The position numbers and the translations under genes were made by a program. A stretch of 64,000 nucleotides of DNA from Niastella koreensis GR20-10. Lineage in GTDB: Bacteria; Bacteroidota; Bacteroidia; Chitinophagales; Chitinophagaceae. Numbering within the stretch: the first letter of the stretch is position 1; each line of letters opens with the position of its first letter. Of the stretch, positions 1 through 64,000 are shown one piece after another. The DNA is taken from the NCBI RefSeq assembly GCF_000246855.1, contig NC_016609.1, forward strand, positions 5,158,744-5,222,743, written 5' to 3'. The notes beneath the pieces are model-generated. The model did no database searches and was not told the origin of the DNA. It saw nothing but the letters and a program-made list of their open reading frames with translations.

Positions 1-137
1 ATTCATTCAAGGTTTTAGGAAAGGTTGAGTTAATTGGCAGGCAGGTTAGATAGATCTTAGTCGGAAAAGAAGAAAGGAGGTGGTAGAAGAAAGTGAAGTT
101 TTTTTTAAATAATTATGAAGTTTGTGGGCCTCCCGGC

Positions 138-153
138 TCCGCCAGCTGGCGGA
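138..153. repeat. perfect 16-bp GC-rich palindrome
   Basis: The 16 bases TCCGCCAGCTGGCGGA form a perfect palindrome just downstream of the end of the minus-strand sigma-factor gene. It could act as a hairpin or as a REP-type palindrome. No clear T-tract follows it on the minus strand, so a terminator role is uncertain. The rest of positions 1-180 shows no gene that I can support. Confidence 0.5.
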
Positions 154-180
154 AGGGGGAGGAATGAAGTGACTTTTTAA

Positions 181-780
181 TCATTTAAATACATAAGTGG
201 CCAGGATGAGCATGGCCAGGGAAGTATTGCCCAGGTTGGATTTGAGTATTTTGAGGGCGAGATAGATCTGCTTTTTTACCGTTTCTTCAGAGATCTGCAA
301 ACGTTGGGCTATTTCCCGGTGTGTTAAATGCTCCTGCCGGCTCAGGCGGAACACTTCCCGCATTTTATCGGGCATTTTATCCATTACCTGGTCAATACTG
401 GCGGCCAGTTCGCGGGCATACAACTCCTCTTCAATAGAAGGCATGGTTTGGTTCGCTTCCATGTAAGTGGTGAAATCTTCGAGGTACCCTCCGTGGATCA
501 TATTCCGCTCAATACGGTCGATACACTGATAGCGGATGGCAGTTTGTAAATAAGCCCGCAGGGTGGTAATGGCGAGGCTCTGGCGGCGGTTCCATAAAGA
601 AACAAACAGTTCCTGCACGCAGTCCTCTGCTTCTTTCTGGGAGCGAAGCACGTTCATGGCTTCGCGAAAAAGTATTTTCCAGTAACGTTGGTAAATGGCG
701 GTAAAGGCAGCCTGATCGTTTTGCGAAAGCTGTTGCAACAGATTCTGGTCAGTATGTAGTTCGTATTCAATTTGCTGCAT
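181..780 (-). CDS. RNA polymerase ECF-type sigma-70 factor (FecI-like)
   Basis: A 199-residue sigma factor of the Bacteroidetes FecI-like ECF group, which directs RNA polymerase to a small set of promoters and is usually paired with a FecR anti-sigma factor and a SusC/SusD system. Region 2 lies around residues 25-90 (AAFTAIYQRYWKILFREA, then QEAEDCVQELFVSLW-like residues), and region 4 around 125-185 with the helix-turn-helix HREIAQRLQISEETVKKQI. The C-terminus ends in a hydrophobic tail (LAMLILATYVF), which is common in this group. Length is normal. No FecR gene follows within the 180 bases left in the window, so a partner could lie beyond the left edge. A good promoter sits 36 bases upstream. 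Confidence 0.93.
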   Translation of the reverse strand: MQQIEYELHTDQNLLQQLSQNDQAAFTAIYQRYWKILFREAMNVLRSQKEAEDCVQELFVSLWNRRQSLAITTLRAYLQTAIRYQCIDRIERNMIHGGYLEDFTTYMEANQTMPSIEEELYARELAASIDQVMDKMPDKMREVFRLSRQEHLTHREIAQRLQISEETVKKQIYLALKILKSNLGNTSLAMLILATYVFK

Positions 781-815
781 TCTCCCAATTGCCTTACAGC
801 GCTGAAATTACAATA

Positions 816-847
816 AAAATATATAACGTATGTTAGCCTTATACAAA
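816..847 (-). promoter_or_regulatory. Bacteroidetes-type promoter of the sigma-factor gene
   Basis: Read on the minus strand, TTTG is followed after 20 bases by TATATTTT, matching the Bacteroidetes -33/-7 consensus TTTG-N19/20-TAnnTTTG at all but the last base. The predicted transcript start is about 28 bases before the ATG at 780. The remaining upstream stretch to about 1088 contains no convincing gene: a 60-codon open frame at 864-1046 has no family features and unusual composition. Confidence 0.45.
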
Positions 848-1088
848 CTATTGCTAAACAGTGCTAAACGGGGTATGATTTTCCAGATAAGATACCCCCG
901 TTTTTCCCGGTAAATCTGCGAACACACTTATTGCCAAAAACAACGCGGATATTGGCCAAAACAACACGTTTACAAAATAGCCGCTGTAAAAGAAAAAGAG
1001 TCTTTATTTTTGGATAGACATTACAGTTAGAACTTATCCTGTGCAATTAAAGTTTATTCTATATATCCGGTATCCCCTAAGCTATCCT

Positions 1089-1217
1089 ATGAAAAAGCTT
1101 GTTTTATTACTCATTTGCATCAATCAATTCCTTCCTGTATTTGCCGATACATTTATTGTAACCACCAATGCCAACAGTGGCCCGGGGTCCTTACGGGAAG
1201 CCATTATAACCGAATAA
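1089..1217 (+). pseudogene. N-terminal stub of a large CSLREA-type surface protein
   Basis: A 42-residue open frame with a good signal peptide (MKKLVLLLICINQF, cleavage near VFA-D) followed by IVTTNANSGPGSLREAI and then a stop. The motif TNANSGPGSLREAI is the hallmark N-terminus of long, repeat-rich secreted beta-helix proteins (CSLREA-domain family), which are normally many hundreds of residues long. Here only the head survives, and the following 165 bases do not continue it in any frame I could follow. I read it as the relic of a deleted surface-protein gene rather than a functional small protein. Confidence 0.6.
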
Positions 1218-1385
1218 AATGCCAATCGCCGTACGTCTCTGCTTTGGTGAATTCGTTAATTTTTGAGTATCCGTTGTAAACAGCGTTATACCTGTACAAT
1301 ATAACCATGGCGCCTGGTTGTATGGATACCGCTATGCCGTTTGTTTTTTACATCAATCAATTACCAAATCACTAAAACTTGCCAA

Positions 1386-2084
1386 ATGAATCGATTATCA
1401 TCAACCATTGTATGCGCAATCCTTTTCCCCGCACTTGTTGGCGCCTGTAAAAAGTCAGCAACACAAACTGAAGCAATGCAACAGGAACGACAGGCCAGCA
1501 CCGAAGCCACTCCTACCAGCGGCTGGACGCAAACATCCTATACCTACAGCATTCAAACACCCTGGAACCTGCCTCAATCTGACCGGTATAGTTATTCTTC
1601 CGGCGAACATCATTTCTGGATTTATAATGGAGATGCCTGTCAATTTGAAGGTTGTTCCACCGGGCCCCGTTCAGAATTACGGATGAACAATGATTATACT
1701 TCAGGCAGGCACCAGTTTGAAGGCGATGTATATATAGTTTCAGGCTCAGACGGTACAGACATTATGCAGGTATTTGGCGGCGTTACCAATGCCACCTCCC
1801 TTTTGCTTAAAATTACTGCTGCCAGCAGTGGCACCATTAAACGCTACGACAATGAAACACTTATGACCAGCGCGTACAACAAATGGATCCATGTGAACGT
1901 GCAACACGATGCCGACAATGGCAAAATATATGTGTACCTGAACAACACGTTAAAAGGCACTTTTGCAGACAGGGGCAATGCAAACCATTACTTCAAATGC
2001 GGCGTGTACAATATAACAGGTTCGCGGTCTGAAACCCGTTGGAAAAATATCAAGTACTGGAAAAACGGCCCGGTAGGCCAGTAG
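1386..2084 (+). CDS. secreted lipoprotein, alginate lyase-2 superfamily (PL7/PL20-like polysaccharide lyase)
   Basis: A 232-residue lipoprotein. The signal peptide ends in the lipobox LVGAC (Cys21). The rest is one jelly-roll lyase-like domain, with RSELR at residues 95-99 and YFKCGVYN at 202-209 matching two of the three signature strands of the PL7-type alginate lyases. The third PL7 signature, QIH or QVH, is replaced by QVFGG (128-132), so the substrate may be another uronic-acid polymer such as glucuronan (PL20 has this fold). The start at 1386 is preferred because it gives a clean signal peptide; an in-frame extension to 1341 does not. It stands alone without a SusC/SusD pair and ends at a strong terminator. 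The lyase fold is well supported, the substrate is not. Confidence 0.8.
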   Translation: MNRLSSTIVCAILFPALVGACKKSATQTEAMQQERQASTEATPTSGWTQTSYTYSIQTPWNLPQSDRYSYSSGEHHFWIYNGDACQFEGCSTGPRSELRMNNDYTSGRHQFEGDVYIVSGSDGTDIMQVFGGVTNATSLLLKITAASSGTIKRYDNETLMTSAYNKWIHVNVQHDADNGKIYVYLNNTLKGTFADRGNANHYFKCGVYNITGSRSETRWKNIKYWKNGPVGQ

Positions 2085-2089
2085 GTACA

Positions 2090-2121
2090 AAAAAGCATCC
2101 CGATGCCTCGGGATGCTTTTT
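2090..2121. terminator. bidirectional intrinsic terminator
   Basis: A 14-bp perfect stem (AAAAAGCATCCCGA pairing with TCGGGATGCTTTTT) with a four-base loop, flanked by A and T runs. It lies between two convergent genes, the lyase and DUF983, and can serve both. Confidence 0.88.
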
Positions 2122-2141
2122 GCATGTAACATACGTCCACA

Positions 2142-2612
2142 TCACCAGTTCTTTTCCTGTTCCTCGTTCAACCTTTCCAACTGTTGTGCGGGCGGGGTTC
2201 TCCAGTCAATATCGTACCTGACAAAGAACATCAACCAGCCGGTTCTTGCCAAACGCATTAAGTAAGGTTGCGCCGCTATCAAAAAAACGGCGTTAAAGGC
2301 GAGCCAGTAAAAGAAACGGTTATCCTGCAACGAAAACCCGATAAGCACCCACCAGGCTACAAACGTGGCCACACTCAATGCAATAGACACTGCATAACTT
2401 ACGTAGCTGGACCCATAATAAAATCCAACCTCGAGGTTAAATGGTTGTCCGCAAACGGGGCATTCTTTGTTCATGCGCATGGTTGTTTTCAATGCATACG
2501 GGTTCTTATTTGCGAACATGTCGCCCCTTCTGCACCGGGGACATTTGCATTTAAAAACATTCAAAACACCGGGCCTTTTATCTGTAGTTGTTAAGTCAAT
2601 ACTGGCTTCCAT
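2142..2612 (-). CDS. DUF983 family membrane protein with zinc-ribbon-like N-terminus
   Basis: A 156-residue protein of the DUF983 family (function unknown). The N-terminal part carries two CxxC pairs, CPRC near residues 24-27 and CPVC near 51-54, which look like a small metal-binding ribbon. The motif GFYYGSSYVSYAVSIAL introduces two or three transmembrane segments (about residues 70-125). Its start lies only three bases after the stop of the AraC-family gene, so the two are almost certainly co-transcribed. The family assignment is secure; the role is unknown. Confidence 0.85.
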   Translation of the reverse strand: MEASIDLTTTDKRPGVLNVFKCKCPRCRRGDMFANKNPYALKTTMRMNKECPVCGQPFNLEVGFYYGSSYVSYAVSIALSVATFVAWWVLIGFSLQDNRFFYWLAFNAVFLIAAQPYLMRLARTGWLMFFVRYDIDWRTPPAQQLERLNEEQEKNW

Positions 2613-2615
2613 ATA

Positions 2616-3509
2616 TTAATTTTTTACGTGTTGTTTTCTGAATACTTCCGGCGTTATGCCTTCATACTTTTTGAAGAACTTTGAAAAATAGGAATTGTCC
2701 ATAAACTGCAGCTCATTGGCTATTTGCGAAATGGTAAGTTTTGCATTTACCAGTAAGCGCTTTGCTTCCAGCAGTACTCTGTCGCGGATGAGTTCGCCGG
2801 CTGAACGGCCGGTAACATCCTTAGAGAGCGCATTCAGGTGATTGGGTGTTATATACAACATAGCGGCATAGTCTTTCGTCAACTTCTTTTCTTTATAATG
2901 CTGATCGATCAGCTTTTGAAAGTTGCGTAATACGATGGTGTTGTAATTAGTAGTTTGTTTGGCCGCGTCTGCACCGGTGTGCCGGCTAACCAGGATGAAC
3001 AATTGCACCAGCGCGGCCCTTACCATATCGTCTTTCAAAGCAGTGGCAGCATTGCCTTCGCGCACAATTCCTGCCAGCAGGTCCTGTACGGCCGGTCTTA
3101 CAGACGCGGGCAATACAATCACCTGTTCCTGCGCTATGCCGGAAAAGAAAGTGAATTGCTCCAGGTAGCGGGAATTGGCTAAAAAATCACTGAGGTATTG
3201 TTCTGAAAAGTTTACGATAAAACCATCCGGCTGTCCTTCAAACTCCCAGCTATGCACCTGGCCGGGGACCATAAAATAGAGCTGTCCGGGTTCAACCGGA
3301 AAATGAACAAAATCAATGGAATGCCCTCCCCCGCCACCTGAAAAGTAAACAAACTGGTAAAACGAATGCTTATGTGGAAACCGCAGGTCTTTATGTTCCT
3401 CCAGGTAATGAGGAAAGTAATCTGCCATGAAATCTTTCGGCGAAAACCGCGACTCTTTTAAGTTATGAATACTGTATGTTGGCAGATGCTGGTTCGACAT
3501 GGCCTTCAT
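2616..3509 (-). CDS. AraC-family transcriptional regulator
   Basis: A 297-residue regulator with the usual two-part structure. The N-terminal cupin-like sensing domain (about residues 30-160) contains FPHKHSFYQFVYFSGG and a VPGQVHSWEF stretch typical of AraC_binding domains. The C-terminal double helix-turn-helix (about 195-295) contains ITPNHLNALSKDVTG and the conserved second HTH ending FSKFFKKYEGITPEVFRKQ. A second ATG three codons in (3500) is equally plausible. It is tightly coupled to DUF983 downstream. The ligand cannot be told from the sequence. Confidence 0.92.
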   Translation of the reverse strand: MKAMSNQHLPTYSIHNLKESRFSPKDFMADYFPHYLEEHKDLRFPHKHSFYQFVYFSGGGGGHSIDFVHFPVEPGQLYFMVPGQVHSWEFEGQPDGFIVNFSEQYLSDFLANSRYLEQFTFFSGIAQEQVIVLPASVRPAVQDLLAGIVREGNAATALKDDMVRAALVQLFILVSRHTGADAAKQTTNYNTIVLRNFQKLIDQHYKEKKLTKDYAAMLYITPNHLNALSKDVTGRSAGELIRDRVLLEAKRLLVNAKLTISQIANELQFMDNSYFSKFFKKYEGITPEVFRKQHVKN

Positions 3510-3604
3510 TTATAGCACAAAGCTATAAAAGACCTACCACCAGCAAGGGTGATTTTTATGGGTTTTGTGGTACTTTTTACTGATTTGAGTTTTTGGGATA
3601 CCGG

Positions 3605-4660
3605 TTATTTCAGGACAATTTTCACCACAGCCTCGCCATTTGTCACTGCTTTTGAAACCAGCTGACCACTGGAGATACTGTTGTAACTGTAGAATTTGCA
3701 GGTAAACTGCACTTTTACCTTCAGATAATAACCCGCCGGATCGTTCACCTCGGTAGCAGAAACTATTTTAAAGGTACTGCCCGTTTGCAAAGATCCATCC
3801 AGGGTTGACCACATATCAGTGCCGCCGGGTTGTACCCAGGTAATTACGATCCCATCGCTCGATAACCCGGTTCCTGTAGAATTAATAGTTGCATAGTTAT
3901 AATTGCCAGGGGCAAAAAATGCTTTTAACTGGGTGGTTGATTCTGTATACCCGTGTAAGGTTCCTTTTGTAATCCCAAATTCGGTAACACCTGCAGGCAG
4001 GGAGGTACTACTGGTATTATAGCTGATGCCACCGGCAAACATGGCGTCAGGCGTGCCGGCCACACCTGCATCGTTGATATAATTATTGGTAGCAGTAACG
4101 TCCTGGCTATAATTAGTTCCGGCAAGGGTTAATTTATAATAAAAATCGCCTGTAAGGGTACCGCCGCCTCCACCACCAATGCCACCGCTTCCGCTATTGG
4201 CAACCGCTACAGGAACCAGGCAGGATGCCCCGCCAATAGTAAGACTAAAGCTGAAAACACCGGCCCGGGTTGGCTTACCCACTCCATAGAGGGTAATTAC
4301 CTGTTGCCCCGTTGCGGTGAAATTACCGGCGCCTACAAATGAAAATCCGTCTGCAGTGGCGGTGGAATAGGTCCAGTCGCCCACCTTGGTGACATTTACC
4401 GTAACAGTTATTAAAGCATCGGCAGCCAGCGTTGTACCGGCCTCAATTACACCGGTTACCGCCGCATCGGAGCAACTGTTGCCCACGGGCACCAGTTTAT
4501 ATACGGCCGATCCACCGGAACTGCTACCGCCGCCCACCGTTCCACCGGAACCCAGGGTATCCTTGGATACTTCTTTCTGACATCCAATATTTGCTAATAA
4601 TAAAAGAAAAACGAGGAAGCGGGTCAGGGACAATGTTTGGCTATTAAACAGGCGGAGCAT
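3605..4660 (-). CDS. glycine-rich outer-membrane lipoprotein of unknown function
   Basis: A 351-residue lipoprotein: after a hydrophobic segment the lipobox LANIGC places the lipidated Cys at residue 27. Residues 35-50 and about 155-165 are Gly/Ser-rich linkers that separate two beta-rich parts. The first (about 55-150) looks like the short Ig-like repeat seen in many Bacteroidota surface lipoproteins, with a T-x-V-x-V pattern and a terminal SFSLTIGGASC. The second (about 168-350) is a beta-sandwich-like stretch that I do not recognise. It is divergent from the neighbouring SH3-type gene, with about 100 bases between the starts. Confidence 0.7.
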   Translation of the reverse strand: MLRLFNSQTLSLTRFLVFLLLLANIGCQKEVSKDTLGSGGTVGGGSSSGGSAVYKLVPVGNSCSDAAVTGVIEAGTTLAADALITVTVNVTKVGDWTYSTATADGFSFVGAGNFTATGQQVITLYGVGKPTRAGVFSFSLTIGGASCLVPVAVANSGSGGIGGGGGGTLTGDFYYKLTLAGTNYSQDVTATNNYINDAGVAGTPDAMFAGGISYNTSSTSLPAGVTEFGITKGTLHGYTESTTQLKAFFAPGNYNYATINSTGTGLSSDGIVITWVQPGGTDMWSTLDGSLQTGSTFKIVSATEVNDPAGYYLKVKVQFTCKFYSYNSISSGQLVSKAVTNGEAVVKIVLK

Positions 4661-4760
4661 ATAAGCAGTTTAGGGGTTATTGTTACGTTGACAACAAAGA
4701 TAATAAATGGGGATGACCCAAACCAGATGATTTGGTCTCCGGAAGTGTTATTTTGCGCCC

Positions 4761-5648
4761 ATGAAAACTCCCTTATTGCTCCTTTTCCTCGCTCTTGGTA
4801 ATTTCGCACTGGCCCAGGATGAACCCGGTTTTCCCGATATGCGCAGCTGGTCTATCAACAATCAGGACACTACTGACCGTTACATTTTTGCCGACACCGC
4901 CCTGGTCCGCGTTTCTCCCGATACCAAACAGCCGCCCATTGACAGCCTGTTTGCCGGGGATAACATCATTGTTACCGGCGTAACTCCCAACAGCCTTACC
5001 ATTCGGGGAATAAAAGGCCCCTGGCTGAAGATCAATTACACCAAAAACGGAGTTCCCAAAAACGGTTACATCTGGCAGGGACTGGTAAGCTGTGCGCCCC
5101 TGCGCCGTGGCAATGTAAAATTTGTGTATGGGATCGAGCGCCGGGCCGATAGCATTCGTAAAGATGACAAATATAAAATTCGCCGGTTCCTGGTGCGATT
5201 GAAAGTAGTACAGGATGGCAGGGTACTGGCCACTCAATCGTTCACCACTTTTGATGATGAAAGCGCTAACTACAGCAGTGGAAAGATCATGAGCGGCATG
5301 GGGCTTACCAATGTGCAGAACATAGTTACCATTGAATTTTCCGGTGATGCCTGCGGCATCTCTACTTATGATTATTACTTTGCTTTTACAAAGAACAACC
5401 AGTTAATACCTTTCCCTGGGAAAGAAAACGTTGCCGATGCGGGTGCCTATTATCACAGTGAATCATTCACCTTCCCCAATGAAAAAAATGGGCAGCCGGA
5501 TACTGTTGTATGGAATATGGAGAATGCAGAAGACACCCAAAAAACCGATAGGAAAGGTGATCCCATTTACAAGATCACTGAAAAGAAAAACACTGTATAT
5601 ACATGGGATGGCGTGAATGAAAAAATTAGCAGCCCGGTTAAAAAATAG
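4761..5648 (+). CDS. secreted SH3-like domain protein of unknown function
   Basis: A 295-residue secreted protein with a signal peptide ending LALGNFALA-QDE. Residues 45-110 resemble a bacterial SH3-type domain: an ALVRVSPDT start, a turn of the form DSLFAGDNIIV, and PWLKINYTKNG followed by NGYIWQGLVS. The C-terminal part (115-290) is unfamiliar; it includes a stretch around GDACGISTYDYYFAF that recurs in periplasmic proteins of this group. The gene ends at a strong terminator. Confidence 0.7.
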   Translation: MKTPLLLLFLALGNFALAQDEPGFPDMRSWSINNQDTTDRYIFADTALVRVSPDTKQPPIDSLFAGDNIIVTGVTPNSLTIRGIKGPWLKINYTKNGVPKNGYIWQGLVSCAPLRRGNVKFVYGIERRADSIRKDDKYKIRRFLVRLKVVQDGRVLATQSFTTFDDESANYSSGKIMSGMGLTNVQNIVTIEFSGDACGISTYDYYFAFTKNNQLIPFPGKENVADAGAYYHSESFTFPNEKNGQPDTVVWNMENAEDTQKTDRKGDPIYKITEKKNTVYTWDGVNEKISSPVKK

Positions 5649-5670
5649 AAAAATAGAAAATCTTTTAATA

Positions 5671-5706
5671 GCCCTGATCCCGGCTGCGCCTGGATCAGGG
5701 CTTTTT
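5671..5706 (+). terminator. intrinsic terminator
   Basis: A perfect 10-bp stem (GCCCTGATCC with GGATCAGGGC) with an 11-base loop is followed directly by TTTTTT. It terminates the SH3-like gene. Confidence 0.88.
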
Positions 5707-5771
5707 TCATTGCAATATGTAACTAACTATAACGTACAACGTATCGAACTTTATATGCGCAATATTTAAAT

Positions 5772-5803
5772 ATTACCTGAACTGGTAAAACACGCTACAT
5801 TTG
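5772..5803 (+). promoter_or_regulatory. promoter of the AraC-type HTH gene
   Basis: TACATTTG at 5796-5803 matches the -7 consensus TAnnTTTG exactly and lies 28 bases before the ATG at 5831. The -33 region around 5772-5776 is only a weak match. Confidence 0.4.
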
Positions 5804-5830
5804 TTTCGCACATAAAAAACAAACCTGACT

Positions 5831-6193
5831 ATGAAATTATCAAACATCGACCTGCACAAGATTGCGCAGGTAAAAGTTATTCTTGAAAAAGAATATAAAA
5901 GCGCTACCACGCAGGCCGAACTGGCCCGGCGTGTAAACACCAATGAAAGCAAACTGCGTAAAGGATTTAAACTCGTTAATAACATAACGATCAATGACTA
6001 CCTGATTTCGGTACGGATTGAAAAAGCCAAAGAGATGCTGGAAACTACTGATGAGCCGGTAAAAGTAGTTGCATTTAAAGTAGGTTATGATGTAAGTAAC
6101 CTGGTTAAACAGTTTAAAAAATCAACCGGTATGGCGCCCATGGAATGGCGTAAAAAAGTTTTAGGTAACAAGCTCCTCGCCTTTTTCCTTTAG
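5831..6193 (+). CDS. stand-alone AraC-type helix-turn-helix protein
   Basis: A 120-residue protein consisting of little more than an AraC-type double helix-turn-helix. The first HTH is around residues 30-55 (TQAELARRVNTNESKLRKGF) and the second around 75-110 (VAFKVGYDVSNLVKQFKKSTGMAPMEWRK-like). There is no sensing domain, so it either acts constitutively or responds through a partner. It is the first gene of a same-strand cassette with MauE-like, propeller-like and DUF6520 genes and probably regulates it. Confidence 0.85.
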   Translation: MKLSNIDLHKIAQVKVILEKEYKSATTQAELARRVNTNESKLRKGFKLVNNITINDYLISVRIEKAKEMLETTDEPVKVVAFKVGYDVSNLVKQFKKSTGMAPMEWRKKVLGNKLLAFFL

Positions 6194-6377
6194 CCATAAC
6201 AAAAGAAAAACCGGATTTGCCATGATTTTAACCGGATTCGCCAATCTTCAGGCATTAACTTGCACGAAGTACTGGTTACAATACTCATTTTTCTCCTCTC
6301 CACCTGTTATTAACCTGCACCTGTAAAACCTTCTTGGCAAGAAAGCACGCTATCTAATACTCATTAAATATTTTTCT

Positions 6378-6863
6378 ATGAAAAAAGAAACGTTAAGCGG
6401 ACCGCTTCCGCTTTATAGATCTGTTTTTCAAAACCCAGGCACTACCTGGTTAAAAAAAAGCATGATCGTTGAAATCATCGCATCGCTGTTGATCCTGCTG
6501 TTTATATATGCTGCTATTAGCAAACTATCAGAATACAACCGGTTTTCGGTTCAATTAAGTAAGTCGCCATTCATTACGTCGTTCTCGAATATTGTAGCCT
6601 GGAGCATTCCTTCTGTGGAAATATTGATAGCACTGCTCCTGGTAATGAAAAGAACCCGGCAAACAGGATTGTATGCTTCTTTCTTTTTGATGAGTTTATT
6701 CACTGCTTATTTGTTGATTATGCTGAACTACAGCTATTATGTTCCCTGTTCCTGCGGAGGTGTGCTGGAGAATTTGTCCTGGGAAAACCATATCGTATTC
6801 AATACATTTTTTGTAGTGATCTCAGGAGTGGGCATCTTCCTGAACAAAAATATACACGCGTAG
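6378..6863 (+). CDS. MauE/DoxX-like redox-associated membrane protein
   Basis: A 161-residue protein with four predicted membrane helices (about residues 30-50, 72-90, 98-118, 138-155). The loop motif KLxxYNRFSVQLSKSPFI and the cysteine motif PCSCGGVL at residues 123-130 (Cys124, Cys126) are typical of the MauE-type methylamine-utilization/DoxX-like family, whose members are thought to pass electrons to or from periplasmic thiols. In Bacteroidota such proteins often sit beside DUF6520 peptides and TlpA-like thioredoxins; here both occur within 3 kb. Function in this cassette (thiol redox of the small peptide) is an inference. Confidence 0.75.
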   Translation: MKKETLSGPLPLYRSVFQNPGTTWLKKSMIVEIIASLLILLFIYAAISKLSEYNRFSVQLSKSPFITSFSNIVAWSIPSVEILIALLLVMKRTRQTGLYASFFLMSLFTAYLLIMLNYSYYVPCSCGGVLENLSWENHIVFNTFFVVISGVGIFLNKNIHA

Positions 6864-6921
6864 CTACTAACACATTGTTGGTGGTTGATTTTTATCTCAC
6901 TCATTTTTTAATACGTAAACC

Positions 6922-7971
6922 ATGCGTTATAAAAAGCCTGCCATAATTTTAGCGACCTTATTCTTTTCCGCTTTTGCTATTATAGCCCTACTGGCATTTC
7001 TCTCTAAGAATATTAATATCAACAAAAACGGGTTCAACAGGCAATTGGTCACCAGCACTTTAAAGATCCGCAAGCAAGCCACATATCCCATACAAATAAC
7101 CAGGATGATCGGTACCCGGGCGGGGAAATTATACTTCCAGGGTGGATCAGCTTATAATATTTACAGCACCAATCTCAACCTGGATTCATTCACCAATATC
7201 CAACTTCCCATACAACAACAGAGTAAATTAAATTCCGGCGTTCGTATGTACCTGAATGGCGCACACGTATATCTCTCCTGCAAAAACTTTCCTGAAATTA
7301 TCGATTATAACCTGGACTCAGGAACAGCGAATCCCTATGTACTTAAAAGCTTTTACAGTAAAGAAGTGCCCTATTCAAAAGACCAGTTCATCATCAGGTT
7401 AATCGACAAAAACTCCAAAGACCCTGTATTTATAAAACTCGATATAAAGAATGAAAATTCGAAACAGGTGGACCATTTTAGTGAGAAAAACGGCGAAGGC
7501 AACTTTCCAACAGATGGGATCTTATACTACGACTCCACTACCCACCTCGGATGTTATACCCATTTTTACCAGAACGGATTTATCTGCATGGACACCAACT
7601 TGAATTTAACATTAAAAGCCAGAACTATAGACACGCTTACAAAAAGACAGGTCAAGGTAGCGCACGTAGGTCATTCTTCTACCATGAAGGACCCGCCCCA
7701 ATATGTGAATATGGTGGCCACTGTTGCCAAAGGCAATCTGTATCTGCAATCGATGTTACAGGCAGACAATGAATTTCCGCTAGACTTTGAAGAGAACTCT
7801 GCAATCGACATCTACAGTTTAACAACAGGCGCCTACAAAGGCAGCTTTTATATTCCGGCGTTTAAGGGAAGAAAGACATATGAGTTTCACATAATAGACA
7901 ACAACCTGATTGCCCTTTATGGTAAAACTGTTGTCACATACGAGCTGAACCTTCCTGACATTTCTAAATAA
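6922..7971 (+). CDS. membrane-anchored beta-propeller-like protein of unknown function
   Basis: A 349-residue protein with one N-terminal membrane anchor (about residues 7-28) and a periplasmic remainder made of short beta-rich repeats of the kind KLYFQGGSAYNIYSTNLNLDSF, which suggests a propeller. It has no recognisable catalytic motif. The C-terminal blade contains NLYLQSMLQADNE and GSFYIPAF, and a broken second copy of exactly this region lies at 8349-8482 after the DUF6520 gene, showing that the gene was once duplicated. It sits between the MauE-like and DUF6520 genes on the same strand and is likely part of the same system. Confidence 0.7.
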   Translation: MRYKKPAIILATLFFSAFAIIALLAFLSKNININKNGFNRQLVTSTLKIRKQATYPIQITRMIGTRAGKLYFQGGSAYNIYSTNLNLDSFTNIQLPIQQQSKLNSGVRMYLNGAHVYLSCKNFPEIIDYNLDSGTANPYVLKSFYSKEVPYSKDQFIIRLIDKNSKDPVFIKLDIKNENSKQVDHFSEKNGEGNFPTDGILYYDSTTHLGCYTHFYQNGFICMDTNLNLTLKARTIDTLTKRQVKVAHVGHSSTMKDPPQYVNMVATVAKGNLYLQSMLQADNEFPLDFEENSAIDIYSLTTGAYKGSFYIPAFKGRKTYEFHIIDNNLIALYGKTVVTYELNLPDISK

Positions 7972-8086
7972 TTACTACCATGTCAGTTAAAAATATTTAC
8001 GCGTAAGTTAGGGGATACCGAAAACCTAAAACAGAGTAGGTACAACAAACAAAAATTTACTGTTTTAACCAAAACAGCACCCAGTT

Positions 8087-8302
8087 ATGAAAAAAATCAA
8101 ATTGTCATTAGCGGCATTGACGCTTGTATTGGCCATTGCCGGAACAACTACAGTAAACGCTTCTAAAGCTACGGTTGATACAGACCCCTGCAGTGTTGCA
8201 GACCCCAATGGTACTGAATGTTTGAACCAATTCCCTGTTGAGTGTTGCCAGGACGATGTCACCTCTGAGATCATCAATATCAAAGCACCCCGACCATTTT
8301 AA
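8087..8302 (+). CDS. DUF6520-type small secreted cysteine-containing peptide
   Basis: A 71-residue precursor: a strong signal peptide (LSLAALTLVLAIAGTTTVNA, cleavage near residue 25) leaves a mature peptide of about 46 residues with four cysteines at 35, 45, 53 and 54, including an adjacent CC pair. This size and layout match DUF6520, a Bacteroidota-specific family of unknown function. Placed with a MauE-like redox protein and facing a TlpA-like thioredoxin, it may be a disulfide-bonded exported peptide. The gene is followed by a terminator hairpin. Confidence 0.78.
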   Translation: MKKIKLSLAALTLVLAIAGTTTVNASKATVDTDPCSVADPNGTECLNQFPVECCQDDVTSEIINIKAPRPF

Positions 8303-8310
8303 TTGAAATA

Positions 8311-8345
8311 CTAACCACTGGCTGTTGCCGGTGGTTAGCTTTTAT
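8311..8345 (+). terminator. terminator after the DUF6520 gene
   Basis: An 11-bp stem (CTAACCACTGG with CCGGTGGTTAG, one G-U type mismatch) with a six-base loop, followed by CTTTTA. The dead propeller fragment begins immediately after it. Confidence 0.65.
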
Positions 8346-8348
8346 AAA

Positions 8349-8482
8349 TTATGCCTGCAGTCGATGTCAAAAGCAGACAATGAGCTTCCGTTAGATTTTG
8401 CAGAGAATACCGTAATCGATGCTTATAGTGTTACTAACGGAAACTACATTGCCAGCTTTTACATCCCTCCCGATAAAACAGG
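8349..8482 (+). pseudogene. C-terminal fragment of a second propeller-like gene
   Basis: The plus frame reads LCLQSMSKADNELPLDF, AENTVIDAYSVTNGNY and SFYIPPDK, closely matching the intact gene at 6922-7971 (NLYLQSMLQADNEFPLDF and so on) over about 40 residues at both DNA and protein level. Neither the front nor the end of the gene is present. The homology stops near 8482, inside the 3' end of the convergent TlpA gene. It is a relic of a tandem duplication of the cassette. Confidence 0.85.
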
Positions 8483-9754
8483 ATCCCTGATGACCAGCAT
8501 TTTTACAGGCCGGTCTTTGTATGCAAGATTTAATCCGTATTGCTTCAATGTTTCGTTCAGGGCATCAATATCGTTCATTTGTGCACTTAATGAAACCGTA
8601 ACGTTATCAGTGATGCCGGTTTCATCCAGCACTATTTTATCCTGGTTGAAATGCCTGATCAGATCGAACAGATCGGCAAAAGGTTTATTTATTACAGAAC
8701 AGCCTCCGGTATTATACACTTTCTTAGGGATGGCGGACCTGTCAGCCTGCAGATGAATTTTTTTTCCTGCCGTTAACACCAAACACTTCTGGGTACGTAC
8801 TTCCATAAATGCATTTACCCCAAACATCCTTTTCAGGTCGTCCTGCATGATCTTCAAAAGATCGTTCGCTCTATCTTTAGGCACAGTAAGTTCATAACAG
8901 AATGTATTATCATTCCTCCATTCCTCGTAGTCGATACCCTTGGGTGCTATATATTTTTCAGGATGGGCAGACTCAACCACCAATCTACTATACGGTACCG
9001 CACCCGTTGAATCGCCAAACGCAATCATATATAAAGCACCGATCATGGCATTGGTGGCATGTACGGTTGTTCCAATGCCCTTCGGCGGAGGCAAATATCC
9101 CCCTTTCACACTTTTCAGGCATTTTGTGAGGGAAGAATTAAACACCACACTGTTGGTATCTATTTCATTGGCGATGGTTACCAGGTATTTTTTATTTTTA
9201 TAATCGGCAAATTCCGGTGTTTCCATTTGCCGTAAATGCAATTCCTTTTTATTAACGAATGCAGCAATATTTGCTTCTGTAAGCTGGGAGTCATCGGTGA
9301 TTGCTTTTATATACCCCTGGTCGTCTATCCAAACAAAGGTAGAAACCACTTTTATCTTAAAATACTCGTGCGCTTTCTTATCAATAGCACAGGGCAACCC
9401 CACCGGTTTGTTCATCTTCTTCCTGGCTTCATAAAAGTTACTGGTCCTTTCCAATCCACCAGTAGCTAACATAATTTGCAGAGAATCCCCAAATCGTTTT
9501 TGAAAATTTTCCAGCTTCGGAAAGTCCGCAATACAGGGTAAACAGCTGGTGCTCCAAAAATCAAGGATCACAGATTTACCTTTCCAGTCGGCCAAGGCTA
9601 CTTTTTCTTTTTTGTAATTGATAAGGGTATCAAATACAAAATTGGGGCACTTTTTATCAAGCGGGGAGGTATTGGCAACATATGTATTGACAGATTGGGC
9701 TGCAACCAAGTTTACCAATAAGATCAACCCTATTATTAAATGTAGTTTTTGCAT
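8459..9754 (-). CDS. TlpA-like thioredoxin with DUF3738 domain (TIGR03435-type), secreted
   Basis: A 431-residue periplasmic protein. A signal peptide (residues 1-19) precedes a TlpA/AhpC-type thioredoxin domain (about 30-165) with the active-site motif STSCLPC (Cys71, Cys74). Residues about 195-425 form the DUF3738 domain (TIGR03435) that is common in Chitinophagaceae. It is the last gene of the sigma/FecR/SusC/SusD locus, 62 bases after SusD, so a redox role at the outer-membrane uptake machinery is plausible but unproven. Oddity: the final eight residues (DPVLSGGM) are encoded antisense through the dead propeller fragment, so the original end of the gene has been replaced. Confidence 0.88.
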   Translation of the reverse strand: MQKLHLIIGLILLVNLVAAQSVNTYVANTSPLDKKCPNFVFDTLINYKKEKVALADWKGKSVILDFWSTSCLPCIADFPKLENFQKRFGDSLQIMLATGGLERTSNFYEARKKMNKPVGLPCAIDKKAHEYFKIKVVSTFVWIDDQGYIKAITDDSQLTEANIAAFVNKKELHLRQMETPEFADYKNKKYLVTIANEIDTNSVVFNSSLTKCLKSVKGGYLPPPKGIGTTVHATNAMIGALYMIAFGDSTGAVPYSRLVVESAHPEKYIAPKGIDYEEWRNDNTFCYELTVPKDRANDLLKIMQDDLKRMFGVNAFMEVRTQKCLVLTAGKKIHLQADRSAIPKKVYNTGGCSVINKPFADLFDLIRHFNQDKIVLDETGITDNVTVSLSAQMNDIDALNETLKQYGLNLAYKDRPVKMLVIRDPVLSGGM

Positions 9755-9816
9755 GCCATAAGGTTTACGTCATAGGTAATAAAAGAACGGGTACGGATTA
9801 TAAGCTCTGAATCAAT

Positions 9817-11202
9817 CTAACGATCGTTCTGCGTCATACCTGACATTGAAATAACATCAGGTGGTATGGGCAGGGTATATCTTGGGTCATTAGGGGGTAA
9901 AGTATATTGTTGACCGTTTAAATTCCTGGTTAAAGTAATATTGGCGCCTTCGCTGTTCAGTCGTCTCAGGTCAAGCCACCTCAATCCCCGGAAGGGGGTT
10001 TCCTTTCTTCTTTCCTGTAAAATGATCGCCAGCGCATCGGTGGGGTTGGCCGCAGTAAATGGAACAAAAGGAACTGTCGATTTCCAACGCGCAGCCATTA
10101 ATTTATTCAGATCATTCATGGCAGCCTGAACATTACCAGTACGGGCATAACATTCTGCCCGGGTAAGGTATACTTCATCCGTAGCAATACCACCAAATGC
10201 TTTGGTGGAAACCGTTGATACTAATGTTGCTCCGCCAGTATAGGTACCAATGAAATTGGGCAGGCCAGAAGTGTTTGGTTTATAAAACAAGGTCTTTCTG
10301 AGGTCGTTGTTATCATAACTTCGATACAGGGTTGAATCAACCAGACTATTTACGCCAAGGGTCTGTAAAGGATCATCCAACGTTGCCAGAAAAATAACTT
10401 CCTTATTTTGCGGGGGAATGGGATACATTATTCCGGCGGTCTTTACCGTATTATAGTCAAGCACCGAGTCATATAACTTCAAACAGGAATCTGCATACTG
10501 CAATGCATGGGAATAATCCTGCATTACCAGGTAAACCCTCGACAACATAGCAAAGGCTGCGGGTTTTGAAGGCCGGGTTTTATACAAAGGAATAACCGGC
10601 AGGTAATTCAGCGACCCCTGCAGGTCATTCAGGATCTGTTGATAGGTATCGTGCATCCCGGCCCGTACAGAAGTACCATTAGGATCAGAATCCAGGCGCA
10701 GCGGGATACCAGGATTATCGGGAAATGTTAAACTATAAGGTCTTGTATAGATCTGTGACACCCAAAAAAATGCTTCGCCCCGGTAATACAGTGCGCACCC
10801 TCTTGCATTATTATAATGCAGGATATCTCCGGTCGACTTCACATCATCGAGGCCATCCAATACAATATTTGCATAAAAAGCCTGGCGGTAAGGGTTATTC
10901 CAGTTTTGTGGATCAGAAAGTGTAGCATTATAAATATCAGTCTCCCAGGTATAAGCGTTTTTAAAAGTTGTATTCCAGGTATTCCAGGTATTATAGGAAA
11001 GATAATAATTATCGGCACTTATCTCACCCATTGAAGGGCGTGCATCATTCATGATGGCCGAATTATCCAATAGAGCCTGGTACTTATCTATAGTATTGGG
11101 AACATCCAATGATTTATTGGATCGAATTTCCAGCCAGTCTTTTTTACAGGAAACAGCAATCACACTCACAAAAACAAACAGTAATATTTTATAAAGATTC
11201 AT
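9817..11202 (-). CDS. SusD/RagB-family outer-membrane lipoprotein
   Basis: A 461-residue nutrient-binding lipoprotein that forms the lid of the SusC channel. The start at 11202 gives the signal peptide MNLYKILLFVFVSVIAVSC with lipidated Cys; the upstream in-frame extension to 11250 spoils it. The N-terminus DWLEIRSNKSLDVPNTIDKY, the TPR-like helices in the middle and the C-terminal RRKETPFRGLRWLDLRRL motif are typical. It follows SusC with 51 bases between them. The ligand cannot be inferred, and no glycosidase lies in this locus. Confidence 0.94.
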   Translation of the reverse strand: MNLYKILLFVFVSVIAVSCKKDWLEIRSNKSLDVPNTIDKYQALLDNSAIMNDARPSMGEISADNYYLSYNTWNTWNTTFKNAYTWETDIYNATLSDPQNWNNPYRQAFYANIVLDGLDDVKSTGDILHYNNARGCALYYRGEAFFWVSQIYTRPYSLTFPDNPGIPLRLDSDPNGTSVRAGMHDTYQQILNDLQGSLNYLPVIPLYKTRPSKPAAFAMLSRVYLVMQDYSHALQYADSCLKLYDSVLDYNTVKTAGIMYPIPPQNKEVIFLATLDDPLQTLGVNSLVDSTLYRSYDNNDLRKTLFYKPNTSGLPNFIGTYTGGATLVSTVSTKAFGGIATDEVYLTRAECYARTGNVQAAMNDLNKLMAARWKSTVPFVPFTAANPTDALAIILQERRKETPFRGLRWLDLRRLNSEGANITLTRNLNGQQYTLPPNDPRYTLPIPPDVISMSGMTQNDR

Positions 11203-11253
11203 AGTATAATTTTTAGTGATTGAACAGGAACAGGTTGATCTGTTTTTCAATTA

Positions 11254-14200
11254 TTAAAAATCAAATTTGGCGCCCAGTGTTATACTGCGGGGTTGTGGCA
11301 ACACCGTAGCCAGGGTATAGGGAACCGCATCCGGATCGATACCGTAATTGTTGGCACGCCAAAGAATAGCCAAGTTGTGCATATTGCAATAAATATGCGC
11401 CGTTTGAAATGGCAGCCTGTGTAATTTCTCTTTTACAAGATCATAACTTAGTACAATATCCTGTAGCCGGATATGATCACCCTTTTCTACCAGTACGGCC
11501 GAATTTGCATAAAACCTGTAATCCCTGTTACTCATTGAACCGGGAACAGCGTCGGGAATGGATGGGATATTGGTTCGTTCTTCATCACCCGCCTTTTGCC
11601 ACCGGTTCACATAGTCCTTATTACCCATCCAATAATTCAAAAACTGTCCATAATCCATGGAAGCTCTTCTGAAGTAATAATTCAGTTTATAAGTGATATT
11701 TACCGACACAGAAAAGTTGTTCCAATAAAAGTCGTTGCGGAAAGCGCCTACTACCTGCGGATTAACCGGACCATTATACACCAGGTCAGCAGTAGTAGTT
11801 TTGGTGAGTAAAGCCGAATAATCTTTTGTTTTTTGACCATCCAAAATTCCCATAGGGTCGCCGTTGGTGGGATCCAAACCGCCCCAGGCGAAGCTGTAAA
11901 TACTGTAAGCCGGATGACCATTGAGCGGTGTCAATACAGATGCATCACCACTGCTTCCCGTTAAAATGCTGTAACCGGGAAGTATTTTTGAATAGTTTGT
12001 TACTTTATCAGTTGCATAACTGAATAAAAAGGAAGGGTCCCAACTGAATTGCCGGCCCGCGGCTACTCTACCATTCAGCTGCACATCAACACCATGCCCT
12101 TTAAGATCCGATACGTTACCTCTGAAGCTAGTAATACCGGTTGTAGGGTCCATGGCCACATCACCAATGAGATCGTCACCCTTTTTTGAAAAATATTCTA
12201 TGGTACCCGACAACACGTTTTTCTTCAAAGTAAAAAGAACAGCCAGGTTGGCCATACTTACTTTTTCCCAACGCAATTCAGGATTGGGAGGGTTTACCAC
12301 TGTTCCTGTTGTACTCTTGTTAGTTAAATCTGTACCATATCGCACTGTAGTATAGGCAGTAAGGTCTGTATTCACATTTCCATTATATCCATAGGTTGCC
12401 CTCACTGCTAACTGATCGAACAGACCGCTTTTGAAAAACTTTTCCCGTGAAATATTCCATTTAACACCGGTTGACCATAAGGGTACTATCCGTTGATTTG
12501 TTTTAACCCCGAAATAATTGGTATTATCGAAACGGCCGCTGGCTGAAAACACATAACGGTCGTCAAACGTGTAGGAGCCATTGGCATAATACGACATAAA
12601 CCTTTGTGTTAAGCCGGTTACAGTACGAATAGAAGGAACTGCGGCAAGCGTTGATTGCGGGTTGGTTGGATACTTGGTTACAAAATCAATCGGTTGGCTT
12701 ACGAGGGTTTCATTACTGTACCCATACAAACGGTTCTGATAACTTTGGGTTTCCAACTGCTTTACTTCAAAACCGGCAATAGCGCTCACCTTGTGCTTTT
12801 TTTGCCAGGTTTGGTTGAAGTTTGCCTGCGCCCGGCCCGTGTGGCCTTCCAGGTCATAGTTTGTTTGATCGAGAATATCGCCCAACGGAACAGGGTTTCT
12901 TACGACACCGGCAGCGGGATTAAAATAGGTGTTGATCAAATTCCGGGTGAAATAAGTGGCCTGACTCATGAGGTTGTTCTGTTTCTTCAATTGCTTTTCA
13001 TATTGATATTTTACTTCAATATTAAAGGCGGACGTGAACGTTTTTCTAATCTCTACATTCAGCCGGTTATAGCTTTGCTGGGCCACATTATTGGCCAGGT
13101 TCAATTCGTCTAATGGCCGGTATTGCCAGTCTAAAGCACCCTGGCTCTCTTTCAAGGCTTTGTAAGGATCCCGAAACCCGTATGGCACTGCCAATGCATT
13201 TCCGTTCTCATCGGCCATTTGTTCGTATGGATACGCCTTTTTTGCCAATACATCGGTGAAAGCGCTGATACCAGGGTTGTTATTTACAAACTTTGTGTTT
13301 GTATACATCAGGCTGGTATTGATATCCACATTTTTGAATGGAGTAAAACTATTGTTAGCGTTCACTGAAAACCGCTCGAAGCGATTTCCCACATAACTGC
13401 TTTTATCTTTATCATACCCCAATGTCAAAAAGTATTTCGATCTTTCGCCGCCCCCTGAAAGAGACAATGCATTTTGTACAATTACCTCATTTCTTAAAAA
13501 GTATTTCTCATATTGGTCTCTTGCATTGTTCTGTTTCATGGCTTCGATCTGCTGGTCAGCATCAGCGGCAGCGATCTGCCCATCGCGCTTCTTTATTAAT
13601 AATTCCACTACCGGTGTTAACGGTGATTTGGAAGCTGCGGCTTCCTGACCGGCATACCAGCCCCTTGCAAAAAAATCTTTTTCCAGGTCAATATAATCAG
13701 CAGATGACATCAATGGCAAATAACTCATATCTGGTTTGGCGCCAACGGTAACATTGGTATTGAAGTGTACCTGCGGAGCGTGATTGGCAGTCCCTTTTCT
13801 TGACGTGATGACGATAACACCATTGGCAGATCGTACGCCATAGATAGATGCAGCTGCTGCATCGCGCAAGATGGTAATAGATTCAATGGTATTGGGATTA
13901 ATATTGTTGAGATCTCCGTCGAAAGGAAAATTATCCAATACGATCAGCGGCTTATCATTGCCAAAGATGGTGCTCCGGCCCCGTACGGCAACAGTGGCCT
14001 GATCAGTTTTACTGTTCCGGTAAAATGCCACCCCACTCGCCACTCCCTCCAACCGTCCCAGTACATCCAGCGAAGTACCGCGGTTCAACAATTTATTATC
14101 AATCTGTACAAAAGAACCAGTGGCCCTTTCTTTGGGAATCTGCTGATAACCGGTATATACCGATACAGATACGCTGGCCATTTCACTTACTTCCAACGAA

Positions 14201-14859
14201 AGTTTTATAGACAAATCCGTCTTGCCATCTACATTTATGGTTTGGGTTTCAAAGCCGAGGTAAGAAACTTCCAGCACGGCATTTTCCCCTACTCCTCTTA
14301 AATCAAAAAATCCATCGGCATTGGTAACACCGCCAATGGCTGTACCTTTTACTTTTACATTGGCGCCGGCCAGCGGTTCACCTTTATGATTCAGCACCCT
14401 TCCTTTTACATCAACCGGCGGCGCTATTCCCTTTTCATTTGGTTTTTTATTATCGCCGGCCTCCCGGTTCTTGGAGATCACGATCGTTTTATTCTGGATC
14501 ATGTACCGGAGGGGCTGACCTTTCAACGCCTGCTCCAACGCTTCTTCCAAGGGTGCATTTTTCACATGTATGGTCACCTTGGTTGCGTCTTTTACAACAT
14601 CGGCCGGATACAGGAATAAATAGCCCGTTTGTTGTTTTATAGCAGTAAATACTTTTTCCAGCAATATGTTATCGCCTGAATAAGTAACCGTTTGGGAAAC
14701 TCCCGTTGCGTTTACGTTTAAAAAGACAATGGTCAATAGGATGGCAGTTAATTTCATAATACGTAAGGTCTGTTTACTTACGATCGATTTTAAATGGTTA
14801 ATGGGTTTGCCGGTCACCGTGCAAGCAATAAAATCCGGCAGGTAATTGCGAAATTGCAT
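11254..14859 (-). CDS. SusC/RagA-family TonB-linked outer-membrane transporter with STN domain
   Basis: A 1201-residue transporter. Residues 1-55 are a long leader with the hydrophobic segment MKLTAILLTIVFLNVNATG. The secretin/TonB STN domain follows (about 60-120, ILLEKVFTAIKQQTGYLF), which couples to a FecR anti-sigma factor. A carboxypeptidase-regulatory-like domain (about 148-228, VKGRVLNHKGEPLAGANV), the plug (about 235-360, with TILRDAAAASIYGVRSANGV) and a 22-strand barrel ending in ITLGAKFDF complete it. The STN domain together with the upstream sigma/FecR pair points to ligand-triggered autoregulation. Confidence 0.95.
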   Translation of the reverse strand: MQFRNYLPDFIACTVTGKPINHLKSIVSKQTLRIMKLTAILLTIVFLNVNATGVSQTVTYSGDNILLEKVFTAIKQQTGYLFLYPADVVKDATKVTIHVKNAPLEEALEQALKGQPLRYMIQNKTIVISKNREAGDNKKPNEKGIAPPVDVKGRVLNHKGEPLAGANVKVKGTAIGGVTNADGFFDLRGVGENAVLEVSYLGFETQTINVDGKTDLSIKLSLEVSEMASVSVSVYTGYQQIPKERATGSFVQIDNKLLNRGTSLDVLGRLEGVASGVAFYRNSKTDQATVAVRGRSTIFGNDKPLIVLDNFPFDGDLNNINPNTIESITILRDAAAASIYGVRSANGVIVITSRKGTANHAPQVHFNTNVTVGAKPDMSYLPLMSSADYIDLEKDFFARGWYAGQEAAASKSPLTPVVELLIKKRDGQIAAADADQQIEAMKQNNARDQYEKYFLRNEVIVQNALSLSGGGERSKYFLTLGYDKDKSSYVGNRFERFSVNANNSFTPFKNVDINTSLMYTNTKFVNNNPGISAFTDVLAKKAYPYEQMADENGNALAVPYGFRDPYKALKESQGALDWQYRPLDELNLANNVAQQSYNRLNVEIRKTFTSAFNIEVKYQYEKQLKKQNNLMSQATYFTRNLINTYFNPAAGVVRNPVPLGDILDQTNYDLEGHTGRAQANFNQTWQKKHKVSAIAGFEVKQLETQSYQNRLYGYSNETLVSQPIDFVTKYPTNPQSTLAAVPSIRTVTGLTQRFMSYYANGSYTFDDRYVFSASGRFDNTNYFGVKTNQRIVPLWSTGVKWNISREKFFKSGLFDQLAVRATYGYNGNVNTDLTAYTTVRYGTDLTNKSTTGTVVNPPNPELRWEKVSMANLAVLFTLKKNVLSGTIEYFSKKGDDLIGDVAMDPTTGITSFRGNVSDLKGHGVDVQLNGRVAAGRQFSWDPSFLFSYATDKVTNYSKILPGYSILTGSSGDASVLTPLNGHPAYSIYSFAWGGLDPTNGDPMGILDGQKTKDYSALLTKTTTADLVYNGPVNPQVVGAFRNDFYWNNFSVSVNITYKLNYYFRRASMDYGQFLNYWMGNKDYVNRWQKAGDEERTNIPSIPDAVPGSMSNRDYRFYANSAVLVEKGDHIRLQDIVLSYDLVKEKLHRLPFQTAHIYCNMHNLAILWRANNYGIDPDAVPYTLATVLPQPRSITLGAKFDF

Positions 14860-15065
14860 ACCTTAGTAATTGAAGGTTGAATAATAGGATTCTAATCGGT
14901 TTTGTTATCGACCTTTCTCAGCCGGTGTGTTTCGTGGACATACCGGCTTTCTTTTGTGGTCTTACATGATTAAGCATTCATAGGTGTATAATTTTAAATA
15001 TGGCTAAGCGGGTTTTTCAAATCGTTTTTACAGGGAAATATGCATAGGGGGAAAATAGAAATGAA

Positions 15066-16310
15066 CTATATAGGTTGCTTATCATTCTTATGGGAATCAT
15101 TGGGTGAGGCAGCCGGAACGATCAGTTTTCTTCCTTCCACCCGGAAATGCAAACCGGTCATGAAATCGAGGTTCTCAGCTACCTGCGGCAGCGTTAAATT
15201 CCGTTGCATTTCTCCACTTATTTTATCGGATGGCTTAACACCTTCATACACCACTTCAATGTCGTACCACTTTATTAACTGACGCATCACTACATCGATA
15301 TCTGCATCTTTAAAACTGAATATGCCATTCTTCCAGGCAATTACGGCGTCTGTCTGAACCGGGATTGGTTGGGATAGCTGGGATGACTGAGATACTGATG
15401 TTTGTTCTCCGGGCTTTAATAAAACTGATGCGGCATCTTTGGTAACTTTCACGCTCCCTTCTAATAAAGTTGCCTTCATCAGCGGTTCGTCATCATATGC
15501 ATTAATATTAAAGTGAGTTCCTAATACCTGTACGTCCATTGGACCCTTTTGGCCGGTTACATGAACGATGAATGGTTTGGCAGCATCGTGGGCTACTTCA
15601 AAATATACTTCGCCGGTTATTTCTACTTTTCTTTCGTTACCGGAAAATTCAACCGGGTACCGGATGGAGGCGCCGGCATTCAACCATGCTTTACTGCCAT
15701 CGGCCAGTACCATACTATAAGTTTGGGCATAGGCTGTAGTGAGGGTATTATATATTATTTCCTGGGCAGCTGTTTTGGACTGGTATTTCAGGGTGCCGTT
15801 CTCATTTACAACAACCGATCCGCCCTGTTGGGCCAGTTGACCGGCTTTGGCGCTATCCAGCAGGATTTTTTTGCCATCGGCCAGGGTAAGGGAAGCCATT
15901 CTTTGTGCAGGCCCGATCACCTTTGAAGCCACCTTCACATCCTCTTTTAGTCCGGCAGATTTATTCGGATTATTGTGCCATAAAAAATAAGCAGCAGACA
16001 GTATAACCAATACTGCTGCTGCTGAGGTTGCTACATCCCGAAATAACTTTCTCGGTCTTTTTATATCTACCTGCTTTCCATAATTCCTATTTAATTCTTC
16101 TTCAATTATAGCCCTGCCACCTGCTACATCAATGGCATGAATTTCTTTCAGTTTCTGAAGCTGGTAGGCATCATTTTTAAACTGCTCCACAAACCGGCGG
16201 TTTCCTTCGTCTGAAATATATTCCTCATACATTGTGCTTTCCGCTGAGGTAAGCTCTTCACCGGTAATTACTTTTATAATTATTCCATTGATGATGCTGT
16301 TGTCCTTCAT
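15066..16310 (-). CDS. FecR-family anti-sigma factor
   Basis: A 414-residue inner-membrane regulator. The cytoplasmic N-terminal part (about 90 residues) precedes one membrane helix (TSAAAVLVILSAAYFLW). The periplasmic FecR domain has the usual YSMVLADGSKAWLNAGASIR and VEITGEVYFEVAHD motifs, and a C-terminal DUF4974 domain (about residues 330-405) ends it. The ATG at 16310 (MKDNS) is preferred; an in-frame ATG at 16337 is possible. It lies between its sigma factor (196 bases upstream) and SusC (206 bases downstream), as in known FecI/FecR/SusC cascades. Confidence 0.93.
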   Translation of the reverse strand: MKDNSIINGIIIKVITGEELTSAESTMYEEYISDEGNRRFVEQFKNDAYQLQKLKEIHAIDVAGGRAIIEEELNRNYGKQVDIKRPRKLFRDVATSAAAVLVILSAAYFLWHNNPNKSAGLKEDVKVASKVIGPAQRMASLTLADGKKILLDSAKAGQLAQQGGSVVVNENGTLKYQSKTAAQEIIYNTLTTAYAQTYSMVLADGSKAWLNAGASIRYPVEFSGNERKVEITGEVYFEVAHDAAKPFIVHVTGQKGPMDVQVLGTHFNINAYDDEPLMKATLLEGSVKVTKDAASVLLKPGEQTSVSQSSQLSQPIPVQTDAVIAWKNGIFSFKDADIDVVMRQLIKWYDIEVVYEGVKPSDKISGEMQRNLTLPQVAENLDFMTGLHFRVEGRKLIVPAASPNDSHKNDKQPI

Positions 16311-16505
16311 TACACAATGTTTTATCAGGGTTATCAAAAGCTCCGGGCTATATGAATACGGATGAGTGAAAGTTTTGTACCAGTACCGTTGATAATTTTT
16401 ATACTTTTTTTGTGCGGATCTGTACTTTCGGGATGTGACATATTAAAACCAAAACGGCAACAAATTTCAAATCAGGGAATTAAAAAGTTATCTAGGGGAT
16501 TACCA

Positions 16506-17087
16506 CTAGGCAGCCATCATAAACAGAAGAGCAATAAAGATCAGGATCATTACCTGTTCAACCCCAAGGGTAAGCCTAAGCGCTTTCATGGCGGCGGCGT
16601 TGGTATTGCGGATGGTATTTTCTGAAAGGTTCAACATTTGCGCTACCTCCGTTCTGCTGAACCCATCCAAATAAGTGAGCTTGAAAACCTGCTGCATTCT
16701 GTCGGGCAACTGGTTTATGCGATCGTATAAAATCTGCACCAGCTCGGCTTCCTGGTATTTTTTTTCAATAACATTTTCGGTGATGTGTTCTTCCTTAACC
16801 AGGCGGTTCTCGATTTTTGCTTTCAGTTTATCTCTGCGTAAATAATCAATACATGCATTTTTTATAACGGTGTAGAAGTACACCTGCAGGTGAGTCATAT
16901 TGGAAAAATAGTTTTCCTGAGACCAAAGTTTAATAAACGATTCAGTCACGATATCCCTGGCTTCTTCCGTGTTGGCGATAAGGCTATTGGCAAACAGGAA
17001 CAATTTGCGATAAAGTTTATTATACACCTCATTAAACGCCTCAGGATCCTTCTCCAGGATTTTCTGCATAATTTGCTCATCTGTCAT
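16506..17087 (-). CDS. ECF-type sigma-70 factor of the SusC/SusD locus
   Basis: A 193-residue FecI-like sigma factor. Region 2 is around residues 20-90 (EAFNEVYNKLYRKLFLFA and the YFYTVIKNACIDYLRR segment), region 4 around 120-175 with the HTH SRTEVAQMLNLSENTIRNTN. The C-terminus is a hydrophobic tail (QVMILIFIALLFMMA). It heads the FecR, SusC, SusD, TlpA gene series and probably drives it. Confidence 0.94.
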   Translation of the reverse strand: MTDEQIMQKILEKDPEAFNEVYNKLYRKLFLFANSLIANTEEARDIVTESFIKLWSQENYFSNMTHLQVYFYTVIKNACIDYLRRDKLKAKIENRLVKEEHITENVIEKKYQEAELVQILYDRINQLPDRMQQVFKLTYLDGFSRTEVAQMLNLSENTIRNTNAAAMKALRLTLGVEQVMILIFIALLFMMAA

Positions 17088-17357
17088 ATTAGTGCTCTTT
17101 GGTTCGTCGTCAAAGGATAATAGATGAAACAGAGAAATACAGTTTGTACCGGCACCAAGTTATAAATACGGCACCTTTTGAGCAAATAAAATTAATTGCA
17201 CCTGCAATCAATTATAATTATCGCTTAATGATAGCGTTATTGTTATGTCAAAATATGCATGTGTGAAAAAAAGAATACATAAACCGTATTAGCAACACAT
17301 TCGTAATTGTCGTCTATGACGTTTGGGGAGTGAGTGCAGCATTTTTGATGCACAATA

Positions 17358-19784
17358 TTACCGCACCAACACAAAATTTCCCCGCTGCACTATTGTCTTG
17401 CCGGTATAATCTATGGCCTGCACCATGTACACAAAATTCTGGGATGATTGTTGGGACCCGTTTATGGTTCCATCCCAGCCCTTGTTTACTTCGCTGGTAC
17501 TGAATACCAGTTGCCCCCAGCGATTGTACACCCTGAAGAAGATCAACTGTTTAATACCTGCCAGAATGGGGCGGATCACATCGTTGCGGCCATCGTGATT
17601 GGGAGTAAAGCCGGAAGGCATGAAGATGGAAGCGCCTGTTTTAAATATTTTTACTGTGATGGTATCATTTCCGTAGCAACCGGCCGCCGTTTCCGCTGTT
17701 ACAACATAGGTTATTGCTGCCGGCGCGCCTTCGTTATACAAACCAAGGGGGCTTGAAATACTGGAGGAGTTTAACCCAAATGGCGGCGCCCAGGTCCAGC
17801 GATTGGCATTGGGATCATTTACCGATGCATTGAATTGTAAGGGCTGATTGATTACCACTGCAGTATCGTTGCCTGCATGTACAATAATGGGTTTGGTAAC
17901 TTCTATATGAAAAGTATCTCTTAACGGATTGGGACAACCGGCATTGGTTACCGACAACACCACATTAGAAGTAACTTTTGGCGTGGCAGTGGTGCTGATA
18001 CTGTATGGAACAGAAGGCACTACCCCACTGCCGCCAGGCGACAATGGCACACTGTTACCCCAGGCATAATTGGTGCCCGTTGTAATGGTGGCATTCAGCA
18101 GGATTGATTTACCATAACAGATGTTACTGTTTTGAGGATCGATGGTTGCCTGGGGCGCCGGTACGTTGTAAAACCTGACGGTGGCCATATCACTGGTATC
18201 GGCAGGACAAACCCCGCTTTTCACTACAGCCCGGTAGTACTGCGTTTGCGTAATGGGACCGGTTTGGTAAGTGGTATTTTGATAAGCAGGTGAAAAACTG
18301 CCCCAGCTGCTGCTGTTAAATGAAGATTGCCAGTTTAGTACCGAGCCGATATTGTTAACCAATGTCAACAGGGGGCGCGTGGTTTCGTTCAGACAGATAT
18401 TGGAAAGCTCTGGCGTTACTTTGCCACCAACCGACTTGGAATCAACTGTAACAAATGCAGCCGAACTCGTATCGATGGAACAGGCCGAACCATTTTGCAC
18501 TAACGCCGCGTAGTGGGTGGAGGCAGTCAGGTTTTGCGCTGTATACTTATTACTGGTGGAGGCAATGTCCCGCCAGGTAACACCATCGGTTGATGACACC
18601 CATTTCAGCACCCCCCCTACTTCGTCTGCCAGGGATAGCGGTACATTGGTACCCGAGCAAATGGTAGTATCGCTCATAATTCTGCCAGCCACCGTTGGCG
18701 GCATGGTAGTAATATCGATCGTATCGCGCAGATCGGCGCAGCCATTTACTTCGTGGTTGGTAACCTTGCCGCCATTGGCGCCCACGGTTACATTTATAAT
18801 ATTACTATTGGCCCCGGAGTTGATCGTCCAGCCTGCAGGGACCGTCCAATCGTAGGAGGCGCCAGCCAGCGCCGGCACCGAATATTCCACCGTAGTATTG
18901 GTACAGGCAATTTGTTTTCCGCTAATCTGCAGTCCGGCACAGGTATTACGCAGGGCCACATAGGCATAGGCAAAATGAGCGCCCGGCCGGCAATTATCGG
19001 CTTCAAAAGTGAGTGTAACCTGCTGACCCCGGTAGGGCGACAGATCGAAAGTAACTTCGGTCCAGCCCTTCGTCCAGATATCATACAACAGGGTGCCGTT
19101 GGTATTGGTGCCGGAAAAGTTCATGAATGGAACCGGGCTGTTGGTAAATCCATTGGCCTTGGCCGTAGCGGAATCGAGCGTGGCGCCGGTTCCCGAGCCG
19201 CCATTACCACCGGCTGCATTGTTAAAAGTTGGCAGGTAATAACCGGGCGAGGCGCAGGTGATAACGCTATCGTGGGTGCTTAAAGTAGCTTTAAACAGGG
19301 GTTGTTCATTTGAATTATGGGTACCGTTTTCCAGCACCATGGCGTAGGCATAGGTCATGGTATAAGGATCTGATGTTGACCCGGCCGGCACATCAATTAC
19401 ATAGGTAACTGCTCGGATAAAACCACCCGGGTTACGGCCGGTTTGCCCCAGTGCGCGGGAGGTGGTGCTTGACCCCAGCATAATGGAATATTTGTAAGCA
19501 TATCCATTAATGGTAGGCACAGTGGTGAAAAAGCCAAACGGGTCGCTGGTAGGCGAGGTAATTACCTGGATGCCCGTATTGCTGAGGGAATATTCCGGAA
19601 TAGTAGTAAGACCGGTGTTTGGGGCAGGATATGATTGAGTGGGCCCATTTATCAACCCGGTTGTGGCTGACCAAAAAGAGAGGTCGCCCGTTCCAAAATT
19701 GATGTTTGTTGGACAGGTCTGCAACTGGGAATAGCCAGCTGCCGCCAAAAATATCGCAGCAAAACAGAGTAAATATTTTTTCAT
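17358..19784 (-). CDS. large secreted protein with Ig/PKD-like repeats and type IX (gliding-type) C-terminal sorting domain
   Basis: An 808-residue protein starting at 19784, where MKKYLLCFAAIFLAAAGYSQ forms a clear signal peptide (the longer frame to 19949 is repeat-derived). The N-terminal 300 residues resemble a carbohydrate-binding-like sandwich (NFGTGDLSFWSATTG). Ig/PKD-like domains follow (about 300-700, e.g. AGASYDWTVPAGWTI), with paired-cysteine repeats SAFVTVDSKSVGGKVTPE. The last 90 residues (FMPSGFTPNHDGRNDV, FFRVYNRWGQLVFST, GWDG) are the gliding-motility-associated type-B C-terminal domain that targets proteins to type IX secretion. Likely a cell-surface or adhesion protein. Confidence 0.88.
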   Translation of the reverse strand: MKKYLLCFAAIFLAAAGYSQLQTCPTNINFGTGDLSFWSATTGLINGPTQSYPAPNTGLTTIPEYSLSNTGIQVITSPTSDPFGFFTTVPTINGYAYKYSIMLGSSTTSRALGQTGRNPGGFIRAVTYVIDVPAGSTSDPYTMTYAYAMVLENGTHNSNEQPLFKATLSTHDSVITCASPGYYLPTFNNAAGGNGGSGTGATLDSATAKANGFTNSPVPFMNFSGTNTNGTLLYDIWTKGWTEVTFDLSPYRGQQVTLTFEADNCRPGAHFAYAYVALRNTCAGLQISGKQIACTNTTVEYSVPALAGASYDWTVPAGWTINSGANSNIINVTVGANGGKVTNHEVNGCADLRDTIDITTMPPTVAGRIMSDTTICSGTNVPLSLADEVGGVLKWVSSTDGVTWRDIASTSNKYTAQNLTASTHYAALVQNGSACSIDTSSAAFVTVDSKSVGGKVTPELSNICLNETTRPLLTLVNNIGSVLNWQSSFNSSSWGSFSPAYQNTTYQTGPITQTQYYRAVVKSGVCPADTSDMATVRFYNVPAPQATIDPQNSNICYGKSILLNATITTGTNYAWGNSVPLSPGGSGVVPSVPYSISTTATPKVTSNVVLSVTNAGCPNPLRDTFHIEVTKPIIVHAGNDTAVVINQPLQFNASVNDPNANRWTWAPPFGLNSSSISSPLGLYNEGAPAAITYVVTAETAAGCYGNDTITVKIFKTGASIFMPSGFTPNHDGRNDVIRPILAGIKQLIFFRVYNRWGQLVFSTSEVNKGWDGTINGSQQSSQNFVYMVQAIDYTGKTIVQRGNFVLVR

Positions 19785-19865
19785 CCAAGTTTTAATAGGG
19801 GCCACAAAAAATTCTTCTATACTTACTTGTACGATAATTATTCTGAACCGGTTGGTTGTCTGAAA

Positions 19866-20054
19866 TGGGATGGGTGGGATTTCCGGGATTTTTGGGAAAT
19901 GGTTGCCTGATCGCAACCACTGATTCCATTCTGCCCTTTGCCTGCCCATGGATTAAATTCAGGGTTCGAAGGGTATCAATCAATGTACTTAAATGTACAC
20001 ATTTAAAATCAAAGTCTGAACTGGGACGGGTGAGATTTTTGGGATGGGTGGGAA
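19866..20054. repeat. two clusters of GGGATGGGTGGGA words
   Basis: Within the 327-base gap between two minus-strand genes, GGGATGGGTGGGATTTCCGG (19866) and GGGACGGGTGAGATTTTTGG followed by GATGGGTGGGA (20023-20053) repeat the same short word with variation. No gene is visible in the gap. The arrangement resembles the other word-repeat elements of this window. Confidence 0.5.
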
Positions 20055-20061
20055 TGAAAAA

Positions 20062-20087
20062 GCCCCTCCCGACAAGTCGGGAAGGGC
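20062..20087 (-). terminator. intrinsic terminator
   Basis: An 11-bp stem (GCCCCTCCCGA with TCGGGAAGGGC, one mismatch) and four-base loop; on the minus strand it is followed by a T-rich run (CTTTTTCATTC). It closes the lipoprotein gene ending at 20112. Confidence 0.75.
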
Positions 20088-20111
20088 CTGATATTTTTAC
20101 CTATAGTATTT

Positions 20112-21176
20112 TTACTGATATTGTATGTACACCGGCTGCGGCTTTTCGGCCAGTACTTCCTGCGGTGTTAACATGTGGCTGTTCTGTTTGCGGATATCAT
20201 TTTTGTAGAACAGTTTGAAACCGGCAAACTGAACAGGCTCTTTCCAAACGTATGCTTTGTAGCTGTCGTGTTTCAGCGAAGGTTCACCCCAGCCATCCAT
20301 ATCCATTACGATCTGAACATCGGGATGAATAGTGATATTCTTGTAATTGGTAACCATGTTCTGGGTAAAGCGGTGCACTACCAGGATCTTGGGCGGCAGG
20401 TTATTGGCTTTGGCCAGGTTGCTGAGGTAATTGCTTACAAAGTTTACATCCGAGGCATCCATGGTACCGATCACAGAACCGGGTCTTTTTCCTGTTTTCA
20501 TAGAGAACTCAGGATCGATACCCAGGTGTACGTGCGGCATCTTCAGGTATTGCTCCAGCAGGGGAATTTCTGCCTGTACATTACTGAAACCTACCTGTAC
20601 ATCCAGAAAAACCAGGGCGTTGATGCGCGCTGCCATTTTCAGGATGGAATCAATTTGTTTGAACGGCATGCGCAAACGGTATTTACCGTCTTTGCCGGGA
20701 GCCCCCTGGGCAGTTACGGCAATATAATGAAGGGCGGGCTGAACCGGCATAGCAGGATCGGCAGCTTCCCATTTTTTACATTCATCACCCAGTTTTTTCA
20801 GCATTTCATCTGGTGGATATTCACCCAGCACACCCATATTTTTTGAATACAGGTTACCATAATAAGCTACAATTCTTTTATAAGGCAGAACAGCACCGGC
20901 ATTGGGATAGGGCGTTTTAACGGGCCAGCGGCCTGAAGAATCGCCATTTGCCAAATGCAGGTTATTCTTATTGAAAACTGCTGTATCGAGCGTTAAAGCG
21001 GGTTTGGTTACATCCGGAGCAGCAGGTTTTTCTTCTACTGCTGGTTTTGTAGAATCGGATGTTGTTTGGGCTTTAGCGGTATTGGCCTCTCCACTGGAAC
21101 AGGCATTCAAAATAATAGGCAGACAGGCTGCTACAACCAGGCGACTTGGGCGCGTGAACCAGGTTATTGATTTCAT
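20112..21176 (-). CDS. lipoprotein of unknown function with TIM-barrel-like pattern
   Basis: A 354-residue lipoprotein: after a hydrophobic segment the lipobox ILNAC gives the lipidated Cys near residue 26, followed by a Thr/Ala/Pro-rich linker to about residue 75. The folded part (90-354) alternates strands and helices: KRIVAYYGNL, HYIAVTAQGAP, ALVFLDVQVG, HVHLGIDPEFSM, KILVVHRFTQ, VQIVMDMDGWG. This pattern and the conserved acids after strands suggest a TIM-barrel hydrolase-like fold, but I cannot name a family. It is divergent from the small secreted gene at 21537. Confidence 0.65.
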   Translation of the reverse strand: MKSITWFTRPSRLVVAACLPIILNACSSGEANTAKAQTTSDSTKPAVEEKPAAPDVTKPALTLDTAVFNKNNLHLANGDSSGRWPVKTPYPNAGAVLPYKRIVAYYGNLYSKNMGVLGEYPPDEMLKKLGDECKKWEAADPAMPVQPALHYIAVTAQGAPGKDGKYRLRMPFKQIDSILKMAARINALVFLDVQVGFSNVQAEIPLLEQYLKMPHVHLGIDPEFSMKTGKRPGSVIGTMDASDVNFVSNYLSNLAKANNLPPKILVVHRFTQNMVTNYKNITIHPDVQIVMDMDGWGEPSLKHDSYKAYVWKEPVQFAGFKLFYKNDIRKQNSHMLTPQEVLAEKPQPVYIQYQ

Positions 21177-21488
21177 TGAGTGTATTACGATTTTGTACGT
21201 TTTATCTAAGGAAAATCAGCGGACGAAATTAAGTTAAAACTAATGATGAAAACAAGCTGTTTATAAGTTTCAACACGCTTTCACACGTTGATAACTAATA
21301 ACTCTTAGTAACGCCCGCCAATAACTTTTATTACCTGTTTTGGGTGGAAAGCTAATCAATTTCTAATGCTCCCCAATTACCTTGCTGAAAAATTCAGCAA
21401 AGTCCCAATATGTTGAATACCAGCAGATATAACAGAAAATCAGCGCAATCGTAGATTTCCCCTCCAAAAACCTTTTTTAACTATGCTA
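21177..21488. other. divergent intergenic region, no gene seen
   Basis: About 310 bases between the two divergent genes carry AT-rich sequence and no supportable gene. It must hold the promoter of the minus-strand lipoprotein gene, but no -7 element stands out. Confidence 0.5.
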
Positions 21489-21519
21489 TTGCACAATCAA
21501 AATATCTTGTGTAGTTTTA
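21489..21519 (+). promoter_or_regulatory. possible promoter of the small secreted protein
   Basis: TTG at 21489 is followed after 20 bases by TAGTTTTA, a seven-of-eight match to the -7 consensus. It lies within the in-frame extension beginning at 21483, which supports the later start at 21537. Confidence 0.35.
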
Positions 21520-21536
21520 ATAAAACCCATTCGTAT

Positions 21537-22049
21537 ATGAAAACGAAAATCGGATTGTTTACAGTCCTTCTTGCCGCCGTAGCCGCCGTACCCGCTCTGG
21601 CCCAGAACACTACTGCAAAGTACGTGAGCAACAAGACCACAGCTACGCAGGCGCCGGCACAACCCATGATCAATTTTGTGAACCAAAAGCCTACGATCGA
21701 TTCAATGGTATCTGGTATTGATGCAAATAATTATTTGGATCATGCTTCTTTCCGTGGTAAAGCGCGTGAAGGTAAATACTGGGTTGAATTGTTCTACAGC
21801 AAGGCCAACAGAGAGATCATGAAGGCCAATTACGTGTTTACAACAGATTCGTTGAATTTTAGCCGTTGCTATTATTTCAAAAATAATAGCGTTACTAAAA
21901 TTTTCGACAACAACACCACCAATTACTACCAGGTTGGTAATGTAGTGTTGACTGAACAAGGCACTGTTGCGCCTTCACCAACGTCTAAGAAGTTCAGCGA
22001 GTTAATTGCTGACACCTTCCAGTCGTTATCAGCAGGCTGTTTCCAATAG
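21537..22049 (+). CDS. small secreted protein of unknown function
   Basis: A 170-residue protein with the signal peptide MKTKIGLFTVLLAAVAAVPALA-Q. The mature part is a single domain with many Tyr, Asn and Lys residues and repeated strand-like segments (KYWVELFYSKANREI, SRCYYFKNNSVTKIFD). Two cysteines remain, near the middle and at the C-terminus (GCFQ), and could pair. I do not recognise the family. It is followed by a long hairpin terminator. Confidence 0.6.
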   Translation: MKTKIGLFTVLLAAVAAVPALAQNTTAKYVSNKTTATQAPAQPMINFVNQKPTIDSMVSGIDANNYLDHASFRGKAREGKYWVELFYSKANREIMKANYVFTTDSLNFSRCYYFKNNSVTKIFDNNTTNYYQVGNVVLTEQGTVAPSPTSKKFSELIADTFQSLSAGCFQ

Positions 22050-22113
22050 TAGACAGCTCATCTTTCCGTTTTAGCAACACTGTTATTGATTAAGAAGATA
22101 TTCGCTGCTTTTG

Positions 22114-22154
22114 CCCGAACTCGCAAGCACCTGGTACATGCTTGTAAGTTCGGG
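22114..22154 (+). terminator. long-stem terminator
   Basis: A 16-base arm (CCCGAACTCGCAAGCA) pairs with TGCTTGTAAGTTCGGG apart from two positions, with a nine-base loop and a following TATTTTTA. It ends the small secreted gene and faces the convergent beta-galactosidase. Confidence 0.75.
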
Positions 22155-22179
22155 TAAAGTATTTTTAGGGGGTAAGTGA

Positions 22180-24597
22180 TTACTTACCCGTTATATCGAT
22201 GCTTGCACCGGCTAATCCTGCTGCCTGCGCCTGTAGTTTTATAACTCCCGGTTTTCCGTTTGATTGCACTACGGCCAAACACAAGCCATTGAATGCTTTG
22301 TGCTGGCTGCCTTTAAATGACTCCAGGCTGGTTTGACAACCATTATCAACACCGGCAATAAACCCGGCTCCGCTTACTTTAAACTGAATTTCATTAGCAG
22401 CATCGGGCACCAGGTTACCGGCTGCATCTACCACTTTTACCGTTACAAACGACAGGTCTTTTCCATCGCCTTTAATGGCGCTTCTATCGGCCTGTACAAT
22501 TAGCTTCGCGGGTTCACCGGCTGTTTTTATCACCTGGGTAGCTACTGCTTTTCCATTCTTTTTTGAGATGGCTTCTACCTTGCCTGCTTCAAACGGCACG
22601 CGCCACATCACATACAGGTCATCACCGGTTTTCTTTCTTATACCCTGCGATTTCCCATTTATGAACAGCTCTACTTCATCGGCATTGTTGTAATAAGCCC
22701 ACATGTCAATTGTTTGTCCGGGCTTCCAGTTCCAGTGCGGGAACAAATGCAAGACATTTTTGGTAGTGAACAGGCTCTGGTACAAATAATAAACGTCTTT
22801 CGGAAACCCGGCCAGGTCAACAATACCAAAATAAGAACTACGGGCCGGCCAGGGGTATGGTGTTGGCTCGCCTATATAATCGAAACCCGTCCACACAAAC
22901 ATGCCGCTTACGCTTTCGTATTTTAAAAACGCTTTTAACGTAGTCAGATGAGACGATCCCCAGGGCGTATAACAATTTTCATAAGCTGAACAGGTAAAGT
23001 CAGCATTGGCGCCTTTGAGGGGAGCATCCCAGCGTTGGGGCCAAACCCGCATGCTGTCTGACGGCTGATCATAATGCCCCCTTGATTGCAGGGCCGATAC
23101 CGACTCCGTTACGATGAACGGTTTGCGTCCCCATTTCTTTTGTACATGTTCTGGCATCCAGATACCCTGGTTATAGTTGTAACCGATCAGGTCAGCGATG
23201 CCCGATTTCAGCAACTGGTTATTATCGTCTGTATGGTTGTTGGCGGTAACGGTTGGCCGGTCGTCGAGACTGCGCACGATGCGTTGCATTTCGCGCAGCA
23301 AAGCCATACCGGTAGTATCGCCGTCTTTTCCATGTTGTTCGGGAATTTCATTGCCCAGGCTCCAGATAAATACCGAGGGGTGATTGCGGTCGCGCAGCAC
23401 CTGGTCTTTCAGGTCCTGCTTATACCATTCGTCAAAGTCTTTGCTGTAATCGAAATCTACCTTGCGGTGCTTCCACATATCAAAGGCTTCGTCCATTACA
23501 ATAAAACCCATTTTATCGCAGAGGTCGAGTAACTCAGGCGCAGGTGGGTTATGCGAGGTGCGAATGCCATTTACGCCCATACCTTTCAGGATCTGTAATT
23601 GCCGCTCCAACGCCCGGGTATTGATGGCTGTGCCCAAACAACCCAGGTCGTGGTGATTGCATACCCCAACAATTTTCACCTGTTTTCCATTGAGGAAAAA
23701 TCCTTTGTCCACATCAAATTTATAACTGCGAATGCCAAAGTTAGTGGTATACTCATCGGTGAGCTTTCCTTTGCTCATTACCTTGGTAACCGCTTTGTAC
23801 AGATAGGGATTCTCCAGGCTCCAGAGAACAGGTGATCCTATACTGAATGTTTGCGGCAGGGTTTGTAATGAACCGATGTGCAATCCTTTTTGTGTTTGGG
23901 TGCCAACAGGAGCGCCAGCGGCATTAAGGATGGTGGTGGTAACATCACAATATTCGCCGGTACCGGTTAATGAAGTGGTTACAGTAACCTTTGCAGAGGA
24001 AGCAGACACCGAGGGTGTAGTTACATAGGTTCCCCAGTTTTCAATATTGGTAGTACCGGTTTTTACCAGCCATACATTGCGATAAATACCGCTGCCGCTG
24101 TACCAGCGGCTGTTGGGCTGCTGGCTGTTATCTACTTTTACAGCAATCACGTTCTTACCGCCATAATTCAAAAATTGGGAGAGCTCATAGCGGAAAGAAA
24201 TAAATCCATTCGGCCGCATGCCCAGCGAATGCCCGTTGATGAACACTTCGCTGTTGCGGTATACACCGTCAAAATCTATAAAAATGATCTTGCCCTTGTC
24301 GGTAGCCGGTACGGTAAATGTTTTGCGGTACCAGCCCAGCCCGCCGCGTAAACAACCGCCGCTGTTATTGGTAGGACTGGTTGAATCAAATGGCAACTCG
24401 ATGCTCCAGTCGTGCGGCAGGTTCAGTTTGCGCCACGAGGCATCATCAAATTCAGAGGCTTTGGCATTGGCTGCCTCACCCAAATGAAACGTCCAGTTAT
24501 TATCAAAGTCTTCCCGCATTCTGGCAGATTGTGCAAACAGGGAATACTGACAAAACAGGATACTGATAACGAGTAATGAATATCGGCTACGCTGCAT
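22180..24597 (-). CDS. glycoside hydrolase family 2 beta-galactosidase-type enzyme, secreted
   Basis: An 805-residue enzyme with a signal peptide (about 22 residues). The order is the jelly-roll sugar-binding domain (30-190, FDDASWRKLNLPHDWSIE), immunoglobulin-like domain (190-295), the TIM barrel (295-600), and two C-terminal domains of the DUF4982/Ig-like type. Catalytic residues are visible: acid/base Glu417 in SLGNEIPE and nucleophile Glu499 in IVTESV. HNPP (349-352) and the aromatic GFDYIGEPTPYPWP loop are typical. Bacteroidota GH2 enzymes of this layout cleave beta-galactosides or similar plant and algal sugars; the exact specificity is open. No SusC/SusD pair adjoins it. Confidence 0.92.
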   Translation of the reverse strand: MQRSRYSLLVISILFCQYSLFAQSARMREDFDNNWTFHLGEAANAKASEFDDASWRKLNLPHDWSIELPFDSTSPTNNSGGCLRGGLGWYRKTFTVPATDKGKIIFIDFDGVYRNSEVFINGHSLGMRPNGFISFRYELSQFLNYGGKNVIAVKVDNSQQPNSRWYSGSGIYRNVWLVKTGTTNIENWGTYVTTPSVSASSAKVTVTTSLTGTGEYCDVTTTILNAAGAPVGTQTQKGLHIGSLQTLPQTFSIGSPVLWSLENPYLYKAVTKVMSKGKLTDEYTTNFGIRSYKFDVDKGFFLNGKQVKIVGVCNHHDLGCLGTAINTRALERQLQILKGMGVNGIRTSHNPPAPELLDLCDKMGFIVMDEAFDMWKHRKVDFDYSKDFDEWYKQDLKDQVLRDRNHPSVFIWSLGNEIPEQHGKDGDTTGMALLREMQRIVRSLDDRPTVTANNHTDDNNQLLKSGIADLIGYNYNQGIWMPEHVQKKWGRKPFIVTESVSALQSRGHYDQPSDSMRVWPQRWDAPLKGANADFTCSAYENCYTPWGSSHLTTLKAFLKYESVSGMFVWTGFDYIGEPTPYPWPARSSYFGIVDLAGFPKDVYYLYQSLFTTKNVLHLFPHWNWKPGQTIDMWAYYNNADEVELFINGKSQGIRKKTGDDLYVMWRVPFEAGKVEAISKKNGKAVATQVIKTAGEPAKLIVQADRSAIKGDGKDLSFVTVKVVDAAGNLVPDAANEIQFKVSGAGFIAGVDNGCQTSLESFKGSQHKAFNGLCLAVVQSNGKPGVIKLQAQAAGLAGASIDITGK

Positions 24598-24670
24598 GTT
24601 ATTTATTTTCGGCAGCTAAAATACAGATACCGTACCAATCTGGCGGTATACAAATATTTACTGTTTGGAG

Positions 24671-25009
24671 TTATTTTATATCCGGAACAGGGAACAGGTA
24701 ACCGCCAAACAGCAGGTAAGCCCATAAAAGGGTCCAGAGGACATTAAAAAACTGTGCCCCGATAAATGTGAGCGCCGGGCGGCCGCCTTCGGTTTTTACG
24801 AGGTCGCCAAACCGCGCTTCCAGGCCAATAGATACAAAAGCGAGGGCAAACCATACGGTACGAAGCCCTTTTAAAGTTCCACCTACATTAGCAGTGATGG
24901 TGGTGGGGATCAAAAAGGAGAAGACCAAAGAGGCAGCCACAGGTTCCCGGGTAATTTCGCTGGTTGTAAGGTTGTCTGGTTGTCTGCGTTTACATTCTGG
25001 TACGACATG
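24671..25009 (-). pseudogene. C-terminal remnant of a YeiH-family (putative sulfate exporter) membrane protein
   Basis: About 89 residues match the end of the YeiH/PSE transporter family: FSFLIPTTITANVGGTLKG, VWFALAFVSIGLEARF, LVKTEGGRPALTFIGAQ and LWAYLLFGG. Full members have about ten helices and over 300 residues, so only the tail is left. Upstream in the same frame the DNA becomes a GGTTGTC-type word repeat (24961-24988) and hits a stop at 25010. No ATG start is present. It is a relic, probably cut by a deletion at the repeat. Confidence 0.72.
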
Positions 25010-25059
25010 TTATAATTATTTAGCTGGGGAATCCCGTTAGTTAAGTTAATATTTTTGGT

Positions 25060-26505
25060 TTAATCTATTTTCAGATCGATAGCAAATATATCTTGCAGGG
25101 CTTTGCGTGCGGCATGATATCCGCACATACCATGCACACCTCCACCCGGTGGCGTTGACGAGGAACAGATGTAGATGCCTTTTGCAGGCGTAGTGTAGGG
25201 CGACCAGCGCATAGCCGGCCGGGTATACAATTGCCTGAGATCGATAACGCCGCCATTGATATCGCCGCCGATATAGTTGGGATTATACGCTTCCAGCTGT
25301 TGTGTATTGAAAGTATGCCTTGCCAGGACTAAGTCCTTGAATCCCGGTGCGAACCTTTCCACCTGGTTTTCGATTGCACTTGTCATATCAACGGTGGAGC
25401 CGTGGGGCACGTGGCAATAGGCCCAGGCCGTGTGTTTACCAGCAGGGGCCCGCGTGGCATCAAACACACTTGGCTGGGCCAGTAAGACAAACGGTTTTTC
25501 AGGATGAACACCTGCCGATGATAACCGTTCGCTTTCAACAATCTCTTCTATGGTATTTCCAATATGCACCGTTCCAGCCTGGCGACATTCAGACGCGGTG
25601 AAAGGGATCGGCTCCTGCAATGCCCAATCAATTTTAAATACGCCCATGCCATACCGGTAGCGCTGCAATTGCTTTGTATAAGTTGCGTTAAACCGGTTAC
25701 CAGCGATTGCCAATAACTGTTTTGGCGTAACATCGAACAACACTGCTTTGGCTGCCGGCAGCTGATCGATTGACCGCACATAACTATTCGTTTCAATTGT
25801 TCCGCCTAAGGAAACAAAGTACGCCGCCAGTGCATTGGCAATGGATGCCGAGCCCCCTTTGGGTACCGGCCAGCCTTTTAAATGTCCGGCCGCCATCAAA
25901 ACCAAACCAATAGCCGAAGTGGTAGCACCCGTTAAAGGTTGAATGGAATGCGCCGCCATCCCGGCCCACAAACCTTTTGCTTTGGCGGTTTGAAATTCCC
26001 GTGATAAATAGTTGGCAGAGGTCAGTCCCTTTAACCCGAACTTCGCCATTGCCAAAGGATGTTTGGGAAAATGGAAAGGCCCCAGGATATCAGGCGCTAT
26101 ATCGGGCCACATTTCTGTTATGGGTTGGATGAACTTTACATAAGCCTGTTCATCTTTACCCAGCAACCGGGCTGTTGCTGAAATGGATCTTTTCAACACG
26201 GCTGCCGTACCATCATCAAAGGGATGCGCAGCCTCCACTTCCGGCTCTATAAATTCCAGCCCATATTCGTGTAAAGGCAATTGCGACATAAACGGAGAAG
26301 CTACCGCCATGGGATGGATGGCCGAGCAAATATCATGTAAATAACCAGGCAACGTAAGCTCCGCTGTACGCAATCCTCCACCGATCGTTTTCTTTCCTTC
26401 CAGCAACAGCACCTTTACGCCGGCTTGCTGCAAAGTGATGGCAGCCGCGAGGCCGTTGGGACCGGAACCTACTACTATTGCATCATGTGTGTTCATTACA
26501 TTCAT
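25060..26505 (-). CDS. FAD-dependent oxidoreductase of the phytoene-desaturase (CrtI)-like family
   Basis: A 481-residue flavoprotein. The Rossmann FAD site is at the N-terminus (IVVGSGPNGLAAAITLQQAG, then a glutamate at the end of the second strand in LLLEGKKTIGGG). The C-terminal motif YICSSSTPPGGGVHGMCGYHAA is the second FAD/substrate signature of CrtI-like enzymes. Many members of this subfamily in non-carotenoid contexts are annotated only as NAD(P)/FAD oxidoreductases, and no carotenoid genes lie nearby. The start may be 26505 or the ATG three codons later (26496). Confidence 0.88.
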   Translation of the reverse strand: MNVMNTHDAIVVGSGPNGLAAAITLQQAGVKVLLLEGKKTIGGGLRTAELTLPGYLHDICSAIHPMAVASPFMSQLPLHEYGLEFIEPEVEAAHPFDDGTAAVLKRSISATARLLGKDEQAYVKFIQPITEMWPDIAPDILGPFHFPKHPLAMAKFGLKGLTSANYLSREFQTAKAKGLWAGMAAHSIQPLTGATTSAIGLVLMAAGHLKGWPVPKGGSASIANALAAYFVSLGGTIETNSYVRSIDQLPAAKAVLFDVTPKQLLAIAGNRFNATYTKQLQRYRYGMGVFKIDWALQEPIPFTASECRQAGTVHIGNTIEEIVESERLSSAGVHPEKPFVLLAQPSVFDATRAPAGKHTAWAYCHVPHGSTVDMTSAIENQVERFAPGFKDLVLARHTFNTQQLEAYNPNYIGGDINGGVIDLRQLYTRPAMRWSPYTTPAKGIYICSSSTPPGGGVHGMCGYHAARKALQDIFAIDLKID

Positions 26506-26524
26506 TTCGTTTATTTGTGAAATT

Positions 26525-26733
26525 GGCAGACGGCAAACGGCAGACGGCAGACATGAAAGGCAGTAGATCGCCTACCTGTATTCACCCCTGTCAACTCTGT
26601 CAAATCTGTCAACTTTATCAACGCTATCAACTTCCTGGTCAACCGATCAACTGGTCAACGTGTTAACATGTCAACGTATTAACGTGTTAACGTGTCAACG
26701 AGTCAACGAGTCAACGTATCAACCTGTCAACCC
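26525..26733. repeat. short-word repeat element: GGCAGAC cluster plus (GTCAACGT)n array
   Basis: Two parts. First, 26525-26552 is four slightly varied copies of GGCAGAC/GGCAAAC. Second, 26590-26733 holds about 17 units of 8-9 bases of the form GTCAACGT, ATCAACGT or GTTAACGT, starting as 9-mers and changing to 8-mers. The last unit supplies the TGA stop of the sulfite-dehydrogenase relic (26727-26729). The gap contains no gene. The GGCAGAC words recur inside tilS and ispE. Confidence 0.85.
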
Positions 26734-27312
26734 TTAAACAACACCCGTCCGTTCCGCTGCACCAACCACGAAGTAACCGGATTCAAATGATACCCACCCA
26801 TATCCTTTCCCCTTGCGTCGATCAGTTGCTTCATCGTGGGCTGAATATAACCTGTTTCATCGATGGCGCGGCTCATGAGCTCGGCTTCGCCGCCTTTCCA
26901 CTCCCAGAGGTAACGGAAGGCTGTATGTGCTTTATCGAGCACCGGGTCCTGCAAGCGGGCGTTTTGCCAGGTTTTGCCGCCATCGGTGCTAACTTCTACT
27001 TTATATATTTTTCCGCGGCCGCTCCAGGCAATGCCCCGGATCTCCATCCAGCCTTTTTGCAGCTGTTGCGGATAAGCGGGGTACGTAATGATAGAACGCG
27101 CGTCCATTGCAAAGCTAAACTGTCTGATCTTTCCGTCTTTCACGCCCTCGGTATATTTGGAGGTTTCTTCCCGCGTCATAAAACAGGTCCTGCAGCGGGG
27201 TGCGGGATGAAATATCCGAGGCCTTCTTCGCGGGCGTTTCAAATTTCGACCGCGTGCCCAGCGCTCCCGGTGCTGTTCCCAATACTTTTGTAGGATCTGC
27301 TAAATGGAATCT
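26727..27312 (-). pseudogene. sulfite dehydrogenase (SoxC-like molybdopterin enzyme) with large internal deletion
   Basis: The 5' part (27312 to about 27185) reads ADPTKVLGTAPGALGTRSKF, then SDISSRTPLQDL, which is the N-terminus of SoxC-type sulfite oxidases. Immediately after, the reading frame shifts and continues as FMTREETSKYTEGVKDGKIR and the C-terminal dimerization domain (GIAWSGRGKIYKVEVSTDGG, LWEWKGGEAELMSRAIDETG, NPVTSWLVQRNG). The roughly 250-residue molybdenum-cofactor core between the two is missing. The enzyme cannot be functional. Confidence 0.8.
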
Positions 27313-27482
27313 TTATTTTCATTGACGCCGGTTAAGATCACCCGTGAGCCATCCGTTGTTTCATAATGCAACAGCATCCGGTTTCGTTTTTCATTTTCAG
27401 GCGCTTCAGCAAATTCACGAGCCTGCTTGTAATTCAAACAAGCATCGTTGTCATTCAACAAAGACCTTTTGTAGGCAAACAA
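27300..27482 (-). pseudogene. unidentified gene fragment joined to the sulfite-dehydrogenase relic
   Basis: A 60-codon frame without an ATG start, containing NYKQAREFAEAPENEKRNRM, LHYETTDGSRVILTGVNENK and a stop at the point where the SoxC-like sequence begins. The composition looks like real protein, but I do not recognise the family. It appears to be the stump of another gene fused by the deletion that also truncated the neighbouring relic. Confidence 0.4.
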
Positions 27483-27581
27483 AGATCACAAAACTGTCAG
27501 CAAAGCACCTTTGTTCCCTGATTTTGTCCTTTTGTCACGAAACTACAACCAAAATGCAGTAAATGATGTTGTTAAACGCTG

Positions 27582-28163
27582 ATGGAACGCCTTTTAGAAA
27601 ACATTACAATCTTTTGCGACATGTCGCCACGCGCCCAGGACGTGGTAAGGCCGCTTTTTACGCCGATGGAATTTAAAAGAGGCGAAACAATGATCCGCTG
27701 CGGGAAAACCTGCCAGAGTTTGTATGTTATCGAGCAGGGATTTTGCCGGGCTTTTAATATCCAGGATGGGCTGGAGGTAAATCTCAATTTCTATTTTGAG
27801 TACGAAACGGTGACCCATAAGAACAGCTATGTGTTCAATACCCCGGCCGATTTTGAGGTAGTAGCCTGCGAACCTATGATCGTTTACCGCATTGATAAAC
27901 CAGACCTGCTGAACGCCATCCGGCAATGCCCCGAATTGGGCGAGGCGGGTAAAAAGAACCTGGAACTGATAGCCGCCAAACAGGAACGGCAGTTGCAATT
28001 GTTCAGGATCCTGACCGCAAAAGGCCGTTATGAATTTTTAGAGCAGCATAATCCCGCATTGTTACAACGGGTACCCATCTCCCAACTAGCTTCCTACCTG
28101 GGCGTAAAACGCGAAACCCTGAGCCGCATCCGCAACAAAAGAATGCGCCCGGTTATTTTGTGA
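27582..28163 (+). CDS. Crp/Fnr-family transcriptional regulator
   Basis: A 193-residue regulator. The cyclic-nucleotide-binding-like beta-roll spans about residues 15-120 (FKRGETMIRCGKTCQSLYVI, then GFCRAFNI). The C-terminal winged helix (about 145-190) contains VPISQLASYLGVKRETLSRI. There is no Fnr-type cysteine cluster at the N-terminus. It precedes a membrane protein gene by about 60 bases on the same strand. The effector is unknown. Confidence 0.9.
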   Translation: MERLLENITIFCDMSPRAQDVVRPLFTPMEFKRGETMIRCGKTCQSLYVIEQGFCRAFNIQDGLEVNLNFYFEYETVTHKNSYVFNTPADFEVVACEPMIVYRIDKPDLLNAIRQCPELGEAGKKNLELIAAKQERQLQLFRILTAKGRYEFLEQHNPALLQRVPISQLASYLGVKRETLSRIRNKRMRPVIL

Positions 28164-28222
28164 TCTTTATCACGGGTGCCGCTTTTAAATCCCCGCTTAC
28201 TTTGTTGTAAAGTAAGTTGTAT

Positions 28223-28687
28223 ATGATACCTCATTCCGTTTATCTGATTTTCCTTATTATTCATGTAAGTGCATTCGCTTTATTTACCGGTACGCTGATC
28301 GCCAATATGGTGCACAGCAATCAACTCTGGTTATACGCCGGCAAAGACGCTGCCATTACCCAGACGCTGTTTAACACCACAGGCAAATACAACCGCATTA
28401 TGGGCATATGCCTGGGCGTTGCCGTATTGATGGGGATTGGTATGATGGTGCAGATGCACCAGGTGTATGGACCGATGTTGTGGTTCAGGATAAAGATCGG
28501 CCTATTAATAGTGCTGCTGGTAGTAAGGACCCTTTATTCCAGGAACCTGGGTGTGCTTAAGAAAGGTATCAACAATGAAAAAGCGATCTCTTTTACCGAG
28601 GTGCGGAAAAAGATCTCGTTGTTTCAATTGCTTTCAATTATTATTATCGGCTGTATTATTATTTTAAGTGTAAGCAAGTTCAATTAA
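28223..28687 (+). CDS. four-helix membrane protein, CopD/DUF2269-like, unknown function
   Basis: A 154-residue integral membrane protein with helices at about residues 5-25, 52-72, 80-98 and 130-150. Histidines at the start of the first helix (IIHVSAFALFTG) and in the second-helix loop suggest a heme-binding DUF2269 or CopD-like membrane module, but this is only a resemblance. ATG at 28223 is preferred over an upstream TTG. It is probably co-transcribed with the Crp-like gene. Confidence 0.6.
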   Translation: MIPHSVYLIFLIIHVSAFALFTGTLIANMVHSNQLWLYAGKDAAITQTLFNTTGKYNRIMGICLGVAVLMGIGMMVQMHQVYGPMLWFRIKIGLLIVLLVVRTLYSRNLGVLKKGINNEKAISFTEVRKKISLFQLLSIIIIGCIIILSVSKFN

Positions 28688-28704
28688 GAGAATCGGTGGT
28701 GGCT

Positions 28705-28751
28705 CTTCGACTGCGCTCAGTGCCTCATACAGCCCCTTCGACTCCGCTCAG
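28705..28751. repeat. direct repeat CTTCGACTSCGCTCAG, two copies
   Basis: CTTCGACTGCGCTCAG (28705-28720) recurs with one change at 28736-28751. The second copy contains the TGA stop codon of the minus-strand histidine kinase (28748-28750). The word is known to be scattered in several bacterial genomes. Confidence 0.75.
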
Positions 28752-30457
28752 GGCACTCCGGCCACTTTAAACCGGCAAAAGAAGTAACTGCCTTTGCCTA
28801 CGGTTGATTCCACCCCTATTTCTCCATCCATCGCATCGGCAAAATCCTTGCTGATGGCGAGGCCTAACCCGGTGCCTTTTTTTTCATGGATACCAGGCAC
28901 GCGGTAAAAACGATCGAAAACTTTTTGTTGCAGGGAAGCATCGATACCCATGCCAAAATCCTGCACGCCAATTTCAATATGACCCGCATCATGCTCACTT
29001 GCTTTTATTGTTATGTGATCATTCTGGGCAGAATAACGAATAGCGTTGGTGAGGAAGTTGTTGATGATCCACACGGCTTTTTCTGCATCGGCTTTTACCG
29101 CAGGCAATTTATCAGCGAGCTGTTGTTTTATCTGGATATTCTTTTCTTTGGCAGCATTTTGTACTGCAGCCAGCGCCTTGTTGACGATATCTTTTACAGA
29201 AACCGGTTGTAGGTTCAATTGGATCTTGCCACTTTCCACCTGCGACAGATCGAGTAATTCACTCAGGATGCGCAGCAGGCGCTGGTTATCATCTTTCAGG
29301 CTTTGCACCAGTTCTTTTTGTTCAGCGGTCAATTGCCCGACGCGTTCGTCTTCCAGCAAACGCAAACTAAAATCTGAAGAGGCCAGGGGCGTTTTTAATT
29401 CGTGGGAAATGGTGGCAATAAAATTGGTCTTGGCTACATCCAGTTCTTTATAGGGTGTGATGTTCTTTAATATAAGCACATGCCCGCTTATTTCCTGATC
29501 CTGCTGAATATCTATCTGTTCTTTGGTAAAGTAGTTTTCTTTATCGTTCACTACTATCTTGAACGGCATGCCATTTTGTTCGTTGGTAAGGAACCGGAAC
29601 AGGTCGTTGCGCTTTTGAACATCGGCCTGTGCATGCCCTACCACATCGGCCTCCTTCATGCTTAATAACTGCAGGGCCTGTTGGTTGGCAAATAACACAG
29701 TACCGCTTTTGTCGATGCCAATACTGGCATCCTTCAGCGAGTTGATAACGGTCTCAGCTCTTTTCTTCTCAAATAAAATGCGCGCCAGGTTACTGTGTTC
29801 GTATGAATCCAATTGTTCGGCCATATCGTTAAACGCCTGGGCCAGTTCGCCAAACTCATCACTGCGCTGCAGGTGAATGCGCTGGCCATAATTTTTACTG
29901 GCTATAGCCCTAATACCTTCGGTTAATTTTACGATGGGGTTAGCGATCAAACCCGGGAAGTTTACAATGAACGTAAACCCGATCAGCAAACATAAAGTTA
30001 TGATCATGGTGATGATCACCTTGGCATTTTCAACTGCCTTTTGCGACGCATCGTTTTTGGCATTGATGGCATCGAGGTTGATCTGAATAATACGGCTGAT
30101 ATTCTTTTGCAGAGCCAGTTGCAAGGGCATGGAGTCATCGTGTTGCAAAAATGCAGAATAGTCACGGTGCAGGTCATGAGTTACATCTGATTCGCCTTTT
30201 TCGGTTACATTGCTTTCCTGCGCAGAAAGGTTCTCCTCAAACACCTTACGGGCCATGCTCCGTTCTTTTTCCCAGGTATTCAGGGCATCGAGCATTTTGC
30301 GGCCATATTCAACACTTTTATTATTATCCTTCAACACGTCCCGCGACTCCAGGCTGATCATGTTGAAATAATAAAAACCCACGCCGCCTACCAGCAGCAA
30401 TAATGTGAACAGAAAACCTACGCCCAGGGCTACTTTTGTTTTAAGCTTTAATGCCAT
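28748..30457 (-). CDS. membrane sensor histidine kinase (HAMP-PAS) of the kdp locus
   Basis: A 569-residue kinase. Two membrane helices (about 10-31 and 147-167) bracket a periplasmic sensor region of about 115 residues. HAMP follows (168-220), then a PAS domain (235-340), HisKA with phosphoaccepting His352 in SHELKTPLASS, and a catalytic HATPase domain (about 445-565, NNFLTNAIRYS and GTGLGLAISKD). It overlaps the end of the KdpD-type gene by one base (TAATG), so both come from one transcript. In Bacteroidota, KdpD is commonly split into this kinase and a separate soluble part, and this pair matches. The partner response regulator is probably the sigma-54 type gene at 39794. Confidence 0.9.
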   Translation of the reverse strand: MALKLKTKVALGVGFLFTLLLLVGGVGFYYFNMISLESRDVLKDNNKSVEYGRKMLDALNTWEKERSMARKVFEENLSAQESNVTEKGESDVTHDLHRDYSAFLQHDDSMPLQLALQKNISRIIQINLDAINAKNDASQKAVENAKVIITMIITLCLLIGFTFIVNFPGLIANPIVKLTEGIRAIASKNYGQRIHLQRSDEFGELAQAFNDMAEQLDSYEHSNLARILFEKKRAETVINSLKDASIGIDKSGTVLFANQQALQLLSMKEADVVGHAQADVQKRNDLFRFLTNEQNGMPFKIVVNDKENYFTKEQIDIQQDQEISGHVLILKNITPYKELDVAKTNFIATISHELKTPLASSDFSLRLLEDERVGQLTAEQKELVQSLKDDNQRLLRILSELLDLSQVESGKIQLNLQPVSVKDIVNKALAAVQNAAKEKNIQIKQQLADKLPAVKADAEKAVWIINNFLTNAIRYSAQNDHITIKASEHDAGHIEIGVQDFGMGIDASLQQKVFDRFYRVPGIHEKKGTGLGLAISKDFADAMDGEIGVESTVGKGSYFFCRFKVAGVP

Positions 30458-31590
30458 TACGATAATATAATAATATCAATATCTTTTTCAGACAGGGTTT
30501 TTAGCAATTGGTTGAATAAGCTTGTCCTCAAAATTACCTGAAATAAATTCAAATGTGGTTTTCCGATACAAATGGTGGTGATCTTTTTATCGATGGCGGT
30601 TTGAATGATCTCGTTTGCAACGTGTTTGCTTTTTACCTGTACTACTTCACCGCCCAGTTCAGTAGCCAGTTTCAGGTTATTTATCAAATGCCGTTGGGCA
30701 GCCAGCGGTATTTTATCCAGCTCTTCATGGGGTGTTTGCACATATAAAACATACCAGTTTGCATTGTAGTACGATGCCAGGCGGCCGGTTTTGCGAATAA
30801 TACGCTGGGCCGCTTCATGTGAGGTTGAAATACAGGCCAGGAAGCGTTCATGCTGCCAGGTTTTGTTTTTGGTTACGGTATAATCAACCTTTCTTTCTAC
30901 CTGGCCCGCCACCTCCTTCAACGCCAGCTCACGCAGCTGCAGGATCTTTTCGGGTTGAAAGAAATTCGTGAGCGCCTGCTGTACTTTATGGTGATCGTAG
31001 ATCTTGCCTTCCTGCAACCGGGTAATCAATTCCCGGGCGGTAAGGTCGATGTTCACCACTTCATCGGCCATTTGCAATAACTTATCGGGCACCCGTTCCT
31101 TTACTTCTACCCCGGTTATTTGTTTCACCTCTACATTGATGCTTTCTATATGCTGAATATTTACCGCGGTGATCACATCAATGCCGGCATCGAGGATGTC
31201 TACCACATCCTGCCAGCGCTTTTCATTTTTACTACCCGGTATATTGCTATGCGCCAGTTCATCCACGATCACCACTTCGGGATGCAGCAACAATACGGCC
31301 TGCACATCCAGTTCATCCAGCTGTTTGCCTTTGTAAAAGACCTGTCGCCGCGGTATCAGCGGTAAGCCTTCTATCAACGCATGCGTTTCCTTCCGGTTAT
31401 GTGTTTCAACATAACCCACCTTTACGTTTACATTTTTCCGAAGCAGGTCATGCGCTTCCTGTAACATCCGGTAGGTTTTACCCACACCGGCACTCATGCC
31501 GATGTAGATCTTCAGTTTGCCACGAACCGACTGGTTAGCCAGGTCGAGGTAGTGCTGCACCTGGTCTTCTTTATCGTTAGAAACACTCAT
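30457..31590 (-). CDS. kdpD: KdpD N-terminal sensor protein (KdpD domain plus universal-stress domain)
   Basis: A 377-residue soluble protein equal to the cytoplasmic front half of E. coli KdpD. The N-terminal KdpD domain (about 20-230) carries the Walker A motif GMSAGVGKTYRML and HNRKETHALIEGLP, VVIVDELAHSN. The C-terminal part (about 245-375) is a universal-stress-like domain (ACISTSHEAAQRIIRKTGRL). The four-helix membrane and kinase parts are absent and are supplied by the next gene. It is only 8 bases downstream of the porin gene. Confidence 0.92.
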   Translation of the reverse strand: MSVSNDKEDQVQHYLDLANQSVRGKLKIYIGMSAGVGKTYRMLQEAHDLLRKNVNVKVGYVETHNRKETHALIEGLPLIPRRQVFYKGKQLDELDVQAVLLLHPEVVIVDELAHSNIPGSKNEKRWQDVVDILDAGIDVITAVNIQHIESINVEVKQITGVEVKERVPDKLLQMADEVVNIDLTARELITRLQEGKIYDHHKVQQALTNFFQPEKILQLRELALKEVAGQVERKVDYTVTKNKTWQHERFLACISTSHEAAQRIIRKTGRLASYYNANWYVLYVQTPHEELDKIPLAAQRHLINNLKLATELGGEVVQVKSKHVANEIIQTAIDKKITTICIGKPHLNLFQVILRTSLFNQLLKTLSEKDIDIIILS

Positions 31591-31598
31591 ATGTTATA

Positions 31599-32681
31599 TT
31601 AAAATTTGACAGCCGCAGAAAAAGTAACTGCGGTATTGGCGCTTGTAACACTTTGATCAGATTTCAGAAAAATATCATCCTTGCTGTTTAATAGCCGCCC
31701 CTCCAAACGCAAAGCGATGTTCTTTACAGGCAGGTAATCGATATTGGCAGAGCACCCCCAGGTTTTAAATCCATTTGGAGTACCGGTAGTGATAATAACC
31801 CCATGCTCATCGCTATAATACTCACTACGAACTGCAAACGCCCATTGATCAACCGGGGTATATCGCAAAATGGCTACCGGGGTATACCAGGTGTTCATTT
31901 TGCTTTCCCCTTTTTTAGCCTGCTCCTGTCCAAGATCAAAGCCAAGTGTTAAACCCCATTTATCGGTAAATTGAAACACGCCATACAAGTTATGAAAATA
32001 CCGCCACAGCCTGATGCTGTCAGGCTTATCTGTACCAATGAACGTGCTGTAATTTAACAGTACGTTATCCGTTGGCCTGTATTGCACCTGGGTTCCCCAA
32101 CTCATTAATGAATTACCAGCCACCCGTTGAATGCGTTGCCAGCCGTTCAATGCCATGGCGCTGAAAAAACAGTGGCTATTGTTTGTTATATAGGTTAGTT
32201 TGGCCCCGCTTTCATAATAAGGTGTATTATCGGCCGACATGCTTCTTGTTAACGCCCAGCAATCTTTACTCACCGCGCCTTCAAAACCTATATGGGATGG
32301 CATGATGCCCATATCGAGCCAAAAATTCCTGGTGTGGCTAAGCCTGACGCCCACATTGGCCTCATAGATATTTTTTAATACCCCCGGCTCAGCCGTATAA
32401 TTTGCATTCATATACGTTCCAACTCCCAGTGCAATATTTGCCCTTATTCGATCAGCCGTGTAATTAGCTTTTACAAAAGCAAGATTCACATTGAACTCAT
32501 TGGTGCGGTTATGACTGTATATAAATCCCGGCCGGTTGTTTTCTTTTGGTTTTGAAAAATCATAACTATAATATGCTTCTGCATAGCCGCTAACAGTTAC
32601 CTGGCTTTTGTTCAAGGTTGTATCCTGCGCCATTCCGGTAGCTGTACTTAATACAGCTGCGCACATTAAAGTTCTTTTCAT
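31599..32681 (-). CDS. outer-membrane porin (BBP2/OmpL-like) in the kdp operon
   Basis: A 360-residue protein with a signal peptide (MKRTLMCAAVLSTATGMA-Q) and a run of amphipathic strands typical of the beta-barrel porin family BBP2 (PF07642): SGYAEAYYSYDFSKPKEN, RTNEFNVNLAFVKANYTADR, VGVRLSHTRNFWLDMGIMPS. The C-terminus VTFSAAVKF ends in an aromatic residue as expected for a barrel. It is placed between kdpC and kdpD, and may admit potassium across the outer membrane. Confidence 0.88.
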   Translation of the reverse strand: MKRTLMCAAVLSTATGMAQDTTLNKSQVTVSGYAEAYYSYDFSKPKENNRPGFIYSHNRTNEFNVNLAFVKANYTADRIRANIALGVGTYMNANYTAEPGVLKNIYEANVGVRLSHTRNFWLDMGIMPSHIGFEGAVSKDCWALTRSMSADNTPYYESGAKLTYITNNSHCFFSAMALNGWQRIQRVAGNSLMSWGTQVQYRPTDNVLLNYSTFIGTDKPDSIRLWRYFHNLYGVFQFTDKWGLTLGFDLGQEQAKKGESKMNTWYTPVAILRYTPVDQWAFAVRSEYYSDEHGVIITTGTPNGFKTWGCSANIDYLPVKNIALRLEGRLLNSKDDIFLKSDQSVTSANTAVTFSAAVKF

Positions 32682-32703
32682 CCGTTGTTATTTAGTTATC
32701 CGG

Positions 32704-33264
32704 TTACCTTAGCTCATCCAACGCTACATTCAACTTCAACACATTTATTTTGGATGGCCCCAGTAAACCGAGAAATGGCTTTTCAGTATGTTCCTCCACC
32801 AGCGCCTTTACTTTACCGGCTGGTATTCTGCGTACAGCGGCTACGCGGTTAACCTGGATCAGGGCCGATGCCGGTGAAATATCAGGATCGAGGCCACTAC
32901 CCGATGCCGTTACCATCTCGGCAGGGATCTCTTCTTTTTTAACCCCGGGGTTATGCACCAGGAAAGAATCGATGCGGTCCTGCACGGTTTTTAAATAATC
33001 GGGGTTGGAAGGTCCTTTGTTAGAACCCGCTGAACCGGCAGCGTTATAATCCACTGCCGAAGGGCGGCCCCAGAAATATTTATCGGCAGTAAATTTTTGT
33101 CCAACCTTTGCATAGCCTACGACCCGGCCGTGCGTCATTACGGTTTCACCTTTACCACCGCCTGGCGCCAGTTTGCTAACCATGGCAATGAGTACCGGGA
33201 AAACCAGGGCACAAAGAACAATCAGGACGAGAGTGAGCTTTATGGAGATAAGAAAGTTTTTCAT
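32704..33264 (-). CDS. kdpC: potassium-transporting ATPase subunit C
   Basis: A 186-residue subunit with one N-terminal membrane helix (about 8-28) and the conserved periplasmic stretch GRPSAVDYNAAGSAGSNKGP, followed by ASGSGLDPDISPASALIQ. It stabilises the KdpA/KdpB complex at the inner membrane. It follows kdpB after a gap of about 110 bases that holds a word-repeat element. Confidence 0.95.
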   Translation of the reverse strand: MKNFLISIKLTLVLIVLCALVFPVLIAMVSKLAPGGGKGETVMTHGRVVGYAKVGQKFTADKYFWGRPSAVDYNAAGSAGSNKGPSNPDYLKTVQDRIDSFLVHNPGVKKEEIPAEMVTASGSGLDPDISPASALIQVNRVAAVRRIPAGKVKALVEEHTEKPFLGLLGPSKINVLKLNVALDELR

Positions 33265-33289
33265 TGTTTTACATTTTTATTAGAACCTG

Positions 33290-33365
33290 CAATCAGTCAC
33301 CAGTTACCGGTTACCAGGAAAACGCCGCTTCGATGCCGGGCAACCGGAAACCGGGAACCGGGAAC
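33290..33365. repeat. short-word repeat element between kdpB and kdpC
   Basis: Left part: CAGTCACCAGTTACCGGTTACC-type words (33294-33318). Right part: CAACCGGAAACCGGGAACCG-type words (33340-33365). The complement of the left word is close to the right word, giving a loose inverted repeat with a GC-rich spacer. It ends 11 bases before the kdpB stop and could form structure in the polycistronic message. Confidence 0.65.
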
Positions 33366-33375
33366 TTGTATTAAT

Positions 33376-35466
33376 TTACATAAAAACTGCCAGCAACATA
33401 TCAATCAGCTTGATACCTATAAACGGAACCACTACGCCGCCCACACCATAGATCAACAGGTTTCTGCGTAACAGGGCGCTGGCGCCTATTGGTTTATACG
33501 CAACGCCTTTTAATGCCAGGGGAATCAGCATGGGAATAATAATGGCGTTGAAAATGATGGCTGATAAGATAGCCGACTCGGGGCTTTTCAAACCCATTAT
33601 ATTCAAATGTTGCAGGGCCGGAATAGAAGCAATAAACAGGGCCGGAACGATAGCGAAATATTTGGCTACGTCATTGGCAATGGAGAAGGTGGTTAAGGTA
33701 CCACGGGTAATCAGCAACTGTTTACCAATCTCCACTACCTCAATCAATTTAGTGGGGTCGTTATCCAGGTCAACCATGTTACCGGCTTCTTTTGCCGCCT
33801 GGGTACCACTGTTCATGGCTACGCCCACATCAGCCTGCGCCAGCGCGGGCGCATCGTTTGTACCATCACCCATCATGGCCACCAGTTTACCGCTTGCCTG
33901 TTCCTTGCGGATGTAGTTCATTTTATCTTCCGGTTTTGCTTCGGCAATAAAATCATCTACGCCTGCTTTAGTGGCAATATACTTTGCTGTAAGCGGATTA
34001 TCACCGGTAACCATTACCGTTTTTACACCCATTTTACGCAAACGTTCAAACCGTTCCTGGATCCCGGGTTTGATGATATCCTGTAATTCAATCACGCCTT
34101 TTATTACATTATCCACCGATACCACAAGCGGGGTACCGCCATCGCCGGAGATCTTCTTTACCCGGTCTTCCACTTCCAAGGGCATACCGTTGCCGGCTTT
34201 CATGGCCAGGTTGCGTATTGCGTCAAAGGCGCCCTTCCGGATCTTTGTTCCATTAGGGAAATCAACTCCACTGCTTCTCGTTTCTGCAGTGAATTTGATA
34301 AAAGTGAGGGGCGCTGCCTGTACCGCCAACTTCTGATGACGGAACTGATCGAGGGTAAGATCAGGGCTGCTTTGTTTGGCCGCCAGTTCAACGATCGATT
34401 TTCCTTCCGGCGTATCATCGGCCAATGAACTATACACAACCAGGTCAATAAATTCATGCTCTTCTACATTCCTGGCCGGATAAAAATTAGTGGCCTTTCT
34501 GTTACCGATGGTGATGGTGCCTGTTTTATCCAACAACAGCACATCCACGTCACCCGCGGTTTCAACGGCTTTACCGCTTTTAGAGATCACATTCGCACGC
34601 AATGCACGGTCCATTCCCGCAATACCAATGGCGGATAATAATCCACCAATGGTAGTGGGGATTAAACACACAAACAAGGATATAAATGCGGCAATGGTAA
34701 TAGGTGTATTGGCGTAATCGGCAAATGGTTTCAGCGTTACGCACACGATGATGAAAATAAGTGTAAAGGCGGCGAGCAGAATGGTCAATGCAATTTCATT
34801 GGGTGTTTTCTGCCGGCTGGCGCCTTCTACCAGCGCGATCATTTTATCCAGGAACGTTTCTCCGGGCTGGGTTGTTACCTGTACCACAATACGGTCGCTA
34901 AGCACTTTGGTACCACCGGTCACCGATGATTTATCACCACCCGACTCGCGGATCACCGGCGCAGACTCACCGGTTATGGCTGATTCATCTATGGTGGCAA
35001 TTCCTTCAATGATCTCCCCATCCATAGGTATTACATCACCGGTTTCGCATACAAACCGGTCGTTTAACCGAAGTTGTGAGGACGGTACTACTTTTATTTC
35101 TTTTACGAAAATATCGCCAGGGGAAATTACTTTTTTAGCGGGTGTTTCCTCCCTTGTTTTGCGCAGGCTTTCGGCCTGGGCTTTACCTCTTGCCTCGGCC
35201 AGCGCTTCGGCAAAGTTGGCAAACAACACGGTAAGGAACAAAATGGCAAATACTACAATATTGTACCACAGGGCACCCTGCGTAGCATCATGCGTAATTA
35301 TTTGATACATCACCACTGCCAGCATCACAATGGTGCCAATTTCCACAGTGAACATCACCGGGTTCTTCACCATTAACCGGGGGCTCAATTTTATAAAAGA
35401 TTGTTTGATGGCAGTGTTTACCAGCGCCGGTTCAAACAATTTTATTTCGCGTTTTCTTTTTGACAT
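33376..35466 (-). CDS. kdpB: potassium-transporting ATPase subunit B (P-type ATPase)
   Basis: A 696-residue P-type ATPase that energises KdpA. Visible motifs: TGES actuator motif (about 165), phosphorylated Asp313 in DKTGTIT, and hinge [10 protein letters not shown]. Eight membrane segments are predicted. Length is as in other KdpB proteins. The spacing to kdpA is 13 bases. Confidence 0.97.
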
Positions 35467-35479
35467 CTTGAGTTCTGAA

Positions 35480-37195
35480 TTATTGTAATGAGAAATATTC
35501 TGCTATCGGGCCTAATGCCAGGGCCGGGAAGAAAGACAATGCATTTACAATTACGATCACGGCAAAGGTCATAGCACCAAAGGTGAGCGAATCGGTACGC
35601 AACGTTCCGGGCGATTCGGGAATGAATTTCTTATTGGCCAGCAAACCGGCAATAGCGAGCGGACCAATAATGGGGATAAACCGGGCCAGGATGAGCACGA
35701 TACCAGTACTTACATTCCAGAATATATTGTTATCGCCCAATCCTTCAAACCCACTGCCATTGTTGGCATTCGCCGAAGTGAATTCATACAACATTTCAGA
35801 AAAACCGTGGTACGAAGGATTGTTTAACCAGGCTGAGGGTTTTACCGCCCAGGCCACATCGGGGTGATGCGCTACCATATAGGCCGCAAACGCTGCACCG
35901 CCTTTAACCAGGATGGCCGAGAGCAACCATACCATGGAGGCAATCTTGATCTCTCTTGCTTCTACTTTATGGCCCATAAACTCAGGTGTACGGCCAACCA
36001 TTAATCCAGAGATGAATACCGCGATAATTATGTAGATGTAATAGTTTAAGATCCCTACTCCACAACCGCCATAAAAGGCATTGATCATCATGGCCAGTAA
36101 TTGCATCAGTCCGGAAATGGCCATCGAACTGTCGTGCATCGAGTTTACCGAACCGGTCGAGATGATGGTAGTAACGATGCTCCAGTAACCCGATAAGGCA
36201 GGGCCAAACCGCACTTCCTTCCCTTCCATAGCGCCCGTTGCCTGGGTAACGCCCAACCTGGCTATGGCGGGGTTGCCATGAATTTCGGTAACAATGGTGG
36301 GAATGAGCAGGCATAACATCCCTATCGTCATTACCCCAAAGATTACGTAAGCAAACTTTTTACGTTGAATGTAAAAACCCATGGCAAAGATCATAGCGAT
36401 GGGTATAACCACCTGCATCACCAGTTGCAGCATGGCGGTAAAGTAGCTGGGGTTCTCCAGTGGATGGGCTGAGTTGGCGCCAAACCAGCCGCCTCCATTA
36501 GTGCCAAGGTGTTTGATGGCGATCATACCGGCTGCGGGCCCACGAGAAACCTGTACCGAATCGCCCTGCAGCGTAACAATACTGTCTTTTCCATCAAAGC
36601 TGGCTGGAGTGCCATTAAAGGCCATTATTATACCCCCTATTATACAAAGAGGCAGTAAAATACGCGTAATGGATTTAACCAGCAGGTTCCAGAAGTTGCC
36701 GAGGTTATTGGTTGTTTTTTCTTTTAACCCGTTTAATAAACCAAGCAGAGCGGCAATACCGGTAGCTGCCGATACAAACTGTAAGAATGTAATCACAGCT
36801 AACTGGGTGAAATAAGTTAATCCTGTTTCACCGGAATAGTGCTGCAGGTTACAGTTTACCAAAAAGCTGATGGCGGTGTTAAAAGCCAGGTCAGGTGTTT
36901 GGGCAGGGTTGCCATCGGGGTTCAGCGGTAATTTGTCCTGGAACAATAAAGCAAAAAATGCATATACAAACCACAATAGGTTTATACTTAGCATGGCTTT
37001 CAGAAATTGTTTCCAGTCCATGCTGGCGTTGGGATTTATTCCGGATACCCGGAAGATGAACCGTTCAACCGGGTTCATAAAATCGGTGATGGTGCGTTCG
37101 CCTTTAAATACTCTGGCAATGTATTTTCCCAATGGCCACGCGAGCAGCACGGTTAAAAGGAAGGTGATTATTACACCAAAGAGTTCTGTATTCAT
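35480..37195 (-). CDS. kdpA: potassium-transporting ATPase subunit A
   Basis: A 571-residue channel-like subunit that binds and translocates potassium. Selectivity-filter glycines appear in segments such as [27 protein letters not shown], and the final [11 protein letters not shown]. Ten membrane helices. It follows kdpF with a word-repeat element in its leader (37208-37307). Confidence 0.96.
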
Positions 37196-37207
37196 AACAA
37201 TGATTTT

Positions 37208-37307
37208 GTGAGTAGTGAGTAGTCAGTAGTGAGTGGGTTCATGACTATTCAGAAGTCTGAATACTAGCGAGCTTACTCACTACTGACTACTCATTACCCA
37301 CTACTAG
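37208..37307. repeat. inverted-repeat element of GAGTAGT words (copy 1)
   Basis: A perfect 18-bp inverted repeat, GAGTAGTCAGTAGTGAGT at 37217-37234 and its complement at 37275-37292, extended by further varied words on both sides (37208-37237 and 37273-37307), around a spacer with TTCAGAAGTCTGAATACTAG. A near-identical element occurs at 39711-39797. The right edge supplies the TAG stop of kdpF (37304-37306). It lies in the leader between kdpF and kdpA. Confidence 0.92.
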
Positions 37308-37384
37308 AATTTTTCGGGTTTAATTAATACGTACAACAGGTAACCAAAAACCAGTATTGACAAAATGAATAATGCGTTGATCAT
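37304..37384 (-). CDS. kdpF: KdpF, small potassium-ATPase peptide
   Basis: A 26-residue peptide (MINALFILSILVFGYLLYVL followed by IKPEKF) with one membrane helix, the size and the ending IKPEKF being those of KdpF, which stabilises the Kdp complex. It precedes kdpA on the same strand. The stop codon is inside the repeat element. Confidence 0.88.
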   Translation of the reverse strand: MINALFILSILVFGYLLYVLIKPEKF

Positions 37385-37388
37385 AGAT

Positions 37389-37472
37389 TTATATTTTTTC
37401 AAAAAAGTCGATTGATTTATAAAACAGGTAAAAACAAATGAGTCCTGCTACAAATAACATCAGTGTTAGCAT
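37389..37472 (-). CDS. 27-residue membrane peptide upstream of kdpF
   Basis: An open frame of 27 codons starting at 37472: MLTLMLFVAGLICFYLFYKS followed by IDFFEKI. One hydrophobic helix and a charged amphipathic tail. It ends four bases before the kdpF start, so it is very likely translated from the same message. No annotated family comes to mind. It may be a second accessory peptide of the Kdp complex. A weak GGCAC-containing sequence at about 37497-37511 resembles a sigma-54 -24 element but its spacing to the -12 part is one base short. Confidence 0.65.
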   Translation of the reverse strand: MLTLMLFVAGLICFYLFYKSIDFFEKI

Positions 37473-37759
37473 TGCTTTAAATTTGATCAACCAATATCCA
37501 ACGGGGTGCCGCAAAAATTAAATCGGAGGAAACTTCAACAAGGAGTTAATTAACAATAAGATGTGAAGGTTTGGCTAACAAAGGTTCATTTTGTCATTTT
37601 AATAGATCATGCCATTTTGAAAAGGTGTTTTATCAAATTGGAAGGGTTTTACAATAAAAAATGCATTTCTTGCATTGTAATAATTGTCCGCTGTGCCCTA
37701 CTAATATTAAACCCGGAAATAAAGAAAACTTCCGGGTAAGGTTAAAACAAGTAAATAAA

Positions 37760-39709
37760 ATGAGTGCATCTTCTTCACCGGCTGTATTCCACAAAAAAAT
37801 CACAGCAGCGGGTATTCTGATCGCCACAGGTATTGTGTTCGGCGATATTGGTACGTCTCCTTTATATACATTGAATGCGGTTTTCCATGGCCGCGTTATC
37901 ACCGAAGATGTTGCACTTGGTGCTTTTTCGGCCATTTTCTGGACACTCTTTTTTCAAACCACGCTTAAATACGTGATCATCACCCTGCAGGCCGATAACA
38001 AGGGTGAGGGTGGTATTTTCTCATTGTATGCGTTGATCCGCCGTTTTTGGGGCAAATGGTTATTGATCATAGCCATGGCTGGTGGCGCCTTCTTAATAGC
38101 CGATGGTATTATTACGCCGCCCATTTCAGTGGCTTCTGCTATTGAAGGGCTGGATAAAATATATCCGCATATGAACACCGTACCTATCGTGATCGTGATC
38201 CTTATTGGCTTATTTATCTTTCAACAATTTGGTACGGATAAGATAGGTAAGGTGTTTGGTCCCGTGATGGTGGTATGGTTCACCTTTATTGGGGTATTGG
38301 GTGTAATGGCAATCAGCCATGAGCCTGGTGTGTTTAAAGCCCTGAACCCCTACTATGCCTATGTGATGTTGAAAGAAGTGCCCGGTGGTTTCTGGTTGCT
38401 GGGTAGCATTTTCCTTTGTACTACAGGCGCCGAAGCCCTGTACAGCGATATGGGCCACTGCGGCAGAAACAACATCCGCGTAAGCTGGATCTATATCAAG
38501 ATCACGCTGATCCTGAGCTATGGCGGTCAAACTGCCTGGTTGTTACAACACGTAGGCCAGGAAGTTGGTAATATAAGCCCGTTCTATCATATAGTGCCTG
38601 ATGCCATCTACCTGCCTTCGCTGGTAGTTGCTACGATGGCTACCATCATTGCCAGCCAGGCGCTGATAAGTGGTTGCTTTACCCTGGTGAATGAAGCCAT
38701 TCGCCTGGATATATGGCCACGTCACCGGGTTTTGTTCCCCGGTCATATTAAAGGTCAGATCTACATTCCTTTTGTGAACTGGTTGTTAATGGCCGGTTGT
38801 TTAGGCATGGTGATCTACTTTAAAGAAAGCTCCAAAATGGAAGCGGCGTTTGGGTTAAGCGTTACATTGACCATGTTGATGAGTACCGTGCTGATCAATT
38901 TCTACCTGCATGCCAAACGTGTAAATGGAATCCTGATAGCACTGGTTACCGGTTTGTTTTTGGTGATAGAATTGTCGTTTTTGACGGCCAACCTGCAGAA
39001 GGTAAAAGAAGGTGGTTGGATAACGCTGCTGATCGGTTCCGCCCTGTTTTTGGTGATGTACATATGGCGGAGAGGCCGGGCCATTACCAATGGTTTGAAG
39101 AAAATGGTGCCGATAGAAACCTATGTTCCTTTATTAAAGGAGTTGAGCATTGATGAAAAGATCCCTAAATACGCCACCAACCTGGTTTATTTAACCAGTT
39201 CCGGTTCGCCCCGTAAAGTAGAAAAGACAGCCATCAATTCTATTCTGTCTAAAAAACCCAAACGGGCCGATATCTACTGGTTCGTACACGTAAACGTACT
39301 GGATGAACCGTACGCCATGCGTTACCATGTTGACACGATCGTTAAAGACGACGTGTACTTTGTGGAATTCAATTTGGGTTTCCGGATAGAGCCGCGTATT
39401 GACTATTATTTTCAACAGGTAGTGAACGAACTGGTGAAAACAGGTGAAGTGGATCTGTGCAACCGGAATGAACAACATTACCAGGATAGTAAGATCGGTG
39501 ATCTCCGCTTCCTGGTTATGGAAAGCTTCCTGTCGTTCGAGAATGCGATGTCGTTCTGGAAAAACTTTGTAATGAAAAGTTATTTCAACCTGAAATGGCT
39601 GAGCGTTAAGGAAAGCATCAACTTTGGTCTTGACCCGAGTAACGTAACTGTAGAGAAATATCCGGTGGTAGTGAATGCAGTGCAGCACCCGCCGTTGGAA
39701 AGGCAATAA
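37760..39709 (+). CDS. kup: KUP-family potassium uptake protein
   Basis: A 649-residue potassium/proton symporter. The start at 37760 (MSASSS) leaves the KUP core intact: ITAAGILIATGIVFGDIGTS at the N-terminus, then GTSPLYTL, a membrane domain of 12 helices, and a C-terminal cytoplasmic part of about 200 residues. The longer frame to 37661 is not needed. It is divergent from the kdp operon and may share a regulatory region of about 290 bases with it; a hairpin with stem ACCCGGAA (37710-37737) sits in its leader. Confidence 0.93.
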   Translation: MSASSSPAVFHKKITAAGILIATGIVFGDIGTSPLYTLNAVFHGRVITEDVALGAFSAIFWTLFFQTTLKYVIITLQADNKGEGGIFSLYALIRRFWGKWLLIIAMAGGAFLIADGIITPPISVASAIEGLDKIYPHMNTVPIVIVILIGLFIFQQFGTDKIGKVFGPVMVVWFTFIGVLGVMAISHEPGVFKALNPYYAYVMLKEVPGGFWLLGSIFLCTTGAEALYSDMGHCGRNNIRVSWIYIKITLILSYGGQTAWLLQHVGQEVGNISPFYHIVPDAIYLPSLVVATMATIIASQALISGCFTLVNEAIRLDIWPRHRVLFPGHIKGQIYIPFVNWLLMAGCLGMVIYFKESSKMEAAFGLSVTLTMLMSTVLINFYLHAKRVNGILIALVTGLFLVIELSFLTANLQKVKEGGWITLLIGSALFLVMYIWRRGRAITNGLKKMVPIETYVPLLKELSIDEKIPKYATNLVYLTSSGSPRKVEKTAINSILSKKPKRADIYWFVHVNVLDEPYAMRYHVDTIVKDDVYFVEFNLGFRIEPRIDYYFQQVVNELVKTGEVDLCNRNEQHYQDSKIGDLRFLVMESFLSFENAMSFWKNFVMKSYFNLKWLSVKESINFGLDPSNVTVEKYPVVVNAVQHPPLERQ

Positions 39710-39710
39710 A

Positions 39711-39797
39711 GTCAGTGGTGAGTAGTGAGTGGGTTTCCGATTGTTCAGAAGTTTGAATAATAGCGAACTTACTCACTACTCACTGCTGACTACTCAC
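39711..39797. repeat. inverted-repeat element of GAGTAGT words (copy 2)
   Basis: Left arm GTCAGTGGTGAGTAGTGAGT (39711-39730) pairs with 39771-39790 at 18 of 20 positions. The spacer TTCAGAAGTTTGAATAATAG is almost the same as in copy 1. The right edge supplies the TGA stop of the response-regulator gene (39794-39796). Copies 1 and 2 flank the kup gene. Confidence 0.92.
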
Positions 39798-41119
39798 AAA
39801 CCATATTCCTCCATCTTCCTATACAACGTAGTTAACCCTATCCCCAACAACACCGCCGTCTTCGTCTTATTCCCATTCGTATGACGCAGTACTTTTTGAA
39901 TATGATCTTTTTCTACGCTGGCCAGGGTAAGGCTGGATGAACCTTTGTCCTGTTTCTGAATATCAAAAGGAAGATTTTCAGCCAGAATAGTATCCCCTTC
40001 GGCCATAATAGTGGCTCTTTCCAGTACATTTCGTAATTCGCGGATGTTTCCCTTCCAGCTATGCTGTTGCAATAACTGCAATGCGTCTTTTTGAATATGT
40101 AAAACCGGCCGGTTTTCTCTGGCTGTATAATAGGCCAGGAAATGATTGGCCAGGGCCGGGATATCGTCGGTGTGATCGCGCAATGCCGGTAAGGAGATAG
40201 TAAAAACGTTCAACCGGTAATACAGGTCTTCGCGGAAGGTACCGTCTTCTACCATTTTTCTCAGGTCGCGGTGAGTAGCCGCAATAATGCGCACATTTAC
40301 TTTGGTGGTTTTTACATCACCCAGTTTTATGAATTCGCCGTTTTCAATTACGCGTAGCAGTTTGGCCTGCAGGTCGATATTCATTTCCCCTATTTCATCG
40401 AGGAAGAGCGTGCCGCCATCGGCCAGTTCTACCAATCCTTTTTTGTCTTTGTTGGCGCCGGTAAAAGCGCCGGCCTTATGACCAAACAACTCTCCTTCCA
40501 GCAGGTCTTTGGCAAAAGCGCTGCAGTTGATGGCCACAATGGCTTTATCACTCCGCTTGCTATTGGCATGAATGGCATTGGCAAATACTTCTTTACCTGT
40601 ACCTGTTTCTCCCAATAATAATACGTTGGTATTGGCCGGGGCAATACGCTGCGCCAGTTGTACGGCTTGTTTTATAAGCGTGCTTTGCCCAATAATATCA
40701 TCAAAGGTGTAAGCGCCTTTGTCTTTGATCTTTATCGCCGATTTCTTTTGCGCCGTGGCTTTGTCGAGCGCCTGGTACAGCAAGGGAACAATACGATCGT
40801 TGTCGTTTCCCTTGGTAATATAATCGAATGCACCGTTTTTGATGGCCTGCACCCCATCGGGAATGTTGCCGAATGCGGTTAATAAAATAATCTCGATGAG
40901 CGGGTATTTCTCCTTAAGCTCTTTTACAAAGCGAACGCCATCGCCATCCGGCAGTTTTACATCACACAACACGATGTCGGGTTCCTTTTGAGCCAACTGC
41001 GCCCAGGCAGCTTTGAGGGTTCCAGCCTGTTCAACGATAAAACCTTCCAGTGAAATAATACGGCTTAATAACTTTCGCAGCTGTTCTTCATCATCGATGA
41101 GTAAAATATTGCCAGGCAT
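39794..41119 (-). CDS. sigma-54-dependent response regulator (NtrC type)
   Basis: A 441-residue activator: receiver domain (about 3-120, phosphorylated Asp53 in IVLCDVKLPDGDG), AAA+ domain (about 145-370) with Walker A GETGTGKE, the sigma-54-contacting GAFTGA loop and the DEIGEM Walker B, and a C-terminal Fis-type HTH (about 400-440, KTKTAVLLGIGLTTLYRKM). The neighbouring potassium operon carries KdpD-type and histidine-kinase genes but no OmpR-type kdpE, so this is the likely cognate regulator. Confidence 0.92.
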   Translation of the reverse strand: MPGNILLIDDEEQLRKLLSRIISLEGFIVEQAGTLKAAWAQLAQKEPDIVLCDVKLPDGDGVRFVKELKEKYPLIEIILLTAFGNIPDGVQAIKNGAFDYITKGNDNDRIVPLLYQALDKATAQKKSAIKIKDKGAYTFDDIIGQSTLIKQAVQLAQRIAPANTNVLLLGETGTGKEVFANAIHANSKRSDKAIVAINCSAFAKDLLEGELFGHKAGAFTGANKDKKGLVELADGGTLFLDEIGEMNIDLQAKLLRVIENGEFIKLGDVKTTKVNVRIIAATHRDLRKMVEDGTFREDLYYRLNVFTISLPALRDHTDDIPALANHFLAYYTARENRPVLHIQKDALQLLQQHSWKGNIRELRNVLERATIMAEGDTILAENLPFDIQKQDKGSSSLTLASVEKDHIQKVLRHTNGNKTKTAVLLGIGLTTLYRKMEEYGL

Positions 41120-41162
41120 ATTATGATTTAATGCACAAAGGTAATATGCAAAAAATGAAAAA

Positions 41163-41185
41163 GCCCTCCCGATGATCGGGAGGGC
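41163..41185. terminator. hairpin terminator
   Basis: A perfect 11-bp stem (GCCCTCCCGAT with ATCGGGAGGGC) with one base between arms. On the minus strand it runs into CTTTTTCATTTTTT, so it would stop read-through before the response-regulator gene. Confidence 0.65.
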
Positions 41186-41559
41186 CCTTATATACCTATG
41201 AAGACTATTCCCTTTATTAATGTGTATTCCGTCCTCATTTCATTCGCCCCGTGTCATATTACTATATAATCAACATCGTACCATGCCAGAACGGGCGGAA
41301 ACCTGAAAATTGCCCCATAGCCTCAAAACCAGCCATTAACTAATGGTTTTCAATTAGTTGACCTCAAAATTGGAGAATGAAAATAAATCATTTAGAGCAG
41401 ATTTGTAAGCGTAGGAATACGCAAATTTGTTTCAAATCAGGAATTAACACTACTTTTTGGGAAAGAAATTCACCATTCACCCTTACCGTTTTCGGTTATG
41501 TGCCCCGGTTTCGCCCTTTTCTGATCCATTACAACGTATGAGTGTACCTTGTTTCTTAT
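41186..41559. other. 370-base intergenic stretch, no gene seen
   Basis: AT-rich sequence between the divergent response-regulator and rhomboid genes. It contains a small hairpin of AACCAGCCATTAACTAATGG-type sequence (41327-41350) and no coding signal that I can support. Confidence 0.5.
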
Positions 41560-41567
41560 TATTTTTG
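41560..41567 (+). promoter_or_regulatory. -7 element of the rhomboid promoter
   Basis: TATTTTTG matches TAnnTTTG exactly and lies 18 bases before the ATG at 41585. It is inside the longer open frame beginning at 41549, which argues for the later start. The -33 part is weak. Confidence 0.45.
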
Positions 41568-41584
41568 ACAATCAATACCAATCA

Positions 41585-42223
41585 ATGAGTATAACCCTGA
41601 TCATTATTATTATCACAGTTCTGGTTTCTATTACTGCGTTTTCGAATGATAAAGTTTTCAATGATTTTATTTTTGACCCGCCCGCAGTAACTTATAATAA
41701 ACAATGGTGGCGTTTTTTAACCTGCGGACTTATTCACGCCGATTACGGGCACCTGATCTTTAATATGTACGCGTTGTATATGTTTGGCGAATATGTGGAG
41801 CACAGTTTTATCCAGGTGTTCCAGGAGAAAGGAAAGCTGCTTTACCTGGTATTATATATAACTGCCCTGTTTGCCTGTTTGGTGCCTACCTATTTAAAAC
41901 ATCGCGCCGATAATTATTACAGAAGCCTTGGCGCTTCCGGCGCTGTTTCGGCAGTGATCTTTGCCTTTATTATTCTTAACCCATTGGATAAAATGGGATT
42001 GCTCTTTTTACCTTTAAGAATACCTTCCTTTATTTTTGGATTCCTGTACCTGGTGATCTCCTCTTTCCTCGATAAGCGGGGTGGCGGCGGCATCAATCAC
42101 TCGGCCCACATTTTTGGAGCACTGTATGGGATTGCGTTTTTGATCTTTACCGGTTATGTCTTTTCAGATTATCCTGTATTGGCGGCGTTCATTCAACAAA
42201 TACGCACATATATTGGCTATTAA
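41585..42223 (+). CDS. rhomboid-family intramembrane serine protease
   Basis: A 212-residue membrane protease that cleaves membrane proteins within helices. Catalytic Ser118 in GASGAVSA and catalytic His175 in HSAHIFGALYG are visible, with the substrate-binding motif HADYGHLIFNMYAL (51-64). Six helices are predicted. The end overlaps the convergent tilS gene by a few bases. Confidence 0.92.
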   Translation: MSITLIIIIITVLVSITAFSNDKVFNDFIFDPPAVTYNKQWWRFLTCGLIHADYGHLIFNMYALYMFGEYVEHSFIQVFQEKGKLLYLVLYITALFACLVPTYLKHRADNYYRSLGASGAVSAVIFAFIILNPLDKMGLLFLPLRIPSFIFGFLYLVISSFLDKRGGGGINHSAHIFGALYGIAFLIFTGYVFSDYPVLAAFIQQIRTYIGY

Positions 42224-43701
42224 CCGGTAAACTGTATCCGCAGCACCTGTTTTGTTGACCCGGTTATTTTAAACCGGTCATCGATCCGCAGGCCTACCAC
42301 CCACAGGATCTTTTTATTACTTTCGAGCACCCATACTTTTTCCTTATCGGTCATGGATAATTTCTGATCGATAAAGAAGCGGGCGAGTTTTTTCTTCTTT
42401 TTTAACCCGAGCGGATAAAAATAATCGCCCTTTTTCCACTTGCGCAGCAACAAGGGGAACTGTAAGGTGTTTTGATCAATTAATGCAATAGCAGGGTCAT
42501 TGACCAATTGCACATTGCTGCTATTTATCTGCGTCAACTCCAACGCCCCATTTTCAAATACGATCCGGTCTTCATCGGCATCTATTGCCAGGGTTTGCGC
42601 CTGTTCAGTTTGCGCCGCGGCAATAATCAACCAGCGCCTGTTTTTTATAATGCGATGGGTAGCCGATTGTACATAGCGGCCCGATTCGCTGCCTAATAAC
42701 TTAATCACTTCATCTACCTGGGCTGCCGAAAAACCAAAGCCGCTGATGATCTCGTATACGATGGAATGCAGCGGTTCTGACTTTTGCAATTTCAGGATGG
42801 GAATGTGCACTTCTTCGCCCTTGTATTCCAGCAATTTTTTCTTGTGTACGGCAAGGGCCTGTTCGTACAATTGTTCCATATCAACAAAGCGGCGCAGGTT
42901 ACCGGCCAGGTTATTTTCTGCTTCGGGATAAATATTTTGCACCAGCGGAATAAGCTGGTTGCGGAAATAATTCCGGGAATATTTGTCAAGTGCGTTTGAG
43001 CTGTCTTCTACCCAGTTCAAATTATTGTCGGTGGCAAACTGTTTCAACTCCTGTTTACGGGCAAATAACAATGGCCGAACAATCTGGCCTTTTTTGGGCA
43101 ACATGCCCCGCAAACCATGGATGCCGGTGCCGCGGAAGAAATGCATCAGCATGGTTTCTATGTTGTCGTCGAGGTGGTGGGCAGTGAGTAGAACAGTAGG
43201 CTGTTGTAAATTGAGGTTTCCCGGTTCTAAGTCGTGAATCGTGAATCGTGAATCGTGAATTGCCGATTGCTGGGTTCCAGGTTCCAGGTTCCAGGTTTCA
43301 GGTTTCAAGTTTGCCGTTTGCCGTCTGCCAGCCTGCCCCGACCTGCCGGGGTTTGCCGGGTTCAGCAACCCTGCAAACCAACCATACCTTAATTCCCTGG
43401 CGGCTTCCTGAATAGACAGTTTATGATTTTGCGCATATGACGCGGTATCAAACTCTTTCCTTAAAAATGGGACCTTGTAATTTTGGGCAAGCTGTTGTAC
43501 AAAAGCGGCATCGCGTTCGCTTTCATCTGCCCTGAGTTTAAAATTACAATGTGCAATAATAAATGAATAGCCTGCCTGTTTGCACAATTCGCACAAAACC
43601 ACGGAATCGATACCTCCGCTCACGGCCAGTAGTAAGGTATCGCCCGTTGAAAAAAGATGATTGTCAGAAATGTATTGCTGAAATCGTTGCAGTAAGGTCA
43701 T
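42220..43701 (-). CDS. tilS: tRNA(Ile)-lysidine synthase with in-frame repeat insertion
   Basis: A 493-residue enzyme that modifies C34 of tRNA-Ile to lysidine so that it reads AUA. N-type ATP pyrophosphatase P-loop SGGIDS (28-33) and the motif LTAHHLDDNIETMLMHFFRG (about 172-191) are present, followed by TilS substrate-binding and C-terminal domains. Between FAGLL (112) and TVLLTAHH (169) lie about 54 extra residues encoded by short-word repeats; related proteins go almost directly from one to the other. Catalytic motifs are intact, so the insertion may be tolerated as a surface loop. Eight bases upstream is a TPR gene in the same direction. Confidence 0.94.
   Translation of the reverse strand: MTLLQRFQQYISDNHLFSTGDTLLLAVSGGIDSVVLCELCKQAGYSFIIAHCNFKLRADESERDAAFVQQLAQNYKVPFLRKEFDTASYAQNHKLSIQEAARELRYGWFAGLLNPANPGRSGQAGRRQTANLKPETWNLEPGTQQSAIHDSRFTIHDLEPGNLNLQQPTVLLTAHHLDDNIETMLMHFFRGTGIHGLRGMLPKKGQIVRPLLFARKQELKQFATDNNLNWVEDSSNALDKYSRNYFRNQLIPLVQNIYPEAENNLAGNLRRFVDMEQLYEQALAVHKKKLLEYKGEEVHIPILKLQKSEPLHSIVYEIISGFGFSAAQVDEVIKLLGSESGRYVQSATHRIIKNRRWLIIAAAQTEQAQTLAIDADEDRIVFENGALELTQINSSNVQLVNDPAIALIDQNTLQFPLLLRKWKKGDYFYPLGLKKKKKLARFFIDQKLSMTDKEKVWVLESNKKILWVVGLRIDDRFKITGSTKQVLRIQFTG
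43212..43362. repeat. word-repeat insertion inside tilS, in frame
   Basis: On the plus strand: four CGTGAAT words, then about five GGTTCCA/GGTTTCA words, then three TGCCGTT words, and a GC-rich hairpin-like part (CCTGCCCCGACCTGCCGGGG). On the coding strand the second block gives GGCAGACGGCAAAC, the same word as at 26525. No stop codon is produced in the tilS frame. Confidence 0.9.
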
Positions 43702-43709
43702 GCAGTTTA

Positions 43710-44021
43710 TTAAAAAGTTAGTTCTTCATGCGCGCTTCTCAACTCGCCAAATGCATGGTTATCGCCTGCTTTTTTGGCGGCTTCCATTCCCTTTTCATAC
43801 CATTGGATGGCAGCATTGGTGTCGCCTGTACGCTCTAATAATTTAGCCAAATGGTAATAAGAACCGATATAACCGGGGTCTTGTGTAAGTATTTCCTCAA
43901 AAATTTCCCGGGCTGTTCTATCGTCTTCAAATTTTATGTATTCCAATGCCAGTGCGTGTTTCAGAAAACTGTCGCGGGGGTTGGCCTGCAAAAAATCCTT
44001 CAATTTGGTTATACGGTCCAT
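43710..44021 (-). CDS. small tetratricopeptide-repeat protein
   Basis: A 103-residue protein of three TPR-like helix pairs (e.g. SFLKHALALEYIKFEDDRTA and GSYYHLAKLLERTGDTNAAI). It probably binds another protein; the target is unknown. It is transcribed with tilS, 8 bases apart. Confidence 0.85.
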   Translation of the reverse strand: MDRITKLKDFLQANPRDSFLKHALALEYIKFEDDRTAREIFEEILTQDPGYIGSYYHLAKLLERTGDTNAAIQWYEKGMEAAKKAGDNHAFGELRSAHEELTF

Positions 44022-44132
44022 TATCCCTCAATTAAAAAATCAATAAAATATCAAAATGTATCTTTGTGGCACTTATATTTGTACACCTGATGGTTGCATA
44101 AACAACCAATGAATCAAATAAATCATTTGCCA

Positions 44133-44876
44133 ATGAAGATCTTAGTTTGTATCAGCAAAACGCCGGATACCACGGCAAAAATAGCTTTCACCGATAACAA
44201 TACGAAATTTGCGCAGGACAACGTACAGTGGATCATTAATCCCTACGACGAATGGTATGCACTGGTTCGCGCTATTGAACTGAAAGAAAAGGATCCTGCT
44301 ACTGTTTTACATCTTATAAATGTTGGCGGCGCCGATGCCGAACCGGTTATCCGCAAGGCCCTGGCCCTTGGCGGCGATGAAGCCATCAGGGTAAATACCA
44401 CCAGCACGGATAGTTTTTACATTGCGTCGCAAATTGCTGAAGTGGCCAAACAAGGAAACTACGACCTGGTTTTTACCGGTAAAGAAACCATCGATTTCAA
44501 TGGGTCGTCCATTGGCGGTATGGTGGCCGAACTGCTGGATATGCCTTATGTATCGCTGGCTGTAAAATTTGAATTAAATGGCACTACCGCTATCATCACC
44601 CGCGAAATTGAAGGCGGTGAAGAAGTTTGTGAGGTAAATTTACCCGTGGTAGTTAGCTGCCAGAAGGGAATGGCCGAACAAAGGATCCCCAACATGAAGG
44701 GTATAATGGGCGCCCGCACCAAACCTTTAAAAGTGCTGGAACCCGCTGCTGCCGATGCCCTCACCACAGTGGCCAGTTTTGAATTACCACCAGCCAAAGC
44801 AGGCGTTAAACTGATCCCTGCCGATAACCCGGCCGAACTGGTGCGGTTACTCCATGAGGAAGCGAAAATAATCTAA
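44133..44876 (+). CDS. etfB: electron transfer flavoprotein subunit beta
   Basis: A 247-residue beta subunit. The start at 44133 (MKILVCISKTPDT) is the family N-terminus; the frame's extension to 44094 is not. ETF carries electrons from acyl-CoA dehydrogenases to the quinone pool. VFTGKETIDFNGSSIGGMVA and VSCQKGMAEQRIPNMKGIMG are the nucleotide-binding and family motifs. The stop codon TAA overlaps the word-repeat element that fills the gap to etfA. Confidence 0.95.
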   Translation: MKILVCISKTPDTTAKIAFTDNNTKFAQDNVQWIINPYDEWYALVRAIELKEKDPATVLHLINVGGADAEPVIRKALALGGDEAIRVNTTSTDSFYIASQIAEVAKQGNYDLVFTGKETIDFNGSSIGGMVAELLDMPYVSLAVKFELNGTTAIITREIEGGEEVCEVNLPVVVSCQKGMAEQRIPNMKGIMGARTKPLKVLEPAAADALTTVASFELPPAKAGVKLIPADNPAELVRLLHEEAKII

Positions 44877-45019
44877 TGGGCTGATGTGCTAATTAGCTAA
44901 TGGGCTAAACGTCGCACACTTCAGGACCCAGTTCTTTATTCAACAAACCTATTATGCTAGTGTACTAAAAATTGCTTGCTTTCCATTAGCACATTAGCAT
45001 ATTATCAAATTAGCAGATT
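44873..45019. repeat. short-word repeat element filling the etfB-etfA gap
   Basis: Left arm CTAATGGGCTGATGTGCTAA and more (44873-44908) is built of GCTAAT words; the right arm (44983-45019) is built of the complementary ATTAGC words. The spacer between is about 75 bases of unique sequence. The left edge contains the etfB stop, and the right edge ends exactly at the etfA start codon. Confidence 0.88.
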
Positions 45020-45985
45020 ATGGTTTTAGTATTCATAGATCAGGCCGATGGCCATGTAAAAAAAGCCTCTTACGAGGTATTAAGTTACGGCGCTAAAGTA
45101 GCAGAACAATTGGGCACTACTGCCGAAGGGGTAGTGTTGGGCGCTGTGGCAGCCGACCAGTTATCGGCACTAGGTAAATATGGGGTAAAAAAGATACATC
45201 ATGTGGCTAATGATACCCTTAATCACTTCGATGCACAGGTTTTTACCAATGTAATTGCCCAGGTGGCGCAAGCTGCGGGTTCAAAAGTGATTATATTCTC
45301 CAACAACGTAGATGGTAAAGCTATTGCTCCCCGCCTCAGTGCCCGCCTTAAAGCCGGACTGGTACCTGGCGCTGTGGCTTTGCCGGATACTGCCAACGGT
45401 TTTACCGTAAAGAAAAACGTTTTTTCAGGTAAGGCTTTTGCAAATCTTACCATCAATTCAGATATAAAGATCATTACCCTCAACCCCAATTCGTACCAGG
45501 TGGTTGAAGGCAGCGGATCTGCTGAAGTGGTGCCATTTAACGCAACAGTTAATGCACCAAAAGTGAAAATAAAAGCGGTAAACAAGGCCAGTGGCGAGGT
45601 ACCATTAAGCGAAGCCGAAGTGGTAGTAAGCGGCGGCCGGGGTTTAAAGGGCCCCGACAACTGGGGGTTGATCGAAAACCTGGCCCATGCACTGGGTGCT
45701 GCCACCGCCTGTAGCCGTCCGGTAGCGGATGAGCATTGGCGCCCGCACCACGAACATGTTGGACAAACCGGTCTTACTATTGCGCCTAATTTATATATTG
45801 CAGTCGGCATTTCGGGCGCCATACAACATCTGGCCGGAGTGAACCGAAGCAAGGTGATTGTGGTTATAAATAAGGACCCCGAAGCCCCCTTCTTTAAAGC
45901 GGCCGATTATGGTATTGTGGGTGATGCGTTTGAAGTAATACCCAAAATAACGGAAGCGGTAAAAAAGCTGAAAGGAATGGCATAA
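45020..45985 (+). CDS. etfA: electron transfer flavoprotein subunit alpha
   Basis: A 321-residue alpha subunit with the C-terminal FAD-binding part (about 195-315): VVSGGRGLKGPDNWGLIENL, then RPVADEHWRPHHEHVGQTG, then IAVGISGAIQHLAG. It forms a heterodimer with EtfB. The gene starts right at the right arm of the repeat element. Confidence 0.95.
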   Translation: MVLVFIDQADGHVKKASYEVLSYGAKVAEQLGTTAEGVVLGAVAADQLSALGKYGVKKIHHVANDTLNHFDAQVFTNVIAQVAQAAGSKVIIFSNNVDGKAIAPRLSARLKAGLVPGAVALPDTANGFTVKKNVFSGKAFANLTINSDIKIITLNPNSYQVVEGSGSAEVVPFNATVNAPKVKIKAVNKASGEVPLSEAEVVVSGGRGLKGPDNWGLIENLAHALGAATACSRPVADEHWRPHHEHVGQTGLTIAPNLYIAVGISGAIQHLAGVNRSKVIVVINKDPEAPFFKAADYGIVGDAFEVIPKITEAVKKLKGMA

Positions 45986-46069
45986 ATTAACCTGGTATAT
46001 TCAATGAAATGAGGCTAAAGGAATTGGGCTCATTTTTTGAATAAAAACCCTTAGTTTCGTGCTTTCGTT

Positions 46070-46666
46070 ATGAAGAAAATAGAATTGGAAATAGTTGCCT
46101 TATCACACAGCATAACACAAACTCATTCATATGCTGTGGTGCTAGGAGAAGTAAACGGGTTGCGTCGCCTTCCCATTGTAATTGGTGGTTTTGAGGCGCA
46201 GGCGATAGCGGTGGCTTTGGAAAAAATGCATCCAAGTCGTCCGCTTACGCATGACCTGATGAAAAATTTCATGAATGCCTTTAATATTGATCTTCAGGAG
46301 ATCGTGATCTGCGATCTGCAGGAAGGCATTTTCTATTCTAAGCTTATTTGTGTAAGTGAACACGATACTGTAGAAATTGATTCCAGAACATCCGATGCGC
46401 TGGCCCTGGCTGTGCGCTTCGGATGTCCTATATATACTTACGATAATATTCTCGAAAGCGCTGGTATTTTGATGGAAGACCCATCGGGCAAGAAAAAACA
46501 GCCCCGCGAAGCCGTGGCCGCTGAATCTGCTGCTGGTACCGACGACTTAAAAACACTGACCCTGGATGAGTTGAACACCTTACTGAACGAGGTGCTGGAA
46601 CAGGAAGATTACATCCGGGCCATCGCCATCCGCGATGAGATCAACAGTCGCAAACGCAGGGGATAG
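46070..46666 (+). CDS. bifunctional nuclease (BFN) family protein with UVR motif
   Basis: A 198-residue protein. The BFN/DUF151 domain (about 5-135) includes GLRRLPIVIGGFEAQAIAVA and SRTSDALALAVRFGCPIY. The C-terminal 35 residues (LDELNTLLNEVLEQEDYIRA) form a UvrB/UvrC-type motif. Described members have DNase and RNase activity. The next gene, ispE, follows within a few bases. Confidence 0.9.
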   Translation: MKKIELEIVALSHSITQTHSYAVVLGEVNGLRRLPIVIGGFEAQAIAVALEKMHPSRPLTHDLMKNFMNAFNIDLQEIVICDLQEGIFYSKLICVSEHDTVEIDSRTSDALALAVRFGCPIYTYDNILESAGILMEDPSGKKKQPREAVAAESAAGTDDLKTLTLDELNTLLNEVLEQEDYIRAIAIRDEINSRKRRG

Positions 46667-46670
46667 AAAC

Positions 46671-47573
46671 TTGATAGTATTTCCAAATTGTAAGATCAAT
46701 CTCGGGCTTCATGTTGTTAGCAAACGTGAAGATGGTTACCACAGCCTGGAAACCATTTTTTACCCGTTGCCTTTAAGGGATGCGTTGGAAGTGGTGAAGG
46801 CAGACGGCCCTCCTACGCAAAAGCTTCGGCGGGCAAGGCAGACGGCAGACAATCGTGAATCGGCAATCGTGGATCGGCAATCGACAGAACAATCCGGGCC
46901 GGTCGGGCTTCACTTAAGCGGTCTGATTGTGCAGGGTTTGACAGCAGATAATCTCTGCGTTAAAGCTTACAACTTACTCAAGAAAGATTTTCCTCAACTA
47001 GGTGACATCGAACTATACCTGCACAAGGCTATTCCTATGGGCGCCGGACTGGGTGGCGGTTCTGCCGATGGCGCTTTTACCCTATCAGCACTCAACGAGA
47101 AATTTCAATTGAACCTAAGCAGCGAAAAGCTGTTGGATTATTCCCTACAATTAGGCAGTGACTGTCCCTTCTTTATCATCAACAAACCCTGCTATGCAAC
47201 AGGCCGCGGCGAATTGCTGCAAAGCATACCACTGGATCTGAGTACTTATTCATTCCTGGTAGTGCATCCAGGAGTACACATCAATACAGGCTGGGCTTTT
47301 TCACAACTCTCCCCTGCCCCATCACCACAACCTTTACCCGAAATCATTCAACAACCGGTAGCCAGCTGGCGTAATAACCTCAACAACGATTTTGAAGCGC
47401 CGGTTTGTAAACATCATCCAGCCCTGCAAGCCATCAAAGATGCATTGTATGATGCGGGCGCCCTCTATGCCTCCATGACGGGCAGCGGCTCCTGTTTCTA
47501 TGGCATATTTCCTAAAAATCAACTTCCTGCCCTGCAATGGCCTGCCCAATACGCTGTATTTGAGGTGAAATAA
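46671..47573 (+). CDS. ispE: 4-diphosphocytidyl-2-C-methyl-D-erythritol kinase with in-frame repeat insertion
   Basis: A GHMP kinase of the MEP isoprenoid pathway (300 residues). The N-terminus IVFPNCKINLGL fits a TTG start at 46671; the ATG at 46635 lies inside the preceding gene in another frame. The ATP-binding motif PMGAGLGGGSADGA is intact, as is the C-terminal TGSGSCFYG. Between about residues 46 and 78 an extra stretch (QKLRRARQTADNRESAIVDR and more) interrupts a region that is normally short. The insertion comes from word repeats like those of tilS. Confidence 0.92.
   Translation: MIVFPNCKINLGLHVVSKREDGYHSLETIFYPLPLRDALEVVKADGPPTQKLRRARQTADNRESAIVDRQSTEQSGPVGLHLSGLIVQGLTADNLCVKAYNLLKKDFPQLGDIELYLHKAIPMGAGLGGGSADGAFTLSALNEKFQLNLSSEKLLDYSLQLGSDCPFFIINKPCYATGRGELLQSIPLDLSTYSFLVVHPGVHINTGWAFSQLSPAPSPQPLPEIIQQPVASWRNNLNNDFEAPVCKHHPALQAIKDALYDAGALYASMTGSGSCFYGIFPKNQLPALQWPAQYAVFEVK
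46803..46904. repeat. word-repeat insertion inside ispE, in frame
   Basis: The plus strand has GGCAGACGGCAGAC followed by varied AATCGTG/AATCGGC words to about 46884, preceded by CTACGCAAAAGCTTCGGCGG. The same GGCAGACGGC word is in tilS and at 26525, and the AATCGTG words match the CGTGAAT block of tilS. The frame stays open. Confidence 0.88.
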
Positions 47574-47793
47574 ATTGATTATCTTTGCACAAATAGCTTT
47601 TGTTATCCATTACAAAGTCTACATACCACACTTTCTTCATTACAACCTCGATTTTCTGAATCATCGAAGGTAATTAATCCTGTCCCGGCGTTGCCGGGGC
47701 GTTACTGGCATGTCCCTATGCCTGTTTGGTCAACCTTTTACGATATATTTTATTGGTCTTACGGCTTATTTATAATTTATTATTACCCCTTTT

Positions 47794-49020
47794 ATGGTGT
47801 CTACTTTATCAGAAAAAACAAAGCATTATCTCGATCTTGAAGAGCAATATGGCGCTCACAATTATCATCCCCTGCCCGTGGTGCTGGAAAAAGGTGAAGG
47901 CGTGTACGTATGGGATGTTGATGGCAAACGCTATTATGATTTCCTGAGTGGTTATTCAGCCGTAAACCAGGGACACTGCCACCCAAAGATCATTGCGGCT
48001 TTTATGTTACAGGCCCAGCAACTGACACTTACATCAAGAGCATTTTATAACAACGCCCTGGGCGAATATGCCGAGTTCATCACCAACTATTTTGGTTTTG
48101 ATAAAGTGCTGCCCATGAACACCGGGGTTGAAGCAGTTGAAACAGCCATAAAACTCTGCCGACGCTGGGGCTATGCCGTAAAAGGCATCCCTGAAAACAA
48201 GGCTACCATTATTGTATGTAGCGAAAATTTTCATGGCCGTACCAGTACTGTCATTTCATTCAGCACCGACCCCTCTTCACGCAACCAGTTCGGTCCGTAT
48301 ATGCCGGGCTTTACGGTTATTCCTTACAACGACCTGCCAGCGCTGGAAAAAGCATTACAGGACCCCAATGTAGCGGGCTTCCTGGTAGAACCAATTCAGG
48401 GCGAAGCCGGTGTAGTATTGCCCGCCGACGGTTATCTGTCGCGCGCGAAACAATATTGCGAAGCAGCTAATGTGTTGTTCATAGCCGATGAAATACAAAC
48501 CGGCCTCTGCCGTACCGGGCTGATGCTGGCCTGCGACCATGACAAGGTGCAACCGGATATTTTAATCCTGGGCAAAGCATTAAGTGGTGGTACTGTTCCT
48601 GTTTCGGCTGTATTGGCAAATGATCCAATCATGTTAACCATTCGCCCCGGCGAGCACGGTTCAACCTACGGTGGTAATCCGCTGGCATGCCGTGTGGCCG
48701 TTGAATCGCTTCGGGTTTTAAAAGAAGAGAACATGGCTGCCAATGCTATGGCCATGGGTGAATTATTAAGAAAAGAATTACAGGCGTTGGCCTCTCCTTA
48801 TATTTCCGTTGTTCGCGGCAAAGGTTTGCTGAACGCAATTGTAATTGATCATGCTGATAAGAACGCGGCCTGGAATTTATGTTTAACTTTAAAAGACAAT
48901 GGGCTGCTGGCCAAGCCTACGCATGGTGATAAGATCCGTTTTGCGCCACCGTTAATAATTAACCGTGACCAGATCATGGAGTGTGTTCAGATCATAAAAA
49001 AGAGCCTGGAAAGTTTATAA
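47794..49020 (+). CDS. rocD: ornithine aminotransferase
   Basis: A 408-residue class-III PLP aminotransferase converting ornithine to glutamate semialdehyde. [48 protein letters not shown] and the PLP lysine Lys261 in LGKALSGG are visible. The upstream 220 bases contain a small CCCGGC hairpin (47684-47698) but no gene. A VIT1-type gene follows after three bases. Confidence 0.95.
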
Positions 49021-49023
49021 GCG

Positions 49024-49710
49024 ATGGAACATCACGAAGAACATTTAGAAAGCGCCGCCTGGCTTACTGATATTGTTATTGGAATGAGCGACGGACTCAC
49101 CGTACCTTTTGCCCTGGCTGCAGGATTAAGCGGCGCCGTTAGTTCAACCGGCATTATCATCATTGCCGGCATTGCTGAAATTGCCGCCGGTTCCATTGCC
49201 ATGGGACTGGGCGGTTACCTCGCCGGCAAAACCGAAATAGATCATTATAACAGTGAGCTGAAGCGTGAATACAGAGAGGTGGAACAGGTGCCTGAAAAGG
49301 AGAAAGAAGAAGTGCGGGAGTTTTTTGAACATTTAGGTTTAAGTGAAGACATCCAAAAACGAGCGGTAGAAGAAATAGCGAGGGACAAACAAAAATGGGT
49401 CGACTTCATGATGAAGTATGAGTTGGGATTGGATAAACCCGATCCAAAACGCGCCACCAAATCTGCTATGAATATCGGTTTATCATATGTGGTGGGTGGC
49501 TTAGTACCACTGAGCCCCTACTTCTTTATCAGTACACCGGTAGAAGCGTTGAAGATATCCGTACTGGTTACGCTGATTTGCCTGTTTATATTCGGCTATT
49601 TCAAAAGCCGTATGACGGGCATTCATCCATGGGCCGGCGCTTTGCGTGTAATGCTTATTGGTGCAGTTGCAGCGGGGGCTGCTTTTGGAGTGGCGAAGAT
49701 ATTCCAATAA
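49024..49710 (+). CDS. VIT1/CCC1-family iron/manganese transporter
   Basis: A 228-residue membrane protein of the VIT family. The front motif DIVIGMSDGLTVPFALAAGL and the second-helix glycines, plus a cytoplasmic helical loop (about 85-140, rich in Glu/Lys, which binds metal in relatives) and three C-terminal helices, are as expected. It likely exports iron or manganese from the cytoplasm. It is three bases from rocD. Confidence 0.9.
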   Translation: MEHHEEHLESAAWLTDIVIGMSDGLTVPFALAAGLSGAVSSTGIIIIAGIAEIAAGSIAMGLGGYLAGKTEIDHYNSELKREYREVEQVPEKEKEEVREFFEHLGLSEDIQKRAVEEIARDKQKWVDFMMKYELGLDKPDPKRATKSAMNIGLSYVVGGLVPLSPYFFISTPVEALKISVLVTLICLFIFGYFKSRMTGIHPWAGALRVMLIGAVAAGAAFGVAKIFQ

Positions 49711-49742
49711 AGAAATTTGTATATTAGTGGGAAGAAAGAGCA

Positions 49743-49820
49743 ATGGACGACAGCAAAAAACGCTATACCCTTGAGGAGTTTCAACAAATGGAAAAAGATC
49801 CTGGTGTAGAATATCAGTAA
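49743..49820 (+). pseudogene. 25-residue stub, possibly Uma2-type (DUF820) N-terminus
   Basis: An open frame MDDSKKRYTLEEFQQMEKDP followed by GVEYQ and a stop. The KRYTLEEFQQM pattern resembles the first residues of Uma2-family proteins, which are far longer; no continuation is seen. It could be a gene relic or a chance small frame. Confidence 0.3.
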
Positions 49821-49859
49821 CATTGCCAAAGAGGTTAAATAAGTCTATCTATTACTCTA

Positions 49860-50270
49860 TTACTTCTTCGGCTCCTCATTCAATTTCATATCGGGAAACA
49901 GCGCCATTGCCATCATCAATGCTGCAGATACGAGCATGATCCACAAACCTGCTAATTTGTCGGGACAAATTCCGCGGTAACAACCGGAATACATGATAAA
50001 ACTTTTTATGGCGTAGGCTAAAACGAGGGCGCAAATAAACATATTCCAACGTTTGGCCCATACCCGCTGGATGGCAAAAAACACAATGGTAATAATTGAC
50101 ATCCACACAAATACATACCCGGGCTTACCATAAACATTATTTTCGGTAAAGAAACCGGTAAAATTCTTATTCAGGTCGGGATGGTAGGTCCAGGGTAAAA
50201 AACCAGCAATTACCAGAAGTATAGAAGCCGCAATACCAATCCATTGAGAATATTTCATAGCCGCAAACAT
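49860..50270 (-). CDS. four-helix membrane protein of unknown function
   Basis: A 136-residue membrane protein with helices at about residues 8-25, 50-70, 78-95 and 108-125. A loop around ICPDK with a few cysteines (MYSGCYRGICPDK) is the only marked feature. The ATG at 50258 (MKYSQW) is an alternative start. No family recognised. It is downstream of the MFS gene, 13 bases away. Confidence 0.65.
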   Translation of the reverse strand: MFAAMKYSQWIGIAASILLVIAGFLPWTYHPDLNKNFTGFFTENNVYGKPGYVFVWMSIITIVFFAIQRVWAKRWNMFICALVLAYAIKSFIMYSGCYRGICPDKLAGLWIMLVSAALMMAMALFPDMKLNEEPKK

Positions 50271-50283
50271 ACTACATTACCTG

Positions 50284-51531
50284 TTACAGCGTACTGATCA
50301 TCTCCACATCTTCCTGTTCCACCGCATTTTGCCGGGCCTTCAGACAAATAATCTTTCTTCCCACCAGTAAAACAGTCAGTGCACCTGTAGCGCAACAGGC
50401 CATTACACCCGTCATAGGCAGGGCTGTATTATTCTGGAACACACTAACCAGGGCCGAAGTACAGGCCCCTATACTCATTTGTATGCCGCCCAGCAAGGCA
50501 GATGCACTGCCCGCATTATGGCCAAAAGGCGCCAAAGAAAGCGCTGAAGCGTTGGGAAACGTAAAACCCTGGCAACACAAAAAAAGAAAGATGAGAAAAA
50601 TGGTAATGAACAGCTCGCTAAAACCAAGGAGCGTAAGCGTCACCATTACCAGTCCGACAAAGGTTTGACAAGCCAGCGCTATTCTAATGATCTGTTCGCT
50701 GGTATACGTTCGTAACAGCACGCTGTTGATCTGGCTGGAGCCGATCAGTCCCATGGCGATCAGCGCAAAGATCCACCCGTATTGTTTTTCACTTACATGA
50801 AAAAGATCCATGAATACCGAAGGCGATCCACTAATATAGGCATACATCCCCGCTGCTGAAATGGAAGCAGTTAAGGCATAGGTATAAAACTGCGGATGCA
50901 CAATGATGCTGGTAAAACTTTTGATTATTGGCCTGGGTTTCAGGGAAAAATTGGGATCAGGTTTCTTACTTTCCGGCAGTAAAAAATAAATACCGGCCAA
51001 AATGAATGCGTTCACGATCATCAGCAAGGCAAATACCCAGCGCCAGCCTAAGATGGCAGTAACATAACCACCGGCTGTAGGCGCCACAATAGGCGATACC
51101 GCCACCACCAGCATGAGGGTAGAAAATACTTTGGCATTCTCTTTTACTTCAAACAGATCACGCACCATGGCGCGGGCAGCCACCATACCCACACAGCCTC
51201 CCAGGGCTTGTAACAATCGTAAAGCGATCAATGCCTGTACCGAAGCCGCCAGGGCACAACCCAGTGAAGCCAGCAAATAAATGGTAAGCCCTGCATACAA
51301 AGGTTTTTTGCGGCCATACCGCTCCAGCAATGGTCCATAAATAAATTGACCCGCAGAAATGCCAATAAAAAAGCTGGAGAGCGATAACATTACCTGCGAC
51401 ACCGTGGTATGCAGCCCCTTTGCAATATCGGGGAAGGCCGGCAGGTACATATCAATAGAAAATGGCCCAATGGCCGTTAATAAGCCGAGAATGAGAATCA
51501 GGTAAAACCGGTTGGTGGGTTTGTCGTTCAT
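50284..51531 (-). CDS. Bcr/CflA-type multidrug efflux MFS transporter
   Basis: A 415-residue transporter with 12 predicted helices. The first-loop motif FIGISAGQFIYGPLLERYGR-like sequence and RLLQALGGCVGMVAARAMVR are characteristic of the Bcr/CflA drug-resistance subfamily. Substrates are unknown. Confidence 0.92.
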   Translation of the reverse strand: MNDKPTNRFYLILILGLLTAIGPFSIDMYLPAFPDIAKGLHTTVSQVMLSLSSFFIGISAGQFIYGPLLERYGRKKPLYAGLTIYLLASLGCALAASVQALIALRLLQALGGCVGMVAARAMVRDLFEVKENAKVFSTLMLVVAVSPIVAPTAGGYVTAILGWRWVFALLMIVNAFILAGIYFLLPESKKPDPNFSLKPRPIIKSFTSIIVHPQFYTYALTASISAAGMYAYISGSPSVFMDLFHVSEKQYGWIFALIAMGLIGSSQINSVLLRTYTSEQIIRIALACQTFVGLVMVTLTLLGFSELFITIFLIFLFLCCQGFTFPNASALSLAPFGHNAGSASALLGGIQMSIGACTSALVSVFQNNTALPMTGVMACCATGALTVLLVGRKIICLKARQNAVEQEDVEMISTL

Positions 51532-51596
51532 CGGTGCAAAGCTACAAATATTAAAGATGAGCCGTCCACCAGTTAGCGAACGACCTCCTTTAAAAA

Positions 51597-52120
51597 TTAT
51601 TCTGCTATAAACACCGAGCGGTTGGCCCCATTGCTGAACTCCACCTCATTGCGGTTGTTTGACAGGTTGGCATTGGAGACCATGATATTCGTTCTTGTCG
51701 CCATTGATGCTAAATACCACCCCTTCATTGGGCGAATATTTAAAACCATTCAGGGTAATTGATTGAAATCTTTTGTAAACAGCAGGATGGCATCCCTGTC
51801 CAGGTGCAGGTTTACATTGCTTTTCACTTCAACCGGACCTGTTAACCAAATGCCACCGGGAATCAACACTATGCCACCACCTTTTCACTGCAGGTACTAA
51901 TAGCTTTGTTGATGGAATTTGTATTCAGTGTAAGTCCATCTGCAACCGAGCCAAACTGTACAATATTAAATGTATCTGTATTAAAAACGGGCTGCTCAAC
52001 GCCAGGCAGATTGCTCCATGAAAAGGTTTCTTTCTCTTTACTGGTTTGTCCATGCAGGAAGGCAACCGGTAAACATACCATTGCCATAATACCTGATACG
52101 ATCTTGTTTTTTTTCATCAT
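51597..52120 (-). pseudogene. frameshifted, truncated GH28 polygalacturonase-like gene
   Basis: Starts with a good signal peptide (MMKKNKIVSGIMAMVCLPVA) and the GH28/pectinase head FNIVQFGSVADGLTLNTNSI. A one-base frameshift at GGTGGT then passes to GIVLIPGGIWLTGPVEVKSN and VNLHLDRDAILLFTKDF. A second shift gives TLNGFKYSPNEGVVFSINGD and a third the ending NANLSNNRNEVEFSNGANRS before a stop. The catalytic core (about 300 residues) is missing. Confidence 0.8.
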
Positions 52121-52142
52121 AATCACCATAAAGACCGGTTTC

Positions 52143-52332
52143 AATAACCGAAATTTTGTGAAAGGTTTGGATTCACATCGCGCTGGGTTTGTGGGATCGG
52201 CATCAACTCCGTCTTCCCTGCGGTAAAGCCCATTGCGAATGAATTGGTAAATGTCAACTGACTGCTTCCTCCTAACCACCAGGGAAGAACCGGAGAATTC
52301 GTGACAAACCGGATTTCTCCTTCACTGATGAG
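52143..52332 (-). pseudogene. C-terminal remnant of a SusD-family gene
   Basis: The minus strand reads LISEGEIRFVTNSPVLPWWL, then TAGKTELMPIPQTQRDVNPN and LSQNFGY before a stop, which is the typical end of SusD/RagB proteins (PIPQxERDxNPxLxQNPGY). Upstream the frame is lost within a few codons. It directly precedes the GH28 relic, so both derive from one former polysaccharide-utilization locus. Confidence 0.82.
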
Positions 52333-52340
52333 CTTACTAA

Positions 52341-52606
52341 CTTAGCAGTACAAACTAACCGTTAACCATAGCCTTCCCGTAAGAAGGCGTTCTTATCCTT
52401 CAGGTTTCCTGTTCTTTGCCCGGGTTTTTATGTGTGTAACAACGAGGTTCAGGTAAACCGAAAGGGTCGCTTAACCGCGATCCTTTTTTAACAAATCATA
52501 AAGAGACTTTGTGTCAAACTATTATAAACTGGCCAACAACTCGTTAGTGTTTTGTGAGTTATCGCTATATTCCTTATCCGGCCCCGACTAAAGTCGGGGC
52601 TTTTTA
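52341..52606 (+). ncRNA. candidate non-coding RNA region with three hairpins
   Basis: No gene is visible in this stretch, but three hairpins follow one another: GCCTTC/GAAGGC (52371-52388), AAGGGTCGC/GCGATCCTT followed by TTTTT (52462-52489), and a strong terminator (52581-52606). Two terminator-like structures without an upstream plus-strand gene suggest one or two short transcripts. No known RNA family was recognised. Confidence 0.25.
52581..52606 (+). terminator. intrinsic terminator without an upstream gene
   Basis: A perfect 9-bp stem (GCCCCGACT with AGTCGGGGC) around a two-base loop, followed by TTTTTATTTT. No plus-strand gene precedes it. Confidence 0.75.
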
Positions 52607-52663
52607 TTTTGAGGAAGGAACAGCTTTTGCTTTAGTACCCTTATTCACTTAAAAAGAGTCACC

Positions 52664-53077
52664 ATGAAAAGAATCGTTTTATTGTTAGCGGTTACCTTTT
52701 TTACTTTTACTTTAGTTCATGCACAAAAGCCAGAGGTTATTACCAATAACAAGGCTGGCTGGCATAAGATCGGTAAAGCCAGCGTTGATTTTAAAACTGA
52801 CAAGGACAAATTTATAATTATTGGTAAGGACAGATACAAAGCGCTACAAGTGAAGGTAAAAGACGCCCCTGTGCATATGGAAAGCATGCAGGTAGCCTAT
52901 GAGGGTGGTGGAACAGAAGACGTTGCATTAAAAACACAATTCAAACCCGGTGGTGAAAGCAGAACTATCGAATTGAAGAATGGCAGCGCAGAAATTAAAA
53001 ATGTAACGTTTGTTTATCACACCGTCAATAACGCCAGTAACGAAAAAGCCGAAATAGAACTATGGGGCTTGAAGTAA
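52664..53077 (+). CDS. small secreted DUF2541-like protein
   Basis: A 137-residue protein with a signal peptide (MKRIVLLLAVTFFTFTLVHA-Q). The mature domain is all-beta: GWHKIGKASVDFKTDKDKF, ALQVKVKDAPVHMESMQVAY and a C-terminal VTFVYHTVN followed by AEIELWGLK. The layout resembles DUF2541 proteins, which are of unknown function. It ends at a terminator. Confidence 0.65.
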   Translation: MKRIVLLLAVTFFTFTLVHAQKPEVITNNKAGWHKIGKASVDFKTDKDKFIIIGKDRYKALQVKVKDAPVHMESMQVAYEGGGTEDVALKTQFKPGGESRTIELKNGSAEIKNVTFVYHTVNNASNEKAEIELWGLK

Positions 53078-53106
53078 TTTAATGTTGTCCGTGGTTTTTA
53101 ACAATA

Positions 53107-53138
53107 AATGAGCCCTGACGTAATTGTCAGGGCTCATT
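53107..53138. terminator. bidirectional terminator
   Basis: A perfect 13-bp stem (AATGAGCCCTGAC with GTCAGGGCTCATT) around a six-base loop, followed by TTATTTTTA on the plus strand. It lies between the convergent DUF2541-like and adaptor genes. Confidence 0.85.
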
Positions 53139-53182
53139 TTATTTTTATAGGCGTAGAAACAAATACACACTTATACCGGCCC

Positions 53183-54271
53183 TTATTTTATAGGCGTTCC
53201 TTCTTTAATTTCATCGGTAGCATGTAGAAGAATTTCATCACCACCTGCTAGTCCACCAAATACTTCTGTAGAGTCTTTTGCCTTTAGCCCCTCTTTTACA
53301 TCAACCAAATGCGCTTTCCCATCTTTCACTGTAATTACATATTGCCGTTCGGTTGAACGAACAATGGAATTATTAGGAATGAGTAAAGATTTTGTTTCTG
53401 ACAACAACGGTACTTTTACTTCGGCATACATACCGGGTTTGAGTAACTGCTTGTCGTTTTGAAGATCTATTTCAATAGCTTCAGAACGTAAACTGGTGAG
53501 TGAATTGGCCGAACGGCTGATCTTTGCTTCCAATGTTTTTTCGGGCATGGAGTTGAAAACAAAACTTACCGGCCGGTTCAGATCAACCTGGTCAACATAG
53601 GCTTCGGGTATATACACTTCCAGCCGGAGTTTTTGTAAATGCTGTAATACCAGCATCGGTTGATCATTAGATTTGCTGCCGGGCCCAACCAGAGCGCCTG
53701 ATGAAATGTTACGTTGAATGATCACGCCATCAAAAGGTGCTGTAATGATAAGATAGTTCTTGTAGTTCTTCATCACATCTACATTGGATCTTTCAGCCAT
53801 TACAATGGCATCGTCGGCCTTCATGCGTGACATGGCATTGTCAAGATCCAACGGGGCAACGGAACCGGGTTCTTTGGCAGCCTCATTTAACCGGCGATAT
53901 TTTTCCTTGCTGGCTACCGCATTTTCCTGCGCCTGAACAAATTTTGAATTGGCCATTTGTACCTGCGATTCCATTTCAGGCGCTTCCAGGCGAACCAACA
54001 CCTGCCCCTTTCTTACTTTTGTTCCCCTGTCAACCAGCACTTCTTTTACAAAGCCATTCACCTTGGCATACAGGTTCACTTCTTCAAATGGTTTTAACTG
54101 CCCGGGCAATTTTACATAACTCGCCAAGGGATTTTCGGTCACCCGGCCTATTTCGTATTTACTCATTTCACTGGTGGCAGCCGATTTCACCGTAAGGTCT
54201 ACGGGTTTTTCTACATGTCCACAGGCGTATAACAGCACACTGAATATTACTACTGCACAAATATTTTTCAT
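53183..54271 (-). CDS. periplasmic adaptor (membrane fusion) lipoprotein of an RND efflux system
   Basis: A 362-residue adaptor with lipobox LLYAC (Cys17). Biotinyl/lipoyl-like halves (VNGFVKEVLVDRGTKVRKGQ near residue 72, and ITAPFDGVIIQRNISSGALV near 177) flank a coiled-coil hairpin (about 100-160), followed by beta-barrel and membrane-proximal domains. It links the RND pump with TolC. Last gene of the efflux operon, 2 bases after the pump. Confidence 0.92.
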   Translation of the reverse strand: MKNICAVVIFSVLLYACGHVEKPVDLTVKSAATSEMSKYEIGRVTENPLASYVKLPGQLKPFEEVNLYAKVNGFVKEVLVDRGTKVRKGQVLVRLEAPEMESQVQMANSKFVQAQENAVASKEKYRRLNEAAKEPGSVAPLDLDNAMSRMKADDAIVMAERSNVDVMKNYKNYLIITAPFDGVIIQRNISSGALVGPGSKSNDQPMLVLQHLQKLRLEVYIPEAYVDQVDLNRPVSFVFNSMPEKTLEAKISRSANSLTSLRSEAIEIDLQNDKQLLKPGMYAEVKVPLLSETKSLLIPNNSIVRSTERQYVITVKDGKAHLVDVKEGLKAKDSTEVFGGLAGGDEILLHATDEIKEGTPIK

Positions 54272-54273
54272 GC

Positions 54274-57200
54274 TTAACTATTTATTGTTGTATTGATTGT
54301 TGGGTTTAATTTTCCATTCATCGGGTGATCGACATGCTCTGTTTCGGGCATCAGGGAAGGTGATTTGTAGGATGCCTTTCTTTGCATCCAGGCAAACACC
54401 TGTGGCAGGATCAATAAGGCAGCAAGCGTGGAAGCTGCCAGGCCTCCAATTACCGCGCGGCCTAATGGCGCAGATTGTTCACCTGCTTCCCCCATACCGG
54501 ATGCCATTGGGATCATCCCGGCTATCATCGCAAAACTGGTCATTAAGATGGGACGTAACCGGATGCCCGCACTCGTTACCGCAGCTTTTGTTGCATCACG
54601 GTATTCCAATCTTAACTTTTCGGCATTCGTAACAATCAAAATGGCGTTGGCCACCGATACCCCTGTACTCATGATCATACCCATATACGATTGCAGGTTC
54701 AGGGTAGAGCCTGTGAGCAACAAGGCAACCAGTGAACCTACGATCACTGCAGGCACAGTTGATAATACCGTAAGCGATAATTTAAACGATTGGTAATTGG
54801 CTGCCAGTAATAGGAACATCACCAATACCGCAAACATCAACCCGCTTTGCAAACTCGACAATGTTTCTGTTAACAGACTCGACATACCCCGTACTTCTGC
54901 AATCACCCCTTTAGGTGGCGTACCCACTTCACGCAATACTCTTTGCACATCGGTGGTAGCGACGCCAAGGTCTTTCTTAAAGATATTAGCGTTAATGGTG
55001 AGAAAGCGCCTGGGCCCTGAACGGTCGTACTCACCCGGCACATAAGTTGTTTTAAACGTTGCAATATCACCCAATACCGGGCTGCTCTGCCCTTTTATCA
55101 AAGGGATCTCCTTCAACTCATCCATGTTATTCATAACGTATTCGGGTATTTGCACCTGTACCTGGTAGGTATAGGCTTTGTCTTCATCGAGCCACTGGTT
55201 CTTTTCACTAAACCGGCTCGATGAGGTACTGGCGGTTACCGACCGGGCAATATCCTGTACGTTCAATCCAAACTGGGCGGCTTTCAGGCGGTCTATTGAA
55301 ATTGATACCACCGGAAACCGCAATGGCTGGGCTATTTGCACATCCCGCAAATAAGGAATGGCCTTGAGGCTGTCCAGAATTTTGGTGGCAAATTGCTCAA
55401 TATCCTGCATGTTTTTTCCCGCTACCCTAACCTCTATCGGCGTGGAGGCGCCCTGGCTCATGATCTTTTCCGTCATATCGATAGGTTCAAACTGAATACG
55501 CACATCGGGTACTTTCTGGTGAATGTTCTTTCGCAAGGCGTCTTTCAATTCATCCAGGTTCACTTTATAATCTTCATCCAGGTTTACCTGTAATACCGCT
55601 TCATGCGTACCGGTATTGAATATGTACAGGTTACTGCTGCCATAACTACTGGGAATAATACCCACGTAGGCAGAGCTGATCTTTACATGGTGATTTACCG
55701 TTGTATCGATAACCTGCAACACCTGGCGCATTTTTTCTTCCGTACGCTCCAGCCTGGTGCCATCGGGTGCCTTGATGCGTATCTGGAACTGACCGTTGTT
55801 CAACTTCGGCATCATGTCTTTACCAATTACCACAAAGGCAACAGCCGCCATGGCAAACACCAGCACCAGGTAAGTAACTACGGTAACCTTTCTGCGCTTC
55901 ATTCCCCTTTGCAGGAAATGCATGTACCGCAGCTTTACCCGCTCAAACAGATCGTTCTTCTCCGGTTGTTTATATTCATTCTCCAGGTGTCCGGTCACCT
56001 GTTTCATTTCACCGGAATCGAGTGCCTGACCTGCATGGGCATGCACCGCACCATGATGATAATGCTGGTACCGCTCGGCCTTGATGAGCCAGTTGCTGAG
56101 AATGGGCACCAGGGTTTGTGCAGCTATGTAAGACACGATCATGGTAAAACCAATAGACAATGACAGGGGTAAGAACATAGCTTTAGGTACACCGGTCATT
56201 AAAAAAGAAGGCGCAAAAACCGCCAGGATACACAGCAGGATCAGGAACAGCGGGAAGGCGATTTCCTCACAGGCATCATAAATGGCCTGTCGTTTATTTT
56301 TACCCATCTCCAGGTGCTGGTGAATATTTTCTATGGTCACCGTTGCCTGGTCAACAAGAATACCTATTGCCAGGGCCAGACCGCTCAGGGTCATAATATT
56401 GATCGTTTGCCCAAACAGGCTTAATAACAATAACCCTATCGATATGGAAACGGGGATGGTTATGATAACGATGAGACTGCTGCGCAGGTCACGCAGGAAC
56501 AATAATACCATCAACCCGGTTAACAGTGCGCCCAGGCCACCTTCGGTAGCAAGGCTCTTCACTGCATTTATCACAAACACCGACTGGTCAAATTCGTAGG
56601 TAACTTTTACATCGTCGGGCAAAAGGCTTTGGATATCGGGCAGCTTTGCTTTCAGGTCTTTCACTACCTGCCAGGTGGAAGCGTCGGCTGTTTTTACTAC
56701 CGGAATATATACCGAGCGTTTGCCATTGATCAGGGCGTAATCTACCGTAACATCTGCTGCATCCGCAACGCGGGCTACGTCTTTTATTAAAACAGGTACG
56801 CCATTTTTGGTAAGAACGGGAATATCGCCAAATTCAGTTACATCTTTTATGAGCGTATTGATGGTGGTAACGTACATGGTATTATCCAGCCGAAGGTTAC
56901 CCGATGGCGACATTACGTTAAACTTTGCCAGGGCGGCTACCACCTCATCGGGTGTAAGGTTATAACTACGTAATTTATCGGGTTCCACATTAATAGTTAT
57001 AGCCCGCGAATTGGCCCCAAACGGCGGAGGCGCCGACAACCCGGCTACCGTAGCAAACGACGGGCGAATACGGGTAGCCGCCAGATCGTAAATTTCTTTC
57101 AGGCTACGCGTTTTACTGGAAATAACCAGTTGTCCAACAGGCAGTGAAGACGCATCGAAACGAACTACCTGTGGCGGCAACGCACCCGGCGGGAAGAACT

Positions 57201-57549
57201 TCATGGCCCGGTTTACCTGCAGCGCCACCTGTGCCGATGCTTCGGCCATATCTGTTTTTTCATAAAAGCTCAGCTTCAACATGGTAAGCCCCTGGATATT
57301 CTTTGTGCTGATGCTTTTTACCCCATTCACATACAGGAACTGGTCCATTAAGCGCGTGGAGAAAAAACCCTCCATTTGCTGAGCCGACATACCACCATAA
57401 CTTTCTATAACGTAGATCGTTGGCAGGTTCAACTTTGGAAAGATATCGACCGGCATTTTCAGCGCAGCCAGCACCGAAAAAAACAGCAGGCTGACGAAGA
57501 TCACTATATTGGCAATTGGCTTTTTTAAAGCCGATGATACTAAAGACAT
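54274..57549 (-). CDS. RND-family efflux pump (AcrB/CusA-like)
   Basis: A 1091-residue inner-membrane pump with 12 helices and two large periplasmic loops. The proton-relay region reads GLALAIGILVDQATVTIENI (Asp400); a second Asp present in AcrB is Gln here. PFGANSRAITINVEPDKL and the N-terminal MPVDIFPKLNLPTIYVIESY are typical of the family. Oddity: a His-rich cytoplasmic loop (RYQHYHHGAVHAHAG, 493-507) is not usual and might bind metal. The gene order TolC-pump-adaptor is the reverse of the usual one. Confidence 0.93.
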   Translation of the reverse strand: MSLVSSALKKPIANIVIFVSLLFFSVLAALKMPVDIFPKLNLPTIYVIESYGGMSAQQMEGFFSTRLMDQFLYVNGVKSISTKNIQGLTMLKLSFYEKTDMAEASAQVALQVNRAMKFFPPGALPPQVVRFDASSLPVGQLVISSKTRSLKEIYDLAATRIRPSFATVAGLSAPPPFGANSRAITINVEPDKLRSYNLTPDEVVAALAKFNVMSPSGNLRLDNTMYVTTINTLIKDVTEFGDIPVLTKNGVPVLIKDVARVADAADVTVDYALINGKRSVYIPVVKTADASTWQVVKDLKAKLPDIQSLLPDDVKVTYEFDQSVFVINAVKSLATEGGLGALLTGLMVLLFLRDLRSSLIVIITIPVSISIGLLLLSLFGQTINIMTLSGLALAIGILVDQATVTIENIHQHLEMGKNKRQAIYDACEEIAFPLFLILLCILAVFAPSFLMTGVPKAMFLPLSLSIGFTMIVSYIAAQTLVPILSNWLIKAERYQHYHHGAVHAHAGQALDSGEMKQVTGHLENEYKQPEKNDLFERVKLRYMHFLQRGMKRRKVTVVTYLVLVFAMAAVAFVVIGKDMMPKLNNGQFQIRIKAPDGTRLERTEEKMRQVLQVIDTTVNHHVKISSAYVGIIPSSYGSSNLYIFNTGTHEAVLQVNLDEDYKVNLDELKDALRKNIHQKVPDVRIQFEPIDMTEKIMSQGASTPIEVRVAGKNMQDIEQFATKILDSLKAIPYLRDVQIAQPLRFPVVSISIDRLKAAQFGLNVQDIARSVTASTSSSRFSEKNQWLDEDKAYTYQVQVQIPEYVMNNMDELKEIPLIKGQSSPVLGDIATFKTTYVPGEYDRSGPRRFLTINANIFKKDLGVATTDVQRVLREVGTPPKGVIAEVRGMSSLLTETLSSLQSGLMFAVLVMFLLLAANYQSFKLSLTVLSTVPAVIVGSLVALLLTGSTLNLQSYMGMIMSTGVSVANAILIVTNAEKLRLEYRDATKAAVTSAGIRLRPILMTSFAMIAGMIPMASGMGEAGEQSAPLGRAVIGGLAASTLAALLILPQVFAWMQRKASYKSPSLMPETEHVDHPMNGKLNPTINTTINS

Positions 57550-57558
57550 ACTACCTCA

Positions 57559-58959
57559 TTAATTGGTGAATTGTAATAGGGTTTGCACCTGGTTGCTGTT
57601 AATAGCTTTCTCGAACAGCATTTGACTGTACACATATTTAGCCCTGATTAAATCAGTTTCAGCCCGGTACAAAACTTCCAGCGCTGTGTTCAATTCCAGG
57701 ATACTGGTCAACCCATTCTTATATAAGGAAAGTTGCTGCCGGTAAGCAGCCTGGGCTGCCGCCAGCTGGTGCGGAATTTCCTGCAACCCTTCTGTTGCGG
57801 TAACCAGTTGTGCATCTACCTTATTTTCATTCAGGTTTAACAGCATCTGTTGTTGTTGAAACTGTTTTTCTGCATAATTGGTTGCTGCCTGCTGTGTTCT
57901 TAATTGCAACTGTTTTCGTTTCAGGTCAAAGAGATCATAGGTAATGCCAACGCCAACCAAATAATTGCCGCGCTCAAACCCAAACCCTTTTGTTAAACTC
58001 CTGAATTCATCGCGGCTGCTCACACTACTACCCCGGCCCCAAATTGCACCCTGTAAAGAAACGGTGGGCAAAAAGCTCTTTTTAACCAGGCGTTCCTTGT
58101 CAATGCTGTTTTGGTACAATGAATTATAATAATTCAACAACGGATGGCTGGCCATGGCCGAATCGGCCCCCGGTAAGGTTGCCTGGTTTACGGCCACTAT
58201 TTTATTAATGTAATTGGTATCTGCCTGCAGCTTTTCAACAGGAATATTGCCAAGGGCCGATAACATTAATTTGAATTGTTGCGCCTGCCCTTTCAGTTGA
58301 ACATAGTTCAACCGCAGCTTCGAGATCTCCGCTTCGGCAATACTGGTGTCAACTCCGGGTTTGATGCCGCTTTTTGCCAGCACCATTACCGAATGCTGAA
58401 TTTCTTTGTTCCGCTGAATGTGCAGTAATTGAATAGACATGAACTCTTCGGTGCGCAGCCATTGCAGATAGTTATCGATGGCCACTGCCTGCAACTGATA
58501 TTTACTCTGGTTGTATTTTGATTTTTCTACCTCAACATTGGAAGCCGCCACCTGCTGCAGCGCCCTGTTCTCGCCAAAATCATAGAGCGTCCAGTTTACG
58601 TTGGCAATCCCCAGATCGGTTAAAATGGTAGAACTGTTTCCTTCCGTGCGCACTTTTGAATTACTGGGCACCACACCGTACGAAAAATAACCACCTGGTA
58701 AATTGTTATTGGTACCCAGGTTTACCTGTGCGTTCAAATTGAATTCGGGTAACCGGTTGAAACGTGCCGCATTTTGCTGGGCCAGTTTTACTAAAATGGC
58801 TGCGGAATCGGGCGTGAGAAAGGCAGATTGGGTATTCACCCGGTCTAGCAATGTTGCCAACCCACAGGCACAGGTATCACTTTGCGCATACGCGTTCAAC
58901 CCCAAAACCGAAAGCCCCAGATATAAAAGAAGAAAATTCGCTTTTCTAAATGATGTCAT
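57559..58959 (-). CDS. TolC-family outer-membrane efflux protein
   Basis: A 466-residue outer-membrane channel. The start at 58959 gives the signal peptide MTSFRKANFLLLYLGLSVLG and so on to AYA-Q; the frame's extension to 59025 does not. Two OEP repeats (about 30-230 and 260-460) with the long alpha-hairpins (QALQVAASNVEVEKSKYNQS-type helices) are clear. First of three tightly spaced efflux genes, 9 bases before the pump. Confidence 0.92.
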   Translation of the reverse strand: MTSFRKANFLLLYLGLSVLGLNAYAQSDTCACGLATLLDRVNTQSAFLTPDSAAILVKLAQQNAARFNRLPEFNLNAQVNLGTNNNLPGGYFSYGVVPSNSKVRTEGNSSTILTDLGIANVNWTLYDFGENRALQQVAASNVEVEKSKYNQSKYQLQAVAIDNYLQWLRTEEFMSIQLLHIQRNKEIQHSVMVLAKSGIKPGVDTSIAEAEISKLRLNYVQLKGQAQQFKLMLSALGNIPVEKLQADTNYINKIVAVNQATLPGADSAMASHPLLNYYNSLYQNSIDKERLVKKSFLPTVSLQGAIWGRGSSVSSRDEFRSLTKGFGFERGNYLVGVGITYDLFDLKRKQLQLRTQQAATNYAEKQFQQQQMLLNLNENKVDAQLVTATEGLQEIPHQLAAAQAAYRQQLSLYKNGLTSILELNTALEVLYRAETDLIRAKYVYSQMLFEKAINSNQVQTLLQFTN

Positions 58960-59097
58960 ACGAATGGATGTAAAGACCTGCCGGTGCTGAAACAGCAACC
59001 AGGTCACATGCATAAAAAATTTCAAGAAATTGGAAATATTAATACAGGAAATCCTTGTATTAACTGAGCCGGTAATCTTTAGTAAGGGAAATATAAA

Positions 59098-59472
59098 TTA
59101 TGCTGCAGGCGGGCCACGAAGGGAGGAGTGTAGCAATATAGGGTCCTGTAATACCGGAACCTGGTTGTATATTGGCTTTGTATCAACAACGAACTCAACA
59201 GCTTCCTGTTTGGAAAGATAGGGAACCTGGTAAGGGTCCTGGTGGAGGTACCGTTTATTATACCGCGGTTGATGGACCGAGAGCTTTTTTAATGTGATGG
59301 TGATCTTACCGCTCCCGGCTTTCGCAGCATTAATGTTTGAAATGGAAGTTACATGCGCGCCACTGGCAGGACTAAAGGTATACCTTAAGTTCAGCTGAAC
59401 TATTAAAAAAAGCAGATATACCCCCAGCACACTTAGTTTGCCAATAAAAGATCGTAGCTTTTTAAGCCGCAT
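59098..59472 (-). CDS. small single-helix membrane protein of unknown function
   Basis: A 124-residue protein with one N-terminal helix (about 12-30, LSVLGVYLLFLIVQL) and a basic, Tyr- and Pro-rich remainder, ending in PPAA. No family recognised. It lies between the NTF2-like gene and the TolC gene in the same direction, about 138 bases before TolC, so it may be part of the efflux operon. Confidence 0.5.
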   Translation of the reverse strand: MRLKKLRSFIGKLSVLGVYLLFLIVQLNLRYTFSPASGAHVTSISNINAAKAGSGKITITLKKLSVHQPRYNKRYLHQDPYQVPYLSKQEAVEFVVDTKPIYNQVPVLQDPILLHSSLRGPPAA

Positions 59473-59643
59473 GTGATAAAATTATAAAAAAATCCCGATG
59501 CTGTAACTACAACGGGCTGGCGTTAACCAACTGATTGCAAGATGATTTTATTCCACCCGGGGTTGTATGCCACCATAAAAAAAGGCCACCTCGCATTACG
59601 AAGACAGCCATAACATATTACATTGAAAATGTGGCAGATAGAC

Positions 59644-60054
59644 TTATCTATATCTTCTATCTTTTTCCTCAATGGGATAATCATTGGCGCTCATATCCCG
59701 GCGGCGCATCAGCCCTTCTTCATCAAATTCCCAATGCTCATTGCCATGGGTACGAAACCACTGACCACCGGCGTCGCGCCATTCGTATTCAAAACGAACT
59801 GAAATACGGTTGTCAGTAAAACACCACAGTTCCTTCATTAATTTGTAATCGAGCTCCTTTTGCCATTTGCGGGTAAGGAATTCTTTGATGGCTTCGCGGC
59901 CGGTAAAGAATTCGGTGCGGTTACGCCATTCCGAGTTAACGCTGTACGCCAGGGCTACTTTTTCGGGGTTTCTTGTGTTCCAGGCATCTTCGGCCAGTTT
60001 CACTTTCGCCAGCGCAGTTTCCCTGGTGAACGGTGGTTTAATTGTTATACTCAT
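59644..60054 (-). CDS. nuclear-transport-factor-2-like protein (DUF1348)
   Basis: A 136-residue protein of the DUF1348/SnoaL-like family: [40 protein letters not shown] and [20 protein letters not shown]. Members are small cone-shaped domains, sometimes enzymes, of unknown specific role. It follows the TetR gene by 14 bases and is likely under its control. Confidence 0.88.
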
Positions 60055-60068
60055 GTTGTAAGGGTTTA

Positions 60069-60659
60069 TTATTTCATGTCAAAGCAGAGCTGCAGGTTCA
60101 ACTCCACCAGTTTTTCGAGTTCCTTTTCGCTGTACAATCTTCTGGTAATATTTATTCCGTTCCACAAATTCAACAGGTGTTTGGCTAATAATGCCGGTTG
60201 AATGGCGCTGGTCAGTTGCCCTGCTTTTTGCGCTTTTGTCAATTCATTATAGAACAACTTTTCAATTTCGATCAGCTTCTCTTTGGCAATTTTTTCCAGG
60301 TCGGGGTCCAAACCGGTTGTTTCGCCCAGGATATTTACATAAAAACAACCTTTTGTATGTGCTGTCGGATCATCGGGATACGCCACATGCAGAAATATTT
60401 CCCGGATGGCATCAACTGTATTATCATGCTTTGCAAACACTACTTTCATGTTGCGGATAAACCGCTGCGCAAACCATTCAAACACTTTTACAAACAATTC
60501 CCGTTTGTTGCCGAACGCGTTGTATAAACTGCCTTTGTTCATATCCATGGCAGTCAATAAGTCTTCCGTTGACGCCGCTTCGTAGCCTTTTATCCAAAAG
60601 ACTTCCGCCGCCTGCGCCAGCGCTTTTTCTTCATCAAACAAACGGTTCCTTCCACTCAT
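60069..60659 (-). CDS. TetR-family transcriptional repressor
   Basis: A 196-residue repressor. The N-terminal HTH (about 10-50) includes [20 protein letters not shown] and [20 protein letters not shown]; the C-terminal ligand domain (about 80-190) is close to the DUF1956/TetR_C subgroup. A strong promoter with an ACCAAACGGT half-site palindrome lies directly upstream. It heads the NTF2-like and efflux genes. Confidence 0.92.
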
Positions 60660-60676
60660 GATTGCTGTTTACGGTG

Positions 60677-60707
60677 CAAATGTATCATTTTATACCAAAC
60701 GGTCAAA
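60677..60707 (-). promoter_or_regulatory. TetR-gene promoter with candidate operator
   Basis: On the minus strand TTTG is followed after 19 bases by TACATTTG, an exact match to the Bacteroidetes -33/-7 consensus, 18 bases before the ATG at 60659. The spacer contains ACCGTTTGGT (60694-60703), an imperfect palindrome with the ACC-N4-GGT halves seen at TetR sites, placed where bound repressor would block polymerase. Confidence 0.55.
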
Positions 60708-60798
60708 AATAATAATTAACAACAATAAATAAGGGGATGTAGATACATCCCCCGCTATAGACAAACTAATTGTCACTGAGAACCGTTATAAATTCGTT

Positions 60799-63330
60799 TT
60801 ATTTTTTAGGATCCAATGCTGTGGTTATCCGGTCTGCCAGGTCTTTCAGGTGATCTACCGACATCACATCCTGGTAATTTGGCAAAGCCCGTTTTATTTC
60901 AGCAGCCAGGTCACGCGCATGCGCCTTTACTATCGAACTGGCATCACTGTCTGGTGCCAACGCTCCTTTATCGGGCGGCAGTAAGGTCAACAGTTTTATT
61001 ACATACACTTTTTGCAGGTTACGCCGGTTCAAACTGATGGGTTTGTTCGCTGCCAGCTCTGAGAAAATACCTTTCCGCAAATCGGTCAGCATTTCCGGCA
61101 CCGTATAGGCTTTGGCGCCTGATTCTGCTTCCTGCATGGCCAGGCGGTTGATGTATTTGGCATCGAGCAGCTGCAACAGAATTCCTTTCTGTACATTTTC
61201 AACACCGGCAAAACTGGTGGAGCTGATGTTATATAAATGAGTATCGCGCAACCATTCCGGCGTGGTGAACAATTCTTTTTGCAGAAAAGCCATGGCGCGT
61301 TTTTGTTTTTCCTTTGGCACAAAATCGTATACATCACCGGGTTGTTCAACTGTTTTGGGGGTTGTCAATATACCCCCGATATTCATGAGCACGTGGCCCA
61401 TATACCGGTTATACTGATTCACCAGTTCGGTATACATCTCGCCTGCGCGGGCATAATCCTCATCCGGTTCCTGTGTCCATTTGATGAGATTGGGTAAGAT
61501 CCTTTTCAGGTTTTTGATACCATAGGCGCTGGCAAGCATGGCATCATCACCCAGGTCTTCATTCTGGTTTCTCGGATCGAGCCCGGTAGATGCATCGCCC
61601 TGCACCGCTTCTATTCCAAAAAAGTATTGGGGGCCTGATTTTAATTTATCGATGATCCATTTATTTAAGATGGGTTTTTCTTCATTGGCGGTTTTGTTTC
61701 CGGGGATCAATCTGTATCCCCACTCTATTGCCCATTTATCATAATCCCCAATGCGCGGGAACAATCCCTTTTCGCTGATGTGATCTTCCGGTTGAGCCAC
61801 ATAGTTAAAACGGGCGTAATCCATAATGGAAGGCGTGTGTCCATGCGCTTCTACCCAGGCTTTATCGCGCAGCTTTTCAACCGGCACGGTAGAAGATGCG
61901 CCCCAGTTGTGGCGTAACCCCAATGTATGTCCTATTTCATGCGATGATACAAATCGGATCAGCTCGCCCATCAGCGAATCATCGAACTGTGGTTTGTTGG
62001 CGCGTGGGTCAACGGCGCCGGCCTGAATGAAATACCATTTGTACAGGATGTCCATTACGTTGTGATACCAGTTGATGTGCGTTTCCAGGATCTCGCCGCT
62101 GCGGGGATCTTTTACACTGGGACCGCTGGCATTGGCAAAATCAGAGGGTTTGTATACCAATGCAGAGTGACGGGCATCATCAATGCTCCAGGTACTGTCT
62201 TCTTCTTTGGTAGGCGCTTCTTTGGCTACAATAGCATTTTTGAAACCGGCTTTTTCAAATGCCGTCTGCCAGTCGTTCACGCCCTGGATCAAATACGGTA
62301 CCCACTTCTTTGGGGTTAACGGATCGATGTAAATAACGATCGGCTTTTGCGGCTCCACCAACTCCCCGCGATTATATTTTTCTACATCTTCCGGTTTAGG
62401 CTCCAGCCGCCAGCGCCAGATGTTGCTGGTTCTTTTTACCCCCTGGGGATTGGCGTCAAAGTCAACATAATCGGTTGGCCACAGTCCAAAGAAACCAACG
62501 CGCGGGTCGTATGGCCTGCCATTCATAGGTTCTTTAGGCAGTAATACTATTGAGTTATTAAATTCAAACGTAAGGGGCATTACGGTGGTGCTGTTGGGTT
62601 TGGGAACCGCATAGGTTTTTACCGACTGGATCTCGATGTTCATGGGGAAGGCCCTGATGCTGTCGATATAACTTCTGTCGGGCAGTACCGTACCTAAACC
62701 GGTCCAGGCTTTTATATCGGCCTGATAGCCAAACACCGGGTTGTCGCTGACCAGATAATCAGTTACATCAATAACGGTGGTATGTTTGTCCTTGTTGATC
62801 GCTTTTACCGGGAAGGCCGCATAAATAGGCTGGATGTTATTTGTCTCCAGGGTTTTTGATAACCCGTTTGCTGAGCTGTCATTGGAACGTTCTTTATAAG
62901 AGATCACACTCAACATGATCTTGTTAATACTACCTTTTCCAAAACGGATCACGCTCTCCCCGATCCAGTCGCCTGAATAACTCATTAACCTGCTCAATGG
63001 GTTCCGGTATTCGGAAGATGATTTGGAAATGCGGTTCACCGTAAGCAGATCGCGGCCCAGGATGGAATCGGGTAATTCAAACAATAACCGGTCATCAATT
63101 TTATGAACCTTAAAAAAACCGGTGGCGGTTTTGGCGTCGGCTGTTACTACATCTTTATAGGGTTTCAGGGCATCCGGCTTTGGCAATGATTTTACCAGAG
63201 CAGCCACAGAATCTACCTTTTTGAGTTTTGTTGTATCGGCTTTGGGAGTCTTTTGCGCTAGCGCAGAAACACCGGTTAAATAAATAAGGGCAATAGATAA
63301 CAGTACCCGTTTTGTTATACGTGTTAACAT
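60799..63330 (-). CDS. secreted zinc-dependent metalloprotease (DUF5117/DUF5118/DUF4953 type)
   Basis: An 843-residue metallopeptidase with a signal peptide (about residues 1-25, ending SALA-Q). An N-terminal DUF5118 part and DUF5117 lead to the zinc-binding motif HEIGHTLGLRH at 464-474 (Glu465 catalytic; His464, His468 and His474 as metal ligands), within Met-zincin-type DUF4953. The Met-turn may be SIMDYARF (about 491-498). This arrangement is common in Bacteroidota; substrate unknown. Confidence 0.92.
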   Translation of the reverse strand: MLTRITKRVLLSIALIYLTGVSALAQKTPKADTTKLKKVDSVAALVKSLPKPDALKPYKDVVTADAKTATGFFKVHKIDDRLLFELPDSILGRDLLTVNRISKSSSEYRNPLSRLMSYSGDWIGESVIRFGKGSINKIMLSVISYKERSNDSSANGLSKTLETNNIQPIYAAFPVKAINKDKHTTVIDVTDYLVSDNPVFGYQADIKAWTGLGTVLPDRSYIDSIRAFPMNIEIQSVKTYAVPKPNSTTVMPLTFEFNNSIVLLPKEPMNGRPYDPRVGFFGLWPTDYVDFDANPQGVKRTSNIWRWRLEPKPEDVEKYNRGELVEPQKPIVIYIDPLTPKKWVPYLIQGVNDWQTAFEKAGFKNAIVAKEAPTKEEDSTWSIDDARHSALVYKPSDFANASGPSVKDPRSGEILETHINWYHNVMDILYKWYFIQAGAVDPRANKPQFDDSLMGELIRFVSSHEIGHTLGLRHNWGASSTVPVEKLRDKAWVEAHGHTPSIMDYARFNYVAQPEDHISEKGLFPRIGDYDKWAIEWGYRLIPGNKTANEEKPILNKWIIDKLKSGPQYFFGIEAVQGDASTGLDPRNQNEDLGDDAMLASAYGIKNLKRILPNLIKWTQEPDEDYARAGEMYTELVNQYNRYMGHVLMNIGGILTTPKTVEQPGDVYDFVPKEKQKRAMAFLQKELFTTPEWLRDTHLYNISSTSFAGVENVQKGILLQLLDAKYINRLAMQEAESGAKAYTVPEMLTDLRKGIFSELAANKPISLNRRNLQKVYVIKLLTLLPPDKGALAPDSDASSIVKAHARDLAAEIKRALPNYQDVMSVDHLKDLADRITTALDPKK

Positions 63331-63336
63331 GAAATT

Positions 63337-63437
63337 AGTTTAAAGTTGAAAGTTCACAGTTCAACGTTCAAAGTTTAAAGCCCGATCAGCATATACGCAG
63401 AAAAGAACTTTAAATTTTAAACCATAAACTGTAAACT
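63337..63437. repeat. short-word repeat element upstream of the metalloprotease
   Basis: Left arm: AGTTTAAAGTTGAAAGTTCA and further varied words (63337-63380). Right arm: GAACTTTAAATTTTAAACCA and following (63405-63437), roughly the complement. Spacer of about 24 bases. It lies between the SusD tail (stop at 63444, six bases away) and the protease start. Confidence 0.7.
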
Positions 63438-63443
63438 CATGTG

Positions 63444-64000
63444 TTATTGATAGCCGGGCGTTTGAAGAAGGTTTTTATTGTTTAGTACATCTGATACCGG
63501 TATGGGCCACCACTGTTTGTAAGAGTCCCAGGAGCCACCTTTCAGCGGACTTAGTTTTGTCATGAGTGCATCCAGCGCTTTGGTTCTGCGTAAATCAAAA
63601 AGGCGATGCCCTTCTGTAAACAGTTCCACACGCCGTTCTTTCTGGATGGCATTCAAAATTTCCGTTTGTGTTACTGCGGTAGAACCTGGTAAACCGGCCC
63701 GGATGCGCACCGCGTTCAGATCGGCTAACGCACCGCTAAGGTCACTTTGTTGTGCACGCGCTTCTGCCCTGATAAGATATTGCTCGGCCAGGCGCAGTAT
63801 AACCACCGTTTCCTGCGGTGCAGTGGGATTAGAGATATTAAACTTGTACTTATAGGGGAAATAATAAACTGTATTAGTAGCCAGTACTGTATCTTTTCCT
63901 ACCCAGTTGGTATACCGAAGATCGTTGGGTTCAAAACTATTTACCAGTGAATCGCTCATCGTTGCAGGCACACCTGCCACCAGAGGTGTTTTTCCTGCGG
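63444..64000 (-). CDS. SusD/RagB-family lipoprotein, C-terminal part (runs off the window)
   Basis: The open frame continues past the window edge; the visible 185 residues contain EQYLIRAEARAQQSDLSGAL, RRVELFTEGHRLFDLRRTKA and end in LQTPGYQ, all standard SusD features. The upstream SusC partner is presumably outside the window. Strand and family are secure. Confidence 0.9.
   Translation of the reverse strand, partial: AGKTPLVAGVPATMSDSLVNSFEPNDLRYTNWVGKDTVLATNTVYYFPYKYKFNISNPTAPQETVVILRLAEQYLIRAEARAQQSDLSGALADLNAVRIRAGLPGSTAVTQTEILNAIQKERRVELFTEGHRLFDLRRTKALDALMTKLSPLKGGSWDSYKQWWPIPVSDVLNNKNLLQTPGYQ

Follow-up and report, generated by a model that had tools for sequence, protein, structure and literature searches.

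In-frame heptad repeat arrays in a variable loop of TilS in Niastella koreensis and its relatives

Small repeats that enter genes have been described in several systems. Rickettsia palindromic elements (RPEs) are stem-loop elements of 105–146 bp with terminal inverted repeats, found between genes or in frame within them, and titles given in the same paper refer to in-gene palindromic elements in Wolbachia and Methanocaldococcus (PMC2229807). TAACTGA heptamers include a pair that lies towards the end of a putative purC gene of one Bacteroidetes strain, and their few cases in open reading frames (ORFs) mostly concern short hypothetical proteins or protein ends (MacGregor 2015, PMC4679880). GGGAATC heptamer repeats occur in Xanthomonas and Nostoc, with intragenic cases in Xanthomonas (PMC4692102), and the P6b stem of the Nostoc tRNA-Leu intron carries degenerate heptads on both stem sides, with pairing kept (PMC4476775). 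Archaeal Borgs have fast-evolving tandem repeats in ORFs that yield disordered protein, with units all divisible by three (PMC9879509), and in the REP/RAYT system a tetranucleotide tag (GTAG or CGTC) lies next to a palindrome (PMC3733652). Heptamer repeats in ORFs were already known elsewhere, in small numbers. Among the literature matches listed, a scope that left most subscription papers aside, there was no report of heptads inside tilS or in Chitinophagaceae.

The stretch analysed here (the window) comprises 64,000 nucleotides of Niastella koreensis GR20-10 and belongs to a single contig of 9,033,684 bp. Its minus strand encodes tilS, tRNA(Ile)-lysidine synthase (493 aa; 42220–43701), recognized as an ORF without a stop, by Pfam and by structure match. 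Pfam identifies ATP_bind_3 (3.1e-47), split in two stretches around an insert, and TilS_C (8.3e-9); the PP-loop domain with its SGGxDS motif and the TilS C-terminal domain are both intact around the insert. The gene is single-copy, the other three matches in the genome being two readings of the repeat stretch and one repeat at 7.12 Mb. An AlphaFold model (40 aligned TilS sequences; mean pLDDT 87.8) matches Aquifex TilS 2e21 with Z 29.4 and rmsd 2.3 over 305 residues. The initial annotation had pointed to about 54 unexpected residues at 43212–43362. Coordinates, alignment of homologues and the model bound the extra loop to residues 114–168 (55 residues; 43198–43362, minus strand), so that the ends first given were right within a few codons. 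The loop is flanked by FAGLL (residues 109–113) and TVLLTAHH (residues 169–176), and in the model it lies between the helix at 97–113 and the strand at 170–172 leading into TAHH; residues 118–162 are the sole segment with pLDDT below 50. In PP-loop folds, this helix-to-strand connection is remote from the sheet edge that carries the active site.

The loop is built from short iterated words, as had been proposed. A lag scan detects one lag-7 (heptad) array, in frame in tilS, at 43224–43329, and Tandem Repeats Finder reports TCGTGAA x4.1 at 43232–43260 (100% match) and GGTTCCA x4.6 at 43273–43304 (96%). Read along the coding strand, a GC palindrome module (NPGRSGQAG) is followed by A-rich heptads and then by T-rich ATTCACG x4. 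The module (54 nt; 43306–43359, minus strand) is 96% identical to genome positions 7124916–7124969 (E 1.5e-18), a second copy that looks non-coding, its only open frame being of 127 codons. Within NPGRSGQAG lies a GC palindrome of a dispersed family (43331–43351, minus strand), whose pattern, CCCGACnnGTCGGGnCAGGC, has 28 matches in the genome, some sites being counted once per strand, whereas the reversed pattern has 0. The A-rich arm (43273–43304, minus strand), with GAACCTG/AAACCTG heptads, lies within KPETWNLEPG; the A-rich heptads of the loop include AGACGGC, AAACGGC, AAACTTG, AAACCTG and GAACCTG and translate as RRQTANLKPETWNLEPG. A near-identical peptide occurs in NamZ of the same genome, the two proteins having TAN[VL]KPETWNL[KE]PGT in common through a 59-nt match at 90%; this match and the 54-nt one are the longest of the tilS insert elsewhere in the genome. 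The T-rich arm (43232–43260, minus strand), with its four ATTCACG heptads within AIHDSRFTIHD, is shared with the TilS loop of a close relative, a metagenome-assembled genome (MAG; L009/G295). As an exact match, the word GTGAATCGTGAATCGTGAA is present at two places only in 9.03 Mb, in tilS and adjoining one transposase gene. The peptide QTANLKPETWNLEPGTQQSAIHDSR is a predicted tryptic peptide within residues 114–168 of TilS.

The remainder of TilS is conserved. In comparisons with four relatives covering the 306 nt before the loop and the first 600 nt after it, dN was 0.05–0.12 and dS 0.5–2.5; because dN/dS is under 0.1 in these parts, tilS is under purifying selection. The earlier observation that the frame stays open in a conserved gene is thus confirmed, with no stop in a single-copy tilS. 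The insert itself appears to be translated, judging from the open frames and this selection.

RPEs are nearest to these arrays in behaviour, being likewise small dispersed repeats that are both intergenic and in frame in conserved genes, where the protein tolerates them. Unlike RPEs, the repeat here is a degenerate 7-nt word, and the sequence of the TilS loop changes between species. The TilS-loop arrays share no recognizable element of ~100–150 bp common to copies, and the window's tilS loop has no long stem-loop with terminal inverted repeats, folding as its mononucleotide shuffles do (z −0.2). The GC palindrome module is nearer to an RPE, yet it is just ~20 nt. The parallel with RPEs drawn in the initial annotation consequently holds for the intergenic and in-frame copies, but not for a fixed sequence or an unusual hairpin. 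Like the TAACTGA and GGGAATC repeats (LSSR/STRR type), the arrays consist of 7-nt tandem units in clear excess, mostly intergenic and under-represented in genes; unlike in those studies, which concern one word or consensus, there are many related words and no fixed heptamer. The annotation knew of no such case in this group of bacteria, a view qualified, at the level of the phylum, by the heptamer pair in putative purC (PMC4679880). In contrast to the TAACTGA ORF cases, the arrays here are internal to conserved enzymes and recur at one loop across genera. Nostoc P6b is similar in having degenerate 7-nt motifs at one tolerated variable place, with shifts between motif classes; it is a stem of intron RNA, whereas the present arrays lie in protein-coding sequence and are mostly without pairing. 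Borg repeats are also rapidly evolving tandem repeats in ORFs that give disordered protein, but the TilS-loop unit of 7 is not divisible by three.

Loop arrays were sought in 74 genomes of the family, with one or a few taken from a genus, out of 285 that have a TilS match; 67 of the 74 passed the anchors. From the relatives' names, the family was taken as Chitinophagaceae. An array was scored at a lag-7 identity of at least 16/21 by a loop finder that itself required an open frame. Lag-7 arrays were present in the loop in 30/67 anchored genomes and 18/48 genera, and 37 genomes and 30 genera had a loop without one. Other lags gave 0 arrays (lags 5, 6, 9 and 10) or 1 (lag 8) in the same 67 genomes. 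Scanned whole, the 7 family loci that failed the anchors showed an array in the loop in one case and elsewhere in two. Arrays elsewhere in tilS were found in 11/67 genomes, all in the C-terminal part ahead of a ...FPL motif, a second array-bearing loop of the protein, and one of these 11 has another near the N-terminus. No internal stop was seen among the TilS matches listed, which are part of the 285. All of the nearest relatives (L009–L017), in a first alignment, have lag-7 stretches in the loop (17–21 of 21), with loops of 20–63 residues. Their heptads are mostly their own: N. soli has TCTGCCG, N. yeongjuensis CTCTGCC, N. vici ATTCACC, Niastella sp. OAS944 ACTCACC and N. populi ACTCGCC, whereas the MAG L009 has the ATTCACG x4 of N. 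koreensis. Array-bearing loops range from 15 to 71 residues, and sequence and length vary even inside a genus; the loop is variable also in relatives without arrays.

Arrays in other genera fit the heptad consensus of N. koreensis. When a consensus derived from 136 intergenic arrays of this species was compared with controls of column-permuted units, 11/26 TilS arrays of other genera fitted it at p<=0.05 and 22/26 at p<=0.5. Outside the family, assigned by title, whole-gene scanning of 50 TilS loci revealed two with arrays, both in Flavobacteriaceae MAGs and both in the C-terminal half, which rules out that TilS arrays are confined to one family. The anchored scan outside the family had given 0/27, because 23/50 loci failed the anchors. 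The TilS loop is a recurrent hot spot, and the heptads in it differ among most species; its content does not reflect one insertion of one element, and in this respect the earlier proposal does not hold as stated.

The same words are abundant between genes, as had been suspected from the window; an AATCGTG/AATCGG heptad array found by Tandem Repeats Finder and the scan at 46850–46883, between called genes, uses words as in tilS. To quantify such arrays, the window and 100 further stretches, each of 20 kb (2.064 Mb in all), were scanned with a threshold of lag-7 identity of at least 17/21, and genes were called with a small purpose-made codon-usage caller. Lag 7 gave 160 arrays, the counts for lags 6, 8, 9 and 10 being 4, 71, 24 and 0; a Markov-simulated copy of the sample contained 0 lag-7 arrays. 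By extrapolation, the genome-wide total would be ~700. Called genes, which make up 84% of the sample, held 24/160 midpoints, the other 136 being intergenic. Accepted internal arrays numbered 5 in 1,411 called genes, tilS included. Gene-end arrays were treated as mis-called ends (L119, L123 at 3806, L148, L156, L157, L158, L161 and L163), and an array whose left side is without coding signal (L246) was left out before the counts. Also omitted were a palindrome pattern inside what by eye is an apparent calcium-binding-type repeat, not an insert (L294), and, from the Pfam scan, a locus without clear family (L303). Two loci below the coding thresholds of the palindrome scan, tilS and L304, were counted as coding from ORF or Pfam evidence. 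The heptad consensus is degenerate, A-[AG]-[AT]-N-[CG]-[TG]-[GC], and neighbouring arrays within 150 nt are arranged A-rich left and T-rich right in 41/65 pairs, with the reverse in 4. The arrays are thus mostly intergenic, often as pairs of A-rich and T-rich arms, some of them around a conserved core. Intergenic array windows (the first 80) fold more stably than shuffled sequence, with a median z of −1.77, versus −0.36 in 60 array-free spacers.

A search for the words in other ORFs, which the initial annotation had suggested, identified further genes with heptads or palindromes. Clean empty sites exist for a PabA-like amidotransferase (Pfam GATase), with 36–43 extra residues with heptads in 4/10 genus genomes, assigned via their TilS loops to N. 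koreensis, N. soli, N. caeni and N. populi. These inserts comprise A-rich heptads and a middle part, plus T-rich heptads in three of the four carriers. The other 6/10 genomes encode an uninterrupted 189-residue protein reading VQ[VI]INR[DS]KPLF, giving exact empty sites. On a tree of TilS and PabA without loops, with several nodes at just 50–67% support, a hand count needs four changes, and the site was therefore probably filled or emptied more than once. In several relatives the empty site contains AATCGTG or a similar word, and for two heptads in six related genomes it fell within the best-scoring 0.2 to 12% of positions, a result that is suggestive only, as it concerns one site with the best of ~20 positions taken without correction. 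Two further copies exist of the PabA palindrome together with its AATCGTG-type neighbours; one is intergenic, and the other lies at the margin of a called gene.

Other proteins carry such stretches as well. In NamZ, the sequence following the hydrophobic N-terminal stretch shows turnover within the genus, and five FecR paralogs have heptads and/or palindromes in a loop after LLEGSV, LLEGRV or LLQGSV, three being identified by Pfam (P0003, P0004 and L304) and two by likeness to those three (L115 and L116). Two FecR genes ~19 kb apart (4297360–4297407 and 4316135–4316182) agree in their double-palindrome insert and in the residues on either side of it, which points to duplication or gene conversion. 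Further ORFs with an internal heptad or palindrome stretch encode an ABC ATPase (L247), an Lhr-type helicase (L293), a GH2 protein (L296) and a GH127 protein (L117). One further candidate insert, PPPRQVGEAGGRPKPR in thyA, was rejected, the loop in 8 relatives being shorter or filled with other GC-rich, partly palindromic sequence; thyA is thus evidence for variable GC palindromes, not for heptads. Across 9 genus genomes this one thyA loop differs by species, and several have GC-rich, partly palindromic sequence, different each time.

If translation had shaped the arrays, stop codons might be avoided in them, and this idea was rejected. Among 101 intergenic arrays, the A-rich strand has an open frame in 60% and the T-rich strand in 89%, and off-frame stops are no rarer in TilS than in open intergenic arrays (A-rich 0.079 vs 0.068; T-rich 0.023 vs 0.027), leaving no signal beyond the frame being open. 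Because open frames are cheap and off-frame stops are not additionally avoided, we regard the arrays as merely tolerated and do not claim that translation shaped them.

The reading that we favour, and hold to be reasonably probable, is that tolerant loops repeatedly take up dispersed heptad and palindromic repeat DNA, or let it grow in place, and that it is translated there as a neutral disordered linker. The simplest account is probably local growth and replacement of 7-nt units, with help from copying among sites that have words in common, the result being tolerated in loops and at protein ends only. Local growth is suggested by units that differ at fixed sites and by the AATCGTG-type word at the empty PabA-like site; copying is suggested by the 54-nt module at 7.12 Mb, the PabA palindrome at two places and the double palindrome in two FecR genes. 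A short stretch matching the heptad vocabulary would seed tandem duplication of 7 nt or template switching with other copies, and some blocks of 50–60 nt would be transferred whole. Purifying selection would then purge frameshifts, stops and sites in folded parts, the survivors being loop inserts with a total length that is a multiple of three. Unit turnover would continue, so that a different array is expected at the same site in most species, and the loop would be translated as a disordered, probably neutral linker. Against this reading stand the 37/67 family genomes with an array-free loop, the lack of extra stop avoidance and the absence of heptads from RNase P RNA and tmRNA in 9 genus genomes.

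A more far-reaching version, which we put forward tentatively, is a diversification of loops across the family. A shared 7-nt vocabulary that normally forms intergenic hairpins would repeatedly be copied into, or regrown in, the same loops of essential genes across Chitinophagaceae, and rarely in other Bacteroidota, possibly by active template switching or RAYT-like copying, giving each lineage new translated sequence.

Bacterial REPs are moved by an enzyme, for example the REP-associated Y1 transposase, and the same is suspected for RPEs. A strict mobile element of this kind, with heptad-armed or palindromic elements transposed into genes by an enzyme such as a Y1 transposase, would account for the 96% identity of the 54-nt module at two places, for a class of intergenic pairs and for the heptad pair beside one of two Y1 transposase matches. 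Among 36 heptad pairs separated by short spacers, 12 form a cluster with a common ~35-nt core present in both orientations (family A), and 8 more group more loosely, and the pattern for the family A core has 16 matches in the genome versus 0 when reversed. Pair clustering places two family A copies in the window, at 37205–37300 and, between convergent genes, at 39710–39794; the core in both is flanked by AGTAGTG-type heptads. However, TilS inserts are unlike each other in most species, and the family A core is absent from the N. koreensis tilS, PabA-like and NamZ inserts, where the best fits leave 17–20/35 mismatches versus 8 in another copy. An unsystematic look noticed no target-site duplication. 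There are two Y1 transposase matches (PF01797); a heptad pair adjoins one, and none is present in the 3.2-kb locus of the other. By a rough estimate, one transposase beside one array is a ~8% coincidence at the observed array density. On balance, transposition of this kind is unlikely. The Y1 transposase concerned (5623007–5623342) lies between ORFs that by eye resemble aroB and DAHP synthase, and the pair directly adjoining it contains the only exact GTGAATCGTGAATCGTGAA outside tilS.

It is less likely still that the loop arrays are selected for a function, such as binding or regulation by the heptads in DNA or RNA, or a useful disordered linker in TilS. One loop is hit repeatedly (18/48 genera) with a vocabulary common across genera, and folding is clearly more stable than in shuffles for 6/30 TilS loops with arrays (z −2.8 to −6.0), but the median over all 30 is 0.03, 30/48 genera have no array, and sequence and length are unconserved even within a genus. 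Finally, it is very improbable that this is just a variable loop whose low complexity arose by chance, or an artefact of assembly or reading frame: indel-rich loops are common and this one varies also in array-free relatives, but the excess sits at period 7 in both the genome and the family lag scans, period-7 arrays are seen in separate assemblies of many species, the TilS matches listed have no internal stop, and the genome is one contig whose size agrees with the published one (PMC3751351).

A 7-nt unit fits the triplet code badly, as each gain or loss of one unit shifts the frame. Arrays are nonetheless found inside tilS, a PabA-like enzyme, NamZ and FecR regulators, and tilS is called essential in Burkholderia cenocepacia in one study (PMC10128029). 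Such loops offer a natural record of non-coding repeat DNA becoming protein, with full and empty sites matched in one genus, and they make the neutrality of repeat-derived sequence testable. They also call for caution, since TilS length or loop sequence is unsafe for annotation or phylogeny of this group.

A second short tandem class, with 8-nt units, is present in the window at 26587–26732; 5/71 of the lag-8 midpoints in the genome sample lie in called genes. Heptads were sought in two structured RNAs as well, in parallel to the Rickettsia and cyanobacterial cases, and RNase P RNA and tmRNA had none in 9 genus genomes each, the tenth (G295) being without a full match. RNase P RNA length varies from 426 to 489 nt across species, and rnpB of N. 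koreensis (1133166–1133625) contains CTCCCGACTTGTCGGGAG, which resembles the dispersed GC palindrome.
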